Part shown: positions 1 to 64,000 of the stretch, in pieces
Numbering within the stretch: the stretch's first letter is position 1
Layout of the letters: each line of letters starts with the position of its first letter
Source of the DNA: Aeromicrobium sp. Leaf245
GTDB taxonomy: Bacteria > Actinomycetota > Actinomycetes > Propionibacteriales > Nocardioidaceae
Reading direction: 5' to 3'
Assembly: GCF_942548115.1 (NCBI RefSeq)
Contig: NZ_OW824151.1
Location: forward strand, 2,356,001-2,420,000
Length of the DNA stretch: 64,000 bases
Translations under genes and position numbers: made by a program
The notes under the pieces: generated by a model
Databases searched by the model: none
The model's input: only the letters and a program-made list of their open reading frames with translations
Told to the model about the DNA's origin: nothing

Positions 1-77
1 CAGTCTGCCACGCACGCCCAAGCCCCCACCGACGGGGGCGCACGCCCCACGGATGCCGGCGCCCGACCCCTCCGGAC

Positions 78-1553
78 TCAGTCCGTCGGCCAGCTGTGGA
101 CCGGCTCGTTCGCGTGCATGAGCTCGGCGTAGCGCCGCGTGACGGCCTGCAGCGCCTTCACCCGATCACCGCCGCGCGTGAGCTCGCGCTCGAAGCTGCC
201 GATGAGCCAGGTCGCCCCGTTGACGCCTCGGATGCAGCGCTGCTCGATGACGTCGAGCAGGCGTCCGGCCACCGGCTCGTCGACGCCCATCTGAGCGAGG
301 CCCTCGTGGGCCAGGGGCAGCAGGTGGCGCAGCACCAGCTCGCGCGCCGACACGGTGCCGACCGACGGCCAGTACTGGTCCGTCTCGATGCCGACCCGGG
401 CCGCCTGGTGGAAGTTGTCCTCGGCGGCCTTGAACGACAGCTGCGACCAGACCGGGCGCTCGCTCTGGCGCATCACGTGCACCAGGCCGTAGAAGAGCGC
501 CGCGTTCGCGAGGGTGTCGACCACGGTCGGCCCGGCCGGCAGCAGCCGGTTCTCGACCCTCAGGTGCGGACGTCCGTCGGCCACGTCGTAGATCGGCCGG
601 TTCCACCGGTAGACGGTGCCGTTGTGCAGCCGAAGCTCGGCCAGCGACGGCACGCGCCCCGCCTCGAGCTCCGCGAGCGGGTCCTCGTCCTCCACGATCG
701 GCAGCAGCGCCGGGAAGAAGCGCACGTTCTCCTCGAACAGGTCGAACACCGAGGTGATCCAGCGCTCCCCGAAGAACACGCGGGGGCGGACGCCCTGGGT
801 CTTGAGCTCCTCGCTGCGGGTGTCGGTGGCCTGCTCGAAGAGCGGGATGCGCGTCTCGTGCCACAGCTGACGGCCGAGCAGGAACGGCGAGTTGGCGCCC
901 ACCGCGACCTGGACCCCGGCAACGGCCTGGGCTGCGTTCCAGGTCGCCGCGAACTCGTCGGGCTCGACCTGCAGGTGCAGCTGGGTGCTTGTGCACGCGG
1001 CCTCGGGGATGATCGTGTCGGCCGTCGTGGCGAGCCGGTCGACACCGTCGATGACGATCTCGATGTCCTCGCCGCGCGCCGACAGGATCTGGTCCGACAA
1101 CAGGTGGTAGCGCGGGTTGGGCGAGAGCGAGTCGGCGCCGAGGTGCTGCTCGCGCAGCGTGGGCAGCACGCCCACCATCAGCAGCCCCGCCCCCGCTCGC
1201 TCCGCCTTCGACTGCGCCTCGTTGAGGTCACGGCGGACCGTGTCCTCCAGCGTCCGGAAGCCCGCGCCGCTCGCCGGCTGCGGCGGGACGTTGATCTCGA
1301 TGTTGAACAGCCCGAGCTCGGTCTGGAACGCCTCGTCGGCGATCGCCTCGAGCGCCTCGGCGTTCTTCATCGCGGGATCGCCCACCTCGTCGACGAGGTT
1401 GAACTCGATCTCCACACCGATCTGCGGCTCCCCCACCGAGAAGTCTCGCTCGGAGAGCATGCGCGCGAAGACGTCGAGACATCGACGGACCTTCGCTCGA
1501 TAGCGGGTCCGGTCCTCGCGCGTGAAGGACCTGTCGTCGACGTCCTGCCCCAT
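78..1553 (-). CDS. Glutamate-cysteine ligase family (GCS2) carboxylate-amine ligase
   Basis: 491 residues. The protein matches the GCS2 group: an early acidic metal/ATP-binding stretch 'GVEIEFNLVDE' near residue 46, a central 'STQLHLQV' strand and a C-terminal 'HLRVENRLLPAGPTVVD' segment typical of the family. Members join the gamma-carboxyl of glutamate to an amine, or act as glutamate-cysteine ligase-like enzymes in actinobacteria. These organisms make mycothiol rather than glutathione, so the true substrate is open. It is a cytosolic enzyme. The ATG start is chosen because the conserved N-terminal region follows within 50 residues. It lies in the same direction as the DUF4192 gene, about 90 bases downstream of it, and could share its transcript. 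Family call is firm, substrate is not. Confidence 0.85.
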   Translation of the reverse strand: MGQDVDDRSFTREDRTRYRAKVRRCLDVFARMLSERDFSVGEPQIGVEIEFNLVDEVGDPAMKNAEALEAIADEAFQTELGLFNIEINVPPQPASGAGFRTLEDTVRRDLNEAQSKAERAGAGLLMVGVLPTLREQHLGADSLSPNPRYHLLSDQILSARGEDIEIVIDGVDRLATTADTIIPEAACTSTQLHLQVEPDEFAATWNAAQAVAGVQVAVGANSPFLLGRQLWHETRIPLFEQATDTRSEELKTQGVRPRVFFGERWITSVFDLFEENVRFFPALLPIVEDEDPLAELEAGRVPSLAELRLHNGTVYRWNRPIYDVADGRPHLRVENRLLPAGPTVVDTLANAALFYGLVHVMRQSERPVWSQLSFKAAEDNFHQAARVGIETDQYWPSVGTVSARELVLRHLLPLAHEGLAQMGVDEPVAGRLLDVIEQRCIRGVNGATWLIGSFERELTRGGDRVKALQAVTRRYAELMHANEPVHSWPTD

Positions 1554-1646
1554 GGGGCAACCCTAGGGGTCGCGGAGGTCGCGCGCCTCACCGAACGCAC
1601 GCCTCTCCAGGCGGACGTGTCCGTCCCGGTGTCGCGAGGTCGACGG

Positions 1647-2669
1647 TCAGGTCGCGTCGGGCCGCGGACGTGTCGTCTCGGCCAGCTCGGCCAGGGCCGC
1701 ACCGCTCACCAGGTGGTGCAACCGGTCCGGGTGCAGGCCCGCGACGAGGGCGCGCTGGAGGCTCTCGGCCATGTCGAAGCAGGGGTCGGCGGCGCGCGCG
1801 TGCTCGAGGCCCATCATGGCCTGGGCGCCGTCGCCCACCAGGTAGGCGAGGTAGGCGGCCACCGTGTACGGGACCGCGGCGTACGCCGACGGCGCCTGGC
1901 GGGCGAGCTCGCGCCACGCCGGCAGGACCCGTTCCGCCTCGTCCCGGGAGTACAGCGGCCAGAGCCGGTCGCGCACCGCGTGGTGGGTGAGCCAGACGCA
2001 GGAGCGCAGGAGGGCCAGGTCGTCGGGTCGCGCACCGTCCTCGAGGAGGCCGACGACCTGGAGGACCTCGTCGATGCCGGCGTCGCCGACTTGCGCCCCG
2101 GAGCGCGTCCACGACTGCCGGACGATGTCGCGTTCCACCTCCAGCACCTGCGAGGCCAGCCAACCGCACCGCGGCCCGTCGGCGGGAAGCCACCGCCGCT
2201 CCAGCGTGGCCCGGTCCGGAAGGATCTCCTGACCCGCGACGACGGCACTGACGACACCCGGGTGGTGGTCGCTCAGCTCCAGAGGGGTCCCCTCCCTCGG
2301 ATCGTCGTCGAAGGTCGTCCAGTACCGCTGCGTGTCGGTCCAGGCCGTGACGACGGGGCGAACCGTCCCGAGAGCCCGCTCGACCGCCCACGCCGCCTCG
2401 CCGGCGGCCTCGCGTCGACCCGAGACGACGAGCACGATGGCGCCCTCGGCACCGTTGTTGCGCAGGTGGCCCGCCACGAAGCGGGCCAGCTGGGGGACGT
2501 GCTCCGCGTCGTGGGGCAGGTCGACGCGCATGCGGAAGCCGAACCGCTCGCGTGGCCCGGACGTGGCGATCGCGCAGATCGACTCCTCGGGCATGAAGCC
2601 GAACACGGTCGGCAGCAGGTTGAACAGGTCGCCCACGTCGTGGGCCGTGAACACGGGTGCAGTCGTCAT
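1647..2669 (-). CDS. DUF4192 domain-containing protein
   Basis: 340 residues from the ATG at 2669. The N-terminus 'LFNLLPTVFGFMPEESICAIA' is the hallmark of DUF4192 (consensus LLA/LPxLLGFxPxxSLV). The C-terminal third has the family's helical segment, ending in 'AYAAVPYTVAAYLAYLVGDGAQAMMGLEHA', which looks like TPR-type helices. Function is unknown for the family, which is confined to actinobacteria. A longer reading frame continues upstream to 3005, but it has arginine- and histidine-rich shadow composition and overlaps dinB, so the ATG at the domain start is preferred. It is divergent from dinB across 126 bases. Confidence 0.85.
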   Translation of the reverse strand: MTTAPVFTAHDVGDLFNLLPTVFGFMPEESICAIATSGPRERFGFRMRVDLPHDAEHVPQLARFVAGHLRNNGAEGAIVLVVSGRREAAGEAAWAVERALGTVRPVVTAWTDTQRYWTTFDDDPREGTPLELSDHHPGVVSAVVAGQEILPDRATLERRWLPADGPRCGWLASQVLEVERDIVRQSWTRSGAQVGDAGIDEVLQVVGLLEDGARPDDLALLRSCVWLTHHAVRDRLWPLYSRDEAERVLPAWRELARQAPSAYAAVPYTVAAYLAYLVGDGAQAMMGLEHARAADPCFDMAESLQRALVAGLHPDRLHHLVSGAALAELAETTRPRPDAT

Positions 2670-2795
2670 GTCTCCACACTCACGCTCCGTCGCGCGGCCC
2701 GACAGAGCCTGCGGCGGACCTGTGGACAGCCGCCGCCGGCGGGGCCGCGGGCTGTGGACGCGCGGACCGTCGGCGAAGGCACGCACAATGGGCCG

Positions 2796-4214
2796 ATGCG
2801 GTCCACGGCCTCGGTGCTCCACCTCGACCTCGACGCGTTCTTCGCCTCGGTGGAGCAGCGCGACAAGCCGTCGCTGCGCGGCAAGCCGGTCATCGTGGGC
2901 GGGATCGGGCACCGGGGCGTCGTCTCGACCGCCTCCTACGAGGCGCGCGTGCACGGCGTGCGGTCGGCGATGCGCATGGCCGAGGCCCGGTCGCGCTGTC
3001 CGCACGCAGCCTTCCTCAGCGGCCGCTTCGACGCCTACCGCGAGGCGAGCGCCCTCGTCATGGCCCGCCTACGGCAGGAGTCGCCCCTCGTCGAGCCGCT
3101 GTCGCTCGACGAGGCCTTCGTCGACCTCGCCGCCGGGCCCGACCACGACCCCGACCCCGACGCCCTGCTCGCCCGGGTCGAGGCGCTCCGGGCCGACATC
3201 GAGGACCTCACGCACGGGCTCACCGCCTCGGTGGGCGTCGCCTCCTCGAAGCTGATGGCCAAGATCGCGAGCGAGATCCGCAAGCCCGACGGCCTCTTCG
3301 TCGTGGCGCCGGGGACCGAGCTGGAGCTGCTGGGACCCATGCAGGTCACCGCCATCCCCGGCGTCGGACCGGCCACCGCCGAGCGGCTGCGGCGCACCGG
3401 CGTCTCCACGGTCGACGAGCTCCGGTCGCGCGACGAGGACGAGCTGGTCCGTCTGCTCGGCTCGGCCTCGGGGCGCTCGCTCGCACGACTCTCGTGGGCC
3501 GACGACGACCGCCCCGTGGTGGCCGAGCGGGAGGCCAAGTCGATCAGCGTGGAGGACACCTTCCCCGACGACGTCACCGATCGCGCCCGGCTGGAACGTG
3601 TCGTCGAGACGATGGCCCGTCGCGTGGCCGACCGCCTCCGCCGCGGACACCTGTCGGGGCGCACCGTCACCCTCAAGATCCGCTACCACGACTTCGAGAC
3701 CCACACCCGGTCCACGACGCTTCCCGGGCCCACCGACTCCCCCGGCCTGCTGGCCCGCAGCGCACTGGCACTGCTCGCCAGCACCGACCTCTCCGGCGGG
3801 CTGCGGCTCGTCGGCGTCGGCATCAGTGGCCTCGCCGACTGGGTGCAGGACGACCTCTTCGAGGAGGACGAGCCGATCGACCTCCCTCCCTCCGAGCAGC
3901 CCGACGCCGCCGACGTCGCGCCGCCTCCACCGGTCAGCTGGAGCCCCGGCAACGACGTCCACCACCGCACCCACGGCGACGGATGGGTCTGGGGTGGCGG
4001 GCTGGGCCGGGTCACCGTCCGGTTCGAGACCCGGCTCACCGGACCGGGGCCGGTGCACACCTTCGCGGCCGACGATCCCGACCTCTCCCCCGGGCACGAG
4101 GGGCCGACCCGCCCGCGTCGCCCCGACGAGCTCGCGGACGCGGAGGTCGCGGCGGACCTGCCCGACCACGTCTCCGTGCCTCCCGTGGAACCGGGCGATA
4201 GCGTCACCGCATGA
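2796..4214 (+). CDS. dinB: DNA polymerase IV (Y-family translesion polymerase)
   Basis: 472 residues. The protein opens with the Y-family motif 'LHLDLDAFFASVEQ', carries the catalytic 'SLDEAFVDL' near residue 105, and has the helix-hairpin-helix 'IPGVGPATAERLRRTG' around residue 187. A little-finger domain 'EAKSISVEDTFPDDV' follows. Residues beyond about 360 form an acidic, proline-rich actinobacterial C-terminal tail. It copies past damaged bases without proofreading. The ATG at 2796 is used because conserved sequence starts at once; the open frame upstream is an antisense shadow of two minus-strand genes. No SOS box of the GAAC-N4-GTTC type is visible in the 126-base upstream gap. Its stop overlaps the next start by four bases (ATGA), so it is probably co-translated with the peptidase gene. 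Confidence 0.95.
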   Translation: MRSTASVLHLDLDAFFASVEQRDKPSLRGKPVIVGGIGHRGVVSTASYEARVHGVRSAMRMAEARSRCPHAAFLSGRFDAYREASALVMARLRQESPLVEPLSLDEAFVDLAAGPDHDPDPDALLARVEALRADIEDLTHGLTASVGVASSKLMAKIASEIRKPDGLFVVAPGTELELLGPMQVTAIPGVGPATAERLRRTGVSTVDELRSRDEDELVRLLGSASGRSLARLSWADDDRPVVAEREAKSISVEDTFPDDVTDRARLERVVETMARRVADRLRRGHLSGRTVTLKIRYHDFETHTRSTTLPGPTDSPGLLARSALALLASTDLSGGLRLVGVGISGLADWVQDDLFEEDEPIDLPPSEQPDAADVAPPPPVSWSPGNDVHHRTHGDGWVWGGGLGRVTVRFETRLTGPGPVHTFAADDPDLSPGHEGPTRPRRPDELADAEVAADLPDHVSVPPVEPGDSVTA

Positions 4215-6385
4215 CCTCCTCGTCCCATCCCCCGGTCGCCGCGAAGCACCCGATCACCCGCAGCCACCACGGCGACTCCGTCGAGGACGACTACGAGTGG
4301 TTGCGCGACAAGGACGATCCGCGCACGATCGCGCACCTCGAGGCCGAGAACGACTACGCCGAGGCTCGCACGGCCCACCTCGCCGACCTGCGCGCGCGGC
4401 TGTTCGAGGAGATCCGCACCCGCACCCTCGAGACCGACCTCTCGGTGCCCGTGCGGCACGGTCAGTGGTGGTACTACTCACGCACCTCCGAGGGCAGCCA
4501 GTACGCGATCCGCTGCCGCACCCGGGTGGAGTCCCCCGACGACTGGGACCCGCCGGTCCTGGTCCCCGGGGTCCCCGTCCCGGGCGAGGAGGTCCTGCTC
4601 GACTCCAACGTCGAGGCGGAGGGGCACGAGTTCTTCTCCCTCGGCGGGTTCTCGCTCAGCGACGACGAGAACCTCCTCGCGTGGTCGGTCGACGTGGTCG
4701 GCGACGAGCGCTACACGATCCGCGTCAAGGACCTGCGCACCGGTGAGGTCCTGCCCGACGAGATCCCCGGGACGAGCGGCGGGGTCACCTGGTCGGCCGA
4801 CGGGAGCCACCTCTTCTACACGACCGTGGACGACGCGTGGCGCCCCCACCGGGTGTGGCGGCACCGGCTCGGCACCGACGCCTCCGACGTGCTCGTGCAC
4901 GAGGAGACCGACGAGCGGTTCTTCACCGGCGTCGGACGCACGCAGTCCGAGCGCTACCTGGTCATCGGTGCCTCGTCGAAGATCACGAGCGAGGTGCTCG
5001 TGCTCGAGGCCGACGACCCCACGGGCGAGTTCCGCGTGGTGATCCCCCGCCGCGACGGCGTCGAGTACTCCCTCGAGCACGCGGTGCTGGGCGACCACGA
5101 CGTCTTCCTCGTGCTGCACAACGACGACGCCGAGGACTTCGAGCTGGGCTCCGTGCCCGTCGACGCCCCGACGAGCCGGCCCGACGTGGTCGTCCCCCAC
5201 ACGCCGGGGACCCGGCTCGAGGCGGTCGACGTGTTCGCGAAGACCCTCGTGCTCTCCTACCGACGCGCCGCCATGACGCGCGTGGCGGTCGCCCCCCTCG
5301 GTGCCGACGGCGTCGGGGAGCTCACCGAGATCGACTTCGGCGAGGAGCTGTTCACCGCCGGCGTCGGCGGGAACGCCGAGTGGGACCAGCCCGTGATCCG
5401 GTTGGGCATGGGCTCGTTGGTCACCCCCAGCACGGTGCTCGACTACGTGGTCGACACCGGGGAGCTCGTGGTCCGCAAGCAGCAGACCGTCCTCGGGGGC
5501 TACGACCCGGCCGACTACGTGCAGCACCGCACCTGGGCCGTCGCCGACGACGGCACGCGCGTGCCGATCTCGCTCGTGGCCCGGGCCGACACCCCTCGCG
5601 ACGGGTCGGCGCCCGCCCTCCTCTACGGCTACGGCTCGTACGAGATCAGCATGGATCCGGGGCTGTCGATCCCTCGTCTGTCGCTGCTCGACCGTGGCTT
5701 CGTCTTCGCCATCGCGCACGTGCGCGGGGGCGGCGAGCTCGGCCGCGCCTGGTACGACCAGGGCAAGCTGGTGCACAAGAAGAACACGTTCTCCGACTTC
5801 GTCGCCGCGGCGCGCCACCTCGTGACCGAGGGGTGGACCAGCGCCGAGCGTCTCGTGGCCGAAGGAGGCAGCGCCGGTGGCCTGCTCGTCGGCGCCGCGC
5901 TCAACCTCGCACCCGACGCGTTCGGTGCGGTCGTCGCGGAGGTGCCGTTCGTCGACGCCCTCACCACCATCCTCGACCCCAGCCTGCCGCTGACCGTGAT
6001 CGAGTGGGACGAGTGGGGCAATCCCCTGCACGACCCCGACGTGTACGCGTACATGAAGTCCTACTCGCCCTACGAGAACGTGCGCGCCGCCGACTATCCC
6101 CCGGTCCTCGCGGTCACGAGCCTCAACGACACCCGCGTGCTCTACGTCGAGCCGGCCAAGTGGGTGGCGCGGCTGCGCGAGCTCTCCACCGGCAGCACGC
6201 CGCCCCTGCTCAAGACCGAGATGCACGCCGGTCACGGCGGGGTGAGCGGACGCTACGCCGCGTGGCACGAGCGTGCGTGGGAGCTGGCCTGGATCATCGA
6301 CGCCGTCGACGCCCCGCACGAGCCCACCGCACCCGTCGGCACCGGCACTCCACCGGCTTCCGCCGACGTCGGAGGCCACTCGTAG
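4211..6385 (+). CDS. S9 family peptidase, oligopeptidase B type
   Basis: 724 residues, close to the roughly 700 usual for oligopeptidase B (protease II). The N-terminus 'DDYEWLRDKDDP' is typical of the prolyl-oligopeptidase family. A seven-bladed propeller fills residues 70-430, and the C-terminal alpha/beta hydrolase holds the expected triad: Ser554 in 'EGGSAGG', Asp640 in 'SLNDTRV' and His675 in 'HAGHGG'. It should cleave short peptides after basic residues in the cytosol; no signal peptide is present. The start overlaps the dinB stop (ATGA), implying translational coupling. The exonuclease gene follows after one base, so three to four genes from 2796 to 8435 likely form one transcript. Confidence 0.93.
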   Translation: MTSSSHPPVAAKHPITRSHHGDSVEDDYEWLRDKDDPRTIAHLEAENDYAEARTAHLADLRARLFEEIRTRTLETDLSVPVRHGQWWYYSRTSEGSQYAIRCRTRVESPDDWDPPVLVPGVPVPGEEVLLDSNVEAEGHEFFSLGGFSLSDDENLLAWSVDVVGDERYTIRVKDLRTGEVLPDEIPGTSGGVTWSADGSHLFYTTVDDAWRPHRVWRHRLGTDASDVLVHEETDERFFTGVGRTQSERYLVIGASSKITSEVLVLEADDPTGEFRVVIPRRDGVEYSLEHAVLGDHDVFLVLHNDDAEDFELGSVPVDAPTSRPDVVVPHTPGTRLEAVDVFAKTLVLSYRRAAMTRVAVAPLGADGVGELTEIDFGEELFTAGVGGNAEWDQPVIRLGMGSLVTPSTVLDYVVDTGELVVRKQQTVLGGYDPADYVQHRTWAVADDGTRVPISLVARADTPRDGSAPALLYGYGSYEISMDPGLSIPRLSLLDRGFVFAIAHVRGGGELGRAWYDQGKLVHKKNTFSDFVAAARHLVTEGWTSAERLVAEGGSAGGLLVGAALNLAPDAFGAVVAEVPFVDALTTILDPSLPLTVIEWDEWGNPLHDPDVYAYMKSYSPYENVRAADYPPVLAVTSLNDTRVLYVEPAKWVARLRELSTGSTPPLLKTEMHAGHGGVSGRYAAWHERAWELAWIIDAVDAPHEPTAPVGTGTPPASADVGGHS

Positions 6386-6386
6386 G

Positions 6387-7193
6387 GTGGCTCGCGTGCT
6401 CCGCATCGCCACCGTCAACGTCAACGGCATCCGTGCCGCTCTCCGCCGGGGCATGGGTCCCTGGCTCGACGCCGTCGAGGCCGACGTCGTCACGCTGCAG
6501 GAGGTCCGCGCGCCCGACGCCCTCGTCCACGACCTGATGGCCGACAGCGGCTTCCACGTCGTGCACGCCGAGGCTGCCGCGAAGGGCCGCGCCGGCGTGG
6601 CCGTGCTCAGCCGCACCGAGCCGAAGGCGCACCGCGTGGGGCACGGCGACCCGTCCTTCGACGACGCCGGACGCTGGATCGAGTCCGACGTGGTCCTCGA
6701 CGACGGCAGCCTGCTCACCGTGGTCTCGGCCTACGTGCACTCCGGTGGCGTGGGCACCCCGAGCCAGGACGACAAGTACCGCTTCCTCGACCAGCTGCTG
6801 GTGCGCCTCGCCGAGCTGCGCGAGCACGCCGACCACGCGGTCGTGACGGGCGACTTCAACGTCGGGCACACGGAGCGGGACATCAAGAACTGGCGCGGCA
6901 ACCTCAAGAAGGCCGGCTTCCTGCCCGAGGAGCGCGCCTACCTGGACCGCGTCCGTGACGACCTCGGGTGGGTCGACGTGGCGCGCGCCCACGCCGGCGA
7001 CGTGGACGGCCCGTACACCTGGTGGTCGTGGCGGGGCCAGGCCTTCGACAACGACACCGGCTGGCGCATCGACTACCAGCTGGCCACGCCCGAGCTGGCC
7101 GCCACCGCGGTCGCCGCCCGGGTCGACCGGGCCCCCACGTACGCGGAGCGGTTCTCCGACCACGCGCCGCTCGTCGTCGACTACGACGTCTGA
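6387..7193 (+). CDS. Exonuclease III / AP endonuclease family protein
   Basis: 268 residues from GTG 6387. EEP-fold nuclease motifs appear in order: 'ATVNVNGIRA' at the start, 'LQEVRAP' (metal-binding Glu), 'GDFNVGHTERDIKN' (catalytic Asp-Asn) and the terminal 'FSDHAPLVVDYDV' (Asp-His pair). The enzyme nicks DNA 5' of abasic sites and can act as a 3'-5' exonuclease in base-excision repair. GTG 6387 is preferred over GTG 6396 because GGAGG at 6371-6375 gives about 11 bases of spacing. It begins one base after the peptidase stop and is followed after three bases by the permease, indicating an operon. Confidence 0.93.
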   Translation: MARVLRIATVNVNGIRAALRRGMGPWLDAVEADVVTLQEVRAPDALVHDLMADSGFHVVHAEAAAKGRAGVAVLSRTEPKAHRVGHGDPSFDDAGRWIESDVVLDDGSLLTVVSAYVHSGGVGTPSQDDKYRFLDQLLVRLAELREHADHAVVTGDFNVGHTERDIKNWRGNLKKAGFLPEERAYLDRVRDDLGWVDVARAHAGDVDGPYTWWSWRGQAFDNDTGWRIDYQLATPELAATAVAARVDRAPTYAERFSDHAPLVVDYDV

Positions 7194-7196
7194 GCC

Positions 7197-8435
7197 GTGG
7201 CGCTGGCGCGGGTCCTCGGCCCTGTCCGGGCGACCGGCCTCGGCGCCGGCTCCATGCTGGGCGCCGGCATCTTCGTGGCCGTCGGACCCGTCGTGGGGCG
7301 CGCGGGCGCCGCCGCCGTGCCGGCCGTGCTGCTCGCGGCGATGGTCGCCGGGCTCAACGCCACCGCGTCGGCCAGGCTGGCTCGGCGCATGCCCGCCGCC
7401 GGCGGCACCTACGTGTTCGCCCGTGAGCGCCTCGGCCCCACCTGGGGCCACCTGGCCGGCTGGGTCTTCGTGGTCGGCAAGACCGCCTCGTGCGCGGCCA
7501 TGGCGCTGGCAGTCGGCGCGCACCTCTGGCCCGGTCACGCCACGTCGGCGGCGATCCTCGCCGTCGTGATCCTCACGCTCGTCGACCTCGCCGGCGCCCG
7601 GCGGTCCGCCGACGCGCTGACCGCCTCGGCGGCGCTGGTCGTGATCGTGGTCGGCGGCTCGGTCCTGCTGCTCCTCGAACGAGGCGCCGTCGTCGCGCCG
7701 GCCCCGCCCACCGACGGGCTCGACGTGGTCCAGGCCGCCGCCCTGCTGTTCTTCGCCTTCGCCGGCTACGCCCGGCTGGCCACCCTCGGCGAGGAGGTCC
7801 GCGACCCCGAGCGCACCATCCCGCGCGCCGTGGCGGTCTCGTTCGTCCTGGTCACGGCGCTCTACCTGCTCGTCGCCCTGGCCGTCTCGCGCACGCTGCC
7901 CGCCGACGTCGCCTCCGCGAGCGACCGTGCCCTCGCCGACGCCGTCGACACGCTCGGCCATCCTGCGCTCTCCACCGTCGTGGCCGCGACCGCCGTGGTG
8001 GCCGCGGGCGGGGCCCTGCTCTCCCTGCTGGGCGGGGTCAGTCGGACCGTGCTCGCGATGTCCCGCGACCGCCACCTACCGGCGCGTCTGGCGCGCGAGT
8101 CCTCCCGTGGCGTCCCTGCCTCGGCCCAGGTCGCGGTGAGCCTCGTCGTCGTGGCGGCGCTGCCGTTCGTCGGTGCGGTCGAGGCCGTCGCCGCCTCGAG
8201 CGGGTGCGTGCTCGTCTACTACGCGCTCACCAACGCCTCGGCCCTCACCCTGGACGGTCACGGGCTCCCGGCCGGAGCGCCCGGCCGTCGACGCCGCGCA
8301 GCCCTGCGGATGCTGGCGCGGCTCGGGGCCGCAGGGTGCCTGCTGCTGGTGCTGGCCCTGCCGCTCGCCGGGGTCCTGTGGACCCTCGCTGTGGTGCTCG
8401 TCGGCCTGCTCGCCGGACGCGTGTCGCGGCGATGA
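7197..8435 (+). CDS. APC superfamily amino acid permease
   Basis: 412 residues with roughly eleven to twelve hydrophobic segments. The N-terminal 'GLGAGSMLGAGIFVAVGPV' is the glycine-rich TM1 signature of the amino acid-polyamine-organocation superfamily, and 'LFFAFAGYARLATLGEEVRDPERTIPRA' is the classic TM6 region and following loop. It should be an inner-membrane symporter or antiporter for an amino acid or amine, with the substrate undetermined. At 412 residues it is slightly shorter than many members and the last helix ends in a short basic tail. GTG start, three bases after the exonuclease stop. Confidence 0.88.
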   Translation: MALARVLGPVRATGLGAGSMLGAGIFVAVGPVVGRAGAAAVPAVLLAAMVAGLNATASARLARRMPAAGGTYVFARERLGPTWGHLAGWVFVVGKTASCAAMALAVGAHLWPGHATSAAILAVVILTLVDLAGARRSADALTASAALVVIVVGGSVLLLLERGAVVAPAPPTDGLDVVQAAALLFFAFAGYARLATLGEEVRDPERTIPRAVAVSFVLVTALYLLVALAVSRTLPADVASASDRALADAVDTLGHPALSTVVAATAVVAAGGALLSLLGGVSRTVLAMSRDRHLPARLARESSRGVPASAQVAVSLVVVAALPFVGAVEAVAASSGCVLVYYALTNASALTLDGHGLPAGAPGRRRRAALRMLARLGAAGCLLLVLALPLAGVLWTLAVVLVGLLAGRVSRR

Positions 8436-8453
8436 CCTCCCGCGACCGATGAA

Positions 8454-8468
8454 TATCAGGCCCTGATA
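8454..8468. promoter_or_regulatory. Palindromic MarR-type operator upstream of marR-like gene
   Basis: TATCAGG-C-CCTGATA is a perfect 15-base palindrome ending 11 bases before the regulator start codon. Its size and position fit autoregulation by the adjacent MarR protein. A TACATT hexamer at 8467-8472 could be a -10 box overlapping it, which would make the transcript nearly leaderless. Confidence 0.6.
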
Positions 8469-8473
8469 CATTT

Positions 8474-8490
8474 GGTTGCATGACGCAACC
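8474..8490. repeat. Inverted repeat enclosing the marR start codon
   Basis: GGTTGC-ATGAC-GCAACC: six-base perfect arms with the ATG in the five-base loop. It could be a second operator half or an RNA hairpin that presents the start codon in a leaderless message. Seen in sequence; role is inference. Confidence 0.45.
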
Positions 8491-8914
8491 GGATGTCACG
8501 CGACTGGCCCAGGCCCTGCGCGAGCTGGTCTCGGTGGTCTCCCGCGAGACCGCCTCCCACCGCCTCAGCCGCACGGCCGCCGGGACGCTCTCCGCGCTCG
8601 AACGGCGCGGACCGTCCCGCATCTCGGACCTGACCCGGCTCGAGGCCGTCGGCCAGCCGGCGATGACCGGGCTCGTCCAGCGTCTCGAGGCCTCGGGCCT
8701 CGTCAGCCGCACGTCCGACCCCAGCGACCGCCGAGCGACGCTCGTGGCGGTCACCGACGCCGGGCGTGACGCCCTGGCGGAGCGCCGTCGACAGCAGGAC
8801 GCGATCGTCGCCGCCCGGGTCGCCCGTCTCCCACCCGACCAGCTCGCGGCGCTCGATGCCGCCGTCGACGCGATCGTCGAGCTCACCCAGGAGGACCATG
8901 AACAGCCCCACTGA
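8480..8914 (+). CDS. MarR family transcriptional regulator
   Basis: 144 residues. A winged helix-turn-helix spans residues 30-100 ('GPSRISDLTRLEAVGQPAMTGLVQRLEASGLVSRTSDPSDRR', broken here only by description), with the wing motif 'DPSDRRATLVAVTDAG' diagnostic of MarR. Flanking helices would form the dimer interface. It very likely represses the downstream MFS exporter and itself. The coding region overlaps the MFS start by 17 bases. There is no Shine-Dalgarno sequence before ATG 8480; instead GGTTGC (8474-8479) and GCAACC (8485-8490) flank the start codon as an inverted repeat. Confidence 0.93.
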   Translation: MTQPDVTRLAQALRELVSVVSRETASHRLSRTAAGTLSALERRGPSRISDLTRLEAVGQPAMTGLVQRLEASGLVSRTSDPSDRRATLVAVTDAGRDALAERRRQQDAIVAARVARLPPDQLAALDAAVDAIVELTQEDHEQPH

Positions 8915-10217
8915 CCGCGCCACCGACACCAGCGGACACGACGGAGCCCGATCGAGCCTGCTCGGCCAGCCGAAGGCCGTGTACGCCGTCGCCTTCGCCT
9001 GCGTGATCTCCTTCATGGGGATCGGCCTGGTGGACCCCATCCTGCCCGCGCTCAAGGAGCAGCTCGACGCCACGGAGAGCCAGGTGACGCTCCTGTTCAC
9101 CAGCTACCTCGTCGTGACCGCCGTCGCCATGCTCGTCACGAACGCCGTGTCGAGCCGCTTCGGCGCCAAGCGGACGCTCGTCGTCGGCCTGGCCATCATC
9201 GTCGTGTTCGCCGCCCTCGCGGGGTCCAGCGGCAGCATCGAGGGCATCGTCGCCTTCCGCGCCGGTTGGGGCCTGGGCAACGCGCTCTTCATCGCGACGT
9301 CGCTCGCCGCGATCGTCTCGAGTGCCCGGGGTGGGTTCGCCGGCGCGATCATCCTGTACGAGGCGGCGCTCGGTCTCGGCATCGCCGCGGGCCCCCTCGT
9401 CGGCGGGACGCTCGGCAACATCAGCTGGCGCGGTCCGTTCTACGGCGTGGCCGTCCTCATGTCGATCGCCCTCGTCGCGACCGTCGTGCTCCTGCCCTCC
9501 ACCCCCAGGCCCGACCACACGACACCTCTATCGGCCCCGCTGAGGGCGTTGCGTCACCGCGGGCTGGCCACGATGAGCGTCGCGGCCCTGCTCTACAACT
9601 GGGGCTTCTTCACGATGCTCGGGTACGCCCCCTTCCCGATGGCACTCTCGATCACCCAGCTCGGATGGGTGTTCTTCGCCTGGGGCGTGCTGGTGGCCTT
9701 CTTCTCGGTGGTCGGGGCGCCGTGGCTGCAGCGCCACCTCGGCACGTCCGTCTCGCTCTACGTGGCGTTCACGCTGTTCGCGGTCGACCTGGCCCTGATG
9801 GCGGTCGACCCCACCGACCAGAGACTCATGGTCGGCTGCGTGGTGGCGGCGGGCATCTTCATCGGCATCAACAACACCCTGATGACGCAGGCCGTCATGA
9901 CGATCTCGCCGGTCGAGCGGCCGGTGGCCTCCGCCGCCTACGGCTTCGTCCGCTTCATCGGCGGCGGTCTCGCTCCCTTCGCCGCAGGCCGACTCGTCGC
10001 GGCCACCTCGGTGCACGTGCCGTTCGCAGTGGCCGCCGTGGCCGTGCTCGCCGCGGCCCTGGTCCTCTCCACCGCGCATCGTGCCCTGCGCGACGCCGAC
10101 GCCGGACTCGACGAGGACGGCCACCCGGCCGGCGACCCCGAGGAGGTCGCCGGAGAGGTCGCCGACGAGTTCGGCGGAGCGCCCGGCGCCGTGGACGATG
10201 TCCTGCGGTCCAGGTGA
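8898..10217 (+). CDS. MFS transporter, drug-efflux type
   Basis: 439 residues. ATG 8898 follows a strong AGGAGG at 8889-8894 and overlaps the marR end. Twelve transmembrane helices are readable, the first being 'VYAVAFACVISFMGIGLVDPILPAL', with the loop 2-3 motif 'SSRFGAKRTLVVGL' of major facilitator proteins. The segment 'AAGPLVGGTLGNISWRGPFYGV' is the motif C of drug-proton antiporters. The C-terminal 50 residues are acidic and cytosolic. Pairing with MarR suggests inducible efflux of a small toxic compound. A strong hairpin terminator follows at 10255-10291. Confidence 0.92.
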   Translation: MNSPTDRATDTSGHDGARSSLLGQPKAVYAVAFACVISFMGIGLVDPILPALKEQLDATESQVTLLFTSYLVVTAVAMLVTNAVSSRFGAKRTLVVGLAIIVVFAALAGSSGSIEGIVAFRAGWGLGNALFIATSLAAIVSSARGGFAGAIILYEAALGLGIAAGPLVGGTLGNISWRGPFYGVAVLMSIALVATVVLLPSTPRPDHTTPLSAPLRALRHRGLATMSVAALLYNWGFFTMLGYAPFPMALSITQLGWVFFAWGVLVAFFSVVGAPWLQRHLGTSVSLYVAFTLFAVDLALMAVDPTDQRLMVGCVVAAGIFIGINNTLMTQAVMTISPVERPVASAAYGFVRFIGGGLAPFAAGRLVAATSVHVPFAVAAVAVLAAALVLSTAHRALRDADAGLDEDGHPAGDPEEVAGEVADEFGGAPGAVDDVLRSR

Positions 10218-10254
10218 TCCCCGGGAGGCAGGACCCAACCGCCTGCGGACATGA

Positions 10255-10291
10255 GGAAGGGGCGCGCACCCCCCTGGTACGCGCCCCTTCC
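10255..10291. terminator. Bidirectional hairpin terminator
   Basis: GGAAGGGGCGCG (10255-10266) pairs perfectly with CGCGCCCCTTCC (10280-10291) around a 13-base loop. It lies between the convergent MFS and metalloprotease genes and has no U-tract, as is usual in GC-rich actinobacteria. Confidence 0.8.
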
Positions 10292-10330
10292 GATCAGGGG
10301 AAGCTCCGACCTCTCAGCTGACGCGCCGCG

Positions 10331-12724
10331 TCAGTTGAACCGGACCTTCATGGACGTGCCCTTCTCGGACAGCACCCGCACCTTGACACCAGCAGCCGGC
10401 AGCTTGACGCCGTGCTGCGGAGCCTCCTCGTAGAAGTACTTCTTGGTGTCGTCGAACAGCGGTGCCGCCGCCTGGCCACGGATGTAGCTGGGCTTGCCGT
10501 TCGTGTGCAGGGTCATGGAGTCGGCCTTGCGCGTCGAGAACGGCGCGTCGTAGACCTGGACGCGGGCGCGCCACGGCTTGCCGGTGGACATGTCGGTGAT
10601 CGGGCGCGGTCGCGCGTCGATCGGCAGGTTCCGCCCCTCACCCGGGTGGGTGATGGTGTTGTTGTCGGCCTGCGACGTGTCCCAGTACGAGATCAGCAGA
10701 CCCGTCTGGTAGGCGTAGTGCTCCACCCAGTCGGGCTTCGTCGTGGCGAAGCCGAAGTTGTACGGCCCCGTCTTGAGGTACCGGTCGTACGAGACGTACG
10801 ACCGGTGGCCCATGACGTAGTAGTTGTCGTACTCGTCGGTCGTGGAGGCGCCCACGATCGAGAAGCCGTCGAACGTCCAGGCCTCGCCGCCGTCCTCGGC
10901 GTCGTCGCTCAGCAGCTCGGTGCCACCGGCCGTGACCGACACGTCGTCGACGAACAGGCCGGGCAGCGCCAGGCCGCCGTCCGTCTTGTAGAACACGCGC
11001 AGCTGCACGGTCTTGCCGACGTAGGCGTCGAGCGGGACGACGAGGTCGGCCCAGCTCTCCTGCTTCCCGTCGATCCCGGGACGTCCGGAGGTGTCGTCCC
11101 CGATCGGGGCCCCACCGATGGTGCCGTCGAGGGCCGTCCAGGTGGAGCCACCGTCGGTGGAGGCCTGCACGTAGGCGTAGTCGTAGCCCTCCTCGATCTC
11201 GTAGCGCACCTTCGCCTTCAGCGCGGCACTGCTGCTGCCGGCGGGGATGGAGACCTCCGTGCTCATCGCGTTCGCCAGGTCGTCGCCGGAACCGGAGTAG
11301 AACTGCTTCGAGCCCGAGGCCGGTGCGCCGAGCTCGCGCGTGACCTCCTTCTTGGGCAGGACCACCACGGCACCCTGAGGCTTCGCCGAGTTGTACTCCT
11401 GCGGCCCGAGCTCCAGCGTGCGCTTCTCCTTGGTGGCGATCACCTCGTGGTCGAGCCAGCCGAGCTGCAGCTTCTCCCACGCACCGAGGTCACCGGCACG
11501 CTCGCCGAGGGCCTCACCCTTGGCGTTGAGCCGGGACTGAGCCATGAGCGTCCAGAACTCGTTGCTGTTGTCGCCGCCGGCCGTGCTGTAGGCGTCCGGC
11601 AGGCCCAGGTCGTGGCCGTACTCGTGGACGAAGACCGAGAGCCCGCCGTTCTCGGGCTGGACGGTGTAGTCACCGATCCAGAGGCCGGTGTCGGCGATCT
11701 GGGTTCCACCGAGCTGGTTCTGCGACGGGCCGGTGACGCCCTGGTCGGTGAGGAACGCGTACCAACGGTGCGACCAGATCGCGTCCTCGCCGTGCGTGGA
11801 GTCGCCGTCCTCCTCGCCTGCACCCGCGTGCACGATCTGGAAGTGGTCGATGTAGCCGTCGGGCTCGTTGAAGTCGCCGTCGCCGTCGAAGTCGTAGCGG
11901 TCGTAGACGTCGTACTGCGCCAGCTGCTTCTTGATCTGCGCGGCGGTCTTGCCGGCCTTCTTCTGGTCGGCGACCCACTGGGTCGTCGCGTCCTGGATGA
12001 GGTTCCACGTCGAGGCGTCGTCGCGACCGTAGCGAGCGGTGTTGTACTTCACCTTCACCCAGTCCGAGACGGTCCCGTCGACCGTGTAGCGACCCGAGGA
12101 CTGCTTCTCGTAGTACGTCTTGACCGACTCGACGTTCTTCCCGGTCTTGAAGTAGAGGTCCTGGTAGTGCTTGCGGTCGTAGTCCTCCTGCCAGACCGAC
12201 GAGTTGTCCTTCGTGCGGTCCGGCTCCTCGATCTGGTTGTGCAGGGGGCCGTCGAACTTCTCCGGACCAGCGGTGTCCGGGTCCGTGTCGCCGTCGGGGT
12301 AGTCGGGGTGACGCTCGTCGCCGAACTCGGCGAGGATGACGAAGACCTTGTCGGCGCGCTCCTGGGAGAGCTCGACGTACTGGTCCTTCTGCTTGCCCTT
12401 CGCCGCCTTCGCCTTGGTCCTGGCCGAGGCCTTCTTGTTCCTCATGGCGGCCGCGTCGGCCGGGCTGGCGGCCTTGCCGACCTTGACGACCGTGCTGCCG
12501 TTCTTCTCCACGGGCTCGGCGTCGCCGTTGATCACGGCCTTGACGGCCTGCTCACGCAGCTCGCGGCGCTTGTCCTCGATGGGGTTGGGCAGGTCGTGAT
12601 CCTTCTGGATCCGGTCCGCTCCCCCCGTCGGTGGTGCTTGGGCCGCATTCGTCGGCGCCGCGAACGTGAGTCCGAGCGATGCCGCGAGTCCGAGGCCCAG
12701 AATGCCTGACGTGACACGCTTCAC
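10331..12724 (-). CDS. Secreted M6 metalloprotease, immune inhibitor A-like
   Basis: 797 residues from GTG 12724, preceded by a G-rich Shine-Dalgarno (GGGGGGA). A signal peptide 'VTSGILGLGLAASLGLTFAAP' precedes the Ala-rich cleavage region. Residues about 40-120 form the propeptide. The catalytic domain has the zinc motif HEYGHDLGLPD with His367, Glu368 and His371, followed by 'SRLNAKGEALGE', as in immune inhibitor A (family M6). A MAM/jelly-roll region around residues 560-700 ends in 'SYDRYLKTGPYNFG'. It should be an exported endopeptidase degrading host or environmental proteins. It is alone on its strand, convergent with the MFS gene. The open frame extends to 13072 but that extension is promoter and shadow sequence. 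Confidence 0.93.
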   Translation of the reverse strand: MKRVTSGILGLGLAASLGLTFAAPTNAAQAPPTGGADRIQKDHDLPNPIEDKRRELREQAVKAVINGDAEPVEKNGSTVVKVGKAASPADAAAMRNKKASARTKAKAAKGKQKDQYVELSQERADKVFVILAEFGDERHPDYPDGDTDPDTAGPEKFDGPLHNQIEEPDRTKDNSSVWQEDYDRKHYQDLYFKTGKNVESVKTYYEKQSSGRYTVDGTVSDWVKVKYNTARYGRDDASTWNLIQDATTQWVADQKKAGKTAAQIKKQLAQYDVYDRYDFDGDGDFNEPDGYIDHFQIVHAGAGEEDGDSTHGEDAIWSHRWYAFLTDQGVTGPSQNQLGGTQIADTGLWIGDYTVQPENGGLSVFVHEYGHDLGLPDAYSTAGGDNSNEFWTLMAQSRLNAKGEALGERAGDLGAWEKLQLGWLDHEVIATKEKRTLELGPQEYNSAKPQGAVVVLPKKEVTRELGAPASGSKQFYSGSGDDLANAMSTEVSIPAGSSSAALKAKVRYEIEEGYDYAYVQASTDGGSTWTALDGTIGGAPIGDDTSGRPGIDGKQESWADLVVPLDAYVGKTVQLRVFYKTDGGLALPGLFVDDVSVTAGGTELLSDDAEDGGEAWTFDGFSIVGASTTDEYDNYYVMGHRSYVSYDRYLKTGPYNFGFATTKPDWVEHYAYQTGLLISYWDTSQADNNTITHPGEGRNLPIDARPRPITDMSTGKPWRARVQVYDAPFSTRKADSMTLHTNGKPSYIRGQAAAPLFDDTKKYFYEEAPQHGVKLPAAGVKVRVLSEKGTSMKVRFN

Positions 12725-12829
12725 GTGGTCCCCCCTAGGACATGGTGTGGTGAGGGCAGTCGATCGACCGCCCACAGGCCCCGCCGACCGGATGGGTCGG
12801 GCGAGGCACGATGCCGACCAACCTAAGCG

Positions 12830-12844
12830 GTTGCTGAGAGCAAC
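12830..12844. promoter_or_regulatory. Inverted repeat in divergent promoter region
   Basis: GTTGCT-GAG-AGCAAC, perfect six-base arms, 106 bases upstream of the metalloprotease start. Candidate operator in the 274-base gap between the M6 protease and the CAP gene. Confidence 0.4.
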
Positions 12845-12878
12845 GGCAGTCTTGACTTTCGAGACGCCTAGTACTAAC

Positions 12879-12888
12879 GAACTAGTTC
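12879..12888. promoter_or_regulatory. GAACTAGTTC palindrome in divergent promoter region
   Basis: A perfect ten-base palindrome (flanks AAC and TTT extend it with one mismatch) in the AT-richest part of the gap between the two divergent secreted-protein genes. TTGACT at 12852-12857 nearby resembles a -35 box. A shared regulator for both genes is possible. Confidence 0.4.
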
Positions 12889-12998
12889 TTTCGGGCCACT
12901 CCGTGAGACAGGGGCACACGCGTCCGAAGGACCTGGCAGAGTGGCGCGGGTGCGGCCGGACGCGCCGTCTCCAGGGGCATGACCGACAGGAACCTTGC

Positions 12999-13457
12999 AT
13001 GCGCACGTTGCTCGTGGGCGGCCTCACGGCCGTCCTGCTCGCCGTCACCACCGTCGCGGCCCACGCGTACATCGGGTCACCGACCTACCAGAAGCAGGTC
13101 CTCGACCGCACCAACGCCGTGCGCGCCGACAACGGCCGGGTCGCCCTGAAGCTCCAGACCTGCCTCGACACCTACGCCAACTCGTGGGCGAAGTACCTGG
13201 CCACCCAGAAGAAGAGCCTCCAGCACCGGCCCTCGTCGCAGCTCACGACGATCATGAAGCGCTGCAACCTCGACGGCATCGGCGAGAACCTGGCGCGCAA
13301 CTACCCGACCGGCACCGCCACCGTCAACGCCTGGGTCCGCTCCTCCGGCCACCAGCGCAACCAGATCGGGTCAGGGCACCGCTACGTCGGCATCGGCGCC
13401 TATCGGGACGCCGACGACCGCTACTACGCCGTCGCGCTGTACGGCAATCCCCGCTGA
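12999..13457 (+). CDS. Secreted CAP-domain (SCP/PR1-like) protein
   Basis: 152 residues. A short signal peptide 'LLVGGLTAVLLAVTTVAAHA' is followed at once by the CAP domain. Visible motifs are 'LDRTNAVRADNGRVALKL' at the start, 'GIGENLARNYP' and 'WVRSSGHQRNQI', which match the CAP signatures with their conserved His and Glu. Bacterial CAP proteins are secreted and of poorly known function. The domain is a minimal one with no cell-wall-binding repeat. The ATG at 12999 follows CAGGAA. The longer upstream frame is non-coding promoter sequence. Confidence 0.87.
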   Translation: MRTLLVGGLTAVLLAVTTVAAHAYIGSPTYQKQVLDRTNAVRADNGRVALKLQTCLDTYANSWAKYLATQKKSLQHRPSSQLTTIMKRCNLDGIGENLARNYPTGTATVNAWVRSSGHQRNQIGSGHRYVGIGAYRDADDRYYAVALYGNPR

Positions 13458-13638
13458 CCGACGCGCCGACACGGACCCTCGCCGCGCCCTGCTCCGTGAC
13501 CTAGGCTGGATGCGTTGTCGTTGGATCCGGCCGTGCCGGCACCTCGGGGTCCTCGTGCCCTGGGCTGCTCCCAGCGGGTGAGACGACGGACGACGCGCCC
13601 GCGACGGTCGCGGACGCACCCGAAGGAGTAGTTGAAGA

Positions 13639-13845
13639 ATGGCAACAGGAACGGTCAAGTGGTTCAACGCCGACAAGGGCTTCGGCTTCATCGCCCCCGA
13701 CGACGGCAGCGAGGACGTGTTCGCACACTTCAGCGCGATCCAGACGAGCGGCTACCGCTCGCTCAACGAGAACCAGAAGGTCGAGTTCGACGTCGAGCAG
13801 GGCCAGAAGGGTCTGCAGGCGGCCAACATCCGCCCGCTGGACTGA
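13639..13845 (+). CDS. Cold-shock protein (CspA family)
   Basis: 68 residues, the normal length. One OB-fold with RNP1 'KGFGFIAP' and RNP2 'VFAHFSAI', opening '[16 protein letters not shown]'. It binds single-stranded RNA/DNA and acts as an RNA chaperone. A GAAGGAG Shine-Dalgarno lies ten bases upstream. The 181-base leader upstream (13458-13638) has no gene and could be the structured 5' UTR common for csp genes. A strong terminator hairpin follows directly, so the gene is monocistronic. Confidence 0.97.
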
Positions 13846-13856
13846 TCACGGCGCAT

Positions 13857-13892
13857 CACGGCCCCGTCGAGCGAAGGCTCGGCGGGGCCGTG
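13857..13892 (+). terminator. Hairpin terminator after cold-shock gene
   Basis: CACGGCCCCG-T-CGAGC (13857-13872) pairs with GCTCG-G-CGGGGCCGTG (13877-13892) over a GAAG tetraloop: a 16-base-pair stem with one G-T wobble, beginning 11 bases past the stop codon. Confidence 0.85.
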
Positions 13893-13924
13893 TCACGTCC
13901 GGGGCCCCTCGACGGGGGCGGTGC

Positions 13925-14101
13925 TCAGAGTCGGCCGGACTCGTCCCAGGCGTGGCAGGCGAAGTCCGTCGCGTCGCGGCGCACCCGCGTGCCGAGGTCG
14001 AGACGGTCGTGGGCCGTGGTGGCGCGCAGGGGTCGGCGCGGGAAGCGGGCGCGACCGGCCGCGACGTCCGTGGTCTCGTAGTCGAAGATCGTGTCGTCCA
14101 T
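13925..14101 (-). CDS. Hypothetical 58-residue protein
   Basis: A small frame that is not a shadow of another gene: it sits alone between two genes. It starts 'MDDTIFDYETTDVAAGRARF' and ends 'DFACHAWDESGRL', with balanced acidic and basic residues unlike the Arg-rich shadows. No signal peptide, membrane segment or known motif is seen. The start codon abuts an inverted repeat (ATGAGG-GTAT-CCTCAT at 14105-14120). It may belong with the downstream-lying DUF6884/GIY-YIG-like gene region but lies on the same strand 100 bases after that gene's stop. I do not recognise it. Confidence 0.5.
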   Translation of the reverse strand: MDDTIFDYETTDVAAGRARFPRRPLRATTAHDRLDLGTRVRRDATDFACHAWDESGRL

Positions 14102-14104
14102 CTC

Positions 14105-14120
14105 ATGAGGGTATCCTCAT
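14105..14120. promoter_or_regulatory. Inverted repeat upstream of 58-residue gene
   Basis: ATGAGG-GTAT-CCTCAT, six-base perfect arms, four bases upstream of the small minus-strand gene. Possible operator or translation-initiation hairpin. Confidence 0.4.
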
Positions 14121-14200
14121 GTTTGCGCGAGCAGCACCCCTACCGAGAGGTAGTGTTCGGCGGCTCGACGACGGTCGGACGTGGACCCCGCGCGACTGAC

Positions 14201-15841
14201 TCAGCCGTGCCGGCGGCGCAGCTCGGCGAGGCGGCGCCTCATCTCACCCGCTCGCAGGTGGTCGACGTTGAGCGGCGGCTCGAGCGCGGCGACCACCCGG
14301 TGCGCGAGGGCGTGGATGCTGTCGCGCTCGGCCGTGGGCCACGTGACCACACGCAGGTGCCGACGCATCCAGTCGGTGAGGGCCGGGTCGTCGAGCGAGC
14401 TCATCGCCAGGGGCTCGCTCAGGACGATCGCCAGACCGGCACGGAACATCGAGCTCCGCGACCGCCCCTGCAGCTGGACGTCCTGGACCAGGTGCCGCAG
14501 GCTGTGGACCGCGTCGGGCCAGCGCCCGAGCGCGCCCGCGTGTCCCACGTGCAGGACGCCGGCACCGACCGGGAGCATGAGGCTGCGGTTCAACATCCGC
14601 GCCCCGTCCGCGTCGACGTGCCAGGCGAAGAGACCCGGCACCTCCTGGATGGCGTCGAGGCGGTCGGGCGCCACGGCGCCGGCGCCGTCGCCCAGGTGCC
14701 GCACGACGACGGAGACCTCGTCGTCGTCGAGCAGTGGGTCGTCCTGGTCGGCGGGGACGGCTGCCGACACGAGCGGCACCGGCTCCGCGCGAACCGGCTC
14801 GTCCGTCGTCGAGGGGACACGCATCGCGTCGGAGCCGCCGCGTGCTCGCTGCGGCACCGGATCGGGCTGGGACGCCAGCGGCGGGCGGGGACGGTCGCGG
14901 ACGGCGGTCAGGTCGTCCGAGCGCTCCGGGCCACCGACGCTGACCTCCGCGCCCGCGTCCTGCAGCACGGCCGCGAGGGGGCCGACGTAGGCGTGCGGAG
15001 CGATGACGTGCACCCGTCGTCCGTCCACCGCCCCCTCCAACGACTCGAGGCGGACGAGCACCCACTCCGCCCACACCTGACGGAACTGCGGGCTCAGGTC
15101 CCCGAGGGCCCGTGAGTCCGGCGACACCCACTCCGCGGGGTCCAGGAGCCCGTGCTCGGCCGACAGCACGTACCACCTCGCTCCGCGAGCCTGGGCCCGC
15201 AGACGCGCGGACTGGAAGTCCTCGGAACGGAAGATCTCGCGTGACGGCGCCGGCACCAGGACTCGCTCGCCGTCGCTCGCGATCAGGAGCACGTCGGCCG
15301 ACTCGGCGGTGGGGTCGGGCACCACCTGCAGCTCACCGGCCAGGCCTGAGCGCTCGATGAGGTCCTCGAAGGTCGAGCCGACGGCTCGGCCGACCGGCTC
15401 GGTGTCTCGGTCGGCCGGAGGCTCCGCGTCGGACCCGGGGCGGGGGGCGCGCACCACGGTCGCGTCGTCGAAGGCCGAGGCGACGAACCGGTCGTGCACG
15501 GGATCGTCCGTCCCGCTCGAGGTGTCGTCCGACGGCCCCGGGGCCACGCCCGTCGGATCGCCGTCGGCCGGCAGGTCGGGGTCGATCTTGCGCTCACCCT
15601 CCGGTATCACCTCGTACATGCCCCGGGACACGCGGCGGAAGATCGGCGCCCGGCTCGCGAACTGCGCCTGCTTGGGCCGTCCCCCCTCGCACAGGCCGAC
15701 CAGGTGCGCGCGGATCGTCGCCTGCCCGATCTCGGGGTAGGTACGAGCGAACCAGCGGTGGACGTCCTCGTAGCGGAAGGGATCGGGCATGGCGGCAGCG
15801 CACTCGTACATGAGCTGCCACACCGGCCGGTCGTACTTCAC
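14201..15841 (-). CDS. Three-domain protein: winged helix, DUF6884-like and GIY-YIG-like
   Basis: 546 residues from GTG 15841, which has GGGGGA six bases upstream; an earlier ATG at 15913 is rejected because its 24 extra residues are Arg-rich. Residues 1-80 ('KYDRPVWQLMYECAAAMPDP', then 'WFARTYPEIGQATIRAHLVGL') look like the DUF7669-type winged helix. A linker rich in Asp/Pro follows. Residues 180-300 hold 'ARWYVLSAEHGLLDPAEWVS', as in DUF6884/YaaA-like domains. Residues 398-546 ('VPGLFAWHVD', 'GVLHVGHAG', 'AALEPPLNV', 'RRRLAELRR') match the actinobacterial GIY-YIG-like family, with GIY degenerated to GLF and YIG to HVG. Such a combination suggests a DNA- or RNA-acting protein. Single gene, divergent from thioredoxin. 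Domains are recognised by eye; function is unknown. Confidence 0.7.
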   Translation of the reverse strand: MKYDRPVWQLMYECAAAMPDPFRYEDVHRWFARTYPEIGQATIRAHLVGLCEGGRPKQAQFASRAPIFRRVSRGMYEVIPEGERKIDPDLPADGDPTGVAPGPSDDTSSGTDDPVHDRFVASAFDDATVVRAPRPGSDAEPPADRDTEPVGRAVGSTFEDLIERSGLAGELQVVPDPTAESADVLLIASDGERVLVPAPSREIFRSEDFQSARLRAQARGARWYVLSAEHGLLDPAEWVSPDSRALGDLSPQFRQVWAEWVLVRLESLEGAVDGRRVHVIAPHAYVGPLAAVLQDAGAEVSVGGPERSDDLTAVRDRPRPPLASQPDPVPQRARGGSDAMRVPSTTDEPVRAEPVPLVSAAVPADQDDPLLDDDEVSVVVRHLGDGAGAVAPDRLDAIQEVPGLFAWHVDADGARMLNRSLMLPVGAGVLHVGHAGALGRWPDAVHSLRHLVQDVQLQGRSRSSMFRAGLAIVLSEPLAMSSLDDPALTDWMRRHLRVVTWPTAERDSIHALAHRVVAALEPPLNVDHLRAGEMRRRLAELRRRHG

Positions 15842-15998
15842 TGGTCCCCCACGGTCCTCTCTGGTCCGCCGCTGGCGGCGACAGGTGGGGAGAGCACCCT
15901 TCGGGAGGTTCATGACGCAACAGGACGAGGATCACAGGGAATGTCGTCCCGGGCACGGCTGTTGACACCGACGTACCGCACCCTTCGAGAGGATCACC

Positions 15999-16394
15999 AT
16001 GCCGACCGTCGACCTCACCGCCAAGAGCTTCGAGGAGACCGTCACGACCGACGGCATCACCCTCGTGGACTGGTGGGCCTCCTGGTGTGGCCCGTGCCGC
16101 CAGTTCGCTCCCGTCTACGACGCCGCCAGCGACCAGCACCCGGACGTCACGTTCGGCAAGATCGACACCGAGGCCGAGCAGGAGCTCGCCGGTGCCGCCG
16201 GCATCACGTCGATCCCCACCCTCATGGCGTTCCGCGACGGCGTCCTCGTCTTCAGCCAGCCCGGTGCCCTGCCGGCGCCCGCGCTGGACCAGGTGATCCA
16301 GGCCGTGCGCGACCTCGACATGGACGACGTGCACCGTCAGGTCGCCGAGGCGCAGGCCGCGGAGCCCGAGGTCCCCGAGGAGCTGCGGGACTGA
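15999..16394 (+). CDS. Thioredoxin-like protein
   Basis: 131 residues. The active site WCGPC has Cys30 and Cys33 in 'WWASWCGPCRQFAPV', and the cis-proline loop is 'ITSIPTLMAF' near residue 70. After the normal 105-residue fold it has a 20-residue acidic tail ('AEAQAAEPEVPEELRD'). It reduces protein disulfides in the cytosol with electrons from thioredoxin reductase, which is not in this window. GAGAGGA precedes the ATG. A TTGACA -35-like hexamer lies about 35 bases upstream. Convergent with the serine hydrolase gene. Confidence 0.93.
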   Translation: MPTVDLTAKSFEETVTTDGITLVDWWASWCGPCRQFAPVYDAASDQHPDVTFGKIDTEAEQELAGAAGITSIPTLMAFRDGVLVFSQPGALPAPALDQVIQAVRDLDMDDVHRQVAEAQAAEPEVPEELRD

Positions 16395-16409
16395 GTCCCG
16401 TCCGGCTGG

Positions 16410-17543
16410 TCACGCCAGACCTGCCAGCACCCGCGACGTGAGGTCGGCTGCACCGAGGTCGTCCGGCGAGGACGGGCGGGCGCCGATGCGCACCGCGACG
16501 ACGTCGCGCGAGGGCACCACGGCGAGGATCTGGTTGCCGTAGCCGATCGCCCACCGGGCATCGGCCGGCACGTCCGGCGCCAGGCGGCCCGTGGTGGGCG
16601 GCCGGTCGGCGCCGAAGCCGGCGGCCCGCTCGATCGTCTGCACCCGGCCCTCGGCGTTGATCCACCAAAGGCCGCCGTACGCGGCGTTGAGGTCGCTGGA
16701 GGACGTGCCCGTCAGCCGCTGCACCAGGTCGGCCGAGACGATCCGTCCGCCGTCCCAGCGGCCGTCACGGGCCACGAGCAGGCCGATCCGCGCCAGGTCG
16801 TCGCAGGACGAGCGGATGCCGGAGTACGTGGTGGTGGCGCCCGACGGGTCGCGGTCCCACGTCGTGTCACGCAGCCCGAGCGGGTCGAGCAGTCGCTCCC
16901 GCGCGAAGCCCTCGACGTCTCCACCCGTCGCCGAGGACAGGACCGCCGCCAGCACCTGGACGGCCATGTTGTCGTACTCCCAGTGCTCACCGGGCGGGTG
17001 CTCCTGCCCCACACCGAGCGAGAACGCCGTCTTGTCGGGCTCGCGACGGATCATCCGCCCGTAGTCGACGTCGTAGCTCCACCGCCGACCCGACGTCATG
17101 GACAGCAGCTGCTCGACCGTCACGTCGGCCGACGGCCCGCCCCGCCACTGCGGGACGTGCTCGGCCGCCCGGTCGTCGAGCGAGAGGAGCCCGTCGTCGA
17201 CGGCGATGCCGACGAGCAGGGCCGTGACGGACTTGGTGACCGAGTAGACCGGACCAGCGGTGCGCGCCGTCGCGCCAGGCGCCGTCCACCGGTGGACGAG
17301 CGTGCCGTCCTCGACCACGGCGACACAGGTGCTGCCGGTCGATGCCGCGGCGGCGTCGAGCTCGTCCCACCGGCCGGCCTCGTCGCGGTCCCACTCCCCC
17401 GCGGGCCAGACCTCGGGAGGCGGCGCGAGGGTGGGCAGCGAGCCACCCAAGGTACCTCCGCTCGGGCGGTCGTCGTCGCCGGGCGCCGTCGTGCAGGCAC
17501 CCGCGAGCGCGAGCAACGAGAGCAGGACGAGGGCAGCGCGCAC
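16410..17543 (-). CDS. Serine hydrolase lipoprotein (beta-lactamase/penicillin-binding-like)
   Basis: 377 residues. A lipoprotein signal 'LLSLLALAGAC' places the acylated Cys at residue 17, so the mature protein sits on the outer face of the membrane. The class C beta-lactamase fold shows the S-x-x-K motif as Ser101-V-T-Lys104 and the Y-x-N motif as Tyr190-D-Asn192. Family members are esterases, D-amino peptidases or beta-lactamase-related enzymes; the substrate is not evident. The Pro/Gly-rich stretch to residue 45 is a spacer. Divergent from the ABM gene. Confidence 0.88.
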   Translation of the reverse strand: MRAALVLLSLLALAGACTTAPGDDDRPSGGTLGGSLPTLAPPPEVWPAGEWDRDEAGRWDELDAAAASTGSTCVAVVEDGTLVHRWTAPGATARTAGPVYSVTKSVTALLVGIAVDDGLLSLDDRAAEHVPQWRGGPSADVTVEQLLSMTSGRRWSYDVDYGRMIRREPDKTAFSLGVGQEHPPGEHWEYDNMAVQVLAAVLSSATGGDVEGFARERLLDPLGLRDTTWDRDPSGATTTYSGIRSSCDDLARIGLLVARDGRWDGGRIVSADLVQRLTGTSSSDLNAAYGGLWWINAEGRVQTIERAAGFGADRPPTTGRLAPDVPADARWAIGYGNQILAVVPSRDVVAVRIGARPSSPDDLGAADLTSRVLAGLA

Positions 17544-17642
17544 TCGACCACTGTCTCACCGCACCCCCGGAGCGCGCAGGCTGCGGACCTCGCCGACGCG
17601 ACCTAGGGTCGATCCGGACCCACCTCCTCCGAAAGGACCCCC

Positions 17643-17963
17643 ATGATCCTCATCGTCGTGAAGTTCGCCGTGCGACCCGAGCACGCCGAGACGTTCCCCG
17701 AGGCGGTCGGACCGTTCACCGAGGCCACGCGCGCCGAGTCGGGGAACCTCTTCTTCGAGTGGTCCCGCAGCCTCGAGGACGAGCACACCTACGTGCTGGT
17801 CGAGGGGTTCGAGGACGACGCCGCCGAGGCGCACGTGTCGAGCGACCACTTCGCGGCCGGCCTGGAGGCCATGCGCCCCCTGCTGGTCTCGACGCCCCAG
17901 ATCATCAGCCACCAGGTCCCGGTCGACGGATGGGGACCGATGGGCGAGCTGCAGATCGACTGA
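17643..17963 (+). CDS. Antibiotic biosynthesis monooxygenase (ABM) domain protein
   Basis: 106 residues with the dimeric ferredoxin-like ABM fold: 'ILIVVKFAVRPEHAETFPEAV' at the N-terminus, 'ESGNLFFEWSRSLEDEHTYVLVE' in the middle and 'HVSSDHFAAGLEAM' after it. Members act as quinol or polyketide monooxygenases without a cofactor, or as heme-degrading enzymes. No aromatic/Asn signature specific for heme degradation (IsdG) is visible, so a quinol monooxygenase-type role is likelier. GAAAGGA precedes ATG 17643 by eight bases. Confidence 0.85.
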   Translation: MILIVVKFAVRPEHAETFPEAVGPFTEATRAESGNLFFEWSRSLEDEHTYVLVEGFEDDAAEAHVSSDHFAAGLEAMRPLLVSTPQIISHQVPVDGWGPMGELQID

Positions 17964-18023
17964 CCCGACGGTCACCATGGACGCCCTGCACGACGCGCTG
18001 GGGCCGTGAGGGACAATGGTCGG

Positions 18024-20699
<2,676 letters not shown>

Positions 20700-20765
20700 G
20701 GGCGACAGCAGCTGCCTCGTCCCCGTGGACGGGCCTGCGACGGAGAGTGTCGCGAATGAGACGTT

Positions 20766-20784
20766 GCATTGGTACTACCATTGC
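20766..20784. promoter_or_regulatory. GntR-type operator before gluconate transporter
   Basis: GCATTGGTA-C-TACCATTGC: nine-base arms around a single centre with one mismatch, and a perfect TGGTA-C-TACCA core at 20770-20780. GntR/FadR-family operators have the form GT-N-AC, which fits. It lies 60 bases before the gntP start. The likely binder is the FCD regulator encoded at 22247-22930. Seen directly; assignment is inference. Confidence 0.7.
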
Positions 20785-20843
20785 GGCACACTCGGGTGAC
20801 CTGGCTCACGCCGGTCGCCCCGCTCCCGACCTCGGAGACCCTC

Positions 20844-22223
20844 ATGGATCCCATCACCCCCGTGCACAGCACCGGCGTCCTGCTGCTCATCGCGGCCGTC
20901 GCGGTCGCCGTGCTCCTCGTTCTCATCATCGTCGTGCGCCTGCACGCGTTCATCGCGCTGGTGCTCGTCAGCCTCCTGACGGCCGTGGCCGCCGGCATCC
21001 CGCTGGCCGACGTACCTCTCGCGCTCACCTCGGGCTTCGGCTCCACGCTCGCCTCGGTGGCCCTGCTGGTCGGCTTCGGCGTGATGATCGGCCGACTGCT
21101 CGAGGCGTCCGGAGGCGCCCAGGTGCTCGCGGACACGCTGGTCAACCGCTTCGGCGAGGCGCGCGCCCCGTTCGCGCTCGGCGTCGCCGCGTTCCTCTTC
21201 GGCCTGCCGATCTTCTTCGACGCCGGCCTGGTGGTGTTCCTCCCGATCATCCTGACTGTCGCGCGTCGCTTCGGTGGCTCCGTCCTGCTGTACGCCCTCC
21301 CTGCTGCAGGCGCGTTCGCCGCTACGCACGCCCTGCTGCCGCCGCACCCGGGACCCGTCGCCGCCGGCACGGTCATGGGCGGCGACCTCGGCGTCGTGCT
21401 GCTGGTGAACCTGCCGATCGCGGTCGTCGCCTGGTACGTGGGCGTCTACCTCTTCTCCCGGTACGTCGGCAAGCGCGTCCACGTCGAGGTCTCGACCATT
21501 CTCATGGGCGAGCAGAACGACGGATCCGGATCCACCGCCCCACCGCCCCCGTTCTCGCTCGTGCTGTCGATCCTGCTCGTACCGCTCGTGCTCATCGGGC
21601 TCAACACGGTGCTCACGACGCTCGTCACGAACGGCACGGTGGCCGAGGGCAACGCCTTGGTCGAGACCCTCGTGCTGCTGGGCAACACGCCCGTCGCCCT
21701 GCTCCTGACGCTGATGCTCGCGATCGCGACCATCGGCCGACGCGGTCGCACGCTGTCCGAGACCCAGGGCCTGCTGGACGCCTCGCTCGGGCCGGTCTGC
21801 TCGGTCATCCTCATCACGGGCGCGGGCGGCATGCTCGGCGGCGTGCTGCGCACGAGCGGCATCGGCGACGCGCTCACCGACTCGCTCGGCGACCTCGGCA
21901 TCCCGCTCCTGCTGCAGGCGTTCCTGCTCGCGACGGCGCTGCGCGTCGCCCAGGGCTCGGCCACGGTCGCGCTGACCACGGCGTCCGGACTCATCGCCTC
22001 GCAGACCACGGACCTGTCCGACGTGCAGGTGGCGCTCCTGGTCACCGCGGTGGCAGCCGGCGCGACCGTGCTCTCGCACGTCAACGACTCGGGCTTCTGG
22101 CTGGTCAGCCGGTTCTTCGGCATGGACGAGAAGACGACGCTGCGCACGTGGACGGTGATGGAGACGACGCTGGGCGTGTCGGCCTTCGCGGTCGCCGCGG
22201 CCCTCTACCCCCTCGTCGGATGA
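20844..22223 (+). CDS. gntP: Gluconate:proton symporter, GntP family
   Basis: 459 residues with about 12-14 membrane segments. ATG 20844 is chosen because GGAGA lies nine bases upstream and the first helix 'GVLLLIAAVAVAVLLVLIIVV' follows directly. The signature 'LFGLPIFFDAGLVVFLPIILTVA' and 'HALLPPHPGPVAAGTVMG' identify the Gnt transporter family, as does 'GATVLSHVNDSGFWLV'. It imports D-gluconate with protons. The gluconate kinase and a GntR-type regulator lie immediately beyond, so uptake and phosphorylation are encoded together. Convergent with gntR. Confidence 0.94.
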   Translation: MDPITPVHSTGVLLLIAAVAVAVLLVLIIVVRLHAFIALVLVSLLTAVAAGIPLADVPLALTSGFGSTLASVALLVGFGVMIGRLLEASGGAQVLADTLVNRFGEARAPFALGVAAFLFGLPIFFDAGLVVFLPIILTVARRFGGSVLLYALPAAGAFAATHALLPPHPGPVAAGTVMGGDLGVVLLVNLPIAVVAWYVGVYLFSRYVGKRVHVEVSTILMGEQNDGSGSTAPPPPFSLVLSILLVPLVLIGLNTVLTTLVTNGTVAEGNALVETLVLLGNTPVALLLTLMLAIATIGRRGRTLSETQGLLDASLGPVCSVILITGAGGMLGGVLRTSGIGDALTDSLGDLGIPLLLQAFLLATALRVAQGSATVALTTASGLIASQTTDLSDVQVALLVTAVAAGATVLSHVNDSGFWLVSRFFGMDEKTTLRTWTVMETTLGVSAFAVAAALYPLVG

Positions 22224-22246
22224 CCACGTCCGACAGCGACCTGCGG

Positions 22247-22930
22247 TCAGTCGTCGCGCATCTGGGCGACGACCTCGGCGCAGATCGCGTGCATGGCCGA
22301 TCGGGCCGCCTCGCCGTCACGCTCGGCGACGGCACGCGCGACGGCCGCGTGCAGGCGACGCGCCTCGGGCTTGGGCTCGGACGGCATGAGGTGGTGGTCG
22401 GTCCGCCCGCGGAGCACCTCCTCGACCACGCCCCCGAGGGCCTGGAACATCACGTTGCCGGACGCCTGGAGCAGCAGCCGGTGGAACGTCACGTCGAGCT
22501 CGAGGAACGACCGGAGATCGCCGCCGGCGCCGGTGCGCTCGAGGTCGTCGGCCAGGTCGAGCAGCTGCGACCGCACCTCGTCGGAAGCGTGGTGCGCGGC
22601 GAGCTCGGCGCTCGGCGGCTCCACGGCCGCGCGCAGCTGCGACAGCTGTCGCAGGAGGTGGGCACGTCCCGGTCCGGCCAGCCGCCAGCGGAGCACCGCG
22701 GGCGCGTAGTGGTCCCAGCGGTCCTCCGGGAGCACGGTCACCCCGGTCCGACGCCGGCTCTCCACCAGGCCCATCGACGCCAGCACCTGCACGACCTCGC
22801 GGGCCACGGTGCGCGAGACCGCGTAGTCGGCACTGATCGAGTCGAGGGTCAGGGACTCACCGGGCGCCAGGCGGCCGTCGACGACGCGCGGACCCAGGTC
22901 GGCCAGGACCTCGGAGTGTGCCGTCACCAT
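22247..22930 (-). CDS. GntR-family (FCD) transcriptional regulator of gluconate genes
   Basis: 227 residues from ATG 22930. The N-terminal winged helix (residues 15-80) includes 'LDSISADYAVSRTVAREVVQVL' as helix-turn-helix and 'GLVESRRRTGVTVLPEDRW' as wing. The C-terminal FCD ligand domain shows 'ELRAAVEPPSAELAA' and a metal/acid-binding 'FHRLLLQASGN' helix. In this context it probably binds gluconate or 6-phosphogluconate and represses gntP via the palindrome at 20766-20784. It is divergent from gntK across 32 bases, so it may also control that promoter. Confidence 0.9.
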   Translation of the reverse strand: MVTAHSEVLADLGPRVVDGRLAPGESLTLDSISADYAVSRTVAREVVQVLASMGLVESRRRTGVTVLPEDRWDHYAPAVLRWRLAGPGRAHLLRQLSQLRAAVEPPSAELAAHHASDEVRSQLLDLADDLERTGAGGDLRSFLELDVTFHRLLLQASGNVMFQALGGVVEEVLRGRTDHHLMPSEPKPEARRLHAAVARAVAERDGEAARSAMHAICAEVVAQMRDD

Positions 22931-22962
22931 GGCGCTGACTCTAGAGCGTGGGAGGGAGCTCG

Positions 22963-23478
22963 ATGACCGGCGCACTGCAGGTGGTCGTGATGGGGGTCTC
23001 CGGCACCGGCAAGAGCGAGGTGGGCAGCCGCGTCGCTGACCGGCTCTCCATGACCTACGTCGAGGGCGACGCCCACCACCCGGCCGCCAACATCGCGAAG
23101 ATGTCGGCGGGCACGCCCCTCACGGACGACGACCGGCGGCCGTGGCTCGAGGAGCTGGCGGGCATCCTCGCCGACCACGCCGCACGAGGGATCCCCACGG
23201 TGCTCGGCTGCTCGGCGCTGCGGCGGACCTACCGCGACCTGCTGCGTGGTGACCAGCCGCCCGGCTCCGTGGCGTTCCTGCACCTCGTGGCCGACGTGGA
23301 CGTGCTCGACGCCCGGATGCGCCGTCGGGAGCACTTCATGCCGGCGACCCTCCTGCGCAGCCAGCTCGACACGCTCGAGCCGCTGGAGCCCGACGAGCCG
23401 GGGGTGGCCATCGACGTCGACGCCCCGCTCGACCTGGTGGTCGACCGGGGCGTCGAGGCCGTGCGAGGTCTTCGCTAG
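22963..23478 (+). CDS. gntK: Gluconokinase
   Basis: 171 residues, the usual length for the small GntK family. The P-loop is 'VMGVSGTGKSEVG' at residues 8-20. Then come 'YVEGDAHHPAANIAKMSAGTPLTDDDR' (substrate loop) and 'CSALRRTYRDLLR'. It phosphorylates gluconate to 6-phosphogluconate, feeding the pentose phosphate pathway. ATG 22963 follows GGAGGGA at a good distance, better than the ATG at 22948. Its last four bases overlap the convergent lipase gene. Works with gntP. Confidence 0.95.
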   Translation: MTGALQVVVMGVSGTGKSEVGSRVADRLSMTYVEGDAHHPAANIAKMSAGTPLTDDDRRPWLEELAGILADHAARGIPTVLGCSALRRTYRDLLRGDQPPGSVAFLHLVADVDVLDARMRRREHFMPATLLRSQLDTLEPLEPDEPGVAIDVDAPLDLVVDRGVEAVRGLR

Positions 23479-24740
23479 AAGAGGCCGCACGTGGACAGGA
23501 ACGGCGTCCCCGCCACCCGACCCTCGAGGAACGCGAAGGCGTTCGGGAACCCGGCGACCGCTCCCCCGACGTGCGTCGGCGTCACGAGCGTCTGGAACCG
23601 CACCTTCGCGCCCTTGGAGCACCAGGAGCGCGCCATGTCGCGGCCCTGCGCGTAGTCGACGACGTCGTCGAGGCCCGAGTGCGCGACGAGGCTCGGCACC
23701 GTGGGCCGCGCCGAGCCGAGACGTCGCTCGGCCAGGGCCGCGGCGATGTCCGGACGGCTGAGGAACGCCGAGATCGGTCGACCGTCGACCGTGAGGTCGC
23801 TCGTGCGGGTGAAGGCGAACGAGGCGACCCCGTCGATGGTGCAGCTGTCCTGCACGCGGTCGAGGAAGTCCTGGCCGCGCGCGTTGAGCAGGTCGCGGAT
23901 GCCCAGCTGCGGCTCGGCGTCGTCGAGCGCCGCGACGGCGTAGCCGAGGAACGCCGCGTACGGCGAGCCGTCGAGCTTCGGAGCCACCCGGGCGAGGTCG
24001 GCGGGGACCGCCCCGGCGTAGCCGCCCTTGAGCCTCAGCTCCGGCGCGTACCCGGCCGCGAGCTCCAGCGCGCCCGCGGCCGCGTTGCCGCCCTCGGAGT
24101 AGCCGGAGACCAGCACCGGTGCGGTGGAGGTGACGATGCCGAGCCTCTGCGCGGCGCGGACCGAGTCGAGGACGTTGCGCCCCAAGGACCGCGGGTCGAC
24201 GTAGGGGTGGACACCGGGCGTGCCGAGACCCTCGTAGTCGGTGACCGCGACCGTGTAGCCACGCGCGAGCAGGCCCTTGATGAAGGCACCCTCGTACTCG
24301 GTGCCGGCTGCCAGCTGCCGGGACGGCGCGCAGCGGTCGGCCATGCCCTGGGTGCCCACGGCGTAGGCCACGACCGGCCGCTCTCCCCGTCCGATCCAGC
24401 GGGTGCGCGGCTGCAGGACGGTGCCGGTGACCACCGTGGGTCCGTCGGCGTTGCCGCTCACGTACATGACGCGGGTGACGTCGGCCGGGGCCTTCAGCAG
24501 CTTCAACGGGTCGAGGTAGAACTGCGACGACTCGCTGCGCACGACCGTGCCGGGCGCGCCCGACACCGAGGCCGGCGGGGTGTAGAAGTCGGCTGCGGAC
24601 GCCGGCGGCGCGGCGACCAGCCCTCCCGCGAGGGCCGCGGCGGCGGCGAGGGCCAGGCGTGTCCTGGGTCGCCGTGACCGGCGCGGACGCGGCGATCCGG
24701 TGCGGGTCTCGGGCGAGGACGTGGGCATGGACGTGGACAT
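23475..24740 (-). CDS. Secreted lipase, LIP family
   Basis: 421 residues from ATG 24740 (GGGGAG seven bases upstream). A long export signal has a twin-basic start and the core 'LALAAAAALAGGLVAAPPASA'. The mature part begins 'ADFYTPPASVSGAPGTVVRSE', typical of the secretory lipase family (LIP, PF03583). The nucleophile elbow is 'VSGYSEGGNAA'; Asp in 'HSGLDDVVDY' and His in 'TPTHVGGAVAGFPNA' complete the expected triad. Two Cys pairs may form disulfides. It should hydrolyse acylglycerols or other esters outside the cell. Confidence 0.9.
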   Translation of the reverse strand: MSTSMPTSSPETRTGSPRPRRSRRPRTRLALAAAAALAGGLVAAPPASAADFYTPPASVSGAPGTVVRSESSQFYLDPLKLLKAPADVTRVMYVSGNADGPTVVTGTVLQPRTRWIGRGERPVVAYAVGTQGMADRCAPSRQLAAGTEYEGAFIKGLLARGYTVAVTDYEGLGTPGVHPYVDPRSLGRNVLDSVRAAQRLGIVTSTAPVLVSGYSEGGNAAAGALELAAGYAPELRLKGGYAGAVPADLARVAPKLDGSPYAAFLGYAVAALDDAEPQLGIRDLLNARGQDFLDRVQDSCTIDGVASFAFTRTSDLTVDGRPISAFLSRPDIAAALAERRLGSARPTVPSLVAHSGLDDVVDYAQGRDMARSWCSKGAKVRFQTLVTPTHVGGAVAGFPNAFAFLEGRVAGTPFLSTCGLF

Positions 24741-24792
24741 CGGCGACTCCCCCATCGCGCGACACCCTCGGTCGCGCAGGGTGAGCGTGACA

Positions 24793-24806
24793 GTGACGCG
24801 CGTCAC
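24793..24806. promoter_or_regulatory. 14-base palindrome upstream of lipase gene
   Basis: GTGACGC-GCGTCAC, a perfect palindrome 53 bases before the lipase start codon. A candidate operator for an unidentified regulator. Confidence 0.45.
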
Positions 24807-24826
24807 GCGTCAAGGGTGGGTCCGCC

Positions 24827-24863
24827 GGGAGCGGTGGGCGTCGTACGGACGTCCACCGCTCCC
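24827..24863 (-). terminator. Hairpin terminator after aztD-like gene
   Basis: GGGAGCGGTGG-GCGTC (24827-24842) pairs with GACGT-CCACCGCTCCC (24848-24863) over a five-base loop, 17 bases beyond the stop codon of the minus-strand gene. Confidence 0.8.
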
Positions 24864-24879
24864 CACGTCTGCGCCGACC

Positions 24880-26085
24880 TCAGCCGGCCGAGACGATCTC
24901 GTTCGGCACGGCGGGCAGCGTCACCGAGTCGACGACGGCACCCGACGCGACGTCGATCTCGTGCAGCGTCCTGGTGCTCGGGTCGGTCACCCAGGCGGTG
25001 TCACCGTCGACGTGCAGCGTCGGCCGGGGCTTCTGCCAGTCGAGCGGCTCGCGCCACGGCTCGAGCACGTCGATCGTGTCGAGCCTGTCACCGGACTCGG
25101 CGTCGAGCACGTGCAGCGCCCCGTCGGTCCCGAGGACGAGTGCCTCGCCCGCCGCCCCGCGCCCGAGGGACCGGAACGAGTAGCTGGTCCCGAGGTCGAC
25201 GAGGCGGATCTCGTCGGACTCGGTGTCGACGAGGCTGATGCGCTCGGGGCGCTCGAGCTCGGCGTCCGCGTCGACCTTGTAGTCGCCGAGCACGACGCGC
25301 GAGCTGCTGCTGCCGGCCTGGTTGCCGATGCGGCCGTAGGCGTCCGGGCTGTCGATCTTCGTCATCTCGCCGTCGCGCACGACCACGACGCCGTCCTCGC
25401 AGCCGACGACGGCGACGCCGTCCGCTGCCGTGGCCTCGCCGTGCACGCCCGTGCAGTCGTCGGTGCGGGCCTTCTCGGTGCCGTCGGCCCCACGGAGCAC
25501 CACGGTCGAGCGCTCGTCGGCCGTGCCCTCGGTGTGCAGGAGGTCGCCGTCCAGGTTCACGGCGACACCGTGGTGCGGAGTCGGCAGCTCCACGGTGTCC
25601 ACGACGGTGGTCGGGTCGTCGGTGTCGAGCTCCTGGATGGTGCCGGCACCGTCGCTGAAGAGCAACGTGGTGCCGTCGTGGACCGTCACGTGACCGGGCT
25701 CGGGCGCCTCGAAGGTCTCCCCGAGGCGCGGCTTGCCGGCCACGGCGTAGTGCGAGTGGTCGCCGTGCGCCTCGACCTCGACCCCGGTGTCGAGCAGCTG
25801 GAAGCCCTCGGTGGTGGACACGAACACGTGCCGGTCGTCGCCTGCCGGGTTCACCCGCAGGAAGCCCTCGGACGGGAGCGTGGCCACGGGCTCGAGTGAG
25901 TCGCGGTCCAGCACGAGCAGACCCTCGTCGGTGGTGAGGACGAGGCGCGGGCCGGAGAGCTGCTGGCCGACGTCGGAGGCGGCGGTGTCGTCGTCACCTC
26001 CCCCGCCGCCACATGCGGCGGCACCCAGGGCGAGGGCGGACACGACGGCGGCCGCGCGCAGCCGGGATCGGTGGAACAAGTGCAT
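24880..26085 (-). CDS. aztD: Zinc metallochaperone AztD-like lipoprotein
   Basis: 401 residues. A lipoprotein signal 'ALALGAAAC' puts the acylated Cys at residue 25, followed by an acidic spacer. The rest is a beta-propeller with repeated 'LLVLDRDSLEPVATL'-type blades. The His-rich site 'HGDHSHY' (His107, His110, His112), 'PTPHHGVAV', 'CTGVHGEA' and 'DSPDAYGRIGNQAGS' match actinobacterial AztD proteins. AztD hands zinc to the solute-binding protein AztC of the AztABC importer. No aztABC genes are in this window. AGGGGAG precedes the ATG. Two Zur-like boxes lie upstream, so induction by zinc starvation is likely. Confidence 0.85.
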   Translation of the reverse strand: MHLFHRSRLRAAAVVSALALGAAACGGGGGDDDTAASDVGQQLSGPRLVLTTDEGLLVLDRDSLEPVATLPSEGFLRVNPAGDDRHVFVSTTEGFQLLDTGVEVEAHGDHSHYAVAGKPRLGETFEAPEPGHVTVHDGTTLLFSDGAGTIQELDTDDPTTVVDTVELPTPHHGVAVNLDGDLLHTEGTADERSTVVLRGADGTEKARTDDCTGVHGEATAADGVAVVGCEDGVVVVRDGEMTKIDSPDAYGRIGNQAGSSSSRVVLGDYKVDADAELERPERISLVDTESDEIRLVDLGTSYSFRSLGRGAAGEALVLGTDGALHVLDAESGDRLDTIDVLEPWREPLDWQKPRPTLHVDGDTAWVTDPSTRTLHEIDVASGAVVDSVTLPAVPNEIVSAG

Positions 26086-26101
26086 GGGTACTCCCCTAGT
26101 C

Positions 26102-26116
26102 GAGAACGATTCCCAT
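26102..26116. promoter_or_regulatory. Zur-like box, promoter-proximal copy
   Basis: GAGAACGATTCCCAT, with the core GAACGATTC at 26104-26112 shared with a second copy 25 bases away. The imperfect dyad GAGAA-N3-TTCCC resembles actinobacterial Zur operators. It lies 17 bases upstream of the aztD start codon. Confidence 0.65.
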
Positions 26117-26126
26117 GAACAGTAAC

Positions 26127-26141
26127 GGGAACGATTCTCGA
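26127..26141. promoter_or_regulatory. Zur-like box, promoter-distal copy
   Basis: GGGAACGATTCTCGA, second copy of the GAACGATTC core (26129-26137). Spacing of 25 bases places the two sites on nearly the same helix face offset. Confidence 0.65.
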
Positions 26142-26173
26142 CACGAGCGCGGGGTCCCGCTCGCGCTCGCCCC

Positions 26174-27355
26174 TCACCCGTGCAGCAGCTCCACCCCGTC
26201 GCTCAGCCGGTAGGGCGAGGACTCCACGAGCGCACCGACGACACGGCGAAGGCGCGAGACCTCCGCGCGAGCGGTGACCTCGTGGCCGTCGTCGCCGAAG
26301 AGAGCGCGGCCGAGTCCCGCCGCGGTGATGCCGGCGGGACCGGCGGCCGCCACGATCCGGAGCACCTCCGCGTGCCGGGCCGAGAGCCCCACGCTCCAGG
26401 GCTCTCCCGCGTGGTCGAGCGTCAGCAGTGGACGGTCCCCGCCGACCAGCCGGGCTCGCACCACGGCGTCGTCGGGCCGGGCCCTCAGGACCCACCCGTC
26501 ACCCAGCCGTTCGGGCACGCAGAGACCCAGGCCCAGCACACGCTGCGACAGACCGGCGCACGGAGCGGCCACCCGTTCGGGGGCCCGGACACCGACGGCG
26601 CGCGCCACCCACCCGTGCTCGTCGACCAGGAGGTGGGGTCCCGCCGCGGCCGTGAGCAGCGGCTCGGTCGCGTCCCTGAGCCTGGCGAGGCTCGACTCGT
26701 GCTGACGACGCAGCTCCAGCTGGGCCAGGCGCACTGCCGTCCCGACCAGCGCGACGACCGCCGGGTGGAGGGTCATCGCCGGACCGCTCACGTCGACCAC
26801 GCCGAGGAGATCTCCCGTGACCGGGTCGTGGATCGGCGAGGCGGTGCAGTACCACGGGTGCTGGTGCTGCTCGAAGTGCTCTGCCGAGAACAGCTGCACC
26901 GGCGCCTGCTCCGCCAGCGCGGTGCCGATCGCGTTGGTGCCGACCATCTCCTCCGTCCAGAGCGCTCCCTCCTCGAAGCCGAGCGCGTCGGCCTGGCGAC
27001 GCACCGCAGCAGCACCGCGCCGCCACAGGATCACGCCGTCGGCGTCCGTGAGCACGAGCAGGAAGTGCGAGGCCTCCGCGACGGGCTCGACGACCGAGGC
27101 CAGCTCCTCCACGACGAGACGCAGGCGGGAGTCCCGACGTCGGCGCTCCACCTCGCCGACCTTCAGCGGGTCGCGGGCGTTGGCGACGTCGGGCCGCACG
27201 CCGGCGCTCAGGGTGCGGGCCCACGACCGTGCGACCACGGGACGCAGGGGCGACGTCGACCGCGTCCCGGAGAGGACGGCGTCGCGGACCCGGGCGAGCT
27301 CCTGCGCGTGCCGACCCAGGTCGGTCCCCGGTCCGACCGCCGCGAAGCCTGCCAT
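26174..27355 (-). CDS. GAF-domain transcriptional regulator (AcoR-like N-terminus)
   Basis: 393 residues. The N-terminus 'PVVARSWARTLSAGVRPDVA' is the conserved lead-in of acetoin-type activators. A GAF domain spans residues 85-215, with 'DADGVILWRRG', 'TEEMVGTNAIGTALAEQAPVQ' and 'WYCTASPIHDPVTGDLLGVVDVSGP' exactly as in AcoR/MimR sensors. The sigma-54 AAA+ and Fis domains are missing. Instead the C-terminus has a winged-helix-like 'LSARHAEVLRIVAAAGPAGITAAGL' region. So it likely acts with ordinary sigma factors. It is divergent from the monooxygenase/choline genes and probably controls them through the inverted repeat at 27390-27409. Confidence 0.82.
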   Translation of the reverse strand: MAGFAAVGPGTDLGRHAQELARVRDAVLSGTRSTSPLRPVVARSWARTLSAGVRPDVANARDPLKVGEVERRRRDSRLRLVVEELASVVEPVAEASHFLLVLTDADGVILWRRGAAAVRRQADALGFEEGALWTEEMVGTNAIGTALAEQAPVQLFSAEHFEQHQHPWYCTASPIHDPVTGDLLGVVDVSGPAMTLHPAVVALVGTAVRLAQLELRRQHESSLARLRDATEPLLTAAAGPHLLVDEHGWVARAVGVRAPERVAAPCAGLSQRVLGLGLCVPERLGDGWVLRARPDDAVVRARLVGGDRPLLTLDHAGEPWSVGLSARHAEVLRIVAAAGPAGITAAGLGRALFGDDGHEVTARAEVSRLRRVVGALVESSPYRLSDGVELLHG

Positions 27356-27389
27356 GGCGCCACCTCCGACCCGAGTGTGACCCCGGCCA

Positions 27390-27409
27390 CGTTGCAACAT
27401 CGTGCAACG
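27390..27409. promoter_or_regulatory. Inverted repeat between GAF regulator and monooxygenase
   Basis: CGTTGCA-ACATCG-TGCAACG: perfect seven-base arms in the 114-base divergent promoter gap. Similar TGCA-based dyads are bound by AcoR-type activators. Likely operator for the adjacent regulator. Confidence 0.6.
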
Positions 27410-27469
27410 GTTCCCGGGACACCCGGCGGGGCGGTGTCCTGCAGGTCCACGGACACCCGAGGAGAGACC

Positions 27470-29293
27470 ATGACCGAGCTGCTGGACCCGCCCACCGCAA
27501 CCGACCCCGCCGACCCCTCGACCCGCGTCGAGTCCTGGCTGCGCGACTTCGAGGACGCCCTGACAGCACGCGACACCGGGCGGGCGGCGTCCCTCTTCGC
27601 GCCGACCAGCTTCTGGCGCGACCTCGTCTCCTTCACCTGGAACATCACCACCGTCGAGGACCCGGCGGGCGTCAAGACGCTGCTTGACGACGTGCTCGAC
27701 CGCGTCGACCCGAGCGCCTTCACGCTCACCGAGCCGGCCACCGAGGCCGACGGCGTCGTGGAGGCCTGGATCGCGTTCGAGACCGGCGTCGGCCGCGGCA
27801 AGGGCCACCTGCGCCTCACCGACGAGGGGGCGTGGACGCTGCTCACGTCGCTGCGCGAGCTGAAGGGCCACGAGGAGAACCAGGGCGAGACCCGACCCCA
27901 GGGCGTCAGCCACGAGCTCTCCAAGGGCAGGCCGTCCTGGAAGGAGGAGCGGGACGCCGAGGAGGCCGACCTCGGGCACGGCACGCAGCCGTACGCGCTG
28001 GTCATCGGCGGCGGACAGGGCGGCATCGCGCTCGGCGCCCGGCTCCGCCAGCTCGGTGTCCCGGCCCTCGTGGTGGACCGCCACGACCGGCCGGGCGACC
28101 AGTGGCGCTCGCGCTACAAGAGCCTCTGCCTGCACGACCCGGTCTGGTACGACCACCTGCCCTACCTGCCGTTCCCGAAGAACTGGCCGGTGTTCGCACC
28201 CAAGGACAAGGTGGGCGACTGGCTCGAGATGTACACCCGGGTCATGGAGGTGCCGTACTGGTCGCGCTCCACGGTGAGGTCGGCGACGTTCGACGAGGCC
28301 GCCGGCACCTGGAGCGTGACGGTCGAGCGGGACGGCGAGTCCATCGAGCTGCGGCCCACCCAGCTGGTGTTCGCGACCGGCATGTCGGGCAAGGCCAACG
28401 TCCCGGAGCTCCCGGGCCAGGACGTCTTCGCCGGCGAGCAGCAGCACTCCAGCCAGCACCCCGGCCCGGAGGCCTACTCAGGCAAGAAGGTCGTGGTGAT
28501 CGGCTCGAACAACTCCGCCTTCGACATCTGCGGGGCGCTGTGGGAGAACGACGCGGACGTCACGATGGTGCAGCGCTCCTCCACGCACATCGTGAAGTCG
28601 GCCTCCCTCATGGACATCGGCCTGGGCGATCTCTACTCCGAGCGGGCCGTCGAGGCAGGCGTCACCACGGAGAAGGCCGACATGATCTTCGCCTCGCTGC
28701 CCTACCGGATCATGCACGAGTTCCAGATCCCGCTGTACGAGCAGATGGCCGAGCGGGACGCGGACTTCTACCAGCGGCTGGAGTCCGCGGGCTTCGACCA
28801 CGACTGGGGCGACGACGGCTCCGGCCTGTTCATGAAGTACCTGCGCCGCGGGTCGGGCTACTACATCGACGTCGGCGCGGCCGAGCTCGTCGCGGACGGG
28901 CGGGTGAAGCTCGCGCACGGCCAGGTGGACCACCTGACCGAGACGTCCGTGGTCCTGGCCGACGGCACCGAGCTCGAGGCCGACCTCGTGGTCTACGCCA
29001 CGGGCTACGGCTCGATGAACGGCTGGGTGGCCGACATCGTCGACCAGGACACCGCGGCCCGCGTCGGCAAGTGCTGGGGCCTCGGATCGGAGACGACCAA
29101 GGACCCCGGTCCGTGGGAGGGCGAGCAGCGCAACATGTGGAAGCCCACCCAGGTCGAGAACCTGTGGATGCACGGCGGCAACCTGCACCAGTCGCGCCAC
29201 TACTCGCTGTACCTGGCGCTGCAGCTGAAGGCCCGGTACGAGGGCATCCCGACCCCCGTCCACGGGCTGCAGGAGGTCCACCACACGGCCTGA
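27470..29293 (+). CDS. NTF2-like domain fused to flavin-containing monooxygenase
   Basis: 607 residues. Residues 1-130 form an NTF2/SnoaL-like domain ('WLRDFEDALTARDTGRAASLFAPTSFWRDLV'-type start and 'LREL' end). The rest is an FAD/NAD(P) oxidoreductase with the FAD loop 'VIGGGQGGIALGARL' near residue 178 and a second nucleotide loop 'VVVIGSNNSAFDICGAL' near 342. 'DLVVYATGYGSMN' is the conserved ATG motif. It probably hydroxylates an amine or carbonyl compound using NADPH and O2. Placement before betaine-type dehydrogenase genes suggests a methylated-amine or related substrate. GAGAGA lies before the ATG. A terminator separates it from the next gene. Confidence 0.85.
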   Translation: MTELLDPPTATDPADPSTRVESWLRDFEDALTARDTGRAASLFAPTSFWRDLVSFTWNITTVEDPAGVKTLLDDVLDRVDPSAFTLTEPATEADGVVEAWIAFETGVGRGKGHLRLTDEGAWTLLTSLRELKGHEENQGETRPQGVSHELSKGRPSWKEERDAEEADLGHGTQPYALVIGGGQGGIALGARLRQLGVPALVVDRHDRPGDQWRSRYKSLCLHDPVWYDHLPYLPFPKNWPVFAPKDKVGDWLEMYTRVMEVPYWSRSTVRSATFDEAAGTWSVTVERDGESIELRPTQLVFATGMSGKANVPELPGQDVFAGEQQHSSQHPGPEAYSGKKVVVIGSNNSAFDICGALWENDADVTMVQRSSTHIVKSASLMDIGLGDLYSERAVEAGVTTEKADMIFASLPYRIMHEFQIPLYEQMAERDADFYQRLESAGFDHDWGDDGSGLFMKYLRRGSGYYIDVGAAELVADGRVKLAHGQVDHLTETSVVLADGTELEADLVVYATGYGSMNGWVADIVDQDTAARVGKCWGLGSETTKDPGPWEGEQRNMWKPTQVENLWMHGGNLHQSRHYSLYLALQLKARYEGIPTPVHGLQEVHHTA

Positions 29294-29305
29294 CGGAACG
29301 GACCG

Positions 29306-29342
29306 CGGGTGCCGCCGGCCGATGACGCCGCGGCGGCACCCG
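29306..29342 (+). terminator. Hairpin terminator after monooxygenase gene
   Basis: CGGGTGCCGCCG (29306-29317) pairs perfectly with CGGCGGCACCCG (29331-29342) around a 13-base loop. A TTGACG -35-like box at 29347-29352 follows, so the dehydrogenase genes may have their own promoter. Confidence 0.8.
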
Positions 29343-29405
29343 TGGTTTGACGTGCTCTACGTGGTCCGGTTGGGTCGAAGGACTGCCCGACCGAGGAGGA
29401 ACCGA

Positions 29406-30971
29406 GTGACCACCCTGTTCATCGACGGCCGGTGGCGCGACGCGAGCGACGGCGAGACCCGCCAGATCCGCTGCCCCGCCGACGGCCACCACGTCACCAC
29501 GGTCGCCGAGGCGACCGCCGACGACGCCCGCGACGCCGTCGCCGCTGCTCGCACCGCGTTCGACGACGGCCCCTGGCCCCGCACGCCCTCCCCCGAGCGC
29601 GCCGCGCTCCTGCACCGCCTCGCCGACCGGCTCGAGGCCGAGAAGGAGACCGTCGCGCGCCTGGAGGCCCTCGACACCGGCAAGCGCATGGTCGAGGCCC
29701 GCATCGACATGGACGACGTGATCGGCGTCTTCCGTCACTTCGCCGGGCTGGCCCAGGCCGACGCCGGCCGCGTCGTCGATGCCGGCATGCCGGCCGTGAG
29801 GAGCCGGATCGTCCACGAGCCGGTGGGCGTGTGCTCCCTCATCACGCCGTGGAACTTCCCGCTGCTGCAGACGTCGTGGAAGGTCGCCCCTGCACTGGCC
29901 GCCGGGTGCACGTTCGTGCTCAAGCCGAGCGAGCTCACCCCCTCGACCGCGATCTGGCTGGTGCGCACCTTGGCCGACCTCGGGCTGCCCGACGGTGTCG
30001 CGAACCTGGTGCTCGGCGCGGGCGACCGCGTCGGCCCGGCCCTCACCGAGCCGCGTGCGGTCGACCTCGTCTCGTTCACCGGGGGGCTGGCCACCGGCCG
30101 TCGCATCATGGCGTCCGCCGCCCCGACCGTGAAGAAGATCGCCCTCGAGCTCGGGGGCAAGAACCCCAACATCGTCTTCGCCGACGCCGACTGGGACGCG
30201 GCGATCGACAACGCCCTCACCGCGGTGTTCCTGGACTCCGGGCAGGTCTGCTCCGCCGGTACCCGGCTCGTCGTCGAGGACTCGATCCACGACGCGTTCG
30301 TCGACGAGCTCGTCGAGCGTGCGGCCCGCATCCGGCTCGGTGGGCCCGACGACGAGCAGGCCGAGACCGGTCCGCTCATCAGCGCCGCGCACCGCGAGAA
30401 GGTCGAGGCCTACGTGGCCGCCGGTATCGAGGAGGGTGCGGTGCTGCGCGTCGGCGGAGCCCGACCCGACGACGCCGCGCTCGCCGACGGCTTCTACTAC
30501 CTCCCCACCATCCTCGACGAGTGCTCGGCCGACATGTCCTGCGTGCAGGACGAGAGCTTCGGGCCCGTCCTCACGGTGGAACGGTTCACCGGCGCCGACG
30601 CCGACGGCCTCGAGGAGGCCGCGGTCTCGATCGCGAACGACACGATCTACGGCCTGGCCGGGGCCGTGTGGACCCAGGACGCCGGTCGCGCCGAGCGCGT
30701 CGCCTCGCGTCTGCGGCACGGCACCATCTGGATCAACGACTACCACCCCTACGTGCCCCAGGCCGAGTGGGGCGGCTTCAAGCAGAGCGGCATCGGCCGC
30801 GAGCTGGGGCTCGCCGGGCTCGACGAGTACCGAGAGTCCAAGCACGTCTGGCACAACACCCGTCCTGCGCCGACCGGCTGGTTCGGCGCCCCGTCCGACG
30901 GGACCAGCAGCGACCAGCCCAGCACCGACCAGCCCAGCACCGACCAGCCCAGCACCGAGGAGCACGCGTGA
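29406..30971 (+). CDS. Betaine-aldehyde-type aldehyde dehydrogenase
   Basis: 521 residues from GTG 29406, which follows AGGAGG. NAD-dependent aldehyde dehydrogenase fold: '[20 protein letters not shown]' at the cofactor groove, catalytic Glu248 in 'LELGGKNPN' and nucleophile Cys282 in '[11 protein letters not shown]'. Neighbours (choline-dehydrogenase-type oxidoreductase and BCCT carrier) point to betaine aldehyde as substrate, giving glycine betaine. The last 20 residues are an odd low-complexity tail of DQPST repeats encoded by three exact 15-base repeats at 30912-30956. The stop overlaps the next start (GTGA), so the two enzymes are co-translated. Confidence 0.88.
30912..30956 (+). repeat. 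Three tandem copies of a 15-base unit in aldehyde dehydrogenase tail
   Basis: GACCAGCCCAGCACC repeated three times exactly, preceded by a partial unit (GACCAGCAGC). Encodes DQPST repeats in frame, so copy-number change would only lengthen or shorten the tail. Confidence 0.9.
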
Positions 30972-32707
30972 AGAGCTACGACTACGTCATCGTCGGCGGC
31001 GGGTCCGCCGGCTCCGCCCTGGCCAACCGGCTGAGCGCCGACCCCTCCACGAGCGTGCTGGTGCTCGAGGCCGGGCGCCCCGACACCAAGCTGGACCCGT
31101 TCATCCACATGCCTGCGGCCCTGCCGTACCCGATCGGGAACCCGCTCTACGACTGGCGCTACGAGTCCGAGCCCGAGCCCCACATGGGTGGCCGCCGCGT
31201 CTTCCACGCCCGCGGCAAGGTCCTCGGCGGCTCGTCGAGCATCAACGGCATGATCTTCCAGCGCGGCAACCCGCTCGACTACGAGCGGTGGGCCGGTGAA
31301 CCAGGCCTCGAGCACTGGGACTACGCCCACTGCCTGCCGTACTTCAAGCGCATGGAGACCTGCCTGGCCGGTGCCGACGCGTGGCGCGGCGGTTCCGGTC
31401 CGCTCGTCCTGGAGCGCGGTCCCGCCACGTCCCCGCTCTTCGGGGCGTTCTTCGAGGCCGTCCAGCAGGCGGGCCACCCTCTCACCGACGACGTGAACGG
31501 CTACCGCCAGGAGGGCTTCGCCAAGTTCGACCGCAACGTGCACCGCGGACGACGACTCAGCGCCAGCCAGGCCTACCTGGCACCGGTCAAGCACCGCAAG
31601 AACCTGACCGTGCACACGCTCTCGTTCGTCACGGGCCTGAGGACGCAGGGGAACCGCGTGACGGGTGTCGACTACGTGCGCGGCGGACGGCTCGAGCGCT
31701 CGGTGCAGGCCGGTGAGGTCGTCCTGTGCGGCGGCGCCTTCAACTCCCCCCAGCTGCTGCAGCTGGCCGGCATCGGCAACGCCGAGGAGCTGCGCGCCCT
31801 GGGCATCGACCCGGTCGTCGACCTGCCCGGCGTCGGCGAGAACATGCAGGACCACCTCGAGGTCTACATCCAGCACGCCTCCAAGCAGCCGGTGTCGATC
31901 GCGCCGTGGCTCAAGCACCGCCACAAGCCGCGCATCGGTGCCGAGTGGATGTTCCTGCGCCGCGGCGTCGGCGCCTCCAACCACTTCGAGGCCGGCGGCT
32001 TCGTCCGCAGCAACGACCAGGTCGAGTACCCGAACCTGATGTTCCACTTCCTGCCCATCGCCATCCGGTACGACGGGTCCAAGCCCGCGGGTGGCGAGGA
32101 GCACGGCGGGCACGGGTACCAGGTGCACATCGGACCCATGTACTCCGACGTGCGCGGCTCGCTCAAGATCAAGAGCCGCGATCCCCGTGAGCACCCCGCC
32201 CTGCGGTTCAACTACCTGTCCACCGAGAACGACCGACGCGAGTGGATCGAGATGATCCGCGCCGCGCGCGACATCCTCGAGCAGCCCGCGTTCTCGGCCT
32301 TCAGTGCCGGCGAGATCTCCCCCGGCCCGTCCGTGGAGACCGACCAGGAGATCCTCGACTGGGTCGCCAAGGACGCCGAGACCGCCCTGCACCCCTCGTG
32401 CACGGCCAAGATGGGCACCGACGACCTCAGCGTCGTCGATCCCGCCACCATGCGGGTGCACGGCACCGAGGGGCTGCGGGTCGTCGACGCGTCGGTCTTC
32501 CCGTACGTCACGAACGGCAACATCTACGCGCCGGTGATGATGGTGGCCGAGAAGGCCGCCGACCTCATCGCGGGGAACACACCCCTGGCGCCCGAGGACG
32601 TGCCGTTCTACCGTCACGGGACCGGGATGCCCCTGTGGCCCGAGGGCGACCCGCGCAACGACGCCGCCCCCGGCACGGTGCGGCGCAACGCCGGAGCGAC
32701 AGCATGA
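30968..32707 (+). CDS. betA: GMC oxidoreductase, choline dehydrogenase type
   Basis: 579 residues. The FAD-binding '[18 protein letters not shown]' starts at residue 6. GMC signatures are '[19 protein letters not shown]' (PS00623) and '[16 protein letters not shown]' (PS00624). The C-terminal active-site block '[10 protein letters not shown]' then '[21 protein letters not shown]' carries the catalytic His and Asn. It oxidises choline to betaine aldehyde, or a related alcohol. GTG start in a GTGA overlap with the aldehyde dehydrogenase stop, and the stop overlaps the BCCT start (ATGA): a translationally coupled trio. Substrate is inferred from the operon. Confidence 0.88.
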
Positions 32708-34758
32708 GCGTCGTGGACCGCGGCACCGCGGGCTCGGACGGTGCGACAGAGGAGCCGGCCTCGCGCGTCAACCTCCCCGTGTTCCTCGGGGCCTCCGTCG
32801 TCATCGTCGGCATCACCGCATGGGCGCTCGTCTCGCCCTCGAGTGCTGACGCAAGCCTCGCAACCCTGGTCGGGTGGGCCACTGACTGGTTCGGCTGGTT
32901 CTACGTGCTGCTCGCCACCGCCATCCTCGTGTTCGTCGTCTACATCGCGACCTCGCGGTTCGGCCGCACGAAGCTGGGACCGGAGCACGCGCAGCCGGAG
33001 TTCAGCACGTTCGCCTGGGCCTCCATGCTGTTCGCGGCCGGCATCGGGACCGACCTCATGTTCTTCGCGGTGGCCGAGCCGGTCACCCAGTACCTGGCGC
33101 CGCCCTCGGGCGAGCCCGAGACCGTCGACGCCGCCCGCGAGGCCACCGTGTGGACGCTCTTCCACTACGGGTTCAGCGGCTGGGGCATGTACGCCCTCAT
33201 GGGCGTGGCCCTCGGGTACTTCGCGTACCGGATGAACCTGCCCCTCGCGGTTCGTTCGGCGCTGCAGCCGCTCATCGGTCGTCGCACCGAGGGCTGGATG
33301 GGGGACACGGTCGACCTCGCCGCCGTGCTCGGCACGATCTTCGGCGTCGCCACCACGCTCGGGATCGCGGTCGTGCAGCTGAACTTCGGCCTGAACATGC
33401 TCTTCGACGTGCCGATGGGTCTCACGGCGCAGATCACCTTGATCGTGGTCGGGATCTCGATGGCGACGCTGTCGGCTGTCTCGGGCGTCGACAAGGGCAT
33501 CAAGTGGCTCTCGCAGGCGAACGTCCTGCTCGCCGTCGGCCTGGCCGTGTGGATCCTGGTGACCGGCCGCACGGCCTACCTCCTCAACGCACTCGTGCTG
33601 AACGTGGGCGACTTCGTGCGCCTGTTCCCCGACATGACCCTTCAGACCTTCGCGCACGAGGACACCGGGTCGTGGATGGCCGACTGGACGCTGTTCTTCT
33701 GGGCGTGGTGGATCGCGTGGGCGTCGTTCGTGGGGCTCTTCCTGGCGCGCATCTCGCGTGGGCGCACCATCCGTCAGTTCGTGCTCGGCACGCTCATCAT
33801 CCCGTTCCTCTACGTCCTCATGTGGATCTCGATCTTCGGGAACGCATCGATCGACCTGGTGCGGCAGGGGAACCAGACGTTCGGCGAGCTGACCATGAAC
33901 ACGCCGGAGCAGGGCTTCTACACGATGCTCGCCGAGTACCCCGGCTTCACGTTCCTCGCCTCGATCGCGACGTTCACCGGCCTGCTGTTCTACGTGACGT
34001 CGGCCGACTCGGGAGCACTCATCATGGCCAACCTGTCGTCGCGGATGCGCGACGTCCACGCCGACGCCGGCGCGCCGCTGCGCATCTTCTGGGCCGTGGC
34101 CACAGGAGCGCTCACCATCGCCCTGCTGGCGGTCGGCGGCATCGCCACCCTGCAGTCGGCGACGATCATCATGGGCATCCCGTTCGCGCTCGTCATGGTG
34201 GCGGTGATGGTCGGTCTGCACCGAGCACTGCAGGCCGAGGCCTGGATCGTCGACTCCCGCGACGGCGCCCTCCACGGGGTGCTCTCCGGGCGCAGCGGCA
34301 GCTCGGACCGGTCGCAGGGCGGTCACTGGAAGGCGCGCCTGCGCCGGGTGATGTCGTTCCCCAGCGCGACGAAGGCAGACGAGTTCCTCGACCGAGTCGT
34401 GGCCCCGGCGCTCGAGGAGGTCGCGAGCGAGCTCACGACGTCCGGGGCGAACGCCTCCACGCGACGCTGCGTCGACGAGGACGGCAGGCCCGGCGTCGAG
34501 CTGCTCGCGGAGGTGGCCGTCGGCACGACACCGTTCTGCTACCGCGTCACCCGGCGCGACGTGCCCATCCCGGTGTACAGCTCCTCGCTCGTGCCGAAGG
34601 GCGACGACTACTACGCCCGGCTCGAGGTGCACCTGCGCCACGGCGGCCAGGGCTACGACGTCATGGGGTACACGCACGGTCAGCTGATCGACGACGTGCT
34701 CGACGCCTACGAGGGACACCTGGAGTTCCTGCGGCTCGAGGACGGCACCACGCTGTAG
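32704..34758 (+). CDS. BCCT-family choline/betaine transporter
   Basis: 684 residues. Twelve membrane helices fill residues 25-530. The family signature around TM8 reads '[33 protein letters not shown]' in pieces, with the aromatic WxWWxxW box of the quaternary-ammonium site. A cytosolic C-terminal domain of about 140 residues ('[20 protein letters not shown]' onwards) is as in BetT-type carriers and may sense osmotic state. It imports choline or betaine driven by proton or sodium gradient. ATGA overlap with the oxidoreductase gene. A terminator hairpin lies at 34770-34810. Confidence 0.92.
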
Positions 34759-34769
34759 CCGGGAGGGGA

Positions 34770-34810
34770 ACGACGGAGCCGGCCCAGGGGAAGTGATCCG
34801 GCCCCGTCGT
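34770..34810 (+). terminator. Hairpin terminator after BCCT gene
   Basis: ACGACGG (34770-34776) and GCCGG (34778-34782) pair with CCGGC (34798-34802) and CCGTCGT (34804-34810), with one A-C mismatch and a 15-base loop. Confidence 0.7.
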
Positions 34811-34896
34811 CCATCCCGAGAGAAGGTCGTTCTCCCATCGCCCGGGCGGTGAGGTGCCCGAGCGTCCCTCCATCAGAACCGAAGGTCAACGACAGG

Positions 34897-35568
34897 TCAA
34901 GGGTTGACGGGCGTCGATGCCTCGTCGGCGGGCCAGCGGTTTTCTCCCAGCAGCGCGACGAGGGGCCGCGGCGACGTCCAGTGCTCCTGCTCGAGCATCG
35001 GACGCTCGTAGAAGGCCTGGACCGGGCCCAGGCAGAGGATCGCGATGGGCTCCGCACCGACGGGCATCCCGATCTCGGCGGCAACGACCTCCGGGTCGAA
35101 CAGCGAGACCCAGCCCATGCCGTAGCCCTCGGCCCGCGCGGCCAGCCAGAGGTTCTGGATCGCGCAGGAGGCGGAGGCGAGGTCCATGTGCGGCATCGTG
35201 CGTCGACCGAACACGTGTCGGTCACGGTCGTCGGTCAGGGCCACCACCAGCAGCTCCGCGCAGTCGAGCACGCCCTCGACCTTGAGCCGCATGAACTCCT
35301 CGGAGCGCTCCCCCATCGCCTCGGCGGTGAGGCGTCGCTCGGTCTCGACGTGGGCGTGCAGCCGCAGCCTCAACGAGCGGTCCGTGACCCGAACGAACCG
35401 CCACGGCTGCATCAGCCCGACGCTGGGGGCTCGGTGCGCGGCCTCGAGCAGCCGGGCCAGCACGTCCGAAGGAACCTCACCCCCGGCGAAGTGCCGCATG
35501 TCCCGACGTTCGGCGATCACCCGGTGCACGGTCTCCCGCTCGTGGTCCGGATAGGCGTGCTCGGTCAC
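34897..35568 (-). CDS. bluB: 5,6-dimethylbenzimidazole synthase
   Basis: 223 residues from GTG 35568. BluB features: 'VIAERRDMRHFAGGEVP' near the N-terminus, 'RAPSVGLMQPWRFVRV' binding FMN, 'RRTMPHMDLASASCAIQNLWLAARAEGYGMGWVSLFDP' (flavin lid, split here by description) and the C-terminal 'LLGENRWPADE'. It breaks down reduced FMN with O2 to form the lower ligand of vitamin B12. No other cobalamin genes are nearby. Divergent from the YbaK gene across 37 bases. Confidence 0.9.
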   Translation of the reverse strand: MTEHAYPDHERETVHRVIAERRDMRHFAGGEVPSDVLARLLEAAHRAPSVGLMQPWRFVRVTDRSLRLRLHAHVETERRLTAEAMGERSEEFMRLKVEGVLDCAELLVVALTDDRDRHVFGRRTMPHMDLASASCAIQNLWLAARAEGYGMGWVSLFDPEVVAAEIGMPVGAEPIAILCLGPVQAFYERPMLEQEHWTSPRPLVALLGENRWPADEASTPVNP

Positions 35569-35605
35569 GGCCGCGACGCTAGCAAGCCCCTGGCACGATG
35601 AACCC

Positions 35606-36064
35606 ATGGGGCGAGAGCGGGTGCTGGCCGACGCGGAGCGCCGTGGGCTGGAGGTCGAGCTCGTCGAGCGCCCTGCGGCCGGGAGCCTCGAGGAGGCCGC
35701 CGCCCTGCTCGGTGTGCCGCCCGGCGACATCGTCAAGACGCTCGTGGTGCAGCACGGCGACGCGTTCGTGCTCGTCCTCGTGCCCGGCGACCGACAGATC
35801 TCCTGGCCGCTCCTGCGCACCGCCCTCGGCGTGAACCGGGCGCGGATGCCCGACGCCGACGCCGCGTTCGCCGCCACCGGGTACGAACGCGGGACCATCA
35901 CGCCGCTCGGCACCACCTCCGCCCTGCCGGTCGTGGCCGACGCCTCGGTGCTCGGACGGCGCATCGCCCTCGGCGCCGGCGAGCACGGGTGGAGCGTCTG
36001 GGTCGACGCCGACGCACTCGTGACCGCCCTCGACGCCCAGGTCGCCGAGGTCACGACGACCTGA
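35606..36064 (+). CDS. YbaK/EbsC-family aminoacyl-tRNA deacylase
   Basis: 152 residues. The fold begins with 'LLGVPPGDIVKTLVVQHGDAFVLVLVPGD', has the helix 'LRTALGVNRARMPDADA' and the catalytic-site lead 'GYERGTITPLGTTSALPVVADAS', as in YbaK/ProX editing domains. Such stand-alone domains hydrolyse mischarged tRNA such as Cys-tRNA(Pro) or Ala-tRNA. The key Lys is in 'IVKTLV'. It acts in the cytosol and is monocistronic. Confidence 0.9.
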   Translation: MGRERVLADAERRGLEVELVERPAAGSLEEAAALLGVPPGDIVKTLVVQHGDAFVLVLVPGDRQISWPLLRTALGVNRARMPDADAAFAATGYERGTITPLGTTSALPVVADASVLGRRIALGAGEHGWSVWVDADALVTALDAQVAEVTTT

Positions 36065-36157
36065 CCGGCGCGGGTGCCTTCGCCCAGCGAGCCTCCCGCG
36101 GCGGATCGTGCACGAAAGCGACCACGCCGACCGTCACCCACCCGTAGGATCTCGCCC

Positions 36158-37132
36158 GTGGAGGGAGCCACGCGACGTCTCAGGCTGCCCGCGACCGCCC
36201 GGTCCGGGCTGCTCGCGGTGCTGCTGTGCGCCGTCCTGGCCACGCTCGTCGCCGGGACTCCGGCGTCCGCGGCCAAGGCCGACCCACGCCTCACCCGCCC
36301 GGTCTACGTGGACCCGACGGGCGCGGCCGCGAAGGCGGCGGCGAAGGACAGGCGCTTCGCGAAGATCGGCTCGCGGGGCCAGGCGTTCTGGGTCACCGAC
36401 GGGTACTCCGCGTCGACCGTGCGGTCGAAGGTCGAGGCCTACGCGAAGCGCGCGGTCAAGGCCCGGCGCACCCCGCTCGTGGCCGTCTACGCGATCCCCG
36501 GCCGCGACTGCGGCCAGCACTCGGCAGGTGGCCTGAGCCCCGCGCGCTACAAGGCCTGGGTCACCCAGGTGGCGGCCGGCCTGAAGGGTCGCAAGGCCAT
36601 GGTCGTGCTCGAGCCCGACGCCGTCGCCCTCATGGGCGCGTGCAGCGGTCAGGGCGACCGGGCCGCACTCCTGCGCCACGCCGTCTCGAGACTGACGTCG
36701 GCCGGCGCGTGGGTGTACCTCGACGCCGGGCACAGCAGCTGGCAGTCCCCCGACGTGATGGCCGACCGCCTCGTCTCCTCCGGCGTCCGGACCGCGCGCG
36801 GGTTCGCCGTCAACGTGTCGAACTTCCGACCGACGAAGGACGAGGCCGCGTACGCCTCCCAGGTGCTGACCGCTCTGCGCAAGCGCGGCGTGACCGGGAA
36901 GCGCTACGTCCTCGACACGTCCCGCAACGGTGCCACGACACCTCCTGACGCATGGGACTTCTGCAATCCCCGGGCCGCTCGGATCGGGCGGGCTCCGGCC
37001 GTCGTCAACCGGTCCGGGCTCGACGCGTACCTGTGGGTGAAGCGGCCGGGCGAGTCCGACGGCACGTGCCAGGGCGGCCCGACCGCGGGCCGGTGGTGGG
37101 CCACCGGCGCGCTGCGGCTGCTCGCACGCTGA
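36158..37132 (+). CDS. Secreted glycoside hydrolase family 6 (cellulase) protein
   Basis: 324 residues from GTG 36158; ATG 36074 is possible but adds 28 Arg/Pro-rich residues. Signal peptide core 'SGLLAVLLCAVLATLVAGTPASA'. GH6 landmarks: 'AVYAIPGRDCGQHSAGG', the acid Asp in 'VVLEPDAVALM', 'YLDAGHSSWQ', 'FAVNVSNFRPT', 'YVLDTSRNG' and 'YLWVKRPGESDGTC'. It cuts beta-1,4-glucan with inversion, outside the cell. No carbohydrate-binding module or linker is present, so it is a bare catalytic domain. Convergent with the kinase gene, only 11 bases apart. Confidence 0.92.
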   Translation: MEGATRRLRLPATARSGLLAVLLCAVLATLVAGTPASAAKADPRLTRPVYVDPTGAAAKAAAKDRRFAKIGSRGQAFWVTDGYSASTVRSKVEAYAKRAVKARRTPLVAVYAIPGRDCGQHSAGGLSPARYKAWVTQVAAGLKGRKAMVVLEPDAVALMGACSGQGDRAALLRHAVSRLTSAGAWVYLDAGHSSWQSPDVMADRLVSSGVRTARGFAVNVSNFRPTKDEAAYASQVLTALRKRGVTGKRYVLDTSRNGATTPPDAWDFCNPRAARIGRAPAVVNRSGLDAYLWVKRPGESDGTCQGGPTAGRWWATGALRLLAR

Positions 37133-37143
37133 GGTCCGAGCCC

Positions 37144-38982
<1,839 letters not shown>

Positions 38983-38993
38983 GGGCACCATTG

Positions 38994-40019
38994 TCACGTG
39001 GCCCGCGAAACGCCACCGAGCGCCACGGTCCCGTGCGAGTCCGAGCCGACCGTGACGCGCACGCCCGCCAGGGCCAGGACCACTCCGTCCCGCAGGGGCG
39101 ACCAGGTGTCACCGATGCGTTCGCCGTCGACCGTGGTGCCGTTCGTGCTGCCCACGTCCATCACCTGCCAGGTGGCACCGTCGAGCCGGATGGCGGCGTG
39201 ACGGTAGGAGATCTCGGGCTCGTCGAGGCGCAGCGGGGAGTCGGGGAGGCGCCCGAGCGTCGTCACGCCGTCACGGGGCACCCGCACCGTCTCGCCACCG
39301 CGGTGCAGGAACAGGTCGCCGGCCACGTTGACCGTGGGCATGGGGTCGTGCGGCACGAGGACCGGGAAGGCCATGGTCTCCTGGCTCGCGACGGCGGGGT
39401 GGGAGGGCCGCGAGCCCGAGCCCCCGGCGCGGCCGTCGGACGCCGTACGGGCCGGGTCGACCAGCACGTCCCAGTCGAGTCCGGTGTCGGGCTCCTCGCG
39501 GTCGGAGCCGCCGGCGCTCGGCGCCTGCTCGAGCGGTCGGCGCAGGGAGGACCCAGAGCGGCTACCGCGGGCCGGCGGGACCCAGCCGGACCGCAGACCG
39601 GGGTCGACCTCGACCTCGACGTCGACCTGGTCGGGAACGGCCCATCCTTCGCGCTCGGCGTGCGTGCGGTAGAGCTTGGCGGCGTCGTCACCCAGCCGAT
39701 CGGTGTCGCCGTCGGGATCGAGGCGCTCGAGGTCCTCGGGCGCGATCCGCACGACCAGCTCGCTGAAGGCCACGCGGTCACCGCTCGGCATGACCACGTG
39801 CTGGCTGGTGAGCGCCTTCACGAAGCGACGGCGCAGCACCGCGGCCGAACCGGTCGGGTAGGCGACCAGACGGGCGGCCGCCTCGGTGGCGGCGGCCTTC
39901 TTCGAGCCGGTGCCGAAGATGCTCTGCGCGACCCGCAGGGCGACCACGACGACGCCGACGAAGGCGGCGAGGATCAACAGGTTGGTGGTGAGCGAGCCGA
40001 GGGTGGTCATGCTCGCCAT
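38994..40019 (-). CDS. FhaA-like FHA-domain protein
   Basis: 341 residues. One membrane helix '[20 protein letters not shown]' at the N-terminus. Residues 55-150 ('VVMPSGDRVAFSELVVRIAPEDLERLDPD', split in description) resemble the DUF3662 region of FhaA. A Pro/Ser linker leads to an FHA domain at residues 235-330 with 'TTLGRLPDSPL', 'SYRHAAIR' and 'DVGSTNGTTVDGERI', the phosphothreonine-binding residues. It reads Ser/Thr phosphorylation, and the kinase gene follows in an overlapping arrangement. ATG at 40010 is an alternative start. Confidence 0.87.
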   Translation of the reverse strand: MASMTTLGSLTTNLLILAAFVGVVVVALRVAQSIFGTGSKKAAATEAAARLVAYPTGSAAVLRRRFVKALTSQHVVMPSGDRVAFSELVVRIAPEDLERLDPDGDTDRLGDDAAKLYRTHAEREGWAVPDQVDVEVEVDPGLRSGWVPPARGSRSGSSLRRPLEQAPSAGGSDREEPDTGLDWDVLVDPARTASDGRAGGSGSRPSHPAVASQETMAFPVLVPHDPMPTVNVAGDLFLHRGGETVRVPRDGVTTLGRLPDSPLRLDEPEISYRHAAIRLDGATWQVMDVGSTNGTTVDGERIGDTWSPLRDGVVLALAGVRVTVGSDSHGTVALGGVSRAT

Positions 40020-40045
40020 CGTCGTCGCGGAGGCACGAAAGAGTC

Positions 40046-40077
40046 GAGCCGCGGTGGAACATGTTCCACCGCGGCTC
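40046..40077 (-). terminator. Perfect 32-base palindrome, terminator after ohr
   Basis: GAGCCGCGGTGGAACA pairs perfectly with TGTTCCACCGCGGCTC, 45 bases beyond the ohr stop codon and 26 bases before the FHA start. Best read as the ohr terminator, though it could also be an operator for the FHA gene. Confidence 0.75.
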
Positions 40078-40121
40078 CTCCCAAGGCAGGACGCACCAGC
40101 GACAGCGCGGCCTGCGGGCTC

Positions 40122-40547
40122 TCAGTCGTCGGTGACGACGATCGTGACCTCGATGTTGCCGCGCGTCGCGTTGGAGTACGGGCACACCTGGTGGGCCTTG
40201 TCGGCGAGGACCTGGGCCTCGTCGTGCGGCAGGGTCGGGACGGTGACCTCGAGGGTCACGGCGAGGTCGAAGCCGCCCTGGCCGTTCGGCCCGATGTCGA
40301 CCTTCGCGCCGACGGTGGAGTCGCTGACGTCGGCCTTGGCCTGGCGAGCGACCAGCTGGAAGGCGCCGTGGAAGCAGGCCGCGTAGCCGGAGGCGAACAG
40401 CTGCTCGGGGTTGGTGCCCTCGCCGTTGCCGCCCATGGTCTTCGGCAGTGCCGTGCGCACGTCGAGCTGGCCGTCCGAGGTGACGACGTGACCGCCGTCG
40501 CGCCCTCCGCCGGTGGCGAGTGCCTCTGCCGTGTAGATCGCGTCCAT
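40122..40547 (-). CDS. ohr: Organic hydroperoxide resistance protein (OsmC/Ohr)
   Basis: 141 residues, normal for Ohr. ATG 40547 follows AGGAGG. The peroxidatic Cys is in 'SGYAACFHGAF' and the resolving Cys in 'HQVCPYSNATRGNIEV', the pair that defines Ohr rather than OsmC. 'GTNPEQLFASGYAACF' is the family signature. It reduces organic and lipid hydroperoxides using lipoylated proteins. An inverted repeat upstream at 40597-40623 resembles an OhrR site, but no ohrR gene is adjacent. Confidence 0.93.
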   Translation of the reverse strand: MDAIYTAEALATGGGRDGGHVVTSDGQLDVRTALPKTMGGNGEGTNPEQLFASGYAACFHGAFQLVARQAKADVSDSTVGAKVDIGPNGQGGFDLAVTLEVTVPTLPHDEAQVLADKAHQVCPYSNATRGNIEVTIVVTDD

Positions 40548-40596
40548 GCGTCCTCCTGAAGTCGTGGGTGCGGCGCCGTCTCGCGCCTCGTCGATC

Positions 40597-40623
40597 ATTG
40601 CACACGATTACATCGTGCACAAT
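40597..40623. promoter_or_regulatory. OhrR-like inverted repeat
   Basis: ATTGCACACGAT-TAC-ATCGTGCACAAT: twelve-base arms with two mismatches, 50 bases upstream of ohr. ATTG/CAAT outer halves are typical for OhrR operators of actinobacteria. Confidence 0.6.
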
Positions 40624-40733
40624 GCTTCGGTCGTGTCGGGTCCTCCTCCGGGTTTGGCATGATCGTCCTCGACCGACCTCCTCGGCCGCTCCCCTCACCC
40701 ACTCAGACCCATCGACCCAGCGAAGGACGTCCC

Positions 40734-41459
40734 GTGCTGCGCATCGCCTGGTCCGTCGGCCCCGACGTCGGCGGCAGCACGGTCGTGGAGCCAGGCGGCA
40801 AGCTGGTCCTCGCCCGGCGCATGACGCTGCCGGAGCAGCGGCCGGTGGCCGTCGAGGAGATCGGGGGGTCGGCGTACGTGCTCGTCCGGCTCCCCTACCT
40901 GAGCGACCCCGCCGTGGTGGTGCAGTCCGGGCCCGGCCATCCGGTGCTCCACCGCGGCCAGCGCGCGAACGGCGTGGTCATGGAGGTGGTCACCCCCGAC
41001 GGCGACGCGTCGACGCCGGTGCCCGGCCAGCGGATGTCACTCACCGCCCCCGGCACGCGCATCTCGCTGCGCTTCCCCGACCAGACCCTGGAGCTGGTGG
41101 TCGACTTCGATCCCCCGACGCTCCGTCCGTCGGGCACCGGCACGGTGCAGCTCGACGTCGACGCCCTGCAGCACGACGACGCCTGGCTCGTGGCGGCGAT
41201 CGCCGTGGCGATCTCTCCCGACAACGGAGTCGTCGCGCACGCCCAGCTGAAGGAGGCGTTCGCGCGGTGGCGCGACGAGCCCGAGCGCAGCGACGGAGCC
41301 TTCGACCGCAACGTGCTCCGTCCGGCCCTGGAGGCCCGCGGCGTGGAGCTGCCCGGCCCCCGGCTCAACAAGATCCTCTACCTGGTGGAGCGCTGCCGAC
41401 GCACCCACGAGTTCCCCCCGCGCGTGCTCGAGCAGGTCCGCTCCCGCCTCGGCGCCTGA
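40734..41459 (+). CDS. Hypothetical protein with possible winged-helix C-terminus
   Basis: 241 residues from GTG 40734, preceded by GAAGGA. I do not recognise the family. Residues 1-115 are beta-rich ('LRIAWSVGPDVGGSTVVEPGGKLVLARRMTLP', split in description). This part looks like a small domain of FHA or beta-sandwich type lacking phosphothreonine-binding residues. Residues 140-241 are helical and resemble a winged helix ('AHAQLKEAFARWRDEPERSD' and 'LNKILYLVERCRRT'). No signal peptide or membrane segment. It is divergent from ohr and ends at a repeat-type hairpin. A signalling role with the nearby FHA/kinase genes is only a guess. Confidence 0.6.
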   Translation: MLRIAWSVGPDVGGSTVVEPGGKLVLARRMTLPEQRPVAVEEIGGSAYVLVRLPYLSDPAVVVQSGPGHPVLHRGQRANGVVMEVVTPDGDASTPVPGQRMSLTAPGTRISLRFPDQTLELVVDFDPPTLRPSGTGTVQLDVDALQHDDAWLVAAIAVAISPDNGVVAHAQLKEAFARWRDEPERSDGAFDRNVLRPALEARGVELPGPRLNKILYLVERCRRTHEFPPRVLEQVRSRLGA

Positions 41460-41470
41460 CCGCCGCTCTC

Positions 41471-41490
41471 CCCCTCATCGGTGGATCCTC
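41471..41490 (+). repeat. Direct copy of the CCCCTCATCGGTGGATCCTC repeat
   Basis: The 20-base unit CCCCTCATCGGTGGATCCTC occurs here and again at 41511-41530 in the same direction, and once inverted at 41555-41574 (one base shorter). It lies in the gap between convergent genes. Confidence 0.85.
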
Positions 41491-41510
41491 GACATCAGTG
41501 GTCGAACAAC

Positions 41511-41574
41511 CCCCTCATCGGTGGATCCTCAACCGCAGCAGACGCGCTGCGGTTGAGGATCCACCGATGGGGGC
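41511..41574. repeat. Long inverted repeat (REP-like or terminator hairpin)
   Basis: Left arm 41511-41538 and right arm 41547-41574 are complementary over 23 uninterrupted pairs (from CATCGGTGG inward to CCGCAG) plus CCCC/GGGG, with one extra T in the left arm. The loop is eight bases (CAGACGCG). It separates the hypothetical gene and the YtxH-like gene and could terminate both. Confidence 0.85.
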
Positions 41575-41618
41575 TCGGGGCCGGACCGGGACCGTGTGAC
41601 CCGGCGTGAAGCCGGCGG

Positions 41619-42308
41619 TCAGCTCTTGTCGTCGGGTCCCGTGGTGAAGACGACCTCGTCCTCGGGCTCGGCGATGTGCTCGTCGGGGTGCGGGGGCCAG
41701 GTCTCGCCGTCGGCGTCCGCGCCGCCGGACTCGCCGCGCGCCTCGTCGGCCGCCGCCTTGATCTTCCGCGTCGCCTCCGAGGCCGACTCCTCGGCGACCT
41801 TCTTCGCGTCGCCGCCTGCGTCCTTGGCCGTGCCGACCGCGTCCTCGATCGCACTGTCGTCGGATGCGTCCTTGACGCTCTCGCCGACGTCCTTCGCCGC
41901 GTGCTTGGCCGTGTCGACGACGTCCTTCACTCCGCCGCCGTCGGCCGCGTCCTTCGCGCTGTCGGCGACGTCCTTCGCGGCACCCTTGGCGGTGTCGACA
42001 ACGTCACCCACGACGTCGTCGTCCTCCACGCTCTGGCGCACCGACGAGACGACGCCGACGGCCTGCTCGCGCACCTTCTGCGCCGAGTCCTTCACGCTGT
42101 GCGCGAGGTCGGCGAGGCGCTCGTCGTCCTGGGCCAGCGTCACCGCGTCCTGCGCCATGCCCTCGGCCTTGCGGACCGCGTCCTGCACGCGCGGGTCGGT
42201 CTGGACCTTCTCGGCGGCCTGGCGGATCTGCTCGTACCGCTCACGGCCGGCCCGGGTGCCGAGCACGTAGCCGATGCCGAAGGCCGTCGCGTAGATGAGC
42301 TTCTTCAT
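41619..42308 (-). CDS. YtxH-domain, LEA-like repeat protein
   Basis: 229 residues. The N-terminus 'KKLIYATAFGIGYVLGTRAGRERYEQIRQAA' is the YtxH signature: one short membrane helix followed by basic residues. The rest is amphipathic helix made of imperfect 11-residue-type repeats rich in Ala, Lys, Asp and Val ('VVDTAKGAAKDVADSAKDAA', 'VVDTAKHAAKDVGESVKDAS'), like LEA/general-stress proteins. The C-terminus is acidic and Pro-rich. It is probably a membrane-anchored stress or envelope protein; the exact role is unknown. Confidence 0.8.
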   Translation of the reverse strand: MKKLIYATAFGIGYVLGTRAGRERYEQIRQAAEKVQTDPRVQDAVRKAEGMAQDAVTLAQDDERLADLAHSVKDSAQKVREQAVGVVSSVRQSVEDDDVVGDVVDTAKGAAKDVADSAKDAADGGGVKDVVDTAKHAAKDVGESVKDASDDSAIEDAVGTAKDAGGDAKKVAEESASEATRKIKAAADEARGESGGADADGETWPPHPDEHIAEPEDEVVFTTGPDDKS

Positions 42309-42386
42309 GGGGGTGTCCTCCCGGGTCGTTGATCGGTCCCGGCCAGCCTGTCAGGGACACCCTCACCCTGCATCTTCGAGGACGGT

Positions 42387-43199
42387 CTAGGTACGCACCG
42401 GCGCGACGCTCTGACGCTCGCGCTCCCGCTCGCGGACCACCGCGCGTCGGTTCTCGTCGAACCCCTCGATGCGTGCCACGAGCTCCGTGGCGGTCTTCTG
42501 CGAGATGGTCTCGGCCTCGAGGCGGGCGAGCCAGGTGCGGAAGCCCGATCCGCGGACGATGGCCACGCCGTCGACGACCTCGTCGTCGCGCACCGACGAC
42601 TGCGCGGCACCCCACACGACCACGACCGGCGTCACCGTCAGGGCCTTGCGAGGGGCGCTGTGCCGACCGTGGCTGCGCTGGGTGACGGTGTTGACCAGAG
42701 CCTGACCTCGCTTCGCTGCCCGACGTGCTGTGAAGGCAAAGATCGCACGCTTCTCGTCGTCGAGACCGCTGCACCACTTGGAGTCGATCACGACAATGCC
42801 GCCGCGACGGGTGACGACGAGGTGGTCGATGTCACCGTTCTCGAGCGCGATGCTGTCGACGGAGCGCCAGATGAGTCCCTGACGCTTCGCGGCCTGCAGC
42901 TCGGTGCTCGTGTTGTCCTCGCCCCACGCACCGCGGAGCTGGTGGATGGCGCCGCCCTCGTGGGTCAAGAAGGCGGTGTGGACGATCCAGCAGAACACGA
43001 CGAAGGTCGCCGGCAGGAGCGCCCATAGGGCTGTCGTCGTGTAGTCGTGCGACGGCAGCAAGCCCAGCAGCGCAAGCTCGAGTGCCACGACCCCGGCGAA
43101 GATCGCCGCCACCGTGGCCACCGCGCGCTTGTTCCGCATGAGCCATCTCCGCAACAGCTGGCGGTACTGCTTCCTCGGGTACGACGTGTTCTTCCCCAT
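42387..43199 (-). CDS. Membrane-anchored NERD-domain protein
   Basis: 270 residues. Basic N-terminus, then two membrane helices ('AVATVAAIFAGVVALELALLG' and 'ALLPATFVVFCWIVHTAFLT'). A nuclease-related domain (NERD) follows at residues 95-200: 'GAWGEDNTSTELQ' and 'GDIDHLVVTRRGGIVVIDSKW', with the Asp-Asp/Lys set seen in the restriction-endonuclease-like fold. The C-terminal 30 residues are Arg/Glu-rich helix. NERD proteins are thought to act on nucleic acids. It stands alone between the YtxH gene and recD, and is the second NERD protein of the window. Confidence 0.82.
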   Translation of the reverse strand: MGKNTSYPRKQYRQLLRRWLMRNKRAVATVAAIFAGVVALELALLGLLPSHDYTTTALWALLPATFVVFCWIVHTAFLTHEGGAIHQLRGAWGEDNTSTELQAAKRQGLIWRSVDSIALENGDIDHLVVTRRGGIVVIDSKWCSGLDDEKRAIFAFTARRAAKRGQALVNTVTQRSHGRHSAPRKALTVTPVVVVWGAAQSSVRDDEVVDGVAIVRGSGFRTWLARLEAETISQKTATELVARIEGFDENRRAVVRERERERQSVAPVRT

Positions 43200-43274
43200 C
43201 GAACGCTCCCTCGTCCTCGTGCTCCCAGCACGAGGGTGCCCGAACGTCGGCGCGGACGGGTGGAAACGGACGAA

Positions 43275-45080
43275 CTACCCAGAATTCCTGAGCGCAGCCA
43301 GCCGGCGGGCGACGCCGCTGGCGCGCGCGGTGCGGCGCTCGACGGCCGCGCGCACGACCTCGGGCGTGGCCACGACGGTGAGGCTGGTGCGGGCGCGGGT
43401 GACCGCGGTGTAGAGCAGCTCGCGGGTGAGCACGAGGGAGTCCTCGTCGGGGAGCACGAGGGTGACGTGCTCGAACTCGCTGCCCTGGCTGCGGTGGACG
43501 GTGCTCGCGTAGGCGCTCTGCACCGACGACAGCCGCGACGACGACACCTCGACCTGCGTGTCGAGGTGGACGACGAGCCGGTGGCCGTCGTCGACGACCA
43601 CCCCGACGTCGCCGTTGTTGACCCGCAGCGAGGGGTCGTTGCGCGTGACGAGAACGGGACGGCCGCCGAACCACGGTCGCGACGGGTCGGGGAAGGTGCG
43701 GACCTCGCGCTCGAGCCGTTCGTTCCAGTGGCTCACCCCGAACGGGCCGTCGCGGTGGGCGCACAGCAGCCGATGCTCGGCCAGGGCCGCGAGGGCACCG
43801 TCGACGTCGCCCTCGAGCGCGGCCCGGGCGACGACGCGGGCCTGGTCGGCCGGTCGTTCGGCCACCACGGCGTCGATCTCGTCGGGGGCGCGCAGGGTCA
43901 GCCCCTCGACTCCCCCGGTGAGCACGTGGAGGGCGGCGTCGGCGTCGCCCTCGACCACGGCCGCAGCCAGGTCGCCGATGCCCCCGTCGAAGCGGTGCCC
44001 CTGCGTCAGGTGGGTGACGGCCGAGTGGCCAGGACCCCCGAGTCCGTCGACGACGTCGCGCAGCACCGCGCCGGCCTCGACGGAGGCGAGCTGCTCGGAG
44101 TCGCCGACGAGCACCAGGCGGCAGGTCGGGGGCACGGCCTGGACCAGCCGCTCCATCATGAGCAGCGAGACCATGGAGGTCTCGTCGACGACGACCACGT
44201 CGTAGGGCAGCTTCTGGCCCGCGTGGTGGCGGAAGGCGGTGCGGTGGTCGGGTCGAGCGCCGAGGAGCCGGTGCAGCGTGACGGCGCGCAACGACTCCAG
44301 CCAGGTGCGTTCGTCGGCCGTGAACACGGTGCCGGAGGCGGCGCCGACGATGGCCTCGCGCATGCGGGCCGCCGCCTTGCCGGTGGGCGCGGCGAGGCCG
44401 ACGTTCAACGGTCGGGCGTGACCGGCCGACGCGTGCTGGGCCGCGAGCGCGGCCAGCAGGCGGGCGATCGTGGTGGTCTTGCCGGTGCCCGGCCCACCGG
44501 TGAGGATGCTCGTCCAGGAGCGCGCGGCACGCTCGGCCGCCGCGCGCTGCTCGTCGAAGCCGGGCTCACCGAACAACCGGTCGAGGTCGCTGCCGAGCGC
44601 CTCGTCGTCCGTCGCGGGAGCCGGCAGAGCCAGGCGGGTGGCGAGCTGGTCGCAGAGGGAGACCTCGAGGGCGTGGTAGCGGGCGAGGTGCAGCAGCGGC
44701 TCCTCCGCGACGAGCACCCGGTCGCGGCCGGTCGCCAGCGGACTGGCCACGATGCGCGCCCACCAGGCGGGGACGTCGTCGGCGAAGGACGGCCACGGCA
44801 GGTCGGGCGCCTCGACCCGTAGGTCGGCCACCACGGGCGCGAGCTCGATGCACGACGACCCCAGACGCACGCCGCGCACGGCCAGGGCGACGGCCAGCAG
44901 CACCGCATCGTCGTCCTCGCTGCCGAGACGGCCGACGGTGCGGGCCACGTGCACGTCGGCCGCCGCGAGCAGCCCGGCGCGGTTGAGCACCGCCAGGACG
45001 CCGTCGTCGGACGCCTGGACGACCTGGCGGTCGAACGGGTCGAGCGCGTCGCCGCCCACGACGATCGGCTGTTCGCTCAT
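43275..45080 (-). CDS. recD: Exodeoxyribonuclease V subunit RecD
   Basis: 601 residues. SF1B helicase: Walker A 'LTGGPGTGKTTTIARLLAAL', motif Ia 'GLAAPTGKAAARM', Walker B 'VVVDETSMVSL', motif III 'VLVGDSEQLASVEAGAVL', and C-terminal 'STVHRSQGSEFEHV' and 'ELLYTAVTRARTSL'. It is the 5'-3' motor of the RecBCD DNA-break processing enzyme. ATG 45080 overlaps the recB stop (ATGA). Last gene of the recC-recB-recD operon. Confidence 0.95.
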   Translation of the reverse strand: MSEQPIVVGGDALDPFDRQVVQASDDGVLAVLNRAGLLAAADVHVARTVGRLGSEDDDAVLLAVALAVRGVRLGSSCIELAPVVADLRVEAPDLPWPSFADDVPAWWARIVASPLATGRDRVLVAEEPLLHLARYHALEVSLCDQLATRLALPAPATDDEALGSDLDRLFGEPGFDEQRAAAERAARSWTSILTGGPGTGKTTTIARLLAALAAQHASAGHARPLNVGLAAPTGKAAARMREAIVGAASGTVFTADERTWLESLRAVTLHRLLGARPDHRTAFRHHAGQKLPYDVVVVDETSMVSLLMMERLVQAVPPTCRLVLVGDSEQLASVEAGAVLRDVVDGLGGPGHSAVTHLTQGHRFDGGIGDLAAAVVEGDADAALHVLTGGVEGLTLRAPDEIDAVVAERPADQARVVARAALEGDVDGALAALAEHRLLCAHRDGPFGVSHWNERLEREVRTFPDPSRPWFGGRPVLVTRNDPSLRVNNGDVGVVVDDGHRLVVHLDTQVEVSSSRLSSVQSAYASTVHRSQGSEFEHVTLVLPDEDSLVLTRELLYTAVTRARTSLTVVATPEVVRAAVERRTARASGVARRLAALRNSG

Positions 45081-48000
45081 CGTGCGAGCCTCCCGTCGAG
45101 CAGGTCGCTGAGCCCGAGCACGAGCGACGTGGGCGGGCGCCACGCGAACACGCCGTAGGGCGCCCCGTCGGTGCCACGCGGGACGTCGGGACCGGTCATG
45201 CCGCGCACGAAGAGGTACAGGACGCCCGCCACGTGCTCGTCGGGGTCGTACCCGCGCAGCCGCCACCGCAGGAACCGGTGCTGCGCGACGGCGTAGAGCA
45301 GGGCCTGCAGCGGGTAGGTGGTGTGCAGCATCGCGCCGGCGAGACGGTCGGGGGCGTAGGCCTCGAGTCCTCCCCCGGCCTCGGTGAGGTCGGGGCCCTC
45401 GAGCCGGTTGGTCTTGTGGTCGACCACGAGCGAGCGGTCGCCGTCGAGTCGCAGCAGCAGGTCGATGGACCCGGTGAGGTAGCCGCGCAGGGTGCGGCCG
45501 CGCAAGGACGCGTCGCGCAGCTCGGCCGCGAAGGGCCGCAGCGGGTCGGCCGCCGCGAGATGCTGCTCCATCAGGTCGGCGACGTCGGCGAGGGTGCCGG
45601 GTCGATCCACCCGACCGCGACGGTCACCGCCGGCGAGCGGCAGCTCGAAGTCCATCTCGCGGAACGGGCGTCGGGCGAGCGCCTCGGCGAGGGTCAGGTC
45701 GTCCGCGAGCGCGCCGAGCGGGGTGCGCAGCGCGCCGACGAGGGCGGGCACGAGTGCCTCGACGTCGACCGCGATCGGTCGGCGGGCCAGCTGCTCCTCG
45801 ACTCGGAGCCTCACCTCGCGCTCCATGGCATCGGTGCTGGTGGCCATGACGTCGGCGTCGACGTCCTCGAGCACCCCGTGCACGAGGGTGCCGAGCGCAG
45901 CGCCTCCCACGAGGTCGGCCCAGGGCGACGGGCCGAGCGTGGACGCGACCCCGACGTCGGCGACCACGTCGACCTCGTCGTCGGGGCCGACGGTCTCGGG
46001 CTCGCTGGCCACCGACCGTCCGTCGTCGCGGCGCACGAGCGACGTGTAGGAGGTGCGCGTCCAGGTGGTGTCGACCTCGCGCCCGAGCCGGCGGAGCACG
46101 AGCTCGGTGCCGTCGGCGGGTGCGGGGTCGAGCGGCAGCGTCTGGGTGACCATCTGCTCCACGACCGGACCTGCGCGGTCCTGCCAGGCGCGCAGCCGCG
46201 CGACGGCGTCGTGGTCGGACGGGACCGGTTGCGTGTCGGGCACGACCGGGTCGTCGGGGTCGGGACGGAACAGGGCCCGGTGCAGGGCGGCGTGCTTGCC
46301 GTTGAACGTGGGCGCCCAGTGCATGACCAGACGGGACTGCGCGCGGGTCATGGCGACGTAGAGCAGGCGGAGGGCCTCGCCGGCCCGCTCGGCGTCGGAG
46401 CGGGCGGCATGGGTGCGCCACGAGGGTCCGTCGCCGCCGACGTCGAGGCAGCGGCGGCCGTCGGCGTCGTGCAGGCGCACCATCGTGGGCGTCGGGACGT
46501 AGCGGTCGAACAGGAACGGCACGTAGACGACGGGGTACTGCAGCCCCTTGCTCACGAAGGTGGTGACGATCTGCACGGCGTCGGCGTCGGTGTCGAGCCG
46601 ACGGGTGCGGTCGGCCGACGGCGCGCTCTCGGAGCGTCGGTCGAGCAGCCAGCGCAGCAGGCCCGAGAGGCCGAGGCCGTGCTCACGAGATGCGCCGGCG
46701 AGCACGTGGCCCACGTGCTCGAGGTCGGTGAGCTGACGTCGGCCGCCCTCGTGGCGCAGCAGCCGCTCCACGACCGCCGGGTCGCCGGTGAGCGCCTCGA
46801 CCATGCCGGCGGTGCCACGCTCGCGCTGCAGGTCGGCGAGGTCGCGCAGCTGGGCGGAGACGCGGTCGGTGAGGCCGTCGCCGTCGGGGTCCGCTCCCCC
46901 GGTGGCGAGGTCGGCGGCGGTGAGCCCGAGGAACGGTCCGAGGGCCGCGGCGCGCACGTAGCCGCTGCGGTGCGGGGACTCCAGCGCCGTGAGCAGCGTG
47001 ACCCACTGCAGCCCGGCGTCGCTCTGCAGCACGTCGGGGCCACCGCTGCGCACGGCGGGAACACCCAGTCGGGCGAGGGCCTCGTGCAGCAGGTCGGCCT
47101 CGAGGTGACGCTCGACGAGGATCGCGACGTCGCCCGCGGTGAGCGGGACCGAACCCGCACCGTGGTCGTAGGTGGCGCCGCTGCGCAGGAGGGCGGCGAT
47201 GTCGCCGGCCACGTCGGCGGCGACCCGCGGGCGCACGTCGCCGATCTTGAGGGGCGCGTCGGACTCGTGCTGGGCGTCGCTGCGCAGCAGGGCACGGAGC
47301 CGGAACGGCGCCTCGTGCTCGGGGTCGTGCAGGCGTGAGCCGGTGAGCGCGGCGCGGGCGGGGCGCACGAGGATCTCGGGGTCGCCCAGCGCTGCTCCGC
47401 GGAGCACGGTGTCGACGGCGGCCACGAGCGGTGCGTCGCTGCGGTGGTTCTCGACGAGGGTGCGGCGGGTGTCGGCCTGGGCGGCGGCGCGCAGGTAGGT
47501 GTCGACGTCGCCGCCGCGGAAGCCGTAGATGGCCTGCTTGGGGTCGCCGACGAGCACCATCGTGGCGTGGCCGAGGAAGGCCCGCTCCAGGATCTGCCAC
47601 TGCACCGGATCGGTGTCCTGGAACTCGTCGACGAGCACGAACCGCCAGCGGTCGCGCATGACGGTGCGGGCGGGTGAGGCCGCGGGCTCGAGGGCCTCGG
47701 CGAGTCGCTGCAGCAGGTCGTCGTAGGACAGGGTGCGGGCGGCGAGCCGACGTCGTGCCGACTCGTCACGGACGGCAACGGCGAACCGCCGACGCAGGTC
47801 GGGCGGCGAGCCCTGCGGTGCGTCAGTGGGCAGCAGGTGGGCGGACGGGTCCTCCACGGCGCGGCGACCGAGCTGCCCGGCCTCGGCGTGGTCGAACGGC
47901 GGCGTGGCGCCCATGCCGACGGCGCGCAGGTAGAGGTCCGCGACGACCTGGTCGACGATCTCGGTGTCGTCCTCGATGAGCGCCGACCCGGGCTCGACGT

Positions 48001-48436
48001 CGCCGGTGGTGCCGAGGCTGCGCAGCACGGCGTGGCAGAAGCCGTGAGTGGTGGTGATGGTGGCCTCGTCGAAGCGTGCGACGGCGCGCCGGAGCCGACG
48101 TCGGCGCTGGGCGCGCTCGGCCTCGGGCGCGTCGAGCAGGAGGGTCAGGAGCGCGTCGGACTCAGGCGCGCTGCCCGTGGTGAGCGTGGTGTCGGCCTCC
48201 ACGAGGCGCTCGCGCACGCGGTCCTTCAGCTCGGCACTTGCGGCTCGGCCGAAGGTGACGACCAGGAGGTCGTCAAGCTCGGCGTGACCTTCGGCGACCA
48301 GGCGGGTGACGAGCGCGGCGATGGCCCAGGTCTTGCCGGTGCCGGCGCTGGCCTCCAGCAGCGTGGTGCCGGTGGGCAGCGGGTCGGTGATGTCGAACTC
48401 GGCGACGTCGACGACGGCAGGGTGGCGCTCGCTCAT
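45077..48436 (-). CDS. recB: Exodeoxyribonuclease V subunit RecB
   Basis: 1119 residues. UvrD-type helicase motor with 'TTLLEASAGTGKTWAIAALVT' at residue 24, 'FVLVDEFQDTDPVQWQIL', 'VGDPKQAIYGFRGGDVDTY' and 'MTRAQSRLVMHW'. The C-terminal nuclease domain has 'RSLVVDHKTNRLEG', the catalytic Asp-Lys motif. It is the 3'-5' motor and the nuclease of RecBCD. Slightly shorter than the E. coli enzyme. It touches recC by one base (TGATG), indicating coupling. Confidence 0.95.
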   Translation of the reverse strand: MSERHPAVVDVAEFDITDPLPTGTTLLEASAGTGKTWAIAALVTRLVAEGHAELDDLLVVTFGRAASAELKDRVRERLVEADTTLTTGSAPESDALLTLLLDAPEAERAQRRRRLRRAVARFDEATITTTHGFCHAVLRSLGTTGDVEPGSALIEDDTEIVDQVVADLYLRAVGMGATPPFDHAEAGQLGRRAVEDPSAHLLPTDAPQGSPPDLRRRFAVAVRDESARRRLAARTLSYDDLLQRLAEALEPAASPARTVMRDRWRFVLVDEFQDTDPVQWQILERAFLGHATMVLVGDPKQAIYGFRGGDVDTYLRAAAQADTRRTLVENHRSDAPLVAAVDTVLRGAALGDPEILVRPARAALTGSRLHDPEHEAPFRLRALLRSDAQHESDAPLKIGDVRPRVAADVAGDIAALLRSGATYDHGAGSVPLTAGDVAILVERHLEADLLHEALARLGVPAVRSGGPDVLQSDAGLQWVTLLTALESPHRSGYVRAAALGPFLGLTAADLATGGADPDGDGLTDRVSAQLRDLADLQRERGTAGMVEALTGDPAVVERLLRHEGGRRQLTDLEHVGHVLAGASREHGLGLSGLLRWLLDRRSESAPSADRTRRLDTDADAVQIVTTFVSKGLQYPVVYVPFLFDRYVPTPTMVRLHDADGRRCLDVGGDGPSWRTHAARSDAERAGEALRLLYVAMTRAQSRLVMHWAPTFNGKHAALHRALFRPDPDDPVVPDTQPVPSDHDAVARLRAWQDRAGPVVEQMVTQTLPLDPAPADGTELVLRRLGREVDTTWTRTSYTSLVRRDDGRSVASEPETVGPDDEVDVVADVGVASTLGPSPWADLVGGAALGTLVHGVLEDVDADVMATSTDAMEREVRLRVEEQLARRPIAVDVEALVPALVGALRTPLGALADDLTLAEALARRPFREMDFELPLAGGDRRGRVDRPGTLADVADLMEQHLAAADPLRPFAAELRDASLRGRTLRGYLTGSIDLLLRLDGDRSLVVDHKTNRLEGPDLTEAGGGLEAYAPDRLAGAMLHTTYPLQALLYAVAQHRFLRWRLRGYDPDEHVAGVLYLFVRGMTGPDVPRGTDGAPYGVFAWRPPTSLVLGLSDLLDGRLAR

Positions 48437-51400
48437 CAGGCACCGTCCAACCGGTCGAGCAGCGGCGTCCAGAGGGTGACGGCGTGCTGGTCGAGCCCGC
48501 GCGTGACGAGCGCGGAGAACGGAAGTGAGGGCCCGTAGACCAGCCGGTGGTAGGCGTCGGCGTCCTCACCGGGGATGTCGCGGCTGCCGACCCACTCCCG
48601 CTCGGCGAAGACCTCGGCGATCTGCGGCTTGCCACGACGGATGCCGGCGGCGTAGGCCTGCGACGTCTTGACCGGGAGCGGCAGCGGGCGCTTCGTGCCG
48701 AGGGTGTGGAGGTCGAGGACCTCGGCGAGGATCGCGCGTGCCTCGTCGTCGGTGGGCGGGGCGATGGTGGCGACACCGGGCGCCTTGCCGCGTCCGGCCG
48801 ACACCCGGCCGACGAGGTGCATCGGCAGCCCCTGGCCGGCGGCGGCGAGCGCGAGCACGTCGACCCAGGCCTCCACCAGCTGGCGTCCCTGCACGGTCGA
48901 GGGCGTGACCCTCAGCGCGTGGACGGGGTGCACGTCGGCGACGGTGCCGACCACGCGACGTCCGTCGGCCAGCTCGATGTCGACGTCGACGCTGTGGGCG
49001 GCCTCGGTGCGCAGCGGCGCGGCGAAGGCGAAGAGGTCGCCCACGAGCCTGCGGCTCTTCTGCAGGGTGGAGGCGGCGAGCGGCCCGGGAGGGAGCAGGC
49101 CGCGACGCAGCTCGTCGGCCTCGGCCTCCTCGCCCGGGGCACCGGCCAGCACGGCCTCGAGCACCCGACGACTGACGCCCCACTGCTCGAGGTGGCCGAC
49201 GTCGAGCGGGATCGCGTCGTCGACCGGGTCGTCCTCGTAGGGCAGGCGGACGTCGAGCCGTCCGGTGACGAAGGCCTTGACGGGGTGGCGCACGAGCTCG
49301 CGCAGCTGGTCGAGGGTGACCACGTCGGCGCGCTGCTCGGGCAGGCTCTCGGGCAGGAAGAGCGCTGCCGGCTCTGGCTCGCGGGTGGTGGCGCGGGCAC
49401 CTGCGTAGGCGGCGGCGTCGAAGCTGAACGCCGTGCCGGGCAGCAGGGCGCCGGGCGTGAAGGACCGCACGTCGAACGACTGCAGGGGGTGGTGGACGGT
49501 CACGTGGTCGCGGACGTCGGCGCTCGGGACGGTCCGGTCGAGCTGGTCGAGGAGCTCGCCGACCGGTGTGGCGGGCGGGAGCGGGCGCCCGGTGTGCTCG
49601 CTGGCGCCGGTGTAGGTGATGACCAGGTGCTCGGTGGCCGAGAGCACGGCGTCGAGGAAGAGCTGACGGTCCTCACCGGCGGCGTCGCGCTCACCGACGA
49701 GCGGGGTGCGGGCGAGCACGTCGTCGCCCAGCGGCGTGGGGGTGCGCGGGAAGGCGTCGGCGTCGACGCCCAGCAGGCAGACGACCCGGTGCGGCACCGA
49801 GCGCATGGGCACCATCGTGCAGACGGTCAGCGACCCGGTGCGGAAGCTCGTGCGGGTGGGGCGGGGCGCGAACGCGTCGGCCAGGAAGGCGCCGACCTCG
49901 ACGACGGTGAGCGTGCCGCCTGTTCCGTCCTCGCCTCCCACCTCGGCGGCACCGACGGCCGGCGCGGCGAGCTCGGCGAGGATGCGCAGCACCTGCTCCT
50001 TCTGCCAGGCGTCGCGCGGGGGCACGTCGGTGAGCATGTGCACGGTGCGGGCGAGCAGGTCGGACCAGTCGGCGATGGGCTGCGGCTCGGCGTCGGCGAG
50101 GACGGAGCCGAGCCGGGCGACGGCCTCGTCGAGGCGTCCGACCAGGTCGACGGCGGTGCTGCCGAGGTCGTCGAGCGGAAGCACGCCGCCGAGCCGGTTG
50201 CCGGGCTGCCCGTCGTGCCGCTGACCGTCGGTGGCCACACCGAGGGCCAGCCGGTCGAGCCCGGAGCGCCAGGTGTTCTGAGCGAGACCGGCGAGGTTCC
50301 AGGCGCCGCGCGCGTCGGCGTCGACGCCCCAGCGGATGGCGGTCTGGGCGGTCCAGGTGTCGACCTGCTCGAGGTCGTCGTCGCTGAGGCCGAAGCGCCG
50401 GCGCACGGGAGCGAGGCCGAGCATGTCACGCACCTCGGTGGCAGTGGTGCGGCGGGCGGCGGCGATGTCGACGACGCGCTGGAGCACCTCGGCCACGGGG
50501 TTCACGGCGCCGGTGGCACGGTCGGCGAGCCGCACCCGCAGGCGGTGGCCGGGGTGGTCGACGCCGGCCACGTCGTCGAGCCCGAAGGCGGCCTCGACGA
50601 GCGGGGCGAAGCTTTCGACGTCGGGGCACATGACGAGCACGTCGCGCGGCTCGAGGGTGGGGTCGTCGGCGAGCAGGCCGACGACCACCTCGCGCAGCAC
50701 GTCGACCTGGCGGGCGGGTCCGTGGCAGGCGTGCACCTGGACGGAGCGGTCGAGCGGGTCGAGGGTGCGCGCTCCTCCGTCGGTGGGCTCGCCGGTGGGT
50801 CCGTCGTGGTCGGCGGCGAGGTCGCGCTGGAGTGCGCCGAGCAGGGTGGTGGGGCGTTCGGGCGCGGGCAGGTGCTCGATGTCCGCGTCGCCGGGCAGGG
50901 CGAGCAGGGCGTGCTGCAGCTCGCTCACGTCACGTGCGCAGGCGGTGAGGAAGGTGCTGCCGGTCTCGAGCGTCTCGACCTCGTCGCGCCGGGGCGCGTG
51001 ACCGTCGTGGGTACGGCCGGCGGTGGCGGCGACGGCGTCCCAGCGGGCGCGCGAGGGGTGCGGGAGCCAGAGGTGCACGTCGCGCACCTGGGCGAGCGCG
51101 TCGACGACGTCGAGCTCGGCGTGCGGCATGCGAGTGTGGCCGAAGAACGAGAGCCGCTGCGGCAGGTCGGGGTCGAGGCTGCCGTCGCGCAGGCGGGCTG
51201 CGGTGTCGGCCAGGCGCCGGTCAGGCGAGGGGTGACCGTCGAGCCTGGCGGCGACGCGCCGCCACACCTCGGCCTGCCAGCGGCTCTCGGGGCGCAGTGG
51301 TGCACCGAGCCCGTCCACGTCGTCACCCGCGCCCCACGCCTGCACCATCCACGGGCGCTGGACCGCATAGCCGTGCAGGAACGACGCGACCCGGCGCGCC

Positions 51401-51810
51401 GTCGGATAGCGCCGGCTGCGGCGCAGAGCTTCGTCGGCGGGCGCCATCCCCCGCCCCACGTGGCGGGCGACGATCTCGAGCCACGGCTCGTCGAGGTGCG
51501 CGTCGAAGACGTCGAGCACGGTCCATGCGAGCCGGCCGCTGGCCCAGGGGTCGTCGCGGTCCTTCTCGGTGAGCTCGGACAACAGATGGACGGGGCGGAC
51601 GAACTCCACACCGGCGCAGATCCCGTCGTCGCGCCCGTCACTGGCCCCGAGCGAGTGGCTGATGGTCTGCGCGAGCCACCGCTCCACCCCGTTGGCGGCG
51701 ACCACGACGACGTCGCGCTCGAACGGGTCCGCGGGCGGCTCCGCGAGCAGCCGCGCCAACCCGCCCGCGAGCACGTCGGCTCGCTCCGCGCGATGGATCG
51801 TCAAGGCCAC
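48436..51810 (-). CDS. recC: Exodeoxyribonuclease V subunit RecC
   Basis: 1124 residues. 'LTIHRAERADVLAGGLARLLA' at the N-terminus, 'VVVAANGVERWLAQTISHSLG', 'QVHACHGPARQVDVLREVVVG' and 'DVLVMCPDVESFAPLVEAAFG' are RecC signatures, as is 'RVVCLLGVDADAFPRT'. RecC is an inactive helicase that splits the strands and scans for Chi. First gene of the operon; actinobacterial Chi sequences are unknown, so none is marked. Mycobacteria keep RecBCD beside AdnAB, and this organism may as well. Confidence 0.94.
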   Translation of the reverse strand: MALTIHRAERADVLAGGLARLLAEPPADPFERDVVVVAANGVERWLAQTISHSLGASDGRDDGICAGVEFVRPVHLLSELTEKDRDDPWASGRLAWTVLDVFDAHLDEPWLEIVARHVGRGMAPADEALRRSRRYPTARRVASFLHGYAVQRPWMVQAWGAGDDVDGLGAPLRPESRWQAEVWRRVAARLDGHPSPDRRLADTAARLRDGSLDPDLPQRLSFFGHTRMPHAELDVVDALAQVRDVHLWLPHPSRARWDAVAATAGRTHDGHAPRRDEVETLETGSTFLTACARDVSELQHALLALPGDADIEHLPAPERPTTLLGALQRDLAADHDGPTGEPTDGGARTLDPLDRSVQVHACHGPARQVDVLREVVVGLLADDPTLEPRDVLVMCPDVESFAPLVEAAFGLDDVAGVDHPGHRLRVRLADRATGAVNPVAEVLQRVVDIAAARRTTATEVRDMLGLAPVRRRFGLSDDDLEQVDTWTAQTAIRWGVDADARGAWNLAGLAQNTWRSGLDRLALGVATDGQRHDGQPGNRLGGVLPLDDLGSTAVDLVGRLDEAVARLGSVLADAEPQPIADWSDLLARTVHMLTDVPPRDAWQKEQVLRILAELAAPAVGAAEVGGEDGTGGTLTVVEVGAFLADAFAPRPTRTSFRTGSLTVCTMVPMRSVPHRVVCLLGVDADAFPRTPTPLGDDVLARTPLVGERDAAGEDRQLFLDAVLSATEHLVITYTGASEHTGRPLPPATPVGELLDQLDRTVPSADVRDHVTVHHPLQSFDVRSFTPGALLPGTAFSFDAAAYAGARATTREPEPAALFLPESLPEQRADVVTLDQLRELVRHPVKAFVTGRLDVRLPYEDDPVDDAIPLDVGHLEQWGVSRRVLEAVLAGAPGEEAEADELRRGLLPPGPLAASTLQKSRRLVGDLFAFAAPLRTEAAHSVDVDIELADGRRVVGTVADVHPVHALRVTPSTVQGRQLVEAWVDVLALAAAGQGLPMHLVGRVSAGRGKAPGVATIAPPTDDEARAILAEVLDLHTLGTKRPLPLPVKTSQAYAAGIRRGKPQIAEVFAEREWVGSRDIPGEDADAYHRLVYGPSLPFSALVTRGLDQHAVTLWTPLLDRLDGA

Positions 51811-51860
51811 GCCCCGAACCTAGCCGCCCACCCGGACACCCCGCTCCCACCCGTCCCCCA

Positions 51861-52003
51861 AGAGGTAGGTGGCCCGCGGAATAGGCCGTCGCGGTAGGAA
51901 GCCCGCAGAACCCGAGCCCCAGAGGTAGGTGAGCCGCGCTTTACGGCCTCGTATCCGCGGCAGACCTACCGCTCATCAAGGAATTGCGCGCGTCACCTAC
52001 CTC
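51861..52003. repeat. AGAGGTAGGTG repeat cluster
   Basis: AGAGGTAGGTG occurs directly at 51861 and 51921, each followed by a GCCCGCG/GCCGCG run and a GGCC block. TCACCTACCTC at 51993-52003 is the exact inverse of GAGGTAGGTGA (51922-51932). The 279-base gap upstream of recC and of the DUF6318 gene holds these and no gene. Confidence 0.75.
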
Positions 52004-52089
52004 AGATGTCCCACCGGAGCTGGGGACAACGGTCTTCACGTCCCCGTGCGATTTCGCTAGGTTCGGACCGTCAGATCGGGGGATCCACG

Positions 52090-52629
52090 TTGTCAGTCAT
52101 CACCAGAACCGCCGCCATCGCGGCCGTCCTCCTCGCCTCCGCCTGCTCAGGCCAACCCGAGGTCCTCGAACCCGACCCGACCGCATCGACCACCCCGACT
52201 TCTTCCCTGGGCCCTCCGACCATGCCGGACGAGGCGCGTGAAGACTCGGAGTCTGGGGCTGCGACCTTCGCCTACTACTGGGTCTCAGTTTCAGATTTTG
52301 CTTCGCTTACGGGCAACGTGGAGGAACTGTCACGGATCTCCGCAGAAAGCTGCGGAGCGTGCTCTGAGTACATCGAGCTCTACGAGGAGACGTACCGCAA
52401 AGGCGGAAAGTTCACGGGTGGGCAGCAAGACTTCGGCGAGGTGACGACTGAGCGGGTTTCAGATCGCGAGGTCGTCGTCCGCGCGAAAGTGACGCTCGCG
52501 AAGGGCACGTACCAGGACTCCCGCGAATCAGCTGCGAAAGACGTAGCGGGCAGCACCACAAAGGTTGCCTATCGCGTGGCACGCGTGGGCAGCACTTGGT
52601 TGATGAAGGAGTTCGCTGTCGATGAGTAG
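52090..52629 (+). CDS. DUF6318 family lipoprotein
   Basis: 179 residues from TTG 52090, preceded by GGGGGAT. A lipoprotein signal 'AAIAAVLLASACSG' places the acylated Cys at about residue 19. The body has 'GAATFAYYWVSVSDFASLTGN' and 'ISAESCGACSEYIELYEETYRKGG', the two-Cys motif of DUF6318, and '[23 protein letters not shown]' at the end. Function unknown; surface anchored. Its GC content dips below its neighbours. Its end overlaps the next gene by eight bases. Confidence 0.8.
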   Translation: MSVITRTAAIAAVLLASACSGQPEVLEPDPTASTTPTSSLGPPTMPDEAREDSESGAATFAYYWVSVSDFASLTGNVEELSRISAESCGACSEYIELYEETYRKGGKFTGGQQDFGEVTTERVSDREVVVRAKVTLAKGTYQDSRESAAKDVAGSTTKVAYRVARVGSTWLMKEFAVDE

Positions 52630-53383
52630 ACCTGCCTCCCTCTTCATCGCCACGATGCTTGTCCTACTTCTCGCGCCAGTTTCGAATGCTTCGGCCGATG
52701 GACCTACGGTGTCTCCGAAAGACAATAAGGTTCGGGCATCGGCCGAGAGGTACAAGAGCGAGGTCAACCGTCGCCCTGCTGGCCGAGGTGGCTTCGTCAA
52801 CGCGGGCAAGCCTCGACGACTTGCACCGTGCTTCTTTTCGGGCGCTCGTGCCGGAGGTTCAGACTCGCGACGCTACGAGCGCACCTACCGCTGCGGCGCC
52901 CGCGGCATCACCGCCACCGACGCCCAACCCGCCGCCGCCCCTCAACTCACCGAGGGCGACATCCGCCGCGCCGTCAGCGAGATCCCGATGCCGTCGCTGC
53001 AGATCCAGGTGCAGCCAGGCGAGCGGACCCTCGTGAACGTCCCGACGATCTTCCACACCGACCCGCGGACCCTGCGCGAGAGCGTGACGCTGCTGGGCTT
53101 CGACATCGAGGTCGAGGCCACCCCCACCCGCTACACCTGGCACCCGGGCGACGGGACCTCGAAGACCACCACCAAGCCCGGCCGCCCCTATCCGGCGAAG
53201 GACGTCACCCACACGTACCGCCGTGTGGCCGACGAGGTCCGGCCGCGCGTCGACACCACCTACTCGGTCCGGTACCGGGTCGACGGCGGTGTCTGGGCTC
53301 CCCTGGGCCAGACCCTGACCGCGACCGGCGAGTCCACGTCGCTCGAGGTCGAGGAAGCCGCACCCGTTCTCGTCGCCCGCTGA
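52622..53383 (+). CDS. Secreted hypothetical protein with PKD-like fold
   Basis: 253 residues. Signal peptide '[19 protein letters not shown]'. The first 75 mature residues are Arg/Lys-rich and coded with unusually low GC. Residues 95-250 look beta-rich, like a PKD/Ig-type module: '[40 protein letters not shown]' (described in part) contains the W-x-P-G-D-G-T and TYRR-type motifs of PKD domains. It overlaps the DUF6318 lipoprotein gene by eight bases. A partner of that lipoprotein at the cell surface is likely; exact role unknown. Confidence 0.7.
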
Positions 53384-53420
53384 ACGCGCGAGACCGCTCC
53401 GGCCGACGGAGACTAGGACG

Positions 53421-53792
53421 GTGCCACCCGAACCGAAGACCTGCGCCTCCTGCGGACGGACGATCGAGTGGCGCAAGAAGTGGGAGCGCGACTGGGACCA
53501 GGTGCGCTACTGCTCCACCGCCTGCCGCAAGCGCGGGGTGACCAAGACCGACCAGGCGTTGCAGGACGCGATCATCGAGCTGCTCGACCAGCGGGCGGCC
53601 ACCTCGACGATCTGCCCGTCCGAGGCCGCGAAGCAGGTCGATCCCGACGGCTGGCGCCACCTCATGGAACCGGCCCGACGTGCTGTGCGTCGACTCGTCG
53701 ATGAGGGCAGGGTCGAGATCACGCAGGGTGGTCACGTCGTCGATCCGTCGACCGCGAAGGGGCCAATCAGGGTGCGAAAGGCGCGCGGCTAG
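53421..53792 (+). CDS. DUF2256 and DUF3253 domain protein
   Basis: 123 residues. Residues 5-40 form a zinc ribbon with four Cys ('[20 protein letters not shown]' and '[11 protein letters not shown]'), the DUF2256 domain. Residues 45-110 form a winged-helix-like DUF3253 domain ('[23 protein letters not shown]' and '[13 protein letters not shown]'). The pairing is common in actinobacteria and may bind nucleic acid. Monocistronic, GTG/ATG not ambiguous at 53421. Confidence 0.85.
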
Positions 53793-53850
53793 TCATCCTG
53801 CCGGCACCAGCCGACGACCCGTCAGGACCGATCGTCTAACGTCGGCAGAC

Positions 53851-54390
53851 GTGGCCAAGATCCTCCCCCAGTTCGCCCGGTGGACCCCCGTAGCACTCGA
53901 CGTCCTGCGAGAGACCGCATCGCGCTACGGCGCCGTGATCACCGTCTCCGACCTCGCCGACGAGGTGCTCAAGCGCACGCGGGTCGAGAGCCCGACGTCG
54001 CGCCGCACCTGGCTCGGTGACCTCATGGAGATCACCGCCCTCGCAGCAGCCCGCGCGGGCGACCCGCCGCTCACGTCGCTCGCCGTCCAGCGCGACGGCA
54101 CGGTGGGCGACGTCTACGGTCGCGCCGTGCTGGCCGCGACCGGCGACGTCGTGAAGGACGTCGAGCAGCGCGCTGCTGAGGACCGCCTGCTCTGTTACCA
54201 GGCGCTGGCCACCGATCTGCCCGCCGACGGCGGCACTGCCCGCCCGGCCCGCGTCCGCACCACGCGCGCCGCGTCCGGATCGACCACCACGGTCAAGCGT
54301 GCCGTGAAGCCGGAGGACCGGCCCGCGAAGATCTGCCCCACCTGCTTCATGGCGCTGCCTGCGACAGGCATCTGCGACAACTGCGACTAG
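53851..54390 (+). CDS. Hypothetical protein with C-terminal zinc ribbon
   Basis: 179 residues from GTG 53851. It begins 'AKILPQFARWTPVALDVLRETASRYGAVITVSDLADEVLKR' (described in part), a helical domain. The C-terminus 'KICPTCFMALPATGICDNCD' is a four-Cys zinc ribbon, spaced CxxC-x9-CxxC. No Shine-Dalgarno is present; a TCTAAC element 12 bases upstream could be a -10 box, so the message may be leaderless. I do not recognise the family. Convergent with the DHFR-like gene by one base. Confidence 0.65.
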   Translation: MAKILPQFARWTPVALDVLRETASRYGAVITVSDLADEVLKRTRVESPTSRRTWLGDLMEITALAAARAGDPPLTSLAVQRDGTVGDVYGRAVLAATGDVVKDVEQRAAEDRLLCYQALATDLPADGGTARPARVRTTRAASGSTTTVKRAVKPEDRPAKICPTCFMALPATGICDNCD

Positions 54391-54391
54391 C

Positions 54392-55039
54392 TCAGAGCGT
54401 CTTCTTCTCGAACGTCAGGTGCGTGACGCCGCTCGGCGACGCCACGACCTCCACGTCGTAGTCGTCCTCGAGTCCCTCGAGGCCGCTCCACAGGTGCGCG
54501 CCGCGGCCGAGCACGATCGGCACCTGCACCACGTGCATGTGGTCGACGAGTCGCGCGGCGAGAAACTGCTGGACCACGTCGGCACCGCCACCGATCCTGA
54601 CGTCGAGGTTGCCGGCCGCCTCCTTCGCAAGAGCGAGTGACTGGACCGCAGATGCGTCGACGAAGTGAAACGTCGTCCCACCGTCCATCTCGATCAAGGC
54701 GCGAGGCCGGTGCGTGAGCACGTAGACCGGCGTGTGGAAGGGCGGGTTGTCGCCCCACCACCCACGCCAGTCCGCGTCGTCCTGCCAGCCGGGCGGCCCG
54801 AACTTGTTGGCTCCCATGATCTCCGCGCCGAAACCGTGCTCATGCTGCTGCGCGAAGTCGTCGTCGATGCCTGTGGTCCCGGACTCGCGCCCCATCAGCG
54901 CCGCCCCGAACCGCGTGGCGATCATCCACGCGTGGAGCCGCTGACTGGCATGCCCCATCGGCGACTCGAGCGACTGCGGCTCCCCCGCGGCGAACCCGTC
55001 GAGGGAGATGGACAGGTTGTGGACGCGGACGCGGGTCAT
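54392..55039 (-). CDS. Dihydrofolate reductase-family (RibD C-terminal) protein
   Basis: 215 residues. 'VRVHNLSISLDGFAAGEPQSLE' opens the fold; 'LTHRPRALIEMDGGTTFHFVD', 'IGGGADVVQQFLAARLVDHMHVVQVPIVLGRGAHLW' (described in part) and the 'VVASPSGVTHLTF' ending match the RibD C-terminal/DHFR-like family. It likely uses NADPH to reduce a small molecule; it is not the essential folate reductase. It starts eight bases before the end of the S1/coiled-coil gene on the same strand. Confidence 0.88.
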   Translation of the reverse strand: MTRVRVHNLSISLDGFAAGEPQSLESPMGHASQRLHAWMIATRFGAALMGRESGTTGIDDDFAQQHEHGFGAEIMGANKFGPPGWQDDADWRGWWGDNPPFHTPVYVLTHRPRALIEMDGGTTFHFVDASAVQSLALAKEAAGNLDVRIGGGADVVQQFLAARLVDHMHVVQVPIVLGRGAHLWSGLEGLEDDYDVEVVASPSGVTHLTFEKKTL

Positions 55040-55046
55040 GAACCGA

Positions 55047-56849
55047 TCATGGCCGCATCTCGTCGTGGAGCGCCACCCTCGACAGCTGCACCTGGGTGCC
55101 CCGTCGCCAGAAGTGCAGACGCCGCGCACTCGGGGTGTGCTGCTGCAGCGCCACTCGCCAGCAGTACTCCCCCGGATGCCGCTCCACCCACGGGTCGTCA
55201 CCGCCGGGACCCATCCTCAGACGATGCATGTCGCGGCCGGGCATCGAGTCGGCGAGTCCGGTGAGCACGTGGACCACGACCTCAGCGACCTTCGATCGCG
55301 CCACCCCGTCGACCGACGCCAGGGAGGCGAGGAAGTCGGGCCCGAGCGTCCAGTCGTCCGGCAGCGGACGCTGCGCCTTCTCGGCAGCCGGTATCGCCTC
55401 GACCCACGCGAGGTACACGTCGTGACGGAACGCCGACTCCGCATCGATGAAGCGCTCCTCGCTGCTGGCCTCGCCCCGAGCCACGGACCTGGAACGCTGC
55501 AGTTTCTTGCGGAGGTCACGAGTCTCCGTCCTCTTGCGCTCCACCTCCCCCACCGCCCGGTCCCGCTCGTGCTCGAGCCGTTGAAGACGGGAGACGAGCT
55601 GAGCCATCTCTTGCCTCAGGGCGTCCACTTGCCGCTGGGCATGAGCACGCGCTGCCCGTTCCAGGTGCAGGTCCTTCCGAGCGGACGAGGCAGCCACCGG
55701 CTCGTCGTCGGGCGACGTCGACGGCGGACGGGTGACATCGACGGCGCCTCGCCGCCCAGGATCGAGATCGAGAGGGGACGGTCGAGCAGGTGTGGGCACG
55801 TCGGCCGCCTCTGCGATGGCCCGTGGCGGTGTGCCTGCCGGTTCGAGCGCGACGACCGGCTCGACGTCGACCTGCGGTGGCGACCAGGGTGCGTCCGGTT
55901 CCGGCCGAGCTGCAGGCGCGGAATCCTCGACCGCGAGCCACGCAGGACCGCCCGGAAGCAGCGACGGAACCTCCCGCACCGGTTCGTCGTCGTCGACGTC
56001 GACGAGCGAGAGGAGCCACCTTTCGGCGCGAACCACGTGCGCCACCACCACCTCGCCGACGGTCATCAGGTCGCGCGGGTCATCGAGCGGGTTGCCCGTG
56101 ATGCCGCTGACCCCGATCTCGACGCGCATGCCCGGGTACGGCTCGACGACGGCGCGGTCGCGCCCCACGTCAGCGACACGGACCAGCACTGCGTCTCCAG
56201 GCGCGTAGTGCTCGAGCGCTTCGGTGGCCGGGCGCACCTGGTTGCGCACGTCGAGCAGACCGTCGGCCGTGACCCACTCGCCCGTGACCTCCTGACCAGG
56301 TCGCACGACCCGTTCGATCGGAACCCCAGGGACTGCAAGCTCCTCGCGAAGCGCTGCTCGGCCGAAGTCGCCCTCGACGATGCCTCGACCAGCCAGCACC
56401 CCGACGACACGTCCCGTGACGGTTCTGCGCTGCACGGCCCGCCGTTCGAGCAGACCGGCCTCGAGCGCAGCCTGCATGGCGTCGGCCTCGAGCAGAGCCT
56501 CGATCCGTGCGCCCTGGTCCGGGCCGAAGCACAGGTAGAGCCGTGACGAGCGAGGTCGCGACACCCACGTGAGATCGGTGGAGTAGACCCGCGCCGCGTC
56601 ACCGTAGACCTGTGTCTCGGGCGGCAACGACGAGCTCAGCGCCCAGGTGACCTCCCCCGTGGGCACGACGTGGACCTCGGCGTAGTCACCGACGCCGGCA
56701 GCGACCTGTTCGGCATCGATCCACGGCTGGTCGCCACGTCCGACCCCGTGGGACACGACCACCACAGGATGGGTGCGACGCGCATCGAGCAGGTGGGAAG
56801 CGAGGTGCTGCGCAGCCTCACGCGTCTTGACGAACGTCACCGCACCCAC
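55047..56849 (-). CDS. S1/OB-fold and coiled-coil protein of unknown function
   Basis: 600 residues from GTG 56849, with AGGGGAG six bases upstream. Residues 1-130 form an unrecognised alpha/beta domain ('VVVSHGVGRGDQPWIDAEQV', 'YAEVHVVPTGEVTWALSSSL', 'TQVYGDAARVY'). An S1-like OB fold follows at 200-290 ('GDAVLVRVADVGRDRAVVE', 'TVGEVVVAHVV'). A Pro/Glu linker precedes a long coiled coil at 395-470, then a compact C-terminal domain ('FRHDVYLAWVEAIPAAEKAQ', 'VERHPGEYCWRVALQ'). The S1 fold suggests RNA binding. Context with NERD-helicase genes hints at a nucleic-acid process. No catalytic motif is visible. The longer frame to 56969 overlaps the DUF4352 gene and is rejected. Confidence 0.65.
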   Translation of the reverse strand: MGAVTFVKTREAAQHLASHLLDARRTHPVVVVSHGVGRGDQPWIDAEQVAAGVGDYAEVHVVPTGEVTWALSSSLPPETQVYGDAARVYSTDLTWVSRPRSSRLYLCFGPDQGARIEALLEADAMQAALEAGLLERRAVQRRTVTGRVVGVLAGRGIVEGDFGRAALREELAVPGVPIERVVRPGQEVTGEWVTADGLLDVRNQVRPATEALEHYAPGDAVLVRVADVGRDRAVVEPYPGMRVEIGVSGITGNPLDDPRDLMTVGEVVVAHVVRAERWLLSLVDVDDDEPVREVPSLLPGGPAWLAVEDSAPAARPEPDAPWSPPQVDVEPVVALEPAGTPPRAIAEAADVPTPARPSPLDLDPGRRGAVDVTRPPSTSPDDEPVAASSARKDLHLERAARAHAQRQVDALRQEMAQLVSRLQRLEHERDRAVGEVERKRTETRDLRKKLQRSRSVARGEASSEERFIDAESAFRHDVYLAWVEAIPAAEKAQRPLPDDWTLGPDFLASLASVDGVARSKVAEVVVHVLTGLADSMPGRDMHRLRMGPGGDDPWVERHPGEYCWRVALQQHTPSARRLHFWRRGTQVQLSRVALHDEMRP

Positions 56850-56922
56850 GGCTGCTCCCCTCGGTCGTTCCGGCCACCCTGCCACCGAGAGGTGACAAGG
56901 GTGGCCGGAACGGTTGACTCGG

Positions 56923-57558
56923 TCAGAGTCCGAGGTCGACGTACGCTTCACCGCGACCGAAGAGGTCACTCACCTCGAGCTGCCCACCCTCGACTGCGGC
57001 CTCAGGGACGTCGAACACGAGGATCCCGGTCTTCGGGACGTCGGGCTGCATGTCCTCGAAGATCAAGGTCTCGCCGTCGTCACCGCTCGCCGCGATGGTG
57101 CCGTCGCTGTCCGTCGAGTACTTCTTGCCGTTGGATCCCACGAAGACCGCCGCGGAGTCGAGGAAGGTCTTCGTCTCGTCCTTCGTGTTCTCGATCGTGA
57201 TCTCGACGATGACGTAGGTGCCGCCGGCCTCCTCGGAGAAGAACTCGCTACCGACGCTGCCCTGCGTCTTTGCGCTGTTGACCGTGTAGGTCGTGCCCTC
57301 GAGCTCGACCGACTCGCCGATGGCCACGGGGTCGGCCTGCGTCACCTTCGCGCTGTCGTCCGACCCGCCGGACCCGCCACCGCGGGTGGCTCCTTCCTCA
57401 CCGCCGCTGCCGAGCGCCGCGGCCACGATGATCACGCCGACGACGATCGCAGCGATCCAGCGCTTCTTCTTGTACCAGGGCCGCGAGGCCTTCGCGTAGG
57501 CCTTCGCCGCCTTGGCTGCGGCCTTCGGGTTCTGCTGCTCGTGCTGAGTCTCGGACAT
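56923..57558 (-). CDS. DUF4352 domain-containing membrane protein
   Basis: 211 residues. A cytosolic Ala/Lys-rich N-terminus ('PKAAAKAAKAYAKASRPWYKKKRWI'-like) leads to one membrane helix 'IAAIVVGVIIVAAALGS', a Gly/Ser linker and an extracytoplasmic DUF4352 domain ('TYTVNSAKTQGSVGSEF', 'YVIVEITIENTKDETKTF', 'GKKYSTDSDGT'). Such proteins are thought to be surface beta-sandwich (telomeric repeat-binding factor 2-like) folds of unknown role. The gene runs in the direction of the S1/coiled-coil gene, 73 bases before it. Confidence 0.87.
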   Translation of the reverse strand: MSETQHEQQNPKAAAKAAKAYAKASRPWYKKKRWIAAIVVGVIIVAAALGSGGEEGATRGGGSGGSDDSAKVTQADPVAIGESVELEGTTYTVNSAKTQGSVGSEFFSEEAGGTYVIVEITIENTKDETKTFLDSAAVFVGSNGKKYSTDSDGTIAASGDDGETLIFEDMQPDVPKTGILVFDVPEAAVEGGQLEVSDLFGRGEAYVDLGL

Positions 57559-57706
57559 GGTCGATCCCCCGTCTTCGGTGATGTGGAGTCGTCACCGTAG
57601 GGCGGATCCGCCTGTGCTTTCAGCGATTCCTGTGGCTCGAAAGGACTAGCCGAACGGGCTGGATCGGATGGTCAAGACGCACATACGTGGCGTGCCACTC
57701 GGTCCA

Positions 57707-57724
57707 CCGATGACGGCTCATCGG
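57707..57724 (-). terminator. Weak hairpin beyond the 244-residue gene
   Basis: CCGATG-ACGGCT-CATCGG, six-base perfect arms, 58 bases past the stop of the minus-strand gene at 57782. Short stem, so termination is only possible. Confidence 0.4.
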
Positions 57725-57781
57725 AATCATCGAGACCTTCCGGTGGATGCGGAGTTGGATAGGGATCGACGAGCATTCGCC

Positions 57782-58516
57782 TCATCGACCGCCCAGACGT
57801 TTCGCGCCTTGTCTCTTCGGCTTACTGGGCTCCGGACTGTCCTTCTCGACCTGCTTCTCCAGCGCTGCACCCTTGAAGGCCGCCTCGACCAGGAAGGTTC
57901 GGAGCTCAGACTTCTGCACGCTGGCGCCCAGATTCAGTCCGGCCTTCTTGAGCGCCAGTGCGATCTCGCCGTCGAGCGAGAACTGGGACTCGCGGATGAT
58001 CTCGATCCGGATGGTCCGTGCACCGTTGACCAGCACCGCGTCGCATGCTGACTCGAAGCCGGGCTCACCCGGATAGCGCAAGGGCCGGGGATCCACGGGC
58101 GAGCTTCCGGTGCCACGCTGCTCGTACGCAACCTTCCGCTGAACGGTCGAGCTGCGACGTAGCCCGAAGTTCAACTTCTTGATCGGGACGTTCAAGGACG
58201 ACACTGACGTCTCGGTCCTCTCCTCGCGCGCGACGACTTCCGCTGCACCCAGGCTGTTCAGGACTCGCAGAGCTTCCTGCAACTTGTCCCGAGCCACCTG
58301 CTCGTCGTAGTCAGCGAAGGCGACCAGTACGTCCTTGCGGACGGGATGGCTCACGTAGACGACGTTCGCCAAGGCAGTGCCGTCCTGAATCTCGTACTGC
58401 GCCGATCGATCGATGGGAAGCAGCTCCAGACCGAGGTTGCGAGCCTTGCGGGGCAAGGTGTCTCCGAAGACGACCATCCGTTGGTCCTTCAAAGCGGCAC
58501 GCAGATCTTCATTCAT
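57782..58516 (-). CDS. Hypothetical protein of the NERD-helicase cluster
   Basis: 244 residues from ATG 58516 (GAGGGA six bases upstream); ATG 58537, in TGATG overlap with the helicase stop, is the alternative. I do not recognise it. Sequence is a mixed alpha/beta protein: 'QRMVVFGDTLPRKARNLGLELLPID' near the start, 'LANVVYVSHPVRKDVLVAFADYDEQ' and 'AACDAVLVNGARTIRIEIIRES'-type strands, then 'EIALALKKAGLNLGASVQKSELRTFLVEAAFKG' (partly quoted) and a basic tail. No signal peptide or membrane helix. The GC content is a little lower than average. It is the last gene of the minus-strand cluster from XRE to here. Confidence 0.6.
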   Translation of the reverse strand: MNEDLRAALKDQRMVVFGDTLPRKARNLGLELLPIDRSAQYEIQDGTALANVVYVSHPVRKDVLVAFADYDEQVARDKLQEALRVLNSLGAAEVVAREERTETSVSSLNVPIKKLNFGLRRSSTVQRKVAYEQRGTGSSPVDPRPLRYPGEPGFESACDAVLVNGARTIRIEIIRESQFSLDGEIALALKKAGLNLGASVQKSELRTFLVEAAFKGAALEKQVEKDSPEPSKPKRQGAKRLGGR

Positions 58517-58536
58517 GGCTCGTCCCTCGTTCGGCA

Positions 58537-60198
58537 TCACGGGTTTCCCTTGATCTTCTTCAGCACCGCCGGTCCCCCGACCGCCTCGATGTGCTCCGGG
58601 TCCCCGCACACGACGAGCAGGTCGCGGGCGCGGGACAGGCCGACGTAGAGCCGCTCCATGGCGCGCTCACGGTCGGGCTGCTCGTTGAGCGCGAGCACGA
58701 CGGCGGGGCGCTCGAGTCCCTTGAAGCCCATGACGTGCCCGTAGAACACCTGGTCCTTGTCCCAGAAGGAGTCCCAGTAGGCCTGCCAGCCGTCCCCCTG
58801 CCGTGCCTTCTGCTCGGGGTGGCGCGGGCCGGTGGCGACGAGCGCGAGATCCGAGGGCTGCCAGCCCTCCTCGAGCAGCTGCTCGACGACGTCGTCGGCG
58901 TGCTCGATGGCCTGCTCCCAGTCACACGGGACGAACCGCACCTCGGGACCGTCGTGCTGCGAGATGCGCATCTTGTTGGGCGCCATGGACGAGAACGTCG
59001 ACGAGATCTGCTTGGTGTTGCGCAGGTTCTGGTCGAGCACGAGAGTCACGAGGTCGGCGGGCGGACCGCCGAAGCGGGAGAACACCCGCTGGCCCTCGTC
59101 GGAGAAGACGTAGAGCCCGTCGTCCTCGTACTTCAGCGCCTCCATGACCACCGGCCACCAGAGGTCGGCGAAATCCTGCGCCTCATCGATCACGATCGCG
59201 TCGTAGAGGTCCCCCGTCGCCTGCTTGCCGGCCAGGTCGAGCATGATCTCCGGCAGCTCGACCTCCCAGAAGTTCGAGTCGTCGTCGCTTCCCTCGGGCG
59301 CGCCCCACTCCTGACCGATGCCGTGGAAGGTGCCGACGTAGGCGGGCTGCTCGCGGTGGTCGAAGGTGGCCACGCGCCGCTGCATCCACTGGGACAGTCC
59401 CCGGGAGTAGCAGATGAGGGCGACGCGCTTGCCCTGCCGCGCAAGACGACGCGCCTGCTCCACCGCCAGCCACGTCTTGCCGCTGCCGGCTCCCCCGCGC
59501 ACCTCCACGCGCGTGATGAGGCTCGTGACGTCGAGGATCCGACCCTGCTCGGCGCTGAGCCGCTCCACGACGTCGTCGCGCTCGGCGATCCGCGCCTCGA
59601 TGGAGAGCTGACCCTCGCGCTGCGGGAGGAAGCGCCCACTGAGCGCCGCGTGGATGGCGAGGGCGTCCTCCGCGTTCGTCGCGCGCCTGGTGGAGGCCTG
59701 CACGTCGAGGAGCGTTCGCAACCGGTTGCCGATGTCGGCGAGGTCGTTGGCGTCGATGACCATCGAGCGTTCGCACTCGGGGTGGCTGAAGCGGGCGTCG
59801 ACCTCGCTCGACGGGAGCACGATGGCGTGGGCCCAGCGGACGCGGGAGCGCCCGGCCCACGCCGACGACGACTCCACCCAGTCCTGCAGGACGTATTTGT
59901 TGCTCATCGCCTGCTCGACCGGGCGGATCTTCTTCGGCGCGGGGTTCCAGTCCTGCCACCACGTCTCACCGTCGTGCCAGACACGGTTGCCCTTCACCTC
60001 CAGCACAACCACGCCGTGCCCGTCGAGGACGACGGCGAAGTCGAGCTCGTGGTCGTTGCCGCGGACCGTGAAGCGCTGGTTGGCGATGATGAGGTCGCGC
60101 TCCCCCAGCTGCGCGACGAGGGCGGCCCACACCCGCCGTTCCGAAGCGTTGACGAACGACGGCTCGGACGGCCAGGTCATGGGGGAAGTCGACGGCAT
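58537..60198 (-). CDS. NERD-domain UvrD/PcrA-type helicase
   Basis: 553 residues from ATG 60198 (AAAGGA seven bases upstream; GTG/ATG at 60228 also possible). Residues 10-125 carry a NERD nuclease-like domain ('NDHELDFAVVLDGHGVVVLEVKGNRVW', partly quoted, with the Asp/Glu-x-Lys set). A SF1 helicase follows: Walker A 'RGGAGSGKTWLAVEQA' near 235, 'DAIVIDEAQDFADLWW' near 338, 'VLDQNLRNTKQI', 'VMGFKGLERPAVVLAL' and 'MERLYVGLSRARDLLVV'. It is likely an ATP-driven DNA or RNA unwinder coupled to a nuclease-type domain. It is tightly packed with the 170-residue gene (17 bases overlap region upstream) and the 244-residue gene. Such fusions recur in defence islands. Confidence 0.85.
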   Translation of the reverse strand: MPSTSPMTWPSEPSFVNASERRVWAALVAQLGERDLIIANQRFTVRGNDHELDFAVVLDGHGVVVLEVKGNRVWHDGETWWQDWNPAPKKIRPVEQAMSNKYVLQDWVESSSAWAGRSRVRWAHAIVLPSSEVDARFSHPECERSMVIDANDLADIGNRLRTLLDVQASTRRATNAEDALAIHAALSGRFLPQREGQLSIEARIAERDDVVERLSAEQGRILDVTSLITRVEVRGGAGSGKTWLAVEQARRLARQGKRVALICYSRGLSQWMQRRVATFDHREQPAYVGTFHGIGQEWGAPEGSDDDSNFWEVELPEIMLDLAGKQATGDLYDAIVIDEAQDFADLWWPVVMEALKYEDDGLYVFSDEGQRVFSRFGGPPADLVTLVLDQNLRNTKQISSTFSSMAPNKMRISQHDGPEVRFVPCDWEQAIEHADDVVEQLLEEGWQPSDLALVATGPRHPEQKARQGDGWQAYWDSFWDKDQVFYGHVMGFKGLERPAVVLALNEQPDRERAMERLYVGLSRARDLLVVCGDPEHIEAVGGPAVLKKIKGNP

Positions 60199-60211
60199 GG
60201 GTCGGATCCTT

Positions 60212-60724
60212 TCAGCGTCCTGGGTCATCGTCCAGATCCTCCGGCACGTCGATCCACCGGAACCGACGCAGGTCCTTGGCGTCGAGCACGACGTCGCTCA
60301 TCACTCGAGCACCCCACAGGTCGCGGAGCACCTGCACGACGCCGTCGACACCGACCTCCGCCCACACCAGGGCGACGTCGAGGTGCCAGTTGGGCGACGC
60401 GGTCGGCTCGTCCGGGTCGGGGCACTTCCACCCCATGGCGAGGAGGCGTACCTCCTCCGCGGGACTCCAATGGTGCTCCTCTGGCAGGAAGGCGTTCGAG
60501 ACGACCTCGCACCGCAGCATCGAGGAGCTCCACCGGCAGAACTGGGCGTACTTCGGCGTGTGCGGGTGGCCGAAGTCGTCGAGCTCACCCTCGTCACGGT
60601 GGAGCACGAAGGTCCCGTCGTCGGGCAGACGACGCACCGTGGCTGCGACGGATGCGGCGAAAGACATCCACGGGATGGTCCGGGGTCGGAGGTCGTTCAC
60701 GCGGTCGTGCTCGACGCGGGTCAC
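60212..60724 (-). CDS. Hypothetical protein of the NERD-helicase cluster
   Basis: 170 residues from GTG 60724, in a GTGA four-base overlap with the TY-Chap-like gene, so translation is coupled. I do not recognise it. Visible features are 'TVRRLPDDGTFVLHRD', an aromatic 'YAQFCRWSSSMLRCEVVSNAF' stretch and 'EEVRLLAMGWKCPDPDEPTAS', then 'WHLDVALVWAEVGVDGVVQVLRDLW' in part and an acidic tail. This resembles the TY-Chap-type small domains (YbjN-like) by shape: strand, aromatic core, 'LLAMGW' helix. Soluble, no catalytic motif. It likely partners the gene before it. Confidence 0.6.
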   Translation of the reverse strand: MTRVEHDRVNDLRPRTIPWMSFAASVAATVRRLPDDGTFVLHRDEGELDDFGHPHTPKYAQFCRWSSSMLRCEVVSNAFLPEEHHWSPAEEVRLLAMGWKCPDPDEPTASPNWHLDVALVWAEVGVDGVVQVLRDLWGARVMSDVVLDAKDLRRFRWIDVPEDLDDDPGR

Positions 60725-61929
60725 GGCGTGTCCTCGTCGATCGCGGCCGGAACCTCGCCGCGGACGACCTCGATCGCCGTCACGACCTTGCGCCAGCGTC
60801 GCCAGTCGTTGAGGTGGACCCTCTGCATCGGCCCCTCGGCAGCTCTCGTGGCAGCCAGTGCTCTCGAGCAGGCCCGCCGCGCCTCGGCCCGCCACGCCGC
60901 CGACTGCTTCTCGTCGGTGAGAGTGACCCGCAGGACCTCGGCAAGAGCCTCGGCCTGCATGCGGCCGGCGTCGGCCGCGATCACCGACAGCAACGGGTCC
61001 GGGACGTGGTCGGCCTCGCTCAGGGTCTCAGGGAGCCGACGCTTCTTGAGACCCTCGTCGAGGTCGACGACGCGGGTGCGCAGGAACAGCAGGCGGGAGA
61101 CGGCGGCGTGCAGGTGCTCGGCCACGAGTGGCGACGCATCGACCCCGATGACGGCGAAGAGAGTGTCCCGCTGGAGGAAGAAGCGCACGTGGCGATGGCG
61201 CCGGCTCAGCCGGTCGATCTCGCGGTGAGCCTTCTTGAACCGTACGCGCGTGGCGAGCACGGTGACGACCTCGACGAGATGGTGTCCACGCACCCTGACC
61301 ACGACCGGGCCACCGACGCCGCGCATGCGTATCGATCCGTCGGAGCCCACCTTGAGCGGCGCCTCGACCTCCTCCTGCATGACGGCCTCGACCAGTCGCT
61401 GCAGCTCCTCGACCGTGGCCGTGTGGGCGACGCGCGGGACCACGGCCGACGGGGGTTGCTGCGGATCGTCCTGGGAGGCGGGCAGCAGGTGTGCCTCGAG
61501 CTCTCCCTGGGTCTCGACGTCGAGGAAGGCCGGGGACACGACGCCCCAGAGGTCGTGGAGGACGAAGGCGACCGCGTGGGCCAGCCGATCGACCTCTCGA
61601 CGGCCGACAGCGAGGCACGGCTCCCCCGTCGGGTCGATCAGGAACCCGAGGTGGTCGAGCTGCCGCACGCCATGGCGATCTAGTCGGTACTGCGGGGGCA
61701 GGACGACGCTCCCGAAGCCCGGCTCGGCACCTGCTGCGAGCAGCTCGAGGTACAGGGTCGTCCGGTTCACGCTCACGCGCAGGGTGGGCGCCTCGGGGTC
61801 GTCCACGCCGGGGTCGAGGTGGAGCACGGCGTCCTCGGCGTCTGTCAGCCACTCCGCCAGCCGCAGCCGGAAGTCCATCCAGGCACCGTCGACCCACTGG
61901 TCGACCACCCGCTCCTCGAAGCCACTCAT
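60721..61929 (-). CDS. TY-Chap (YbjN/type III chaperone-like) double-domain protein
   Basis: 402 residues from ATG 61929 (GGAGG eight bases upstream). Two similar domains can be read: residues 40-130 ('TLYLELLAAGAEPGFGSVVLP', 'GVRQLDHLGFLIDP') and residues 190-290 ('VVVRVRGHHLVEVVTVLATRV', 'DTLFAVIGVDASPLVAEHL'). Both match the strand-helix order of TY-Chap domains, which are related to YbjN and type III secretion chaperones and found in bacterial conflict systems. A helical, Arg-rich C-terminus follows. It is not an enzyme by any motif seen; a binding or scaffold role is likely. First gene of the helicase operon after the XRE gene. Confidence 0.6.
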   Translation of the reverse strand: MSGFEERVVDQWVDGAWMDFRLRLAEWLTDAEDAVLHLDPGVDDPEAPTLRVSVNRTTLYLELLAAGAEPGFGSVVLPPQYRLDRHGVRQLDHLGFLIDPTGEPCLAVGRREVDRLAHAVAFVLHDLWGVVSPAFLDVETQGELEAHLLPASQDDPQQPPSAVVPRVAHTATVEELQRLVEAVMQEEVEAPLKVGSDGSIRMRGVGGPVVVRVRGHHLVEVVTVLATRVRFKKAHREIDRLSRRHRHVRFFLQRDTLFAVIGVDASPLVAEHLHAAVSRLLFLRTRVVDLDEGLKKRRLPETLSEADHVPDPLLSVIAADAGRMQAEALAEVLRVTLTDEKQSAAWRAEARRACSRALAATRAAEGPMQRVHLNDWRRWRKVVTAIEVVRGEVPAAIDEDTP

Positions 61930-62001
61930 CGCCACCACCTCCGTCGCGTCGGACCCGCGCCGACGTTGTCGACGATAGGTGCGACCAGCGACACAATCAC
62001 G

Positions 62002-62014
62002 ATGCAGAGAGCAT
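62002..62014. promoter_or_regulatory. ATGC-N5-GCAT dyad before TY-Chap gene
   Basis: ATGC-AGAGA-GCAT in the 95-base gap between the XRE gene and the TY-Chap gene. It shares TGCA-type half-sites with the larger repeat at 62536-62564, so the XRE protein may bind both. Confidence 0.4.
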
Positions 62015-62024
62015 AGACGAGTGG

Positions 62025-62522
62025 TCAGGCCTCGCGCGAGTGCTCCTCCAGCATGCGCTTCAGCACGAGCTTCTGCACCTCGCCGAGAGCGTCGAGACGC
62101 TCCTCCGGCGGCAGCTCCTCGATGAGGTCGACGGCCTGGCCCACGAGGTCCTCACGGCCGGAACGAGGAGGCACTCGTCGTGGCGGTGGACCGCTGGCCA
62201 TGGGCAGGTCGGACGTCGGTTCGAGGGCCGCGACCACTGGCGACTCTCCCGACAGTAGGGCGGCCTGAGCAGCCAGCGAACGCTGGAACGACGGGGAACT
62301 TATGTCGTCCGGCGGGAGCGCAGCCTCTAAGGCCATCGGCTCGATCCCGAGCGCCTCCGCCAGCTGCGCCGCGGCCTTGCGCGACGGCTTGCGCAGGCCC
62401 GTCTCCAGCTGTGACACGTAGGGGTAGGACAACCCCGACCTCTCGGCCAGCTGGGACCGCGACATGCCTTGCCGCTTGCGGAACTCCGCCAGCACTCGTC
62501 CGAACGAGGAATCCGTCGACAT
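62025..62522 (-). CDS. XRE-family transcriptional regulator
   Basis: 165 residues. The helix-turn-helix is at residues 7-62: 'LAEFRKRQGMSRSQLAERSG' then 'LSYPYVSQLETGLRKPSRK' (recognition helix) and 'AAQLAEALGIEP'. The C-terminal 100 residues are unstructured then helical ('EDLVGQAVDLIEELPPEERLDAL'), a possible dimer or partner site. AAGGAG lies seven bases before ATG. It heads the minus-strand cluster and diverges from the VWA gene across the inverted repeat at 62536-62564, which it probably binds. Confidence 0.9.
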   Translation of the reverse strand: MSTDSSFGRVLAEFRKRQGMSRSQLAERSGLSYPYVSQLETGLRKPSRKAAAQLAEALGIEPMALEAALPPDDISSPSFQRSLAAQAALLSGESPVVAALEPTSDLPMASGPPPRRVPPRSGREDLVGQAVDLIEELPPEERLDALGEVQKLVLKRMLEEHSREA

Positions 62523-62535
62523 CTCGATGCTCCTT

Positions 62536-62564
62536 GCATAATCTGTCTGCAGTCTGCATTATGC
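62536..62564. promoter_or_regulatory. XRE operator-like inverted repeat in divergent promoter
   Basis: GCATAAT (62536-62542) and ATTATGC (62558-62564) are perfect seven-base arms around a 15-base spacer with a CTGCAG centre. The region also holds TTGCAT (62535-62540) and CATTAT (62557-62562), which fit -35 and -10 boxes for the VWA gene with 16 bases between them. Hence binding would block both directions. Confidence 0.7.
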
Positions 62565-62596
62565 TCATTGCACACCCTACCTGAGAGGAGATGATC

Positions 62597-63886
62597 ATGA
62601 AGCTCTCGACACACCTGAGCCGCGATCGCTTCGACTGGATGCAGGACTCCCTGCGCCGTCGCGACCACGCCGTCATGCTCGTCCGCGTCGCCGGCACCCT
62701 GCCCGAGGGATACGCCGTCCGCCCCACCGACCGCGCCGCGTCGCACCTGGTGGTGGTGCTCGACCGCAGCGGTTCCATGTCCGGCGGACGTCTCGAGCAC
62801 GCCAAGCGCGCGCTGGTCGACGTGGTCGGACGGCTCTCCCCCGACGACTCGTTCGGGCTCGTCACCTTCGACAACCGGGTCGAGGTGGTGGTGCCTGCCG
62901 GACCGGTCACCGACCCCGCCGCTGTCATCCGGCACATCGAAGGGGTGCGCGCCGGCGGCAGCACCGACCTCGGCGCCGGGCTGGTGCGGGGGCTGGAGGA
63001 GGCACGCCGGATCGACGTCGGTGCGGGTGTGCGGGTGCTGCTGGTCAGCGACGGCCACGCCAACGTCGGCGTCACGGACCCCGAGGCGCTCGGGGGGCGC
63101 GTCGGGGCCATGCGGGCACGCGGCATCACGACGTCCACGCTCGGCGTGGGGCTCGGGTACGACGAGACGCTGCTCTCGACCATCGCCCGGGCCGGTGCCG
63201 GCAACGAGCACTTCGCCGCCGAGGCCGACGCCGCAGCAGCAGCGATCGGCGAGGAGTGCGGGGAGCTGGCCGCCCAGCGGTTCCTGTCGGTCCGCCTCAC
63301 CATCGCGGCTGCGTCCGGCATCCGCGGCCTCGACGTGGTCAACGACCTTCCCGTGGTGCCGGTGCCCGGTGGGATCCAGGTCGACCTCGGCAGCATGCGG
63401 GTCGACGAGACCCGCTCGCTCGTGGTCGAGTGCGCACCGCACCCGGCCACCCGGCCGGGGCGGCGGAAGATCGGGAAGCTTCGCGTCGACTACGTGCTCG
63501 CGGACGACCTGAGCGACCAGCACACGTCCACCACGGTGTGGACGCACGTGAGCCGGCCCGACGAGCGCGAGGCGGGCTCGGACCGCCAGGTGCTGGGCGA
63601 GTGGTACGTGCAGCGCGTGCTGCGGCGCCGGCGCAAGGCGCTGGCCCTGCTCGCCCGCGGCGAGGACGTCCGCGCGGCTCGCGAGTTCGCGAAGCTGGCG
63701 ACGCTGGCGCACTCGGCGGCGGCGAAGGTGCCGGCGGCGTTCCGCGCCGAGCTGCTCCGCGAGGCCCAGGAGGCCGAGCGGATGGCCGAGCCCGAGCTGT
63801 TCCTGGCGATGGCGCCGGACGACCGGCAGTTCATCAGCAAGAACATGACGGCCGATGGTGGTCGCCGTTCCCGGAGGCGCTCGTGA
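62597..63886 (+). CDS. VWA-domain protein with VIT-like C-terminus
   Basis: 429 residues from ATG 62597 (AGGAG seven bases upstream). A von Willebrand A domain at residues 50-220 has the MIDAS 'VVLDRSGSMSGGRLE' (Asp56, Ser58, Ser60), 'GGSTDLGAGLVRGL' (Thr) and 'VLLVSDGHANVGV' (Asp). After it come a beta-rich segment ('LFVDLGSMRVDETRSLVVE'-type) and a helical C-terminus with 'RRRRKALALLARGEDVRAAREF'. No signal peptide, so cytosolic. VWA proteins bind partner proteins through a metal ion and occur with MoxR or kinase ATPases. Its stop overlaps the next start (GTGA). Confidence 0.9.
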   Translation: MKLSTHLSRDRFDWMQDSLRRRDHAVMLVRVAGTLPEGYAVRPTDRAASHLVVVLDRSGSMSGGRLEHAKRALVDVVGRLSPDDSFGLVTFDNRVEVVVPAGPVTDPAAVIRHIEGVRAGGSTDLGAGLVRGLEEARRIDVGAGVRVLLVSDGHANVGVTDPEALGGRVGAMRARGITTSTLGVGLGYDETLLSTIARAGAGNEHFAAEADAAAAAIGEECGELAAQRFLSVRLTIAAASGIRGLDVVNDLPVVPVPGGIQVDLGSMRVDETRSLVVECAPHPATRPGRRKIGKLRVDYVLADDLSDQHTSTTVWTHVSRPDEREAGSDRQVLGEWYVQRVLRRRRKALALLARGEDVRAAREFAKLATLAHSAAAKVPAAFRAELLREAQEAERMAEPELFLAMAPDDRQFISKNMTADGGRRSRRRS

Positions 63887-64000
63887 GCGCCGAGCAGACC
63901 GGCCCCGAGGGGCAGGAGGAGAGCCGCATGAGGCGAAAGGTGATCGCCGTGCTCGTCACGACGCTGGTGGTGGCACTCGTGGCCACCGGAACGGTGCTGT
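63883..64000 (+). CDS. Membrane protein, N-terminal fragment (cut by window edge)
   Basis: Begins at GTG 63883 in a GTGA overlap with the VWA stop; GGAGG precedes it. The visible 39 residues are 'SAEQTGPEGQEESRMRRKVIA' in part, then a membrane helix 'VLVTTLVVALVATGTVL'. An ATG at 63928 is an alternative start. A single-span or signal-anchor protein coupled to the VWA gene; the rest is outside the window. Confidence 0.75.
   Translation, partial: MSAEQTGPEGQEESRMRRKVIAVLVTTLVVALVATGTVL

Follow-up and report, generated by a model that had tools for sequence, protein, structure and literature searches.

In the window, the 64,000-nucleotide stretch of DNA analysed here as a whole, a gene encoding a NERD nuclease fused to an SF1 helicase lies in a compact unit with genes for TY-Chap, vWA and XRE proteins. 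The best explanation, to which we give about an even chance of being right, is an XRE-regulated anti-phage operon in which chaperones license the NERD-SF1 helicase, an ARG-less variant of the ARG-centric network (ARG, ADP-ribosylglycohydrolase). It builds on these observations: which genes are present, their divergent layout, the conserved spacer element, intact nuclease and helicase motifs, the repeated coupling of the helicase with TY-Chap and with ARG/ARPP-1/Nudix genes, and a genome without ARG.

Layout and parts of the locus

The features of the locus are the following:

55047..56969, minus strand: 640-residue protein, HEC-07-like N-terminus plus coiled coil (PADLOC HEC-07, 1.2e-13)
56923..57558, minus strand: DUF4352 protein, membership uncertain (PF11611, 1.5e-18, Pfam)
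57782..58537, minus strand: U5, rare accessory protein of 244/251 residues, without a named family
58537..60228, minus strand: NERD nuclease-like plus SF1 (UvrD-type) helicase fusion, 563 residues (NERD 2.2e-7, UvrD 4.3e-6, Pfam)
60212..60724, minus strand: second TY-Chap3 protein, 170 residues (PF22552, 3.5e-23, Pfam)
60721..61929, minus strand: two-domain, chaperone-like TY-Chap3 plus TY-Chap1 protein, 402 residues (PF22552 1.5e-13, PF22551 5.5e-16, Pfam)
62025..62522, minus strand: XRE-type regulator, HTH at residues 11-62 (HTH_3, 2.9e-14, Pfam)
62527..62565, no strand: conserved element of the XRE/vWA spacer (AGCATAATGC...GCAAGGAGCAT), predicted shared operator/promoter
62591..63886, plus strand: vWA-domain protein, divergent from XRE (PF00092, 2.3e-18, Pfam)
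63883..64000, plus strand: start of a 194-residue protein that continues to 64467, beyond the window

A sequence-only reading had placed five minus-strand frames within 57782..62522, and all five are there. The tight spacing it described is likewise present: a 95-base gap after XRE (given a TY-Chap start at the ATG at 61929), a GTGA (60721/60724) common to the two-domain TY-Chap and 170-residue genes, and a TGATG (58537) common to the helicase and U5 genes. The Pfam matches listed above agree with its naming of the XRE protein, the two-domain TY-Chap-like protein and the NERD plus SF1 fusion. Of its two unknowns, the 170-residue protein turns out to be a second TY-Chap3 protein, and the 244-residue U5 drew no match in Pfam, PADLOC or NCBIfam. 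The five-gene boundary had to be redrawn, as the vWA gene is part of the unit and U5 is optional. Both the vWA gene (62591-63886) and the downstream 640-residue gene (55047-56969) were missing from that call.

The helicase fusion carries the nuclease D...ExK and the Walker A/B motifs. Across 23 homologues, residues E45, D47, E61, K63, G232, G234, K235, T236, D332 and E333 are invariant and S233 is nearly so (numbering from the start at 60180). The NERD-helicase is the likely effector of the locus. Its top PADLOC matches are RTasNERD-Hel (119 bits, residues 57-543) and C3a187 NERD+UvrD (80 bits). We also considered a phage or plasmid origin and rejected it: 50,697 phage records gave no TY-Chap match, the helicases on viral contigs (at least five were found) are distant, with 31% the best identity among the matches listed, and the 39 plasmid records that match the helicase each do so below 60% identity.

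A 68-base spacer separates the divergent vWA and XRE genes. In Pfam the regulator matches HTH families only, with no Nudix or WYL match. The spacer element, whose halves are also written GCATAATGC/GCAAGGAG, is present in full at four of seven same-genus loci, as found with a relaxed pattern; the other three have GCATAATGC and, as judged by eye, a degenerate second half. A strict pattern matches the window's own locus only (L006 and L097 are two copies of it), and misses the relatives because one base or the spacer length differs. The element pattern has a single match in the whole window genome, and its reversed control none. Scanning this region for sigma-70 promoters gave no match; from its conservation alone, the element is predicted to be a shared operator/promoter. 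XRE is the predicted repressor common to both arms.

The accessory genes differ in how widely they occur. U5 was found by profile search in 2 of 100 family genomes, its own included, and a homologue lies directly 3' of the helicase in Klenkia (L130). The 640-residue protein is 41% identical to the product of the gene directly 3' of the helicase in L244, and a six-frame search placed a homologue 3' of the helicase in L245 as well; this HEC-07-like protein is a probable accessory member. The DUF4352 gene has no match at the other six same-genus loci. The 194-residue protein, without a Pfam match, has homologues 3' of vWA in genomes G063 and G088. By eye, it has a hydrophobic N-terminal segment, and the vWA protein has a DxSxS metal-site sequence.

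Conserved core and variable neighbours within the genus

Among 49 same-genus genomes the helicase is patchy (14/49), and a close clade with pairwise identities of 61-90% accounts for seven genomes, the window's own included. In all seven the order and orientation vWA || XRE - TY-Chap - NERD/SF1-helicase are fixed, with vWA divergent from XRE and XRE 5' of TY-Chap; in G403 the TY-Chap gene is a partial frame. The sequence-only reading would have been refuted had its genes never occurred together elsewhere. For the core this refutation fails, as its genes do recur together; the full set with U5 was seen at no other locus examined. A second TY-Chap3 gene is found at two further loci (3/7 in total). 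Mean pairwise identity over the seven loci is 67% for the helicase, 59% for XRE, 55% for vWA and 32% for TY-Chap, which is the most divergent core part.

Around this core the neighbours change. N-formylglutamate amidohydrolase occurs at 5/7 clade loci, the HEC-07-like protein at 3/7, REase-ARP at 2/7 and ARG at 2/7 (G403 by Pfam, G088 by genome search). Phosphatases (DSP or calcineurin-type) are present in G088 and G063, and the nuclease-type neighbours include REase-ARP, HNH and a GIY-YIG match below cut-off. A PglW-like protein is a neighbour in G063, and a Helicase_II-like protein lies near the window locus. The combination of a conserved core with variable modules, a fast-diverging TY-Chap and PglW-like and Helicase_II-like neighbours suggests a conflict system.

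Could the window locus instead be a remnant? Its ancestor would have carried ARG, a phosphatase and an amidohydrolase, like G088, in which an arm 3' of vWA has DSP, ARG and amidohydrolase next to the same core, and function would since have been lost or be fading. Indeed, the window's amidohydrolase frame is broken by an in-frame stop and its genome lacks ARG; we counted both against the anti-phage reading, as the locus could be partly decayed. However, the core genes of the window are full-length open frames with conserved motifs, and at five of the seven same-genus loci the fetched stretch contains no ARG (in G056 it lies about 32 kb away, outside that stretch). We regard decay as unlikely, and ARG seems to be an optional module of this helicase clade.

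A stress or DNA-repair module, in which XRE-controlled chaperones and the nuclease-helicase clear damaged protein-DNA adducts, would accommodate the many genomes that carry the same helicase family without these partners. It could also draw on DR1245, reportedly a YbjN-like partner of DdrB. The title on DR1245 is cited in the text of Iyer et al. consulted here. The patchiness within the genus fits conflict better, as do the variable nuclease-type neighbours and the fast divergence of TY-Chap, and we consider a repair role improbable.

Helicase neighbourhoods across actinobacteria

The profiles with which wider samples were searched for TY-Chap, vWA and ARG had themselves been made from genes at these loci. 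In the family sample, which leaves out G004, G084 and G087 for their weak or short helicase matches, 20 of the 29 helicase loci have TY-Chap within the fetched stretch, on the helicase strand in 17 of those 20 cases. ARG is found at 7/29, all seven also with TY-Chap. None of 20 control stretches has TY-Chap or ARG by the same profiles. The TY-Chap profile is broader than PF22552, for which the matched Pfam count is 14/29: going by hand-read Pfam coordinates, 14/29 loci have PF22552 no more than 10 kb from the helicase, against about 0.11 expected, and 7/29 have ARG, against about 0.09, the expectations being derived from hand-copied PF22552/PF03747 copy numbers and genome lengths. ARG counts are those of an ARG-domain model, which gives the same family count as the Pfam coordinates; an earlier ARG profile may drift into phosphatase domains.

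The class sample has ARG at 5/39 and TY-Chap at 3/39 helicase loci. In named genomes, taken as the best 80 of 164 relatives, we found ARG at 21 loci, a Nudix regulator at 13, ARPP-1 at 10 and TY-Chap at 7. The named set overlaps the family and class sets, with at least 11 loci recurring (L098/L060, L124/L070, L115/L194, L116/L184, L117/L191, L123/L197, L125/L198, L144/L202, L145/L204, L146/L205 and L155/L206). Representative neighbours identified by Pfam are ARG+DSPc, ARPP-1, NUDIX+NrtR_WHD and REase-ARP. Across actinobacteria, the helicase is repeatedly found coupled to TY-Chap and to ARG, ARPP-1 or Nudix genes.

Neither TY-Chap nor ARG lies in the stretch at 32/39 class loci and 54/80 named loci (best 80 of 164). 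That helicase relatives outside the family mostly lack both was counted against the anti-phage operon reading. Within the genus, TY-Chap, XRE and vWA are all missing from the examined stretches, some of them short, around 7 of the 14 helicases, so these partners need not accompany the helicase. The helicase might then be an independent Nhi-like defence gene, with TY-Chap, vWA and XRE as defence-island neighbours sharing no common mechanism; partnerless helicases are common, and the PADLOC matches to RTasNERD-Hel (119 bits) and C3a187 NERD+UvrD (80 bits) are in keeping with this. Three observations tell against it and lead us to think it improbable: order and orientation are fixed at 7/7 same-genus loci, start and stop codons overlap between genes, and TY-Chap shares the helicase strand at 17/20 linked family loci.

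Proposed mechanism and comparison with known systems

In the XRE-regulated anti-phage operon that we favour, XRE would bind the spacer and hold both arms off until infection or protein modification relieves repression. TY-Chap would read the trigger; it and vWA are predicted to detect proteins that are foreign or altered, and then to license the NERD-nuclease/SF1-helicase, the presumed executor, for nucleic-acid cutting. A bolder and distinctly tentative version makes TY-Chap/vWA and the helicase, rather than the ADP-ribose hydrolase, the executing core of the whole network, with ARG, phosphatase and amidohydrolase as exchangeable de-modification modules. TY-Chap and vWA would then detect host proteins that have suffered a chemical insult and would themselves switch the helicase onto nucleic acid; if true, immunity would here work by making the destruction of DNA or RNA subject to a licence from protein quality control.

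We found no assay of any member in the literature, nor an experimental test of the ARG-centric systems, predicted from sequence in 2022. The locus has no ADP-ribose enzyme and comprises few enough parts to be tested (vWA, XRE, the helicase and one or two TY-Chap proteins); it poses a direct question: do chaperones act on the nuclease-helicase?

Nhi combines a nuclease and an SF1 helicase in one protein. The window helicase differs from it in that the profile match is only 18 bits (residues 240-273) and chaperone, vWA and regulator genes are attached. RTasNERD-Hel (PADLOC, DRT) has the same protein architecture, but, unlike DRT, the neighbouring genes scanned include no reverse transcriptase: no RT domain was found in nine window genes (54392-63886), the 194-residue gene or four further genes of the window locus. 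C3a187 shares the NERD+UvrD architecture, although this PADLOC candidate model lists no partners. Gabija is unlike the locus, with GajB profiles at 38 bits or less and no GajA among the matches listed for seven window proteins.

The closest comparison is with the ARG-centric ADP-ribose conflict systems predicted by Iyer et al. (PMC9503650). As described in the text consulted, these have a Nudix or WYL sensor regulator in over 42% of cases, a coupled phosphatase in slightly over 55%, predicted peptide-binding chaperones (TY-Chap, vWA, SseB; the chaperone label of TY-Chap is a fold prediction only), an optional nuclease/helicase module, and no coupled ADP-ribosyltransferase or sirtuin. The window locus likewise has two TY-Chap proteins, vWA and a NERD plus SF1 module; its relatives carry ARG, DSP, calcineurin-type phosphatase or REase-ARP, and elsewhere the helicase adjoins ARG+DSPc, ARPP-1 and Nudix-NrtR regulators. 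In contrast, its whole genome has no match to ARG (PF03747), and its regulator is XRE rather than Nudix/WYL (the Nudix-regulator profile has no match in the locus). A DSP profile and a calcineurin-type query found no phosphatase in 20 kb of the locus, and the window genes scanned, which include some neighbours only, hold no ADP-ribosyltransferase or sirtuin.

The sequence-only reading had proposed a candidate undescribed conflict module. The conflict part is supported, inasmuch as XRE, TY-Chap and NERD-helicase recur together elsewhere with conflict-system marks, while its idea that TY-Chap presents a partner to the nuclease-helicase is conjectural; "undescribed" does not hold as a whole, as TY-Chap, vWA, REase and helicase parts already belong to ARG-centric systems in the text of PMC9503650. 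The terms "NERD" and "formylglutamate" are absent from its main text, whereas both occur at these loci, so by term the NERD-SF1 helicase effector and the N-formylglutamate amidohydrolase go beyond that text; the XRE regulator with its conserved shared element and the HEC-07-like protein go beyond its section 3.8. Relative to the text consulted, the predicted ARG-centric parts were already known, and what is added here is an XRE-regulated, ARG-less variant.

Gene content and domain composition

The genome is a single contig of 3.46 Mb. The genes of the locus, in window coordinates, are:

62591-63886, plus strand: vWA protein, divergent from XRE
from 63883, plus strand: 194-residue protein behind vWA
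62025-62522, minus strand: XRE regulator
60721-61929, minus strand: TY-Chap protein
60212-60724, minus strand: second TY-Chap3 protein
58537-60180/60228, minus strand: NERD-SF1 helicase
57782-58537, minus strand: last gene, U5
55047-56969, minus strand: 640-residue HEC-07-like protein
64967-66097 (12967-14097 of the own-locus stretch L097), past the window's end: N-formylglutamate amidohydrolase (FGase)-like frame with an in-frame stop after 50 codons

A sequence-only reading had proposed five tightly spaced frames from XRE to U5; a frame and overlap check found all five, with the spacing as described. Pfam likewise bore out the XRE domain, the TY-Chap3+TY-Chap1 protein and the NERD+UvrD fusion. 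However, the third gene, taken for a 170-residue unknown, encodes a TY-Chap3 protein. PADLOC matches the helicase best to RTasNERD-Hel (119 bits) and next to C3a187 (80 bits). In an alignment of 23 helicase homologues (numbered from the start at 60180), the NERD core residues E45, D47, E61 and K63 and the helicase positions G232, G234, K235, T236, D332, E333, Q335 and D336 are invariant, and therefore both predicted activities, nuclease and helicase, look intact. Further NERD matches lie at 42762-42935 of the window (minus strand, 30.7 bits) and at position 2784219 of the genome.

U5 has no Pfam match. Of 7995 scored candidates, 417 fall into its family (P0001-P0121) at E <= 0.01; most are 214 residues long, and the family looks mainly actinobacterial. 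No precomputed Pfam domain occurs among the 120 members listed, and a DPRPL motif is invariant across 53 aligned members.

Beyond the FGase-like frame, L097:14495-19999 (window 66495-71999) holds three adjoining plus-strand genes. The first encodes a UvrD-type helicase and the second a protein of 795 residues that matches HNH weakly; the third, truncated by the end of the stretch, is Helicase_II-like by PADLOC (1.5e-32). This run is possibly a second defence system adjoining the locus.

Conservation and divergence within the genus

The helicase was found in 14 of the 49 same-genus genomes searched, own counted. Seven of these holders form a close clade (61-90% pairwise identity), and all seven loci have vWA divergent from a run in the order XRE, TY-Chap, helicase. 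In the stretches examined for the other seven helicases (48-55% identical to that of the window), several of them short, there was no TY-Chap, XRE or vWA. The genes around this core vary: FGase (PF05013) in five loci, unbroken on the vWA arm of genomes G088, G403, G384 and G400 and stop-broken in the window genome; the second TY-Chap3, the 194-residue-type protein and homologues of the HEC-07-like protein (window, G384, G400) in three each; ADP-ribosylglycohydrolase (ARG; G088, G403) and REase-ARP in two each; and U5 in one. An HNH protein occurs in G403, a below-cut-off GIY-YIG match in G384 and a calcineurin-type phosphatase in G063. G056 has an ARG ~32 kb from its helicase. Near the vWA arm of G063, a NERD + protein kinase protein (L058:15774-17780) matches the first 610 positions of a PglW profile (7.5e-180).

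Four of the XRE/vWA spacers (window, G056, G063, G088) share the element AGCATAATGC...GCAAGGAGCAT; in the other three (G403, G384, G400) it reads GCATAATGC and its second half is degenerate. The pattern occurs once in the whole own genome. We infer a candidate operator shared by the divergent promoters; a scan of the spacer region gave no match to a promoter consensus. Mean pairwise identity across the seven loci is 67% for the helicase, 59% for XRE, 55% for vWA and 32% for TY-Chap, the last figure taking in a partial 182-residue frame in G403. TY-Chap is thus the most variable part, as expected of a trigger-reading component, with relaxed constraint as a possible alternative.

We propose the following as the most likely mechanism, and give the overall reading about an even chance. 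XRE would keep expression of both arms low. TY-Chap and vWA would read a trigger, probably a modification or misfolding of proteins tied to infection, and would license the NERD-SF1 helicase, so that nucleic acid is unwound and cut. Where ARG, phosphatases and FGase exist, they would reverse the insult. For the first and last steps we draw on motifs and domain function; for the middle step, on co-occurrence together with divergence.

Linkage of the helicase to other genes

Among 100 family genomes, TY-Chap3 and the helicase are each present in 33 and U5 in two (own counted in all three), and ARG in 36, the own genome not among them. We scanned all six frames of stretches around helicase loci, some ending early at contig ends, with profiles made from genes of these same loci. 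The family set held 29 loci (own excluded, three weak genomes dropped), the class set every locus of a class sample that lay outside the family (39), and the named set, which overlaps both, the best 80 of 164 helicase relatives. Family loci carried TY-Chap in 20, ARG in seven (all with TY-Chap), Nudix regulator in four, vWA in four and ARPP-1 in three. Class loci had ARG in five, TY-Chap in three, Nudix regulator in seven, vWA in two and ARPP-1 in one. The named loci (best 80 of 164) had ARG in 21, Nudix in 13, ARPP-1 in 10, TY-Chap in seven and vWA in one; ARPP-1 accompanied 10 and Nudix regulator 11 of the 21 with ARG. Every profile scored 0/20 in control stretches drawn from genomes of the three sets.

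When only Pfam coordinates are used, 14/29 family genomes have PF22552 no more than 10 kb from the helicase and 7/29 have ARG that close, where copy numbers would predict ~0.11 and ~0.09. Pfam verified ARG+DSPc, NUDIX+NrtR_WHD, ARPP-1 and REase-ARP/PDDEXK_13 among representative neighbours, and found TY-Chap1 in 23 and TY-Chap3 in 18 of 25 TY-Chap proteins scanned. Counting against the model, neither TY-Chap nor ARG was found in 32/39 class or 54/80 named loci (best 80 of 164) in the stretches examined, some cut by contig ends.

In five Blastococcus/Klenkia loci (L127, L130, L131, L133, L135), a ~202-221-residue family directly precedes the helicase; the one member scanned had no Pfam match, and the family is possibly a TY-Chap stand-in. 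A distant NERD-helicase (28% identical) in genome G011, at L095:7384-14092, is flanked by a protein with a below-cut-off DrmE_C match and by a 1165-residue Helicase_C protein, and looks like another defence system.

Relation to the predicted ARG-centric conflict systems

In the main text of Iyer et al. 2022 (PMC9503650), ARG-centred systems are predicted to counter viral ADP-ribosylation. Their parts include Nudix/WYL regulators, phosphatases, TY-Chap1-3/vWA/SseB chaperones, ARPP and restriction-type nucleases, at times with helicases. That main text has no occurrence of 'NERD' or 'formylglutamate'; since the count covers it alone, a NERD helicase may appear in the figures or supplements. Our literature search, with most subscription journals outside its reach, found no other TY-Chap domain paper and none linking TY-Chap to NERD helicases.

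Relatives of the window locus match the main-text description of ARG-centred systems. In G088, which has the same XRE core, DSP, ARG and amidohydrolase genes follow vWA on the opposite arm. The whole window genome has no ARG match, and the window locus no Nudix regulator or phosphatase match; therefore, we class the locus as a variant assembled from ARG-centric system parts rather than as a member.
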